IMG/VR virus record: IMGVR_UViG_3300030117_006016
Span: 1 to 28,057 of that record
DNA length: 28,057 nt
Source: a virus
Reading direction: 5' to 3' (one strand)
Both the position numbers and the translations under genes were made by a program. Below are positions 1 to 28,057 of the stretch, in pieces. The notes under the pieces are model-generated. The model saw nothing but the letters and a program-made list of their open reading frames with translations, was not told where the DNA came from and did not search any database. How positions within the stretch are numbered: position 1 is the stretch's first letter; every line of letters begins with the position of its first letter.

Positions 1-2
1 TG

Positions 3-11
3 TGCTATAAA
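3..11 (+). promoter_or_regulatory. Possible extended -10 promoter of the replication operon
   Basis: TG at 3-4, one base, then TATAAA at 6-11 fits an extended -10 element. It would start transcription near base 18, just before the ribosome binding site AAGGAG (30-35) of the first gene. Any -35 box lies off the left edge, so this is inference from one short motif. Confidence 0.35.
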
Positions 12-42
12 GATAACTGCAACACTAACAAGGAGTTAACGC

Positions 43-234
43 ATGGCGTTAAAGGTGACAGGGCTCAGGCTCTCAGAGGAAGTAATCAATTTGGCAGACA
101 GTCTTATCCCGTTTCTGGAGAAAGATATTGTCCGCTACCCCGGCGCGAAACCTAACCGAAGTGACGTGCTGAGGCAAGCCATGGTTATGGGGTTGCAGGA
201 AATGGAGAAGAATGCGCAGGACGATAACGAATAG
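43..234 (+). CDS. Ribbon-helix-helix (CopG/Arc-like) DNA-binding protein
   Basis: This 63-residue protein has the layout of a ribbon-helix-helix regulator. A short beta strand (residues 3-10, VTGLRLSE) leads into helix 1 (11-25), followed by a loop and helix 2 (37-56, SDVLRQAMVMGLQEME) with the usual S/T-x-x-L-R-x-A pattern at its start. Such proteins dimerise through the strand and bind operators or act as accessory DNA-binding factors. The start is supported by AAGGAG seven bases upstream. It precedes the primase gene by 30 bases in the same direction, so it may regulate or assist replication; that role is inferred. The family call rests on pattern only. Confidence 0.65.
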   Translation: MALKVTGLRLSEEVINLADSLIPFLEKDIVRYPGAKPNRSDVLRQAMVMGLQEMEKNAQDDNE

Positions 235-264
235 ATAAACGCATAGCCAGCTCGGAGGGGAGTC

Positions 265-2349
265 GTGGCAACAATGTTGGATAGTGCATTAGCAATGTGG
301 GACAACGGGATGCGAGTCATCCCATTGCAGGGAAAGAAGGCGCTCATACCGTGGGCGAAATATCAAAATGAGACACCGACCCAAGAGGATGTGGAGGCCT
401 GGTGGGGAAGATGGCCGACGGCGAACGTTGGTATTATCACGGGTAAAGACGTGGTGGTTGTCGATGCTGACTCGCGTGAGTCAATCAAGTGGGTAATCGA
501 TAACTTACCACGCACCCCGTGGGCCGCACAGACTGGTAAGGGCATGCACTTCTATTATGGTGTGTCCGATTTTGAGATTCGAAACTCAGTTAACGTTGAT
601 GCCAAGGTGGATGTCAGGGGCATGGGCGGTTATGTGGTAGGCCCGCCATCGAGGCACTCTAGCGGCAAGCGATATCGCTGGGTGATAGATAAGGCCGCCG
701 GTGCTCAATCATTTGACGACCTACCCTGTCTCAGTCGTGAGGATATCGCGCACATCAACGCATACAACGGCGTCGAGCAAAAGGCAGAATATCTCTTTGA
801 CTCTACGACAGTCAGGGATTCACACGACGGGTCACCTGTCGAGGAGGGTGGCCGCAACAATGCGGCCGCATCTTTGGTGGGTCAGTATATTCATGAAGGC
901 CACGACCTAAAGTCCATCAAAGGACTGCTGACCCAGTGGAACGATACCAACCCAGACCCCCTGGAGAGAGACGAGCTAGACACCACACTGGCCAGTGTTG
1001 TCACCACACACCTGCGCAACAACCCTGATGACGCCCTGGCTATCGAGCACGAAGGGTTCGAGCCTAAGCCTATTGAAGGTATCGCCGTCAAGGGTGTGCC
1101 TGCTCATCTGCTGGAGGTGCCCGGTGCGCTCGGCGCTATCTGCGAGTTTATCAACCGCACAGCCATCTACCCCCAGCCGGTGCTATCTCTGGCTGCGGCC
1201 CTGCCTATCTTAGGCACGCTCTATGGTCGGTACTATCGGAGTCCCACCAACCTTCGAACCAATATCTACTCATGCTCTATTGGTTTCTCAGGCTCGGGGA
1301 AGGAACACCCACTGCACTGTGCTGACCAGCTCTTCAATGAGTCCGGCATGGGGGAGCGATTAGGCACGGGCCGTATGTCATCGGCTCAGGGATTGCTCAA
1401 GCATTGCCAACGCTCGCCTGCCACCATGCTGGCTATCGATGAGTTTGGCTTGATGCTCAAGTCCCTAACATCTAAGCATGCCAGCACACACAAGGCTGAT
1501 ATTATGGCCACACTGCTAGAGCTATTCAGTAGAGCTAAGGGGACATTTCGTGGGATGCAGTACGCTGACACGGATGGTAACCGGCCAAGGGTGGATATCT
1601 TCCAACCATGCGTATCTCTTTATGGGACAACAACCCCTAACCATTTCTATGAATCACTCAAGAGCACTCAGGTTATGGACGGCTTTCTTAACCGATTGAT
1701 TATCTTTGATATCGGTAACAGTATGCCGGAACGCCAAGAGCCTATCACCCTTGAACCGCCGGAACCCCTTATCCGTTACTTTAAGATGGTCAGGTCCTAT
1801 ATCAAATCACAACAGGGACACGGCGCGGATATCGCCAACGGGGCTATGGATATCCCCCTACATACGGTACCCATATCGCCGGACGCTAAAGAATATCTCG
1901 GCGACTATGAGAAAAATATCCGCCAACAAATGGTGGAATATCGCTCAAGCGGTACCGATGCCTTGTGGTCACGCGCCTATGAGCACGCTGTCAAGGTGGC
2001 CATGATTCGCGCTATCGGGATTGACTTCAAACGACCCGAGGTATCGCTGGCGGATGTGACGTGGGGTTGCGAGCTGGTAACAAACCAAATCAAAACAACG
2101 GTCGTAGATGTGGTCGACCGTGTAGCAGACAGCGAGCACGAACGAACGCTTAAGAGCGTGCTTCGTCACATCACAAGGGAGGGCACAAGCCAAGCTGATT
2201 TGACTATCAAGACCAGGGCCGTTCCTAGGGACCAGCGGCAAAAGATTCTTAAGGATTTGATTGACGGGGGACAAGTGACAATGAAGCGACACAAGCCGAA
2301 AAAAGGTCGGCCGACAACCTATTACGTTAGGACGCAGGGCAATGGTTGA
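265..2349 (+). CDS. Primase-polymerase fused to a helicase-like ATPase
   Basis: Residues 8-165 form a bifunctional primase/polymerase (Prim-Pol) domain. The metal-binding DAD is at 67-69, GKGMHFYY with H95 is the second motif, and VDVRGMGGYVVGPPS (115-129) is the third. Residues 195-250 (GRNNAAASLVGQY) resemble a PriCT linker. A DUF3987-like ATPase follows, with a Walker A-like GFSGSGKE (340-347, ending in Glu where Ser/Thr is usual) and Walker B MLAIDEFG (388-395). The C-terminal 60 residues look like a winged helix with a basic tail. It probably synthesises primers and unwinds phage DNA. The GTG start is chosen because GGAGGGG ends four bases upstream; the ATG at 274 is the alternative. Its end overlaps the next gene by eight bases. 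Confidence 0.88.
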   Translation: MATMLDSALAMWDNGMRVIPLQGKKALIPWAKYQNETPTQEDVEAWWGRWPTANVGIITGKDVVVVDADSRESIKWVIDNLPRTPWAAQTGKGMHFYYGVSDFEIRNSVNVDAKVDVRGMGGYVVGPPSRHSSGKRYRWVIDKAAGAQSFDDLPCLSREDIAHINAYNGVEQKAEYLFDSTTVRDSHDGSPVEEGGRNNAAASLVGQYIHEGHDLKSIKGLLTQWNDTNPDPLERDELDTTLASVVTTHLRNNPDDALAIEHEGFEPKPIEGIAVKGVPAHLLEVPGALGAICEFINRTAIYPQPVLSLAAALPILGTLYGRYYRSPTNLRTNIYSCSIGFSGSGKEHPLHCADQLFNESGMGERLGTGRMSSAQGLLKHCQRSPATMLAIDEFGLMLKSLTSKHASTHKADIMATLLELFSRAKGTFRGMQYADTDGNRPRVDIFQPCVSLYGTTTPNHFYESLKSTQVMDGFLNRLIIFDIGNSMPERQEPITLEPPEPLIRYFKMVRSYIKSQQGHGADIANGAMDIPLHTVPISPDAKEYLGDYEKNIRQQMVEYRSSGTDALWSRAYEHAVKVAMIRAIGIDFKRPEVSLADVTWGCELVTNQIKTTVVDVVDRVADSEHERTLKSVLRHITREGTSQADLTIKTRAVPRDQRQKILKDLIDGGQVTMKRHKPKKGRPTTYYVRTQGNG

Positions 2350-2704
2350 TAGTGAAGAAAAAGAACAAATGAAGTTAGCCGCCTACTTGGACGGCCGAAA
2401 ATTTTTGTGGTGCCACGTGCCTAATGGGGGCCATAGGCGCAAGGTTGTGGCTGCCTCATTGAAGCGCCAGGGGGTTAAGTCAGGGGTTCCGGACGTGCTT
2501 ATCTTTGCGCCGATACAAGCGGCGATTGAGCTTAAGCGGAAATCAGGGGGTAGCGTTAGCGCGAACCAGCGAAAATTTTTAGACGCCCTGAACGATGCAG
2601 GCTGGGAAACCTACATCGCCAGGGGCGCCGATAAAGCCATTGAGTGGTTAGTTGAGAAAATCAAGAAAGCCACAGAGGGAAAGGATGATAAAGAGAATGA
2701 ATAA
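2342..2704 (+). CDS. VRR-NUC domain nuclease (PD-(D/E)xK fold)
   Basis: The 120-residue length is typical of stand-alone phage VRR-NUC proteins. Catalytic-core signatures are visible: an early acidic residue (E5/E6), GVPDVLIF with D51, then AAIELKRK with E63 and K65, and Q76 in the next helix. The HVPNGGHRRK segment (25-34) is also characteristic. The family cleaves structured or branched DNA, so a role in resolving replication or recombination intermediates is likely. The ATG overlaps the primase stop by eight bases, suggesting translational coupling. The gene faces the leftward block with only 17 bases between stop codons and no visible terminator. Confidence 0.85.
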   Translation: MVDSEEKEQMKLAAYLDGRKFLWCHVPNGGHRRKVVAASLKRQGVKSGVPDVLIFAPIQAAIELKRKSGGSVSANQRKFLDALNDAGWETYIARGADKAIEWLVEKIKKATEGKDDKENE

Positions 2705-2721
2705 CCATAGGCAAACGACTA

Positions 2722-2967
2722 TCATTCCTCTAGCTCAAATGGGTTAGTGCCATGGAATGGTAGCTCCCTCAGCAAGTCATTGTAGACAATGTCTGTAGCT
2801 TCCATAATGCTGGGGATAACATGTTCTAGTAGTTTCTTCTCTATGCTCTCCACTATTGATGCGCCGTCATTGCCGGTGGCCTTGCCTACATGGCGAGCAA
2901 TCCAAAGGAGCTGGTTTAAGTCCTTACCTTGAATCACATAGAGATTTTCCTCGTTAACGGGCTTCAT
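2722..2967 (-). CDS. Hypothetical protein, 81 aa
   Basis: I do not recognise this protein. It is acidic, largely helical in appearance, with no membrane segment or cysteine motif, and ends in an acidic tail (FELEE). The start is supported by GGGAGG about eight bases upstream. The ATG shares bases with the TGA of the upstream gene (ATGA overlap at 2964-2967), so it is probably translated by coupling. It is the last gene of the leftward block. Confidence 0.7.
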   Translation of the reverse strand: MKPVNEENLYVIQGKDLNQLLWIARHVGKATGNDGASIVESIEKKLLEHVIPSIMEATDIVYNDLLRELPFHGTNPFELEE

Positions 2968-3239
2968 TCGCTCGCCTCCCTCATAGCTAAAACACCCCTA
3001 ATAAAATCAATAGCCGACTCACCCTCTAGCTCCGTGTATTCGTCCCCATGCCCATCAATCCAAACGTGTAAAGTTTTCTCGACACCATACGACGCGGACA
3101 AGTAGAATGGGGTAGGGTCTAAAAGTTTTTCGTTTATCAATTGAACCATTGAATACCACGCGTCCCTTTCCCTATTGCGCCTAATTTCGGCCATGCGTTC
3201 CCGCGCTTCCGCTATCTGCTTTTTTGTTGGCTTGCTCAT
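2964..3239 (-). CDS. Hypothetical protein, 91 aa, basic helical N-terminus
   Basis: The product is not recognised. Residues 1-27 are strongly charged and helical (KKQIAEARERMAEIRRNRERD); the rest looks like a small mixed alpha/beta domain with DGHGDEYTELEGES at about 63-76. The start codon overlaps the stop of the upstream gene (ATGA). A degenerate copy of the block's leader (AAGGGTAAACAT before ATG) lies inside the upstream reading frame at 3240-3253, with the same seven-base spacing as the other copies. Function unknown. Confidence 0.7.
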   Translation of the reverse strand: MSKPTKKQIAEARERMAEIRRNRERDAWYSMVQLINEKLLDPTPFYLSASYGVEKTLHVWIDGHGDEYTELEGESAIDFIRGVLAMREASE

Positions 3240-3826
3240 ATGTTTACCCTTCCATGCTCTTTAATTGCTTTCCTTAGCAGGCTTTTCACTTTCTTTTCGC
3301 CTAGACCCATACGGCGGTTAAACAATGCCAAGCACTCGGCCTGCGTTTTACCGCGCGCGCTGGCCAGCCCAGTCCGATACTCGGTCAGAGTCCAGGCTCC
3401 ACGCTTGCCGTGCAAGTAATGAGTCAGGCCATACGCCTCGACATAATGGGACACCTCAACACTAGTAATCCCCCCATCATGAAATTCTGGGTTCATTCTT
3501 AGGTTGATTGTCTTTTTGACTTTCAATCGCTTGAGCTTGGCCATGGTCGGTTGATTGGCTTTCCTGGTCCCGTCCGTATTGTACAACCTGGCATCGGTCA
3601 CAACGGCGCTAGGTTTTAAGCGGTGGGCTATCTTGTCGTGACATGGGCCGCACGAAATAAGCCAACCTGTCTCACCTTCAATCAATACAGATTTTCTTGA
3701 GTCTAGGATTGTCCCACACCTGCACCACATTTTAGAACATACGACGCTATGCAGTGCGTTTAGGTTTGCTGCCAAATCTTTGTCTATGGTGCCTAGCATG
3801 GCGCCAGCAATTGCTTTTTCGTACAT
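3236..3826 (-). CDS. Hypothetical protein with cysteine cluster, 196 aa
   Basis: Residues 30-62 hold a cysteine array (C30, C35, C37, then CGPC at 59-62) that could form a zinc ribbon. The rest is basic, with two features: KLKRLKVKKTINLRMNPEF at about 97-115, and a C-terminal helix rich in lysine. The cysteines plus the basic surface suggest nucleic-acid or protein binding, but I do not recognise a family. The start is fixed by the conserved leader at 3827-3842. Its stop overlaps the next start (ATGA). Confidence 0.75.
   Translation of the reverse strand: MYEKAIAGAMLGTIDKDLAANLNALHSVVCSKMWCRCGTILDSRKSVLIEGETGWLISCGPCHDKIAHRLKPSAVVTDARLYNTDGTRKANQPTMAKLKRLKVKKTINLRMNPEFHDGGITSVEVSHYVEAYGLTHYLHGKRGAWTLTEYRTGLASARGKTQAECLALFNRRMGLGEKKVKSLLRKAIKEHGRVNI
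3240..3253 (-). promoter_or_regulatory. Degenerate copy of the AAAGGGTA leader
   Basis: Read on the minus strand this is GGAAGGGTAAACAT directly before the ATG at 3239. It matches the GGGTA core and the seven-base spacing of the leader seen upstream of eight other genes, but lacks the TTGA part because it lies within the 3' end of the upstream gene. Confidence 0.45.
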
Positions 3827-3842
3827 GGTTCTACCCTTTCAA
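3827..3842 (-). promoter_or_regulatory. Conserved leader/RBS (TTGAAAGGGTAGAACC)
   Basis: This copy of the leader directly precedes the ATG at 3826, with GGG seven bases before the ATG. The TGA stop of the upstream 43-residue gene lies inside it (TTGAAAGGG). Confidence 0.75.
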
Positions 3843-3970
3843 TCTGCTCGATAAACTACGATGTAGCCCCATTCCTCAATCATGAGATATGAGGCCCGGC
3901 GTGGCTTTTTTAACCGTCTGATAAATTGTTCGGCTTCTCGCTGTGTCAGAAATTTTCCTAGTTGTTGCAT
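3839..3970 (-). CDS. Small hypothetical protein, 43 aa
   Basis: This short frame reads MQQLGKFLTQREAEQFIRRL at the start and ends WGYIVVYRAD. It has a helical charged N-terminus and a short beta-like end. It is accepted because the conserved leader (3971-3986) sits exactly before its ATG and its stop falls inside the leader of the next gene, filling the gap perfectly. Its length, charge and ending resemble the neighbouring 60-residue protein, so the two could be distantly related, which I infer weakly. Function unknown. Confidence 0.65.
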   Translation of the reverse strand: MQQLGKFLTQREAEQFIRRLKKPRRASYLMIEEWGYIVVYRAD

Positions 3971-3986
3971 GGTCCTACCCTTTCAA
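3971..3986 (-). promoter_or_regulatory. Conserved leader/RBS (TTGAAAGGGTAGGACC)
   Basis: Precedes the ATG at 3970 with seven bases between GGG and ATG. The TAG stop of the upstream gene is the TAG within GGGTAG. Confidence 0.75.
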
Positions 3987-4157
3987 ATCGTAGATGCGAT
4001 AATTTGCCCCGATGGGATCTAATTGTTTCTTGATGATTCGCCGAACGTTGCGCATGGTCCCAACAGTCTGCCAACTAACGCAAACACTATTTCGGTAGAT
4101 TGCAGCAACCCATTGCCGACGGTGGCCCCTGAAAAATTCAATTGTTGTCTTACTCAT
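3975..4157 (-). CDS. Small basic hypothetical protein, 60 aa
   Basis: This arginine-rich protein (predicted strongly positive) has alternating strand-like segments: EFFRGHRRQWVAAIYRNSV and WQTVGTMRNVRRIIKKQL. It could bind nucleic acid, but no family is recognised. The start is set by the leader copy at 4158-4173, and its stop is embedded in the leader of the next gene, implying coupled translation. Confidence 0.7.
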   Translation of the reverse strand: MSKTTIEFFRGHRRQWVAAIYRNSVCVSWQTVGTMRNVRRIIKKQLDPIGANYRIYDLKG

Positions 4158-4173
4158 GGTCCTACCCTTTCAA
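4158..4173 (-). promoter_or_regulatory. Conserved leader/RBS (TTGAAAGGGTAGGACC)
   Basis: Identical over 16 bases to the copy at 3971-3986. It precedes the ATG at 4157, and the TAG within it is the stop codon of the upstream 301-residue gene. Confidence 0.78.
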
Positions 4174-5067
4174 AATGTTTAAACTGCTACGAATCACGAA
4201 CCCGCTAGAGTCTTGCTTGGCTTTGCCTAATGCCTTGAGCGCTACAATGCCTGGTGAATCTAAAAACCTTCTATCGTCGGCCGCGCCATCAATGGCCGGG
4301 TAACCTTGCCATGAACCGGCACGAACAATTGCCTGATATAGCGGGTATTCAAACACCATGGCCACGTTATAGCCACGCTCCAAAAGCTTAAGCCCTTGCT
4401 TATGGTTGCGCCCATCTTCTGACCTAGAAAATGTCAGGTGATAGTTGGCGGGTAGGCTTGGCTTAAATCTGCCATGTAGCTTGGTGTAATCGTAGAATTG
4501 AATTGCGGGGAATGATTTAAAAATCCAGGGTTCCTTCTTTTCCCACGCTATGTCACTGGTACCATTCAAACGAATAGCGGCCGCATGCCTTCTGGTGCTG
4601 ATGTTTTTCAGCAAGCCATAAAGCGTAAGAGCGAAAATTTCTCTATGCTCAAAATACATGCGTGTTCTTTTGATTCTACCGGCGGTAACGCCGCAAGTGG
4701 AACCATGCCCGCTAGTGACCAGACAGGACTCCCGACAACCTTTAGACGCACCAGGGCACACCTCGTAGCCACTCATATTGGCGGCCGCCAAATGCATCAC
4801 ATAGGATTTTAGCAAGCCACCACTGGCACGGTTGGAGGCTTCCATCTTGTGCTGGCCTTCACTGCTAAAAAAATCAGGAGCATGCTCAAGCCGCAATAGC
4901 TGGCGCGCAATGTCACGCGCCCAGAACTGATTTAGCCTGTCAACGGTTCCGGTTTTTTTGAGGTTGTCATAGGCCGCAACGGCGCGCCCCTTGTCGTATT
5001 TGATTGGGGCTAATGTTACGTAGTGACGTGTTTTTGTGGCCTTAGCCACCAAGTAGGTTCTAGACAT
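4162..5067 (-). CDS. GP88-like (gene product 88) family protein
   Basis: The 301-residue protein has the marks I associate with the phage 'gene product 88' family. These are a cysteine cluster CPGASKGCRESC (C104, C111, C115) with C125 following, then AIRLNGTSDIAWE (164-176), FYDYTKLHGRF (191-201) and HLTFSRSE (210-217). The family is widespread in phages and its biochemical role is unknown to me. The four cysteines suggest a metal or Fe-S site, which is inference. The start is fixed by the leader at 5068-5083. The N-terminal third (1-95) lacks recognisable motifs. Two GC-rich hairpins separate it from the upstream gene. Confidence 0.7.
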   Translation of the reverse strand: MSRTYLVAKATKTRHYVTLAPIKYDKGRAVAAYDNLKKTGTVDRLNQFWARDIARQLLRLEHAPDFFSSEGQHKMEASNRASGGLLKSYVMHLAAANMSGYEVCPGASKGCRESCLVTSGHGSTCGVTAGRIKRTRMYFEHREIFALTLYGLLKNISTRRHAAAIRLNGTSDIAWEKKEPWIFKSFPAIQFYDYTKLHGRFKPSLPANYHLTFSRSEDGRNHKQGLKLLERGYNVAMVFEYPLYQAIVRAGSWQGYPAIDGAADDRRFLDSPGIVALKALGKAKQDSSGFVIRSSLNILKG

Positions 5068-5083
5068 AATTTTACCCTTTCAA
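5068..5083 (-). promoter_or_regulatory. Conserved leader/RBS (TTGAAAGGGTAAAATT)
   Basis: Precedes the ATG at 5067 with the same seven-base spacing. Unlike the neighbouring copies it contains no stop codon of an upstream gene in use, because the intergenic hairpins lie just upstream. Confidence 0.72.
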
Positions 5084-5088
5084 GTTAT

Positions 5089-5112
5089 GCCTAGGGGGCT
5101 CAATCCCTAGGC
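5089..5112. repeat. Inverted repeat GCCTAGGG / CCCTAGGC
   Basis: Arms at 5089-5096 and 5105-5112 form a perfect 8-bp stem with an 8-base loop. It lies between the 66-residue gene and the GP88-like gene, immediately upstream of the latter's leader. It shares CCTAGGGGGC with the adjacent palindrome. Confidence 0.65.
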
Positions 5113-5141
5113 AAGGTGGCCCCCTAGGGGGCCCTTGTTTT
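5112..5141 (+). terminator. Strong hairpin plus T-run, oriented as a plus-strand terminator
   Basis: CAAGG (5112-5116) pairs with CCTTG (5133-5137), and inside it GGCCCCCTAGGGGGCC (5118-5133) is a perfect 16-base palindrome. On the plus strand the stem is followed by TTTTA (5138-5142). On the minus strand, the direction of the flanking genes, no T-run follows. It may stop antisense readthrough from the convergent plus operon, or serve as an RNA-processing hairpin for the minus operon. Confidence 0.5.
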
Positions 5142-5340
5142 ACTTGCTGTGATTCTCAATAAATTCTCTCACTTCGTCCGCGTCTGCTACACCTTTGAAA
5201 ATTAACCGGCGCCCGGCGTAAAGCTCAATCTCTGGGTCACCCGCTAATGAGTAGGCATCATTCTTGACTCGGATTTTAGTAACACCTTCCTTGAAAGCCA
5301 GTTGAGTAAGTGTGATTCGGCTGATTGAGTAAGTTGTCAT
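5140..5340 (-). CDS. Small hypothetical protein, 66 aa
   Basis: The product is not recognised. It looks like a small beta-rich domain (TYSISRITLTQL, KIRVKNDAY, EIELYAGRRLIFKG) closed by a helix (DADEVREFIENH). It is the first gene after an apparent leftward promoter (5377-5406). Its start is set by a variant leader (5341-5355). Confidence 0.7.
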   Translation of the reverse strand: MTTYSISRITLTQLAFKEGVTKIRVKNDAYSLAGDPEIELYAGRRLIFKGVADADEVREFIENHSK

Positions 5341-5355
5341 TGTGTGACCCTTTCG
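5341..5355 (-). promoter_or_regulatory. Variant conserved leader/RBS (CGAAAGGGTCACACA)
   Basis: The GAAAGGGT core and seven-base spacing to the ATG at 5340 are kept, while TTG is replaced by ACG and TA by TC. It lies in the untranslated leader downstream of a predicted promoter. Confidence 0.65.
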
Positions 5356-5376
5356 TTGTTTTTTTCCTACACCCCT

Positions 5377-5406
5377 GTTTTACAGTACAGGGAAGGGTAC
5401 AGTCAA
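5377..5406 (-). promoter_or_regulatory. Predicted leftward sigma70-type promoter
   Basis: On the minus strand TTGACT (5406-5401) is followed after 18 bases by TAAAAC (5382-5377). The predicted start is about 30 bases before the ATG at 5340. A TACAG direct repeat occurs between and around the boxes (5381-5402), which could be an operator. The architecture (18-base spacer, short leader, GAAAGGG element) is the same as at 7937-7966. Confidence 0.5.
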
Positions 5407-5443
5407 CAATAAAACAACAGGGAGTTAAAAAAAATACAACGGC

Positions 5444-6082
5444 CTATTTCCCCTGACCCCTCGCCCAATGTGGTGGATACCCGATACCTCGCCTTGTGTA
5501 ATTTCGTTGCAAATCAAGAATGAATCGAGCTGGCCCGGTTTCTTCCGGCTCTATGCCCCACCATACGCGCCAGTCTTCTAGCTCAACCTCGCTAGTGTTG
5601 TGCCACCAATTGAGAGCCTTGATACATCCGGCGTTCGTGTTGGCTAACCCTTGGATTTCCTGCGATACGTCTAGTCCCATCGATTGCAGGTATTCGGCCA
5701 TGCAAGCGAAATCGATATGATCCTGCAGGTGGTCTTCTATCTCGTGCCCCTCTGGATATTTGCCAAGGGGCATGAAATTAAACACGACCTCCCCTAAAGT
5801 CTTGTGCAAATCCTCAAGCAGGCCAGGATTATTGGCAGCTAAAAGCTTCAGCTCTTTCTCGGCTTGCTTGACAGCCAAGCGCAGCTCTTCGGTCTTGGCC
5901 TCGTCTGACCCATCGTCCGCCCCAAGGATACCGGCGAACTCTAAAACCCTTTTACCGGCCATGACATCAATGGCCATCTGCCAGGCTAAATCTACCGGGT
6001 AATGGTGTGCCCCCGGTGTGTAAATCGTACGGATTGCAAACCCGAGCGAATCAAGAATAACCAGGCCTCTATCGTTTCTCAT
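5444..6082 (-). CDS. Hypothetical acidic protein, 212 aa
   Basis: I do not recognise this protein. Residues 58-100 (DEAKTEELRLAVKQAEKELKLL) look like a charged helix. The C-terminal part is rich in tryptophan (WWHNTSEVELEDWRVWWGIEPEETGPARF, about 159-187) and ends in a basic, glycine-rich tail (YTRRGIGYPPHWARGQGK). No signal peptide, transmembrane segment or cysteine motif is visible. AGAGG lies nine bases before the ATG. The gene starts within the 3' end of a 45-residue gene (14-base overlap). A 103-base gap follows before the next promoter and gene. Confidence 0.72.
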   Translation of the reverse strand: MRNDRGLVILDSLGFAIRTIYTPGAHHYPVDLAWQMAIDVMAGKRVLEFAGILGADDGSDEAKTEELRLAVKQAEKELKLLAANNPGLLEDLHKTLGEVVFNFMPLGKYPEGHEIEDHLQDHIDFACMAEYLQSMGLDVSQEIQGLANTNAGCIKALNWWHNTSEVELEDWRVWWGIEPEETGPARFILDLQRNYTRRGIGYPPHWARGQGK

Positions 6083-6206
6083 TTTTATCTACCTCTAAGG
6101 CTCGCTCGCTCGCCTTCAAAATTTCCTGAACACGTGGCGGGAATGGTTTGACTAAGACCTTCTTGGGCTGGTCTCTTTTGGCCCTAGGTGGCTTACTTTT
6201 CTTCAT
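6069..6206 (-). CDS. Small basic protein, 45 aa
   Basis: The frame begins MKKSKPPRAKRDQPKKVLVK and ends in a charged helix (VQEILKASERALEVDKNEKR). It is accepted because GGAGG lies seven bases before the ATG, the ATG overlaps the upstream stop as ATGA (6203-6206), and it fills the gap between two genes, overlapping the next by 14 bases. The lysine- and proline-rich N-terminus suggests nucleic-acid or protein binding; the function is unknown. Confidence 0.65.
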   Translation of the reverse strand: MKKSKPPRAKRDQPKKVLVKPFPPRVQEILKASERALEVDKNEKR

Positions 6207-6646
6207 TGGTAATCCTCCGGATTGAGTAACCTGTTAAGGATATTGTGAAACCCTGCCGGCAACTGTGCCTCTAGAATCTCGACCATGGTTTCACGGTTAT
6301 TTTGTTTTGACTTTCGAAGCTCTTCTTTGAGTGATTGAATCTCCTTCGCGAAAGCCTCCGCTGTCTTTTGCCAGTAATCCACACGTTTTTGATTTACCTT
6401 GACGAAGTTATCGTACTCTCTTTTTATTTCACGCTCGGAAGCCAGCGCTTGAGAGTAGCTTATTTTAACGTCCTCAAGTTGTTTTCTCAGTGGAGTTTTA
6501 GGTCTTTGAACTAACTTATTAAACTTCTCCTCTAGTTTTGAGTAGCGTAGTTTCTCATTAGCCAGCTCTTTGTTCACCTCTTTTCTGCTCTTGCGTTGCT
6601 TGGATATTGTAGTCTTTAGCTTTTGGATTTCTTCCTCATGTGTCAT
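6203..6646 (-). CDS. Coiled-coil protein, about 147 aa
   Basis: Starting at MTHEEEIQKL, nearly the whole protein is highly charged heptad-like helix (residues about 5-125), broken by QRPKTPLRKQ near 48-57. It ends in a short non-coil tail (AGFHNILNRLLNPEDYQ). I prefer the ATG at 6646 because AAGGGG sits six bases upstream. The GTG at 6664, which overlaps the upstream TGA, is an alternative adding six residues. It probably forms rods or oligomers; the partner is unknown. Confidence 0.7.
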   Translation of the reverse strand: MTHEEEIQKLKTTISKQRKSRKEVNKELANEKLRYSKLEEKFNKLVQRPKTPLRKQLEDVKISYSQALASEREIKREYDNFVKVNQKRVDYWQKTAEAFAKEIQSLKEELRKSKQNNRETMVEILEAQLPAGFHNILNRLLNPEDYQ

Positions 6647-6660
6647 AATCGCCCCCTTCC

Positions 6661-6921
6661 TCACACAATCTCCATAGCCTCAAAGAACGCCAGCAATTTT
6701 GGGCACTTGGTCGCATACATGAGACGCTGCAAGGCCTCCCACTGATCACTACTCAATTCGTCTAGCTGGTTTTGGAATCCCTCAAATGTTTCGGCCTTGC
6801 CAAGCTCTGGCTCTGGCTCGCAGCAATAGCCCTCGGACCTATGGTAGCGCGTTCCACAACCCTCGCACTTCGTGAAATAGAGGCCCCAATCGTCGGGAAC
6901 ATTATGTAGAAACGATGGCAT
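6661..6921 (-). CDS. Small protein with zinc-ribbon-like cysteines, 86 aa
   Basis: Residues 19-34 contain C-x2-C then CC (C19, C22, C33, C34), a likely half of a zinc ribbon or a compact zinc knuckle. The remainder is an acidic helical domain (ETFEGFQNQLDELSSDQWEALQRLM, about 44-68) followed by YATKCPKLLAFFEAMEIV. No family is recognised. AGGGGG eight bases upstream supports the ATG. Confidence 0.7.
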   Translation of the reverse strand: MPSFLHNVPDDWGLYFTKCEGCGTRYHRSEGYCCEPEPELGKAETFEGFQNQLDELSSDQWEALQRLMYATKCPKLLAFFEAMEIV

Positions 6922-6925
6922 ATTA

Positions 6926-7159
6926 TTAACCCCCTAGCTCGTCGTGCATCGCCTTCAACTCGGTATCATGTACAGCAATTGCGGCGCCCATTCCCTCTGG
7001 GCTTGATGCATAACCGACTAACACCCATTCGCCATAGTTGGCCCATAGCTCAAAAACGCCATGCGTCGTGGGGTGTAGTTCATAGTCAACACTCAGCCCG
7101 TCCCAATGCTTTTCTGTCATTGTCTTAGCTGGCTGGCTTGTCGGTTTTGAATCTCTCAT
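6926..7159 (-). CDS. Small hypothetical protein, 77 aa
   Basis: The true start is most likely the ATG at 7159 (MRDSKPTSQP), because GGGAGGGGG lies about six bases upstream and the ATG overlaps the upstream TGA as ATGA. The longer open frame to 7300 overlaps the upstream gene and has an atypical Arg/Gly-rich composition. Residues 22-70 look like a small alpha/beta domain (GVFELWANYGEWVLVGYAS). Function unknown. Confidence 0.68.
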   Translation of the reverse strand: MRDSKPTSQPAKTMTEKHWDGLSVDYELHPTTHGVFELWANYGEWVLVGYASSPEGMGAAIAVHDTELKAMHDELGG

Positions 7160-7338
7160 AACTCGCCCCCTCCCTCGCATGGGTGCCCTAGTTCGTCCAT
7201 CAGGGCCTCGGCTCTTTGAATGGTGTGGATTGCTCGTGCACTCTCCGGAGAAATTACACCCGGAATCAAGCGCTCTTTTTCTTGCTCTATGAGCGCCCAC
7301 AAGCCCCTGCAGATCAGTTCTTTATCTTCGTTGGTCAT
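7156..7338 (-). CDS. Small hypothetical protein, 60 aa
   Basis: A largely helical acidic protein (MTNEDKELICRGLWALIEQE and SARAIHTIQRAEALMDEL), not recognised. The start is fixed by the leader at 7339-7354. A hairpin with a three-base loop lies directly upstream of that leader. The stop overlaps the next gene's start. Confidence 0.7.
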   Translation of the reverse strand: MTNEDKELICRGLWALIEQEKERLIPGVISPESARAIHTIQRAEALMDELGHPCEGGGEL

Positions 7339-7354
7339 GTCGTTACCCTTTCAA
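7339..7354 (-). promoter_or_regulatory. Conserved leader/RBS (TTGAAAGGGTAACGAC)
   Basis: Full copy of the leader, seven bases between GGG and the ATG at 7338, immediately downstream (minus sense) of a stable small hairpin. Confidence 0.75.
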
Positions 7355-7389
7355 GGTGGTTTCACCACCAAAGCCCGCACTAGGCGGGC
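7355..7389 (-). repeat. Two consecutive hairpins between minus-strand genes
   Basis: Read on the minus strand, GCCCGC-CTAGT-GCGGGC (7389-7373) is followed by TTT, and then GGTGGT-GAA-ACCACC (7369-7355). The first could be a weak terminator after the 71-residue gene. The second abuts the conserved leader of the next gene and may be an RNA-processing or stabilising stem. Confidence 0.55.
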
Positions 7390-7413
7390 AATGTGGGGCT
7401 ATGTGGTTGGTTG

Positions 7414-7629
7414 TCAGGCTAGACCATAACCCTTCAGCCATTCGTCGTGGATTTCCAGGTCGGCCTCTAAGTCAAAGTAGGCATGGCGCCCCGTGCTAGG
7501 TTGCCACATGTAAAGCACCTTATGACCCGTGCGGGTAATAAAGGGCTTCTCTAGTTGGTTGCATGCCGGGACCCATGGGCCATCTTGCTTGGCCCTTTCG
7601 GCCGCGTCTAATCGTTCTAGCAGGTTCAT
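7414..7629 (-). CDS. Small hypothetical protein, 71 aa
   Basis: Not recognised. A helical start (MNLLERLDAAERAKQDGPW) is followed by a short beta-rich core (PFITRTGHKVLYMWQPSTGRHAYFDL) and a negatively charged helix. TGAGGAG lies eight bases before the ATG and includes the stop codon of the upstream 40-residue gene. Confidence 0.7.
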   Translation of the reverse strand: MNLLERLDAAERAKQDGPWVPACNQLEKPFITRTGHKVLYMWQPSTGRHAYFDLEADLEIHDEWLKGYGLA

Positions 7630-7641
7630 AGCTCTGACTCC

Positions 7642-7764
7642 TCAGTAGGTTAGTGCGTCGATGATTTGTGACACGGTGCATCGGAAGGTCTTACGGTAGT
7701 AGATGCGCATAGCCCACGATACCTGACTTGCTGACACAGCGCGTTGCATTCGAATGTATGACAT
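7642..7764 (-). CDS. Small basic hypothetical protein, 40 aa
   Basis: This short frame begins MSYIRMQRAVSASQVSWAMR and ends VSQIIDALTY. It has a basic helical first half and could include a small helix-turn-helix-like fold (VSASQVSWAMRIYYRKTFRCTVSQIIDAL), but 40 residues is too short to be sure. It is accepted because the leader AAAGGGTAACATC precedes the ATG with the usual spacing and the gene fits exactly between its neighbours. Confidence 0.6.
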   Translation of the reverse strand: MSYIRMQRAVSASQVSWAMRIYYRKTFRCTVSQIIDALTY

Positions 7765-7778
7765 GATGTTACCCTTTG
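7765..7778 (-). promoter_or_regulatory. Conserved leader/RBS (CAAAGGGTAACATC)
   Basis: The AAAGGGTAAC core is kept with seven bases from GGG to the ATG at 7764. The TAA of the upstream 44-residue gene lies within GGGTAA. Confidence 0.68.
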
Positions 7779-7903
7779 TTTTCGATGAAGGATTTGAGTT
7801 CAATTGCCTTGGCTTCGCACCCGGCTTTGGTGCCTACCCATACTTCTAGGCCATCAATCACCAGCTCGTAGTTACCATCGGCGTATGTGATTGTGATGTT
7901 CAT
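7769..7903 (-). CDS. Small hypothetical protein, 44 aa
   Basis: The frame from MNITITYADGNYELVIDGLE looks like a compact beta-hairpin followed by a helix (GTKAGCEAKAIELKSFIENKG). The open frame extends upstream to 7966, but that extension would run through the predicted -10 box at 7937-7942. The leader at 7904-7918 marks the ATG at 7903, so I use the shorter form. It is the promoter-proximal gene of the leftward block. Confidence 0.65.
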   Translation of the reverse strand: MNITITYADGNYELVIDGLEVWVGTKAGCEAKAIELKSFIENKG

Positions 7904-7918
7904 GCGTTGCCCTTTCAA
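7904..7918 (-). promoter_or_regulatory. Conserved leader/RBS (TTGAAAGGGCAACGC)
   Basis: Leader copy with C in place of T after GGG and six rather than seven bases to the ATG at 7903. A run of eight T (minus strand) precedes it. Confidence 0.68.
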
Positions 7919-7936
7919 AAAAAATGCCCTCAACCC

Positions 7937-7966
7937 GTTGTACACGAAGGCAACAGTGCGCGTCAA
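7937..7966 (-). promoter_or_regulatory. Predicted leftward sigma70-type promoter
   Basis: On the minus strand TTGACG (7966-7961) and TACAAC (7942-7937) are separated by 18 bases, placing the start about 27 bases before the ATG at 7903. The arrangement mirrors the promoter at 5377-5406. This would drive the leftward small-gene block. Confidence 0.52.
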
Positions 7967-8163
7967 TCAATTGTTTTACGGGTGGACATGTTTTCTATAA
8001 ACTTTCGACGCTTTAGCAAGCAATATGGGGCTGTAAGTGCTGAGAATTGTTGGGGAAAATGAAAAATGTACGTTTCCTTGTTTTTTGTCTGTTTTGGTCC
8101 TTAGAGAGAGTGAGAGAGTGTGTGATAGACAGACAACAGATGGGCAACGGGTAGGCAACGGTA

Positions 8164-8217
<54 letters not shown>

Positions 8218-8570
8218 GACCTAACCTGCTGATTTTATTGAGCTTTTCGGAAATACGATACCCTGCATACTTGCAATTTCGGCCCTAAGTGACTGAAAAC
8301 ACTCAACAAATATGTGAAAGCGCTCAAATAGGCCACCAAATGGCCCTAGGGCAGATGCCCCCCCCGACATGGCCTATGGCCCTAAGGGGCGGAAATGGGC
8401 GCCATGGCCTCTAGAATCGATTCTGCGGGGCGTTCGGGGGGCGGTTGGTACGTTCGGACGTCCGGAGGCCCGTTCGTGGCCTCAAGGGGCAAACCCGCTC
8501 ACTTTAAACGGCTGGAGGCATTGTCAACAAATGGATACAAGTGTCACCAGGCGGATGCGCCACAAAAGCG

Positions 8571-8623
8571 GTGCCATACGTTGCCATACGTTGCCATATG
8601 TAGCACTACACTACATGTAGTGC
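8571..8623. promoter_or_regulatory. Tandem TTGCCATACG decamers plus TACATGTA palindrome
   Basis: Three adjacent decamers, GTGCCATACG, TTGCCATACG and TTGCCATATG (8571-8600), are followed by the perfect 14-base palindrome CACTACATGTAGTG (8609-8622) within longer arms GCACTAC/GTAGTGC. The same decamer and the core TACATGTA recur together at 8918-8939 on the rightward promoter. This looks like a multi-site operator or iteron set. Confidence 0.6.
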
Positions 8624-8645
8624 ATGTCAGACGCAGTGCGTTAAG

Positions 8646-8703
8646 TGAAGCGCCGTTCAGTTAACCGATAGGATAAACTGAAGCGCAATTCATGAAACGG
8701 CGC
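8646..8703. repeat. Nested inverted and direct repeats
   Basis: TGAAGCGC occurs as a direct repeat at 8646-8653 and 8679-8686. TTCAGTT (8656-8662) is inverted as AACTGAA (8676-8682), and GCGCCGTT (8650-8657) is inverted as AACGGCGC (8696-8703). These can form alternative stems. The function is unknown; an origin or protein-binding role is possible. Confidence 0.5.
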
Positions 8704-8798
8704 GTCATATCGATATCCCACCCCGGACCCGGCTCCCCCCTTTTACATTAATAGCCACAAAAACTAATTTTCCCCTCACCCTTTTCCCTCTGGGGAAT

Positions 8799-8851
8799 AA
8801 AGAACCTAGTCATTCTAATTTTTCCGCCCAGGTTCTTTGACCGGGTTCTTT
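8799..8851. repeat. Inverted repeat AAAGAACCT with two alternative partners
   Basis: AAAGAACCT (8799-8807) pairs perfectly with AGGTTCTTT (8830-8838), and a second GGTTCTTT (8844-8851), followed by further T residues, could pair in its place. In transcripts from upstream this could be a terminator-like structure before the rightward promoter; as DNA it may be a binding site. Confidence 0.4.
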
Positions 8852-8868
8852 TTTGTTTCACGTGCAAC

Positions 8869-8898
8869 ATATTCCCTTTTAGATAAAAGATATTCCCT
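8869..8898. promoter_or_regulatory. ATATTCCCT direct repeats spaced 21 bp
   Basis: Two exact copies of ATATTCCCT (8869-8877 and 8890-8898) lie on the same face of the helix, two turns apart. The second ends two bases before the -35 box at 8901. This is the classical position for an activator, but the protein is unknown. Confidence 0.5.
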
Positions 8899-8900
8899 CT

Positions 8901-8929
8901 TTGACAAATGCACTGCATTGCCATACGAT
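8901..8929 (+). promoter_or_regulatory. Rightward promoter of the packaging/structural operon
   Basis: A consensus -35 TTGACA (8901-8906), a 17-base spacer and TACGAT (8924-8929, four of six consensus bases). The predicted start is near 8936, about 40 bases before the first gene at 8976. It overlaps the operator-like sequence at 8918-8939, so it is probably repressible. Confidence 0.68.
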
Positions 8930-8939
8930 ACATGTATGG
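8918..8939. promoter_or_regulatory. Operator-like site over the -10 box
   Basis: TTGCCATACG (8918-8927) matches the upstream decamers, CCATAC (8921-8926) is inverted as GTATGG (8934-8939), and ATACATGTAT (8928-8937) is a perfect 10-base palindrome sharing TACATGTA with 8612-8619. Binding here would block the -10 box. The adjacent helix-turn-helix gene is a candidate binder, by inference. Confidence 0.58.
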
Positions 8940-8975
8940 CACCCATTTTTTCGGGGTCCTGGATGGTAAGGAAGC

Positions 8976-9224
8976 ATGGCGCGTGGCAGAGGCAGACCCT
9001 CGGCGGAGGTTATTCCCCGTCGTTCAATTGACAAGCTCCGGCAGGGTTACCTGTCGAATTGCCTTCCTCCGCTCGACCTGGTGGCCAATGCGCTCGGGGT
9101 CAGCCGCTCGATGATTGGCAAGATCATCCACAACCGGGCCTACTACTCATCGGCCTACGCAAGTCAGTTGGACATCGTAAAGGAGCGCCGGGCTCAGTTT
9201 CTGCTGGAGCTGACCGATGGCTGA
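8976..9224 (+). CDS. Helix-turn-helix protein (regulator or small terminase candidate)
   Basis: The 82-residue protein has an RGRGRP patch at 3-8, like an AT-hook, and a helix-turn-helix-like segment at about 33-54 (LDLVANALGVSRSMIGKIIH). It is the first gene of the rightward operon, where small terminase subunits often sit, and equally suits an autoregulator of the operator-bearing promoter just upstream. I cannot choose between the two. The Shine-Dalgarno TAAGGA is only about three bases from the ATG, unusually close. It overlaps the next gene by eight bases. Confidence 0.62.
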   Translation: MARGRGRPSAEVIPRRSIDKLRQGYLSNCLPPLDLVANALGVSRSMIGKIIHNRAYYSSAYASQLDIVKERRAQFLLELTDG

Positions 9225-9567
9225 CTTCTGGAATGTCGACGCCCTCCTGGCAGAGCCGGAGGAGGAAGAGGAAGAGGTCCTCACCCCTGCCGAGGTTGTG
9301 TCGGTGCCGTCAATCGAGGTGGTGCGGCACAACCTGCTGGCCCTCATTCAGCAGGCGCTTGAGGGGGCAATTCACACATCGGCGGCGCGGGACTTGGAGC
9401 CGAATGATGTGAAGGTGGTCTCGGAGCTGATGCGGGCCCTGAAGCTGGCTGAGGACATGCAGAAGGATGACGCGCTAAGTCAGATGGATGATGAGACGCT
9501 TCAGATGTTGGCGGAGAAGGCGCTGGCGGTGAAGCAGTTGGGGGATGGCGGGGATAATGAGGATTAA
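9217..9567 (+). CDS. Acidic hypothetical protein, possible terminase small subunit
   Basis: The N-terminus carries a striking acidic run (AEPEEEEEEVL, about 12-22), followed by helical segments (SIEVVRHNLLALIQQALEG, 32-50; NDVKVVSELMRALKLAEDMQ, 63-82) and an acidic end. Position before the large terminase and helical make-up are compatible with a small terminase subunit, but no DNA-binding motif is seen. TGGAG lies seven bases before the ATG. Confidence 0.6.
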   Translation: MADFWNVDALLAEPEEEEEEVLTPAEVVSVPSIEVVRHNLLALIQQALEGAIHTSAARDLEPNDVKVVSELMRALKLAEDMQKDDALSQMDDETLQMLAEKALAVKQLGDGGDNED

Positions 9568-9593
9568 TTGTTTCGGCCAGTTGGGGGTTGGGA

Positions 9594-10022
9594 ATGATTC
9601 GGATTAGGGAGAGTCGCCCAGGGGACATGGCATTTGTATACTCCTCCTGGGCGAAGTCGTATGCGGGGCGGAATAAAGATGTTCCCCGGAGTCTCGTGTA
9701 TGGGGCGCAGGTTGATATCATTCGCGAGGTTGTGAAGGGTTGTCACATCCTGGTGGCGACGCCGGAGGGCGCGGATGATGATATCTGTGGGTGGGTGTGC
9801 TATCGTTTGCCTGTGTATCAGTTCATGTACGTTAAGGCGCCGTTTCGTCGATTTGGCGTGGCGATAGCACTGATGAAGGCGACCGGGTGGGACCGTGGGC
9901 CGATCATGGGGGCCTACAAACCATCGAGAGAGATACTGAAGAAGATTGAGTTTGAGTATGCGCCGCAATTGCAGCGGTTGGACATGCTGGAGAGGTTTGC
10001 CAATGAAGGTGTATGCAGTTAG
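9594..10022 (+). CDS. GNAT-like acetyltransferase
   Basis: The 142-residue protein shows a GNAT fold pattern. An N-terminal strand and helix (IRIRESRPGDMAFVYSSWAKSY) are followed by the central strands HILVATPE and ICGWVCYRLP. Then comes strand QFMYV leading into the acetyl-CoA loop KAPFRRFGVA (81-90), where R85-R86-x-G88-x-A90 fits the Q/RxxGxG/A motif. The substrate is unknown; similar proteins are seen beside terminase genes in other phages (from memory). The ATG at 9594 is used because GGGGG lies six bases upstream; an in-frame TTG at 9588 is less likely. Confidence 0.7.
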   Translation: MIRIRESRPGDMAFVYSSWAKSYAGRNKDVPRSLVYGAQVDIIREVVKGCHILVATPEGADDDICGWVCYRLPVYQFMYVKAPFRRFGVAIALMKATGWDRGPIMGAYKPSREILKKIEFEYAPQLQRLDMLERFANEGVCS

Positions 10023-10251
10023 GTTCAACTCGGATGTGAAGCCGCTGATGAACCAGACGTTTATAGATGTGAATCACCCGGCCACCAGGGGCTTTAGCCT
10101 TAAGGTGGAGGGGCAGTTTTTGCTGGTTTCGCATGATAGCGGCAGTGAGTTTGCCGTGCCAATGTCGTCAGTCTCATGGATGAAGATTGATGGGGCGGTG
10201 ATTAAGCCTAAGCGCGGGCGACCAAAGAAGGCGGTCAGTGAAGCAGTATGA
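10003..10251 (+). CDS. Small protein with AT-hook-like tail, 82 aa
   Basis: From MKVYAVRFNSDV the protein is beta-rich (FSLKVEGQFLLVSHD, EFAVPMSSVSWMKID) and ends with KPKRGRPKKA (68-77), whose RGRP core is the AT-hook signature for minor-groove binding. The ATG at 10003 has GGAGAGG seven bases upstream and overlaps the GNAT-like gene by 20 bases. The longer frame from 9946 is rejected. It may help recognise DNA during packaging, given its place directly before the large terminase; that is inference. Confidence 0.65.
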   Translation: MKVYAVRFNSDVKPLMNQTFIDVNHPATRGFSLKVEGQFLLVSHDSGSEFAVPMSSVSWMKIDGAVIKPKRGRPKKAVSEAV

Positions 10252-11665
10252 TGCCGATAGCATACTCCAGGAGTATGTTCGCCGGTTTGGCGACACCACT
10301 AGCCTCGAAGATACGCGGGAGCTAGGGCATCGTACTTTCAAGTGGCGCAATGATTTGTTCGACTACCAGCTCGGCTTCATTGACGACGAGTCACAAATCA
10401 AGACGGCGCTGTGCAGCCGCCGAAGCGGGAAGACTTATGCTTCGTGCTACTACTTGCTTGAGGAAGCCAGTCGGCATCCCGACATCATCTGCGCTTATAT
10501 TGCATTGACCAGACGGTCAGCAAAACGACTGATGTGGACGGAGCTGAAGAGGGCTGACCGCAAGTATATGCTGAACATCAAGTTCAACAATGCTGAACTG
10601 GTGGCGGAGCTTAAGAATGGCTCTCAGATTATTCTGGCTGGGGCGGATGACGAGGCCGAGGTCGACAAGCTCCGTGGCTCGGCGTACCGGCTGGTTATCA
10701 TCGATGAAGCGGCGTCATTCGGGCCGCACTTGTCGGTGCTCATTGAAGAGGTTTTGGAGCCGGCGCTCGTTGACCACAACGGAACGCTCGCGATGATTGG
10801 GACACCGGCGGCTCACTGCTCGGGTATTTTCTACGAGGCCACAACCGGGATTAGGCCGGAGTACTCAACCCACAGTTGGACCATTATGGAGAACCCGCAC
10901 ATTCCGCATGCCGAGGAATGGCTGGCCAAGAGGCGCAAGCAGAAGAAGTGGGCGGATGACAATCCCATCTATCTGCGCGAGTGGCGGGGCAAGTGGGTGC
11001 GCTCGGATGACTCACTGATTTATAAATATGGCGAAGAGAACTTAGTCGAGTCTATGCCGACCGATGAGTTTGACTTTGAGTATTGCCTGGGGATTGACCT
11101 TGGTTACGAGGATGCAACTGCCCTAGTGGTGGGGGCGTTCTGTCGAAACCTGCCTGACTTCTACATTGTCGACTCGTTTAAGAAGAGCCATATGCTGCCA
11201 GTGGATATTGCGGCGAAGATACGCGAGATGGACGCCACGTATAACTTTACGACAATGGTTGCCGATACCGGGGGCCTGGGTAAATCGATTGTCGAGGAGT
11301 TTAGAAAGCGCTATTCGCTGCCCCTGAAGGCCGCAGAAAAGCGCAACAAGGGCAGCTACATCGAACTATTGAACGATGATTTGGCAACCGGCAAAGTCAG
11401 GGTGCTCGACCAGAGCATACTCGCCGAATGGGATGTTTTACAGTGGGACGAAGACCGGCGCAAGGAAGATGCCCGGTTTGACAACCACCTTTCGGATGCC
11501 TGCTTGTATGCATGGCGCGAGAGTCGGCACTACACATTCCAAGAAGACGAAAGCTATATTCCTGAAGGCTTCTGCGAGGAAGAGTTCAAGATCATGCAGC
11601 GCATAGAGGGTAAGCTCTACAAGCCGGAGAAGCCGTGGTGGGAATCAGAATGGACGTTGAATTGA
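10238..11665 (+). CDS. terL: Terminase large subunit
   Basis: This is the packaging motor: an N-terminal ATPase drives DNA into the prohead and a C-terminal nuclease cuts it. Motifs visible are Walker A-like CSRRSGKT (59-66), Walker B RLVIIDEA (151-158), the coupling motif AMIGTP (185-190), and the RNase H-like nuclease aspartates in GIDLGYED (D287), VADTGG (D343) and HLSDACLYAW (D420). The 475-residue length is normal. The start is GTG, with AAGG six bases upstream and a 14-base overlap with the AT-hook-like gene; no in-frame ATG lies nearby. Confidence 0.93.
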   Translation: MKQYDADSILQEYVRRFGDTTSLEDTRELGHRTFKWRNDLFDYQLGFIDDESQIKTALCSRRSGKTYASCYYLLEEASRHPDIICAYIALTRRSAKRLMWTELKRADRKYMLNIKFNNAELVAELKNGSQIILAGADDEAEVDKLRGSAYRLVIIDEAASFGPHLSVLIEEVLEPALVDHNGTLAMIGTPAAHCSGIFYEATTGIRPEYSTHSWTIMENPHIPHAEEWLAKRRKQKKWADDNPIYLREWRGKWVRSDDSLIYKYGEENLVESMPTDEFDFEYCLGIDLGYEDATALVVGAFCRNLPDFYIVDSFKKSHMLPVDIAAKIREMDATYNFTTMVADTGGLGKSIVEEFRKRYSLPLKAAEKRNKGSYIELLNDDLATGKVRVLDQSILAEWDVLQWDEDRRKEDARFDNHLSDACLYAWRESRHYTFQEDESYIPEGFCEEEFKIMQRIEGKLYKPEKPWWESEWTLN

Positions 11666-11835
11666 TAATAGCCCTGGCGCAAGAGCATGGTCTCAAGCGC
11701 TTAAGGGTTGGCGATATAGAAGTGGAACTCTGGGAAAAGCCGCGCCAGCGCTATAGTCAGGCCGTGCCTGTGGGGGCTCTGGTGGATGAGAGCATCTCAG
11801 ATGATGAAGAAGACCTTTTTTATTCAGTGGAGTGA
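11650..11835 (+). CDS. Small acidic hypothetical protein, 61 aa
   Basis: From MDVELIIALAQEHGLKRL it has a short helix, a strand (LRVGDIEVELWE) and an acidic tail (DESISDDEEDLFYSVE). Not recognised. The ATG overlaps the terminase end by 16 bases; GTG at 11635 is an alternative. It lies five bases before the portal gene, so a head-assembly role is possible. Confidence 0.65.
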   Translation: MDVELIIALAQEHGLKRLRVGDIEVELWEKPRQRYSQAVPVGALVDESISDDEEDLFYSVE

Positions 11836-11839
11836 ATAA

Positions 11840-13666
11840 ATGAAGCCGAACAAATACTGGTGGAATGATGGCGTAGACAAGCATGAGCTGGTCTTTGATA
11901 CTGTTGAACAGATAGCAGAGAACCAGAATCAGCGCCCCAAAGACAACCTCAACCATGCCCGCCTTTATGGCAATGCGTATTTCTCCGATTTGCGCGGAGT
12001 TACGTCGGCGCCAAGAAACACCAGAAACCGGGTAACGCTCAACATCATCCAGTCGATGTGTGACACGGTAACAGCGCGAGTGGCTAAGGCAAAACCCATG
12101 GCAACCTACCTGACAACAGGTGGCAGTTGGGCCATGCAGCAAAAAGCCAAGCTCCTGACCAAGTTTACCGAAGGTCAGTTCTACCAAGCTGACGTGTACA
12201 AGGTTGCGCCCAAGGTCTTCTTGGATGCCTGCGTCTTCGGGACAGGCGTTATGAAGGTCTACGAGGAAGACTCTCAAATTAAGGTGGAGCGCGTCTTTCC
12301 AGACGAAATCATTGTCGACGACCTGGAGTCTCGCTATGCCGAACCGCGCCAGATGTTTCAGCAGAAGCTTGTGCCCAAAGATGTTCTGGTGGCGCTCTTT
12401 CCTGAAGCCAAGAAGCAAATCGAGGAGGCAAGCTCTCATGAGGACCGCGATACTGAATATTATTATGCTAGCGAGCAAGTTCTATGCATCGAGGCGTGGC
12501 ACCTCCCGTCATCCAAGGGCTCGAACGATGGACGACATGTAATTGCCATCGATAACTTCACTCTTCTAGACGAAGAATGGGAGCGCGACACCTTTCCCTT
12601 CTGCTTTATTCGTTGGACCGAACGGTTACTCGGGTTTTGGGGTCAGGGATTGGCTGAGCAGCTCACTGGAATCCAGGTGGAGATAAACAAGCTCCTGCGG
12701 AACATCCAGGAGCAGATGCACCTAGCGACGCCTAAGGTTTTTGTCGAAGCGGGCTCTAAAATCTCCAAAGCACACATAAATAATGAGATTTGGGGAATAA
12801 TCGAGTATGCGGGCACACCACCGACTTTTTACGTCCCAAAAACGGTTTCTGGGGAGATATTCAGTCATTTAGACCGCCTATTTAGCCGTGCATACGAAAT
12901 TGCGGGCGTAAGCGTGCTCGCAGCGCAATCTAAGAAGCCTGCGGGGCTCGAATCGGGCGTTGCGCTTCGTGAATTCCAAGATATTGAGACTGAGCGCTTC
13001 ATTATGGTCGCTAAAGAGTATGAAAACCTCTTTTTGGACGTTGCGGAGCACATGATTGACCTGGCGCGGGGCATTGCAGCTCGCGGAGACACCTATGACG
13101 TGCTGAGTCACGGTGATGAGAGCATTGAGAAGATAAATTGGAGCGAAATTGACCTGGAGAAGACGGAATATGCGATGAAGGTGTACCCAACGTCGCTACT
13201 TCCGACTACACCGGCTGCGAAGCTCCAGAAGGTCATCGAGATGCTTCAAGCAGGCATGCTGACCCAGCAAGAGTCCCGTGCGCTGCTGGATTACCCCGAT
13301 CTAGAAGCCGTTAACCAGCTAGCGACTGCATCTCAGGAATTGTTCAACAAAATCATCGATGAGGCCATCAGCAAGGGCCGATACAACCCGCCGGAGCCAT
13401 TCATGAACCTGGCGATGGGTGTGCAGATGGTTCAGTCGGCCTACCTAAAGGCCAAAATAGACAATGTGCCGGAGAAGCGCCTCGACCTTTTGCGGCGGTT
13501 CCTCCAAGACGCGGTGGCCATGCTCGCTTCCATGCAGCAGCAGGCAATGGCTCCGATGCCAGGACAACCCATGGAGCAAGATGTGGCGCAGCAGGGTGCT
13601 CGCCCCGGCGCTATGGCAGAACAAGAAATGGCCCAGGAGCAGATAGCCGCTCCAATGCCGACATAG
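11840..13666 (+). CDS. Portal protein
   Basis: The 608-residue size, the place after the terminase, and the stretch LLGFWGQGLAEQLTGIQVEINKL with the following helix and LATPKVFVEAG (about 255-300) mark a podovirus-type portal. It forms the dodecameric gate for DNA entry and exit. Residues around ESGVALREFQDIETERF (about 371-387) match a conserved portal helix. The last about 60 residues are rich in Met, Gln, Pro and Ala and look disordered. GGAG lies seven bases before the ATG. Confidence 0.85.
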   Translation: MKPNKYWWNDGVDKHELVFDTVEQIAENQNQRPKDNLNHARLYGNAYFSDLRGVTSAPRNTRNRVTLNIIQSMCDTVTARVAKAKPMATYLTTGGSWAMQQKAKLLTKFTEGQFYQADVYKVAPKVFLDACVFGTGVMKVYEEDSQIKVERVFPDEIIVDDLESRYAEPRQMFQQKLVPKDVLVALFPEAKKQIEEASSHEDRDTEYYYASEQVLCIEAWHLPSSKGSNDGRHVIAIDNFTLLDEEWERDTFPFCFIRWTERLLGFWGQGLAEQLTGIQVEINKLLRNIQEQMHLATPKVFVEAGSKISKAHINNEIWGIIEYAGTPPTFYVPKTVSGEIFSHLDRLFSRAYEIAGVSVLAAQSKKPAGLESGVALREFQDIETERFIMVAKEYENLFLDVAEHMIDLARGIAARGDTYDVLSHGDESIEKINWSEIDLEKTEYAMKVYPTSLLPTTPAAKLQKVIEMLQAGMLTQQESRALLDYPDLEAVNQLATASQELFNKIIDEAISKGRYNPPEPFMNLAMGVQMVQSAYLKAKIDNVPEKRLDLLRRFLQDAVAMLASMQQQAMAPMPGQPMEQDVAQQGARPGAMAEQEMAQEQIAAPMPT

Positions 13667-13675
13667 GAGATTTGA

Positions 13676-14530
13676 ATGGAAGAGCAGCAAGAAGCACCAC
13701 CGGCCGAAGTCGTTGAAGAGGCCGTTGAAGAGGCGGTGGCGGAAGCCGCCGAGGAGCAACCGGCGGCCGAAGAGAAGCCCGACTTCTCCCGGCAGTTTAG
13801 CGCCATTGCGCGACGTGAGCGCGAGCTTCGTCAGCGTGAATCTCGCATGAAAGAGATGGAGGCGCGGTTCAGCGAAGTGGAGGGATACCAGAACGAGTAT
13901 TCTGGAATTCAGGACCTTGCTCGCAAGAATCCCTATGAGGCGATAAAAAAGTTGGGCATCGACTATGATGCCTTAACGCAGCAAGTCATTAATGAGGGCG
14001 AGCCTACGGCAGACCAGCAATTAAGGCTTGAGAACGAGGCTTTGCGGGCTCGGCTCGATAAGCTCGAAGGTGCTTACAACGAAGAGCACAAGCAGCGCGA
14101 GCAGGCCCAGGCGCAGGCCGCTCGGAACAAATTAATTGACAACGTGAGACAATTCGTTGACGATGGTGGTGACTACGAATTCATTCAGTCGAATGATGCT
14201 TACGGTCTCGTGGCGGAAGTGATGCAGCAGCACTACATCCGCACAAAAGAGATCATGGAGTATTCCGAGGCTGCAAAAATGGTCGAAGGCCATTTTGAAT
14301 CCGAAGCTGAGCGATACCTAGGCAGCAAAAAGCTGCAAGACAAGTGGCGGGCCACTAGCCAAAAAGAGCCTGAACAAAAAGCGACTTCAGAAGCCGAACC
14401 AGCGAAATCATCACGGCCAAAAACACTTAGCAATGAAAACACTGCTAAGAAAACAGAACCGTCTAGCGGCGTCCTAGAGAGTAAAGAAAAGTCTCTAGAG
14501 AGGGCTGCCGCGTTAATTCGCTGGGAGTAA
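13676..14530 (+). CDS. Capsid scaffolding protein
   Basis: A 284-residue charged protein between portal and capsid, the standard place for a scaffold. Residues 1-35 are Glu/Ala/Val-rich low complexity. Residues 40-70 (ARRERELRQRESRMKEMEARF) and 115-160 are coiled-coil-like. The last 60 residues are Lys/Ser/Glu-rich and end in a helix (KEKSLERAAALIRWE) that could bind the coat protein. TAGGAG is six bases from the ATG. The call rests on position and composition, not a motif. Confidence 0.75.
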   Translation: MEEQQEAPPAEVVEEAVEEAVAEAAEEQPAAEEKPDFSRQFSAIARRERELRQRESRMKEMEARFSEVEGYQNEYSGIQDLARKNPYEAIKKLGIDYDALTQQVINEGEPTADQQLRLENEALRARLDKLEGAYNEEHKQREQAQAQAARNKLIDNVRQFVDDGGDYEFIQSNDAYGLVAEVMQQHYIRTKEIMEYSEAAKMVEGHFESEAERYLGSKKLQDKWRATSQKEPEQKATSEAEPAKSSRPKTLSNENTAKKTEPSSGVLESKEKSLERAAALIRWE

Positions 14531-14556
14531 TCCCGCGCACATTCTGGAGTTAAAAA

Positions 14557-15798
14557 ATGGCTAGTCCACTCGACGTAGGAACCGTTACCGAGGCGCTAAA
14601 GGAGCACTACAAGCCCCTTCGCGTCCAGAACATGGTTTACAAAGACAATCCGCTTCTCGCTATGATGCCGAAATACACCAAGTTCGGTGGCGAGAATATG
14701 CCGATTCCTTTGCTCTATTCAAACCCGCAGCGCCGAAGTGCAACTTTTGCGACCGGTCAGGCTGAAACATCGACATCTACCCTAAAGCAATACGTGCTGA
14801 CACGGGTAAAAGACTATTCTTTTGCAAGCATTACCGGCGAGTCCATCAAGGCGACTGAGCGAGATAGCGATGCTTTCTTGCGATATGCCACAATGGAAAT
14901 TGACGGCGCTCTTCACTCACTGACTCGCTCTCTTGCTATTGCGATGTACCGCGACGGCTCAGGCTCTATCGGCACCCTGGGTTCTGACCCCGGCACTGGC
15001 GCAGCGGTTCTTACTCTTAGCAATGCTGAAGACATTACTAATTTTGAAGTCGGCATGAGCCTAAACGTTGCATCTAGTGCTACAGGTGCAATTCGCGGAA
15101 ACTTCACGACCTCTGGAAACACTGGTGTTATTTCGGCGATTGACCGTGGTGCAGGCACTATTACCTTAACCGTCAACACGCACGCTGATGTTGCTAGTGG
15201 TGACCACCTTTTTCAAAAAGGCGATGCTCAGAATGGCGGCTCCAGCGCCTTAAAGGTGACGGGTCTTGAAGGCTGGTGTCCGGCATCGGCTCCGGGAGCA
15301 ACTGCGTTCTTCGGCGTTGACCGAACCGCAGATGTTACCCGTCTCGGGGGTAATCGCTTCGATGGCTCGGCCCTTCCAATTGAGGAAGCGCTTATCGGCG
15401 GAGCGGCTCGGGTTGCTCGCGAGGGCGGTCGTCCAGATGTCTGTTTTGTTGATTTTGCAACTTTCTCAAACCTTGAGAAAGCCCTCGGCTCTAAGGTCGT
15501 TTACGACGAAGCCAAGGCCCGTGACGTAGATATTGGCTTTGCCGCCATCTCTCTTCGTGGACCACGCGGAACAATCAAGATTATTCCTGACCAAAACTGT
15601 CAGCCCGATGTCGCCTGGATGCTCCAGCTCGACACTTGGAGCCTGAACACTCTTGGTGAGGCGCCAATGTTCTTGGACCTTGATAATAACCGCATGCTTC
15701 GCGAAAGTGCGGCAGACGCTTACGAGGTACGCCTGGGTTACTACGGCAACGTCGCTTGCAATGCGCCGGGATACAACTGTCGCGTAGCATTGGCATAA
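14557..15798 (+). CDS. Major capsid protein
   Basis: 413 residues, directly after the scaffold, with an N-terminal arm (KPLRVQNMVYKDNPLLAMMPK) and core typical of HK97-fold coats of phages. Residues about 150-225 form a glycine/threonine-rich beta segment (GNTGVISAIDRGAGTITLTV, then ASGDHLFQKGDA), probably an inserted domain facing outward. The C-terminus holds strands ending in YYGNVACNAPGYNCRVALA with two cysteines. TGGAG lies about seven bases before the ATG. The family is assigned by context and general look. Confidence 0.83.
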   Translation: MASPLDVGTVTEALKEHYKPLRVQNMVYKDNPLLAMMPKYTKFGGENMPIPLLYSNPQRRSATFATGQAETSTSTLKQYVLTRVKDYSFASITGESIKATERDSDAFLRYATMEIDGALHSLTRSLAIAMYRDGSGSIGTLGSDPGTGAAVLTLSNAEDITNFEVGMSLNVASSATGAIRGNFTTSGNTGVISAIDRGAGTITLTVNTHADVASGDHLFQKGDAQNGGSSALKVTGLEGWCPASAPGATAFFGVDRTADVTRLGGNRFDGSALPIEEALIGGAARVAREGGRPDVCFVDFATFSNLEKALGSKVVYDEAKARDVDIGFAAISLRGPRGTIKIIPDQNCQPDVAWMLQLDTWSLNTLGEAPMFLDLDNNRMLRESAADAYEVRLGYYGNVACNAPGYNCRVALA

Positions 15799-15824
15799 TT
15801 CAGGCTCAGGAAGGAGATTGAGTT

Positions 15825-16199
15825 ATGGCGAATCGTGATTTTAAGCCTGTGAAGGCACTTGAGCGTGAGGTTGTTATTCTCGGTGGGCGCATTGCGTTCA
15901 CCAACGGAACAATGACAGGAGTATCTGAGGGCACTGGCTTTACATGCTCCAATGTTAGCTCTGGTGTTTTCACCATCACGCTGGATGACAAATACAGCGA
16001 TCTTTTGTTTACTTACGCCCATGCAATCGGCACGGGCGGGCCAGAGACGTATATTGAGCTAACAGCCCATGACGTATCTAGCGCAAAAACATTGTCGTTT
16101 GTCATTAATGACCACAGCGACAACGATGTTCGGGGAGACTCGGATGTTGACCAGGAAATTCAATTCGTTGCGTTTCTAAAGAACAGCAGCGTAACCTAA
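15825..16199 (+). CDS. Probable head decoration or small structural protein, 124 aa
   Basis: Beta-rich, without cysteine motifs apart from C51. Strands such as EVVILGGRIAFTN, GVFTITLDDKYSDLLFTYAH and TLSFVINDHSDND suggest a single beta-sandwich. Position right after the capsid gene suggests a capsid decoration or stabilising protein, but this is not proven. Strong Shine-Dalgarno GGAAGGAG eight bases upstream predicts high expression, as a copy-rich virion part would need. Confidence 0.6.
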   Translation: MANRDFKPVKALEREVVILGGRIAFTNGTMTGVSEGTGFTCSNVSSGVFTITLDDKYSDLLFTYAHAIGTGGPETYIELTAHDVSSAKTLSFVINDHSDNDVRGDSDVDQEIQFVAFLKNSSVT

Positions 16200-16209
16200 G
16201 GAGCCTAAA

Positions 16210-16407
16210 ATGCCCGACCCAGGAAACCTGGCGGTCATGATCCTCGACAAAGCCAAGGAGTCATCCGAAGGCAAAGACGAGGGTGAAGGCTACGCAAAGA
16301 TGGCCCGAAAGGAAGCAGGTGATGCTTTCCTCAAGGCCATCGCAGATGGCGATGGAGAGAGGGTGGCGCAAGCGCTACAGGATCTTCACGACATTAGTAT
16401 GAATTAA
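16210..16407 (+). CDS. Small hypothetical protein, 65 aa
   Basis: Charged and helical, ending in GDGERVAQALQDLHDISMN. Not recognised. TAAGGAG is a perfect Shine-Dalgarno six bases from the ATG. It is the last gene before an intrinsic terminator, grouping it with the head genes. Confidence 0.7.
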   Translation: MPDPGNLAVMILDKAKESSEGKDEGEGYAKMARKEAGDAFLKAIADGDGERVAQALQDLHDISMN

Positions 16408-16409
16408 TT

Positions 16410-16438
16410 GGACGGGGGCGAAAGCCCCCGGTCCTTTA
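16410..16438 (+). terminator. Intrinsic terminator between head and tail genes
   Basis: CGGGGGC (16413-16419), the loop GAAA, and GCCCCCG (16424-16430) form a 7-bp stem, extendable by GGA/TCC across a bulge and followed by TTTAT. Such a stem with a stable tetraloop should reduce transcription from head into tail genes. No separate promoter is visible in the 12 bases before the next gene, so it is probably partial. Confidence 0.78.
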
Positions 16439-16450
16439 TCGGAGGGCTGG

Positions 16451-17158
16451 ATGCCGAATAACACTACCACCCTCGCCCAGCTCATCACCCGTGTAAGACA
16501 GCGGGCCGATATGGTGGGGTCCGCCTTCGTCTCAGACTCAGAGATTGTTGACTATATCAACGTCGCTATGGCGGAGATTCACGATCTACTTGTGGATAAG
16601 TACGAAGACTACTACGTCTCGACAACAACCTATACCCTTCCAGGGGGGAACCCAGGAACGCTACCAGCGACGTTCTACAAGGCACTGGGCGTTGATTTCG
16701 ACTCGGGCGGGGTCTCATACCGCTTGAAGCGTTACAGCTTTCAAGAGCGAAATATGTACAACTCGCCTGGGGCGGTGGCGGCAAGAATCGCAGATACGCG
16801 CTACGCCATCCAGGGCAATCAAATTAAGTTTATCCCCGACCCGACAACATCGGGAACGGTGACTCTTCATTATGTGCCAGAGGCGCAGAGATTTAGCTCT
16901 GGCTCCACGAGCGCCACCATTGTCAGCCTGGCCCCTGCCATAGCCAATGGTTACGAAGAGTATGTGGTGGTCGATGCGGCCATTAAATGCTTGCTCAAAG
17001 AAGAGTCTGATGTCCAGCCCCACATGGTCTACAAAGAGCAGCTTCGGAAGCGGCTTGAAGCGGCAGCGGGCAATAGAGATGCTGGGGAATCCTACAAGAT
17101 TAGCGACGTTAACACTGGCGTCTATCTCGAAGACTACGTTAACTATCGGGGCTTCTGA
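16451..17158 (+). CDS. Head-tail connector/adaptor protein
   Basis: A 235-residue protein beginning with a helical bundle (LAQLITRVRQRADMVGSAFV and EIVDYINVAMAEIHDLLVDK, residues 8-50), then beta strands (VTLHYVPEAQRF) and helices (EEYVVVDAAIKCLLKEES). This layout and position, between capsid and nozzle, are those of the adaptor that sits on the portal in short-tailed phages. GGAGGG lies close to the ATG. The next gene starts in the stop codon (TGATG). Confidence 0.7.
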   Translation: MPNNTTTLAQLITRVRQRADMVGSAFVSDSEIVDYINVAMAEIHDLLVDKYEDYYVSTTTYTLPGGNPGTLPATFYKALGVDFDSGGVSYRLKRYSFQERNMYNSPGAVAARIADTRYAIQGNQIKFIPDPTTSGTVTLHYVPEAQRFSSGSTSATIVSLAPAIANGYEEYVVVDAAIKCLLKEESDVQPHMVYKEQLRKRLEAAAGNRDAGESYKISDVNTGVYLEDYVNYRGF

Positions 17159-17469
17159 TGGTCGAGTTTGAGAGATATAGAAGCGACAACTACGAGCTTA
17201 ATCGAGTCCAAGACAAGATTGAGGACTTTGCGCGTGGCGTGCAGCTTGGCGGGATTATTGATGGGCGGCTTATTGCCAACATTGACCTAGTGGCGAACAA
17301 GACTTACCAGGTCTACCATGGCCTTGGTCGAAGGTATAAGGGCTATGTGGTTGTCTCTTCAACAGCCGCGAATGTCGTTATCGTCAAAGAGGGCGAGAAC
17401 AACAGCCCGGACAAATACATCCCTGTTCAGTCTGCCGCGAACTCAACCGTTAGCTTGTGGGTGTTTTAA
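17158..17469 (+). CDS. Small beta-rich structural protein, 103 aa
   Basis: Contains KTYQVYHGLGRRYKGYVVVS (about 48-67) and ends in STVSLWVF, a pattern I have seen in small phage virion proteins next to tail genes, though I cannot name a family. It may be a tail accessory or fibre-anchor subunit. The ATG overlaps the upstream stop, and its stop overlaps the next ATG (TAATG), so translation is coupled in both directions. Confidence 0.6.
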   Translation: MVEFERYRSDNYELNRVQDKIEDFARGVQLGGIIDGRLIANIDLVANKTYQVYHGLGRRYKGYVVVSSTAANVVIVKEGENNSPDKYIPVQSAANSTVSLWVF

Positions 17470-20400
17470 TGCCATTAGAAAAGAAAGAAATATCCTTTCC
17501 GTTTCTTAAGGGCATGGACGAGAAAACGTCGGATGCTACTCGTGCGCCAGACTCTCTCTCTGACTGCCTCAATGGCGTGTTCGATAAAGCGGGCCGCATC
17601 AAAAAACGAGGTGGCTACGTTGCTGCCGACAAGATCATAGCCAACACAACTACGAGCCGAATAGCCAAGGGCGCTGCTGTGTCTCAGTACAAGGATGAGA
17701 CCCTCATTCTTGACGGCACGAAGATGTACACCAAGCTTAGCAATGCGGAGTACCTATCGAAGGGGACTTATGTGCCCTGCACCTTTAAGAACGAGTTCAA
17801 GCGCCGAGACCCATCGAAGAAGCAGAGCAATGCGCAGATGGCGGAGCACCGGGGCGTTCGGGTTTACACCTGGATGGAGTACGGGCATGACCAGGCGGGG
17901 GAGGTTAGGGTTGTCGCTGCAATAGAGGATGTTGCGACTGGGACATCCCTGCGCGACGACATTGTTTTAGATACGTCTCGTTTTAGGACAGCCGGAAACG
18001 GCAGGCTTTACGCCACCCCAAAGCCATACGCCATTAAAGGCACGGATGATGACAACATATGGATTATGTTTGTTGCAAATGCGGGAGTCCCGGCCACAGA
18101 CGCAATTATTGAGGGCGGTTCAGGGTATTCTACGGCAACCGGGGTGGCCACGTTTGGGGGAACCGGAACAGGCTGCACAATAGACATTGATACTGTTGCA
18201 GCGGGCAGAATAACAGCACTTTCATACAACAATGCGGGTACAGGGTATACTGTCGGGGATATTTTGCGCGTTGCCGGTGGAGGCAATAACGCAAGGTTTC
18301 GGGTTGATTCCGTTGGGTCGTCTCGAATAAAAATCTCAAAAGTAGACTGCACAAGCGTTGAGACAGCGGCAGCATATGCCGGAGCACTGACAACACTCGA
18401 AGACCCATCCGGCAACGAAATTGAGGTAAGCAGTGTAACTCCGCAATTTGCAGCAGATTCTTTGCATAATGAAACATATGAAGACAACGCCGTTATTGCC
18501 TATTCGGACGCAAGCGGGAGTTACTCTTACACTATTCGGGCAATAACGATCGCCAGTGGAGTAATGCAGGCGGTTGCAGACGCTAATTCTTACCGAATTT
18601 CAACAACTGGTTTCTGGAACCCCTTCGTCGACTCCTCTTCCGCTCGCGGAAGTACGGGGACAAATGTTGTTGGGGGCATTATGCTCAAAGCCCTAAATGA
18701 CGGGTCGTCGAGCGCATCGGATTACAACATCATTTTTGGAGCGACCTTTAACAACTCGGGCGCACCAGAAGTAAAGCTGTACAACATTAGAGACGATTTT
18801 GGGGCCGCCATCACGTATGGCGCCTTAACCACCGGGCCCAACCCCCTTTGCAATGCGGGACTTCATCTTCTCAGCGGGACAGCCGGAACCTTTACGAATG
18901 GCGGACATCCATATGTGGCCCTAGAGCTTTACGCGGAAGGGCAACAGGGGCACCCGTCGGGCGCCACGACATATGAGAACAACGGGGTAGTGCCTCCTCA
19001 CTTCGTGGCAACTTACTACCTAACAAGAGCGGCAGACAACAGCCCAAACTCCACAAGGGTCCACGTAGCCCACAACGCAAGCATTCTGTCAGACATGTTT
19101 AGGCACGCGGCTACCGCAGAAACCGGCCTTTACTATGTACTGGCGCACGTAAACGACAACAGCCTTACGTCAACCGATGTTAGCGACTATGGCCTATCTA
19201 ACAACCTGGCCCTTATGCGACACATTGACAACTCAGGAACGAGAACCAATGAGTTTGTGGGTGCGGTAAAAACAGGGCAAGTCGCAAATTGCTTAACGTC
19301 TGAATATTCGCAATGTGATCCATTAGCCACGGCGATCTCTCACGAAACAACAGGGACCATCAACCCTACGTCCAGTGCACTGGTGACGGTTTTGGACATG
19401 GGACCGATTCAGGTAGGGTGGGCCGTCTATGGGGATGGCGTAGCTGCATCAACAACAGTTTCCGCTATTAACTCAGCAACAACGTTAACAATGAGCAATA
19501 ACGCCGTGGTCCCAACAAATGGTGGGCCGCTGGCCGGAGCATCGCTTACATTTGTAGATGAATCCAATGCCCTCTACAGCACGTCCCCGATGGTCTATGG
19601 TGTTCAAAGGGTAACATCGACAGATTCTGGAGAGCGGTTCCTTTTTGGTGCGGCTCGATTTGCTGGATACTCGACGTCAAAGACTGGCGAGTATTCAGGG
19701 CCTGAAACCTCTGGCAACTCGTTTGGCGTATCCTTGGTAGAGGTCAATTTTGACCCGGCTCGCCCTCTTGCTTCGCTGGATTCAGATGGAACGTGGGTAG
19801 GCACCGGCGGATACTTGCACGGTTACGATGGGAGCAATATTTTTGAAGTTGGTTTTGCAACATACCCATCGATTGCAAGGCTCCATCAACTGCATGACGA
19901 CCTAAACAACAACGGCGGCCTTAGCGCGGGAACTTACAAGTACAAGGTCGTTTATGAGTGGACAGACGCAAACGGAAACATCCATCGATCTGCGCCATCG
20001 GGATTTGCGGAGATAACAACAACAGAGGCCTCTTCTGGAAGACGAGGCACGGTTGTTGTTTCAATCTACATACCGAACTTTACGCGAAAGATCGGGATTA
20101 GGGCTATTGTTTATCGAAACAATGATGGGGGCTCTATTTTCTACAAGGCAGGGTCCGTGCCTGTTCCTGAGCCGTCAAGTGCGTCAAGGCGAACGGTCAA
20201 CTTTATAGACTGGCCGAGGGGAACATCGGCAATTACAACCCAAGACGACATTATCTACAGAGACCCAATTTATACTGCGGACGGTGAACTCGCGAATGGC
20301 TTCTTTGGCTCGTGCACTGATTTGACACGACACAGAAACAAGGCGTTTGCGGTTGGGGCGGACGACAACGTTTACTTCTCAAAGCCAATTGTTGACGGAG

Positions 20401-21419
20401 CGGAGCTTCAGTTTCCTGATGAGTTTGTTTTGAGAATCCCTGGGGACTCGTCTGTCACAACTGGCGTTGAAAGCAACCTAGACCATCTTCTTATCTTCAC
20501 AGAAGATAATGCCCACTTTGTGTCAGGCCCAGGGCCAGATGCGTTTGGCGCGGGCATGTTCGCGCCCCCAAGAATATTTGGAACCAACCAAGGAGCGCGA
20601 GCTGGGTCGGCACATGTTCAGACTCCACTAGGTGTCTTCTATCAGACTCTGCGGGGCATCTACCTTGTTCAGCGAGACATGAGCATCAAATACATTGGCG
20701 CTCAGGTAGAAGACCAGGTGGATAACTTGGTCATCAGCATGCTTTGCCACGACCCGACAAATGAAGTCCGGTTTATGATCAAGGATACGACAGCGAGCAG
20801 CAGCGATGTGGCGCTAACGTACAATTACTACTTCGGCCAATGGAGCAGGTCGGAAATGGTTTACACCTCGTCGGAGTACCAGGTTGGGGAAATATATGAC
20901 GGAACCTATTTTCAAAAATTGTCGGGAACAGGTTTTCTTTTAAAGCAGGACAATACTGTTTTTACGGACACCTATAGAGTACACGCCTCTCCCACATCCA
21001 CGGCAACAAGGAACTACAACTTAGAGCTTCGAACAGCTTTTATTGCCCCTAGTGGACTATTGTCGTTTGACCGAGTGTACCGGGGGATGGTGCTTGGCGA
21101 GTATATTTCGGCTCACACTATACGGTTGAATTTTTACACCGACTATATGGACACCGTGGCTGTGTCGACGGGAAGCAAAGAACTCTCTACCGCTCCAGCA
21201 GGAGAGTATGAGCCTGTTGCCGGGTACGTTAATCACCCTCTTTATTTGTTCAGGGCACACATGACGCAGCAGAAGTGTAGGGCTATTCAGGCCGAGATAA
21301 AGCTCATATCCGGCGCAGGGGTCGCTACAGCGCCCGCGTATCTTGACGGCATTGCGTTCGAAGTCGGTGTCCGACCTAAGAAGTCAGCGCTCAAAACCAT
21401 AGCGGATAGGACGATATAA
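17469..21419 (+). CDS. Tail nozzle-like protein with inserted modules, 1316 aa
   Basis: The start (KKEISFPFLKGMDEKTSDATRAPDS, then LNGVFDKAGRIKKRGGY) and the C-terminal half (GSAHVQTPLGVFYQTLRGIYLVQRD, then EVRFMIKD and NYYFGQWSRSE) resemble tail-tube/nozzle proteins of short-tailed phages. A FN3-like stretch lies near 19885-20150. Two modules look inserted: a Gly-rich 'GGSGY...GTGYTVGD' module at about residues 211-282, and a beta-repeat region at about 628-690 (GWAVYGDGVAASTTVSAI). At over 1300 residues it is much longer than T7 gp12. ATG at 17469 is preferred over GTG at 17457 because it overlaps the upstream stop (TAATG). Confidence 0.72.
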   Translation: MPLEKKEISFPFLKGMDEKTSDATRAPDSLSDCLNGVFDKAGRIKKRGGYVAADKIIANTTTSRIAKGAAVSQYKDETLILDGTKMYTKLSNAEYLSKGTYVPCTFKNEFKRRDPSKKQSNAQMAEHRGVRVYTWMEYGHDQAGEVRVVAAIEDVATGTSLRDDIVLDTSRFRTAGNGRLYATPKPYAIKGTDDDNIWIMFVANAGVPATDAIIEGGSGYSTATGVATFGGTGTGCTIDIDTVAAGRITALSYNNAGTGYTVGDILRVAGGGNNARFRVDSVGSSRIKISKVDCTSVETAAAYAGALTTLEDPSGNEIEVSSVTPQFAADSLHNETYEDNAVIAYSDASGSYSYTIRAITIASGVMQAVADANSYRISTTGFWNPFVDSSSARGSTGTNVVGGIMLKALNDGSSSASDYNIIFGATFNNSGAPEVKLYNIRDDFGAAITYGALTTGPNPLCNAGLHLLSGTAGTFTNGGHPYVALELYAEGQQGHPSGATTYENNGVVPPHFVATYYLTRAADNSPNSTRVHVAHNASILSDMFRHAATAETGLYYVLAHVNDNSLTSTDVSDYGLSNNLALMRHIDNSGTRTNEFVGAVKTGQVANCLTSEYSQCDPLATAISHETTGTINPTSSALVTVLDMGPIQVGWAVYGDGVAASTTVSAINSATTLTMSNNAVVPTNGGPLAGASLTFVDESNALYSTSPMVYGVQRVTSTDSGERFLFGAARFAGYSTSKTGEYSGPETSGNSFGVSLVEVNFDPARPLASLDSDGTWVGTGGYLHGYDGSNIFEVGFATYPSIARLHQLHDDLNNNGGLSAGTYKYKVVYEWTDANGNIHRSAPSGFAEITTTEASSGRRGTVVVSIYIPNFTRKIGIRAIVYRNNDGGSIFYKAGSVPVPEPSSASRRTVNFIDWPRGTSAITTQDDIIYRDPIYTADGELANGFFGSCTDLTRHRNKAFAVGADDNVYFSKPIVDGAELQFPDEFVLRIPGDSSVTTGVESNLDHLLIFTEDNAHFVSGPGPDAFGAGMFAPPRIFGTNQGARAGSAHVQTPLGVFYQTLRGIYLVQRDMSIKYIGAQVEDQVDNLVISMLCHDPTNEVRFMIKDTTASSSDVALTYNYYFGQWSRSEMVYTSSEYQVGEIYDGTYFQKLSGTGFLLKQDNTVFTDTYRVHASPTSTATRNYNLELRTAFIAPSGLLSFDRVYRGMVLGEYISAHTIRLNFYTDYMDTVAVSTGSKELSTAPAGEYEPVAGYVNHPLYLFRAHMTQQKCRAIQAEIKLISGAGVATAPAYLDGIAFEVGVRPKKSALKTIADRTI

Positions 21420-22753
21420 TGGCAGGTGAAGGTATAGCGGCGCAGCAGATGCTTCAGCAGCAAGCAGCTCTAGAGCAGCGCAATGCAGCAATGCAGAACA
21501 TGATGAAGCAGCAAGCTGCATCACAGATTATGCGTCAAATTGCCACAAGTGAAGTTCAGCGGTCTATGGCCCTAGACAGGCAGCGCGGGCAAGCGCTTCA
21601 ATCAGGGGCAGACCGCCAGGCGCGTCGAGATGTTGGGCAGTCTAGGATGGAGATGCAGAAAGACCTCGAAGAGAAGCAAAAGCTGCTTGGCTTAATTGGC
21701 GGAGCAGCGGAAGCTGCGGGGGCTCTGGGCGGTTATCTTCAGTCGCAAAACGCTTTAGAGGAAGCTCAATTTCAAGGGCGAATGGAAGCAGCCGCTCTTG
21801 ACCCAGAGGTTGATGATTTTTCTCAGTTTAACCCAGAAGATGTTGCGGCCCTTCAGGCGATGTCAAAAGCGCAAACACGGGCGGATGCTGACGCCATGGT
21901 GTTTGATGAAGCCGAGCTTGCTGGGGTTATGGGCGACCCGGAGGTTGTTGGTCGAGGCCAAGAGTTGGCAATGAGACAGCAGAGCCTTGAGGATCTTACA
22001 GGGGCAGCAAAGGGCGCAATGTCAAGACCATCTGCTCAGCTAGATCAGCTTTATTCTGACGCGGCAAGAGAGCAGCGACAACAGGATTTGCAATTTGCGA
22101 ATGACCCAGATTCTCGACGAATGCGCCGAGCCACCCACACGCCACAGCTTGATGCTATGCCGACAGAGGCGGAAATGAATCCTGAAGACCTGGCAGCCCT
22201 TAAAGAGTTGGGTGCCGCGTCTCAAATGCCTCTTCAGGAAGATCCGTCAGTAAACATCGGCGAAGAAATAACGGGCGAGGTTGGAAGAGTCGAATCCCTC
22301 ATGGATACAATCCAAGCAGCAAAAGAGGCAATGGGCCGCCCCTCTGGGAGGTTAGACGAGCTTCGATCGGATGCAGCAAGAGAGCGCAGGCAGCAAGATT
22401 TACAATTCGCGAACGATCCAGATTCAAGAAGAATGCGAAGAGCTGTTAATAGGCCCCAGATTGACACAATGGTGACCCCGTCCCAAATGAACCCATCCGA
22501 CCTTGGTGAGTTGATGGAGCTTGGTACGGCGAACCAGGTCCCGATGGAGTTTGATGAGAGGGATGTCGCCCAAACAGCAGCTCAACTCGAACAATTACAA
22601 GTTCTTCGTGAAGCGGGCGAATTGCCCCAGTCCTACTATCTTGACCAACTATACAGAGAGAGAGACCGTGAGCGGAGAATGGCCATCATGAAGGCTTTGG
22701 CAGACATGAGACGGCTTGATCCGAGAGTTACTCCAGTTGAGGGAGGCCGGTAA
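21419..22753 (+). CDS. Internal virion protein with 104-residue tandem repeat
   Basis: The first about 90 residues are Gln/Ala/Met-rich helix, followed by a Gly/Ala segment (LLGLIGGAAEAAGALGGYL, 89-107). Residues 189-274 and 293-378 form a tandem repeat with a period of 104. The 19 residues at 220-238 are identical to 324-342 (QQDLQFANDPDSRRMRRA within), although 13 of the 19 codons differ. It is likely packaged in the head and ejected, by position and composition. ATG overlaps the upstream stop (TAATG). Confidence 0.65.
   Translation: MAGEGIAAQQMLQQQAALEQRNAAMQNMMKQQAASQIMRQIATSEVQRSMALDRQRGQALQSGADRQARRDVGQSRMEMQKDLEEKQKLLGLIGGAAEAAGALGGYLQSQNALEEAQFQGRMEAAALDPEVDDFSQFNPEDVAALQAMSKAQTRADADAMVFDEAELAGVMGDPEVVGRGQELAMRQQSLEDLTGAAKGAMSRPSAQLDQLYSDAAREQRQQDLQFANDPDSRRMRRATHTPQLDAMPTEAEMNPEDLAALKELGAASQMPLQEDPSVNIGEEITGEVGRVESLMDTIQAAKEAMGRPSGRLDELRSDAARERRQQDLQFANDPDSRRMRRAVNRPQIDTMVTPSQMNPSDLGELMELGTANQVPMEFDERDVAQTAAQLEQLQVLREAGELPQSYYLDQLYRERDRERRMAIMKALADMRRLDPRVTPVEGGR
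21983..22552 (+). repeat. Two tandem coding repeats of 312 bp
   Basis: Unit 1 at 21983-22240 and unit 2 at 22295-22552 encode homologous 86-residue blocks offset by 104 codons. The protein sequence is well kept while synonymous sites differ widely, so the duplication is old and selected at the protein level. Confidence 0.85.
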
Positions 22754-23496
22754 TGGCGGATAGTTACTACAGCGACCTTGAAGAGCAGGAATCTCAGGAC
22801 GCGCAAAAGCAAAGATCTAGAGGCGGCCCCGCTGAATTTCTGCAAGGAAGAGCAAGCGCGGAAAAAGCTTACGGTGATATGTTTAGCGAAGGGGATATCG
22901 CTGGAGCAACAAAGAGGGCTTATGCTGATTCTTTAGACGGCGGCGGAATGTTTCGAACTGAAGACATCGAAGCCCAGCTCCGGTCTCAGTACGGCCTTGA
23001 AGGCGACAAGTTGTTTGATTACGCCACCAGGCTCTCCGATGTTGCCCAGGGAAGAACAAAGACTGCGGGGCAGGTCAGGGCAGAGAGGGCGCTTGAAATT
23101 CTCACCGGGGCGCAAAGGGGCAGGGCACGGTCTCAAACGGGCTTCGACACAGCAACAGCCCTTCGCCAAGGGGCTCGTGCGGCGCAGCAAGCAGAGGCAA
23201 CAGGCGAAGAGCAGATTGGTGCTGCCGCTGAATTAGCGCAGCAGCAAGCATCTGCGGACTTAGAGCAACTCTTGATAGCGGGCGAACAGCGAGCACAAGA
23301 CAAATCTTTTGCCATGGCTCAGCTTCAGCAACAGCAGCAAGCGGCAGAGGGGGCTATGTTTGGAAACGTTCTTAGTGGTATTCTTGGTGCGGTTGGGGCT
23401 ATTGCCGGAGGCTCTTTAGGGGGTCCGGCGGGCGCTGCGGCGGGAGCCCAAGGAGGAAGCGCCCTCGGCCAGGGCATTGGCCGGTGGATGGCTTAG
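22753..23496 (+). CDS. Internal virion protein with C-terminal glycine zipper
   Basis: 247 residues: a charged N-terminus (SDLEEQESQDAQKQRSRGG), Arg/Ala/Gln-rich helices (101-200), then a Gly/Ala-rich hydrophobic end (204-244, NVLSGILGAVGAIAGGSLGG). Glycine-zipper tails insert in or cross membranes, so this may be an ejected protein forming part of a channel through the host envelope, similar in place and make-up to internal core proteins of short-tailed phages. GGGAGG precedes the ATG, which overlaps the upstream stop. Function by inference. Confidence 0.62.
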   Translation: MADSYYSDLEEQESQDAQKQRSRGGPAEFLQGRASAEKAYGDMFSEGDIAGATKRAYADSLDGGGMFRTEDIEAQLRSQYGLEGDKLFDYATRLSDVAQGRTKTAGQVRAERALEILTGAQRGRARSQTGFDTATALRQGARAAQQAEATGEEQIGAAAELAQQQASADLEQLLIAGEQRAQDKSFAMAQLQQQQQAAEGAMFGNVLSGILGAVGAIAGGSLGGPAGAAAGAQGGSALGQGIGRWMA

Positions 23497-23505
23497 GAGA
23501 GAGAT

Positions 23506-25593
23506 ATGGCGGATGCATACAAGCAAGCGATGATGCAAGAATACAGCAAAAGAAGGGCCAGCCTTGAGCCCGTTTTTGCGGCAGTGGAGGATGCAAGTGA
23601 CCGACGCGAGCAATTGGCCAGCAAAGACCCGCTTGTAAAGCTTTCCGCAATGGCAGGAAGCCCGGCATTCAGGGCTCAGGCGATGTCGTACGCAAAGCAA
23701 TACCCGGAGAGGGCTGCGGAGTTTAGAGAGCTAGCCTCTTTAGGCCATGTCCCGTCCGGCATTGGCAGGATGAGCGTGGAGACGGAAGAGGGTCTTCAGC
23801 AGTCAATGGAAAGAGAGATAGACCAAGAGCAGCTAATGTCTGTTGAGCCAGAGCAGGCCGAGACAAGCGAAGCCCCCCAGGTGGCAAGCTCGCCATTCGC
23901 AGATGCGGCCGGGCAGGAAAGAGAGCTGACTCTTTACGAGGAAACCCGTCAAACCCTTGATGACTTGAAAAGCCAGATAGAGCAATCGTCGGGCAGGCAA
24001 AAAAAGGTTCTTGAAGGGTATGCTGAAAAGCTTGAGGCGCAAGCCAATCAAGTGGCCGCTGTTCAGCAAGAAGAGGCCGAGAGAGCCGACAGAAGAACTC
24101 GCGCTTTAGAGCTTATGAATCAACGCCATGACGAGGCGGTTGCAAGAGCAAATGATGAGATTCGAAACGCAGAGCGCATGGTTACAAGTCACGAGATTGA
24201 CCCTAACAGGGCGTTTAAAACGACGGGCTCCCGCGTGGCTTCAGCGATTGCCATTGCGATGAGCGCTCTTGGGCAGGGCATGTCTGGCCGAACTGGCCCA
24301 AACACCGCGTATAGGATTATCAATGACGCAATCAATCGAGACATTGATCTTCAGAAAGAGGAGCTTCGAACTCGTAAGGATGTGTTGCGAAATAAGAACA
24401 ACCTCTACGCCAATATGATGTCTCGTTTTGGGCATGAAAGATCTGCTGAAATTGCAACACACCAAGCAGGGCTTGCGGCAGCAAAGCAGAAGGTACTAGC
24501 GCTACAGGCAGCGCATAAAGGGCAAAACGCTCAGGCTGCTGTTTCCGAGGTTTTAGGAAAGATAGAGGCTGATCAAATCAGCAACACAGAAAAGCTCGGA
24601 AAGATCCAAGGGAGCCTTGCTCTCCAAGAATCAAGGGCAGCAAGAACAGGAAGGGGTGCAAGCGGAAATGAGGGCACCATTGCATCCGCGCTGGCAAAGT
24701 TAGACAAGCTTCCAGAGACGTTTAAGAAGGTCGGAAGAATTGAAGGCGCTATTGCGTCAACGCTTTCCGGCTTTGGCCTTGGAGGGCTATTGGCCATGAT
24801 TCCGGGTACTCGTGATGCGGAATTTTACGAAGATGCCAGGAACCTTATCGCAAAAGAAATTACCAGAGCGTTTGACGGTGGCCGACCAACCGATAAAGAT
24901 TTTGCAATTATCTTGGCCCGACTACCTACGTCCATCGAAGGAAAAGAACGAGGCGTTGAAAAGATAGCAAACCTTCGAAAGTTTCTTACGGCAGAAGCAG
25001 GCCCTAGCGGAAGGTTTAAGCCAGGGGAACTAGAGGCTAAATGGGGAAAAACCCTAACAGCAGAGCAGCTTGCGGTCGGAAAAGAGGTAGAAGGCCTTGC
25101 TGGCAAAGAAGACTGGGAATTTTTTACGCCTGAAGGCGGCAAAAAAAAAAGACCTAGAATAGTCAAGCACGAAGGAAAGCTGTCTAGCCAAGATATTGTT
25201 AGCCCATTAGGTGCCGGATTTGACATTAGCTCACATTACGGAATGAGAGATCACCCAATAACGGGAGGAAGAAAGATGCACAAAGGAACTGATTTTGCTG
25301 CACCAAAAAACACCCCCGTTCTCTCCATGCTTGACGGAACTGTTACTTACGCGGGAAACCAGGGGGGCAAGACAGGGTACGTTGTAAAGATTAAAGATGA
25401 ATCGGGCAGAGAGACTAAATTCTTTCACCTAAACCCTGGAAGCTTAAAGGTCAAAAAAGGACAAAAGGTAAAGGCGGGGCAGCACGTCGCAGGTGTTGGA
25501 AACACCGGGGGCTCAACAGGCTATCACCTACATGCGGAATTACTCATCGGGGGCAAGCATGTTGATCTTGCCGATTATCTTGGAGGCGCGTAG
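23506..25593 (+). CDS. Internal virion protein with C-terminal M23 peptidase
   Basis: The 695-residue protein has a charged coiled-coil N-terminal half (about 120-330), hydrophobic Gly/Ala segments near 242-260 and 414-433, and a peptidase M23 (LytM-type) domain at about 570-690. The zinc ligands are visible: HKGTD (H592, D596), FHLNP (H641) and HLHAE (H674, H676). Such domains cleave peptidoglycan cross-links, so it probably opens a path through the cell wall during DNA ejection. TTAGGAG is six bases before the ATG. Confidence 0.85.
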   Translation: MADAYKQAMMQEYSKRRASLEPVFAAVEDASDRREQLASKDPLVKLSAMAGSPAFRAQAMSYAKQYPERAAEFRELASLGHVPSGIGRMSVETEEGLQQSMEREIDQEQLMSVEPEQAETSEAPQVASSPFADAAGQERELTLYEETRQTLDDLKSQIEQSSGRQKKVLEGYAEKLEAQANQVAAVQQEEAERADRRTRALELMNQRHDEAVARANDEIRNAERMVTSHEIDPNRAFKTTGSRVASAIAIAMSALGQGMSGRTGPNTAYRIINDAINRDIDLQKEELRTRKDVLRNKNNLYANMMSRFGHERSAEIATHQAGLAAAKQKVLALQAAHKGQNAQAAVSEVLGKIEADQISNTEKLGKIQGSLALQESRAARTGRGASGNEGTIASALAKLDKLPETFKKVGRIEGAIASTLSGFGLGGLLAMIPGTRDAEFYEDARNLIAKEITRAFDGGRPTDKDFAIILARLPTSIEGKERGVEKIANLRKFLTAEAGPSGRFKPGELEAKWGKTLTAEQLAVGKEVEGLAGKEDWEFFTPEGGKKKRPRIVKHEGKLSSQDIVSPLGAGFDISSHYGMRDHPITGGRKMHKGTDFAAPKNTPVLSMLDGTVTYAGNQGGKTGYVVKIKDESGRETKFFHLNPGSLKVKKGQKVKAGQHVAGVGNTGGSTGYHLHAELLIGGKHVDLADYLGGA

Positions 25594-25595
25594 CA

Positions 25596-28057
25596 ATGCC
25601 AAAGCTCTACGATAGGCAAGCCAACGAGTGGCGAGACATAGCCGACCACCTTGTGGAGGATGCCTACAAGAGCGGGCGATTTCTCTTTAAGAAAGGCGCA
25701 GAGGTTAATGTCCAGTTGCCTGATGGGCGTTACGGGACAGTACCGGCAGAACACCTTGGCGATGTCTTGCAGGCAGGCGGAGCTTACGACCTAGCAGTAG
25801 ACAGACAAGAGCGCATTGAGCAAGCCGAGTATGGCGAAGATCGCGGAATCGAAGCTCTTCTATTAGCCGCCGGAAGGGGCTTAACGTTCGGCCTCTCCGA
25901 CGTGGCTGCTGAGAAGTTCGGTGATTACTCAGAAGAAGAGCTTCGTAAGCTCGAAGAATACAATCCCACTATTAGTGCCGTTGGTGAAATTGGCGGGGCT
26001 GTACTGCCTGCTTTTTTCACTGGCGGCACTTCCACTGCTGCACAAATTCTCTCCAAGGGCACTCTTGCGGGGCAAGCGGCCCGCGCAGGCATTGCTACCG
26101 AGAAAGCAGTCGCTGGCGCCATTGGTCTAGACAAGGCCACATCTGTTGCCGACAAGATGCTCAAGGGCGGAGCTTCTCTTGGCGCAGCCGCAGGTATAGA
26201 GGGTGTTCTCTTCGGCGCGGGCGAAACCATTTCTGAGGAGTTGCTAGGCAGAACAGACAGAACAGCGGAGCAGATGCTGGCCAACATCGGCAGCGTTGGC
26301 CTCCTGTCGGGCGGCATCGGAACCGCCCTTGGCGCTGGCCCAGGGGCGCTTACTAAGGCCTTCCAGGCATTCCATGGCAACAGGTTCTCCAAGGGGCTTG
26401 GCGACAAGGTGGCTCAGTTCTCTGACGACCTGACTGCGGCGATGACCAGTGGCGACAGGGCGACGATTGCCAAGTTTAGAGACCCGGAGTTTTTGGATAG
26501 GTTTATTGACTTCGGAAGCGTCAAGGACAAGACACGCTCCGAAACAGAGTCTTTTGTAAACAACTTTATAGCCAACCTTGAAGAAGCAACCAAAATGGCT
26601 TCTGGCTCAAAAAAGGTTGAATCTATAAGTAAGCTAGTTTCTTCCGAGAATCCCCTTTTAACCATCAGTGAATCCGTAAACTCACTAGGGGCTGTTAAGA
26701 GTGGGCTTGAAAGAATGAAAAAAGACCCGGTGGCTTACGGCACCACCAGGGAGCAGGTGGGGCCGCTGATAGAAGCCGTCGATTTGCAAATTCAAAAAAT
26801 GGGCAAAGCCATCGAGACCCATTTAAAAGACTCGGGGCAACTCCCAAAAGGAGGAAGGGTCGTTTTTAAAGACGGGTCGTTTCATATCAACACGAAAAAG
26901 ACGACCCCTGGGCTAAAGTCAGCAGAGGAGGATATAGACACTCCCCTTGGAGACCTCCCTGAAAAAGACAGGCTCGCGAGAGCGGCGGATGCAAGAAGAG
27001 CCTTTGATGAAGATCGCGAATTTACTCCCCAGCAGGCAGAATTTGAGATTGGAGCAAGAAAGCAAAGCATTGATGAGATTGAGTACGAACTGGAAGATCT
27101 TACAGCGCGACAAGGGGAGCTTTCCGAGAGTGCGCAAGAAGAAATCGACGCCATAAAGGCAGCGAAAGAGGCAGGGGAACTCACAGACAGCGAGGCCGCC
27201 GAGTATATTGGTGAGGTGACCGATCCGGTTAATTACCAGAAAGAACTGATACTCAACCGCATGGAAGAACTAGGGGCTGCCCGTGCGGAACGCCTAGAAG
27301 AGATAGCGTACATTGATAACGTAATGAGGGAGGCCCCGCCCGAAGTGGCCGCCATCCCCACCGACTGGGGCAAGCTGCCCGTCACCATCTTCAACCAGAT
27401 TGACGAGTTTAAAAAAGTTTTAGGAACGTATGCGTACAAGCGCAGACCAGACGAAAAAGTTAGCTTTAACGCATCGAAGGCGATGAAGGAGCTTTACGAT
27501 CGCCTAAAGGTCACGCTGGAAAAGGACAGTCTTTTTGGGGCAGGGGCAGCCGCGCAGAAAGAAGTCAACGCGCCCTACCATAGGCTTCTTGAGTCTTCTC
27601 CAAATTTTCTAAAAAAGTTCGGCAAAAAAGACCTGCATGGCAACTGGGTGGCAGACCCCAGGAAAATTGAAACTTTCATTAAAAGATCTGACCAATTCAA
27701 CGAGGCTGACTCCCTCAATAAACAGTTCTTCGAAGGCACGATTAGCGACTTTCAGGAATTCACGAAAGCAGCTCAAAAGCATTATGGCGACAAGTTTGAA
27801 AAGTTTGCCACCGGAACCCAAGCCATCAACAAGCAATGGGCCGACTTCGGAGAACTTCTCGCAGCACAGAAAGAACTCCGGCACCTATCTCAGGCCAACG
27901 ATAGCTCCATGTCCCTGCTTGCTGGTGGCGCCGCTTACGCCATAGGTGGCATACCAGGCGCTGTTGTGGCTGCCGCAGCTAACGACATCATCCGGCCCGG
28001 AAACGCCATCAGACGGCGCATGGTAATCCACAACATGAAGTCTATGATGACCAAGCG
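25596..28057 (+). CDS. Very large internal virion protein, truncated at the window end
   Basis: The frame is open for 820 codons to the right edge, so the C-terminus is missing. It begins MPKLYDRQANEWRDIADHLV, with GGAGG nine bases upstream. It contains VNVQLPDGRYGTVPAEHL (38-55) and four Gly/Ala hydrophobic segments: GEIGGAVLPAFFTGGTST (about 130-147), 191-211, 233-252 and 772-797. Long charged coiled-coil helices lie between, about 480-570. This matches large DNA-ejection/core proteins of short-tailed phages; a catalytic domain may lie beyond the window. Its Gly/Ala hydrophobic segments suggest membrane passage, by inference. Confidence 0.68.
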   Translation, partial: MPKLYDRQANEWRDIADHLVEDAYKSGRFLFKKGAEVNVQLPDGRYGTVPAEHLGDVLQAGGAYDLAVDRQERIEQAEYGEDRGIEALLLAAGRGLTFGLSDVAAEKFGDYSEEELRKLEEYNPTISAVGEIGGAVLPAFFTGGTSTAAQILSKGTLAGQAARAGIATEKAVAGAIGLDKATSVADKMLKGGASLGAAAGIEGVLFGAGETISEELLGRTDRTAEQMLANIGSVGLLSGGIGTALGAGPGALTKAFQAFHGNRFSKGLGDKVAQFSDDLTAAMTSGDRATIAKFRDPEFLDRFIDFGSVKDKTRSETESFVNNFIANLEEATKMASGSKKVESISKLVSSENPLLTISESVNSLGAVKSGLERMKKDPVAYGTTREQVGPLIEAVDLQIQKMGKAIETHLKDSGQLPKGGRVVFKDGSFHINTKKTTPGLKSAEEDIDTPLGDLPEKDRLARAADARRAFDEDREFTPQQAEFEIGARKQSIDEIEYELEDLTARQGELSESAQEEIDAIKAAKEAGELTDSEAAEYIGEVTDPVNYQKELILNRMEELGAARAERLEEIAYIDNVMREAPPEVAAIPTDWGKLPVTIFNQIDEFKKVLGTYAYKRRPDEKVSFNASKAMKELYDRLKVTLEKDSLFGAGAAAQKEVNAPYHRLLESSPNFLKKFGKKDLHGNWVADPRKIETFIKRSDQFNEADSLNKQFFEGTISDFQEFTKAAQKHYGDKFEKFATGTQAINKQWADFGELLAAQKELRHLSQANDSSMSLLAGGAAYAIGGIPGAVVAAAANDIIRPGNAIRRRMVIHNMKSMMTK

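Follow-up and report, generated by a model that had tools for sequence, protein, structure and literature searches.

The stretch of viral DNA analysed here (the window) is a record of 28,057 bases in which the primase-polymerase, terminase, portal-like and tail genes all run rightward, and a block of small genes runs leftward (Table 1). Nine of the leftward genes, unrelated to one another, are each preceded by a near-identical 16-letter leader at the ribosome-binding position, and all nine sites lie where the original prediction had placed them. A further seven genes of the block have GGAGG-type sites, as originally described, or GGGGG-type sites, those at 6646 and 7159 being mutually alike. 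Gene starts are those of our own gene caller. The window has no DNA-level match among GenBank phages, and its protein matches are distant only; 10 small proteins of the block match no PHROG, and a terminase profile found no match in bacterial genomes. The small genes at 7642, 7769, 3839, 3975 and 6661 show 58–95% conservation in relatives. Going by the sample numbers, the virus is presumably marine.

Five leaders share the exact pattern TTGAAAGGGTA-N5-ATG (3824-3842, 3968-3986, 4155-4173, 5065-5083, 7336-7354); the 11-mer occurs nowhere else on either strand of the window, and a reversed-pattern control gave 0 matches. AAAGGG is retained in eight of the nine leaders, the ninth (gene start 3239) reading GGAAGGG. 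The spacing is as originally described, with GGG seven bases before ATG in eight leaders and six bases before it in one (7903). The minus strand holds 16 copies of AAAGGG, eight of them at leader starts, and the plus strand five. Similarity among the repeats ends at the start codon. Stop codons of upstream genes, which had been noted as embedded in the leader, lie within it in four cases and occupy two reading frames (at 3826 the TGA of TTGA; at 3970, 4157 and 7764 a TAG or TAA after GGG), so that leader identity is not a by-product of coding. No late gene of the window has the leader, and in relatives it is located on the non-structural strand. Paralogy of the small genes as a source of the repeats was rejected, since their similarity (weak scores only) is too slight to explain them.

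Table 1. Leaders, stem-loops and gene block on the minus strand of the window
Feature	Sequence	Position	Strand	Remarks
Leftward block		2722..7903	-	~16 small genes, 9 with leader
Weak leader copy	GGAAGGGTAAACAT	3240..3255	-	precedes 91-aa gene 2964-3239
Leader	TTGAAAGGGTAGAACC	3827..3842	-	precedes 196-aa gene 3236-3826; holds TGA stop of gene 3839-3970; L021 homology ends within
Leader	TTGAAAGGGTAGGACC	3971..3986	-	precedes 43-aa gene 3839-3970; holds TAG stop of gene 3975-4157; L021 copy identical
Leader	TTGAAAGGGTAGGACC	4158..4173	-	precedes 60-aa gene 3975-4157; holds TAG stop of GP88 gene; L021 homology restarts 13 nt upstream
Leader	TTGAAAGGGTAAAATT	5068..5083	-	precedes 301-aa GP88 (PF17338) gene 4162-5067; L021 counterpart precedes DUF7227 gene
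Two stem-loops	GGCCCCCTAGGGGGCC (5118-5133); GCCTAGGG/CCCTAGGC (5089-5112)	5089..5133	-	just upstream of GP88 leader; 95% match to L021 6514-6472
Leader	CGAAAGGGTCACACA	5341..5355	-	precedes 66-aa gene 5140-5340
Leader	TTGAAAGGGTAACGAC	7339..7354	-	precedes 60-aa gene 7156-7338
Intercistronic element		7336..7404	-	stem-loop, second small hairpin, leader, ATG; leader of 60-aa gene 7156-7338 is its 3′ end
Element stem, inner	GCCCGC/GCGGGC	7389-7384/7378-7373	-	
Element stem, outer	CCAC/GTGG	7396-7393/7368-7365	-	
Leader	CAAAGGGTAACATC	7765..7778	-	precedes 40-aa gene 7642-7764; holds TAA stop of gene 7769-7903; AAAGGG retained in L008, L020, L021
Leader	TTGAAAGGGCAACGC	7904..7918	-	precedes 44-aa gene 7769-7903 (first of block); L011 homology ends within

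The claim that conservation extends beyond a Shine–Dalgarno core is borne out by the flanking TTG and TA columns, in which 37 of 45 cells agree, against a mean of 20 for a null in which flanks were drawn from AGG sites on the same strand (p ~5e-6). Duplex energies were computed with two common 16S tails, which may not match that of the host: with one tail the means were -8.5 for leaders, -8.3 for late genes and -12.8 for the other block genes, and with the second -5.3 for leaders and -11.3 for the other block genes. The leaders thus pair more weakly with the anti-Shine–Dalgarno sequence than the other ribosome-binding sites of the block, which argues that the leader was not selected for maximal pairing. 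Together with the flank agreement, this amounts to conservation beyond 16S pairing of the kind that characterizes SAS motifs (see below).

Searches with the terminase and primase recovered relatives at ~52% to 100% identity, all of them incomplete metagenomic records. Five close relatives (L021, L009, L008, L011 and L020) share this leader type, frequently before genes that the window lacks, and in the first four it stands before unrelated genes. Among the distant relatives, L154 and L155 have the recurrent leader GTAGGGTGAACAA-ATG in the equivalent block; G008, G009, G015 and G019 have AACAAGGACAACACC-ATG; G010, G011, G014 and G018 have GAGCTAACCCATTCAGGAGAAAACT-ATG and GAGCTAACC(A)ATG; and G016 and G017 have a AAAGGAAGCAAA-type leader. 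Whether relatives keep only an AAGG-type core amid random flanks, a question raised with the original prediction, has a mixed answer: in close relatives AAAGGG is kept best and the TA after it and the C before ATG persist, whereas TTG is only one variant of the upstream part and alternates with ACG and ACA, and distant relatives have a different leader altogether. On sequence comparison, the leader is a lineage-specific family, and distant lineages have swapped the whole leader for another recurrent one. A box, GAGCTAAC, occurs near ORF starts at 10, 9, 7, 5 and 4 sites in G014, G010, G011, G018 and G008, respectively, and does not occur in the leaders of the window itself. A wide spread of the leader was considered and rejected: TTGAAAGGGTANNNNCATG was found in 99 stretches among all viral contigs, with one match per contig among those listed, which is about the chance expectation, and it clusters only in the clade of the window.

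Leaders of non-structural genes are homogenized within genomes, those of late genes hardly so. In a test on 13 records, with genes from our own caller, which misses some small ones, leaders of unrelated non-structural genes were identical at 14 or more of 20 positions in 21 of 1737 pairs within genomes and in 29 of 21144 pairs between them (~9-fold rate); for late genes the corresponding counts were 3 of 2885 and 17 of 31148. At 13 or more of 20, 23 pairs were observed, whereas 1000 permutations of the genome labels gave 7.1 pairs on average and never more than 16. The effect on mean leader identity is small (6.00 vs 5.84 of 20); a subset of the non-structural genes, not all of them, is alike in leader.

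Homology between the window and its relatives starts or stops at leaders, with junctions at 5071, 4186, 3837 and 7913. Beyond 5071 the window continues into GP88 and L021 into DUF7227, so that unrelated genes occupy the same slot behind the leader at which homology breaks. At 4186, homology to L021 resumes shortly before the next leader (Table 1); at 3837, L021 is without the leader and the genes downstream; and at 7913, L011 runs on into a different gene. Orthologs also differ in leader among these phages. The 86-aa gene at 6661 is preceded by CTAGGGGGTTAATAAT in the window, TTGAAAGGGTGAAGAC in L021, CTGGGGGTGAACCC in L009 and TTGAAAAAGGTGAAGCC in L011, and the gene at 7769 has AAAGGG in its leader in the window and AAAGGAGC in L008, which indicates that leaders and genes have been recombined freely. 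Phages commonly exchange genes at gene borders, and junctions at leaders are therefore no proof that the leader drives exchange. AAA_24 and DUF669 genes are present in a neighbouring record whose primase is 98% identical. The AAA_24 family includes Sak4-type phage recombinases, and a Sak4-type recombinase of this neighbour would supply a relaxed recombination activity.

At 7336-7404 the leader is part of a longer intercistronic element with a stem-loop; like the gene-swap junctions, this hairpin goes beyond what had been observed originally. The element has nine strong copies across the window and its close relatives, between unrelated genes and three of them in L011 alone, and distant relatives have single weaker copies. 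The region 7416-7335 is conserved by itself between unrelated genes of the window and its relatives. The stem shows compensatory changes, with 94% of cells paired and a covariation score that was reached by 0 of 500 shuffles; with three distant copies added, four stem pairs have double changes, and RNAalifold independently recovers the same inner stem. An Rfam search gave no significant match, and a promoter consensus scan listed no match at the element. Downstream of the stem there are no more than three or four U (UUU or UUUU) before GUGG, and the terminator scan does not list 7404-7358. The stem is perhaps a weak terminator or a signal for mRNA end formation or processing. Among all viral contigs, the hairpin patterns were found only in the clade of the window and in one unrelated-looking contig, L192, in which no leader follows the hairpin.

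To our knowledge, SAS motifs are known only from actinobacterial phages. The SAS of cluster K mycobacteriophages, GGGATAGGAGCCC, is a short sequence at the ribosome-binding position with many copies in one orientation (Pope et al., 2011; PMC3203893; also covered in PMC12699233 and PMC11373665), and its role in translation initiation is likewise described as unproven (PMC3203893, PMC11373665). The SAS and the present leader are alike in standing before unrelated non-structural genes, mostly with ATG, in conservation beyond 16S pairing and in containing upstream stop codons. They differ in sequence and phage group, and the SAS consensus is common to K1-K3, whereas the leader varies by lineage. 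The cluster K consensus is not matched by the window leader, TTGAAAGGGTANNACC, which is hence SAS-like only. The ESAS of cluster K, a longer second element with inverted repeats upstream of some start sequences, resembles the intercistronic element, but its 17-bp inverted repeats are described as not supporting RNA pairing and as holding SigA-like promoters (PMC3203893, PMC11373665), unlike the covarying stem described here. In Microbacterium phages, the cluster EF motif GGGAAAGGACCCC has 10 well-conserved copies at the ribosome-binding position and a weaker upstream element, and an 18-bp motif of cluster EC lies in gaps between genes, 21-30 bp upstream of starts (PMC7302621). These phages and sequences are unrelated to the present ones, and the available part of the report contains no analysis of gene-swap junctions (PMC7302621). 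The parts of these sources that describe SAS, ESAS and the Microbacterium motifs report no covarying RNA stem (PMC3203893, PMC12699233, PMC11373665, PMC7302621). The leader is apparently an independent, lineage-diversified SAS-like case in uncultivated phages. SAS motifs have been without explanation since 2011, and the present leader ties such motifs to exchange junctions and a covarying stem.

The leader is probably, with moderate confidence, a SAS-like start module that serves both as ribosome-binding site and as cassette-exchange boundary. It would combine an AAAGGG core at fixed spacing, the ribosome-binding site proper, with flanks particular to each lineage; the whole would have been copied to positions ahead of many unrelated non-structural genes and would act in cis as a translation start region. 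Its recurrence at one gene start after another may also provide short stretches of homology for the gain, loss and exchange of genes as cassettes, and this would keep the copies within a genome alike. At some junctions, the leader would form the 3′ end of the longer intercistronic RNA element with its conserved stem-loop. The distinct leader of each relative suggests a reusable start module at the places where such viruses swap genes. In lambdoid phages, short conserved boundary or linker sequences at gene starts (ninR region) have been proposed as places of homologous recombination between cassettes; our literature search found little on boundary sequences or repeated ribosome-binding sites in other phages. 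Start sequences acting as cassette boundaries that also express the inserted genes would be a concrete alternative for SAS motifs.

A small but real chance remains with another reading, already disfavoured, in which the leaders are ordinary ribosome-binding sites: AAAGGG would pair with an extended 16S tail (CCUUUC), and generic spacing, A-rich flanks, coincidence and the shared descent of a few neighbours would account for the rest. GAAAGG is indeed complementary to a ...CCUCCUUUCU tail, with such a tail the leaders pair about as strongly as the late genes, and AAAGGG is the best-kept part in close relatives. Against this reading stand the flank agreement, the far better pairing of the other block genes, and a within-genome excess of similar leaders that is found in non-structural and hardly in late genes; paralogy, too, is too weak to supply the repeats. 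The original prediction also allowed a site for a phage or host RNA-binding protein that coordinates a subset of genes, to which a small RNA may be added, the leader having co-evolved with the factor in each lineage. Conserved positions outside the anti-Shine–Dalgarno pairing region, lineage-by-lineage replacement and limitation to non-structural genes fit such a factor, and the position before ATG and the conservation beyond a Shine–Dalgarno core that the prediction described are upheld. The coordination of a fixed subset is not: sister-phage orthologs have unrelated leaders (four in four phages for gene 6661, two for gene 7769) and often lack this one, and a regulon of fixed membership is hard to reconcile with so loose a link between gene and leader. 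No candidate factor was identified, and this explanation is unlikely. Quite improbable, in our estimate, is a lineage-specific start code in this phage group, in which every lineage would have come to use one sequence of its own at its non-structural leaders, recognized by a trans-acting factor of that lineage, only genes with the current leader would be well expressed, and incoming genes would have to be captured behind it.

A last possibility, that the leaders are promoters, for example for a phage RNA polymerase of the single-subunit type that initiates at GGG, takes its appeal from the resemblance of TAACC...AAAGGG to the phage T3 promoter, which ends in CTAAAGGGAGA; CTAACCACAAACAAAGGG, present in L011 and L021, was likened to this end. 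Such promoters are highly improbable here. Copies differ by 3 nt or more in the spacing between TAAC and AGG, and transcription would start 7-10 nt before ATG, often within the upstream coding sequence. A T7-type polymerase was not found in 14 records, in a weak search whose controls gave no signal, nor among the large proteins of the window and its neighbour. Moreover, a sigma-70-like sequence, seen by eye and not listed by the consensus scan, precedes the whole block (TTGACG 7966-7961, TACAAC 7942-7937).

The sequence TTGACG-N18-TACAAC preceding the leftward block of small minus-strand genes is, as judged by eye, a likely candidate for a host-type promoter that would drive the entire block. 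TTGAC...TATAAT-like sequences, which resemble it by eye, lie at the equivalent place in three close metagenomic relatives (L011, L021, and L009). A long CT microsatellite like that next to the block is also carried by L008 and L021.

GAGG(A/G)AGGGGGCGA(T/G)TTATG constitutes a second recurrent leader of a type distinct from the main leader. In the distant relatives L167, L171, L176, L185, and L186, many start codons have the octamer GAGCTAAC within about 40 nt upstream, placed either directly at the start (GAGCTAACC(A)ATG) or farther back, preceding an AGGAG site, and at some start codons the octamer is also found immediately downstream.

GP88-family (PF17338) and DUF7227-family (PF23872) genes interchange in a single slot with conserved neighbors on both sides. 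Neither family is known to have an established function.

Coordinates of features in the window and its close relatives
Feature	Location	Strand	Remark
TTGACG-N18-TACAAC	window 7966-7937	minus	~35 nt upstream of the block's first gene; by eye
Long CT microsatellite	window 8165-8200	minus	immediately upstream of the leftward block
Second-type leader	window 6647-6665	minus	before gene 6203-6646
Second-type leader	window 7160-7179	minus	before gene 6926-7159
Second-type leader	L011 333-352		before one L011 gene
GP88-family gene (PF17338)	window 4162-5067		slot shared with DUF7227-family gene
DUF7227-family gene (PF23872)	L021 5742-6467		slot shared with GP88-family gene
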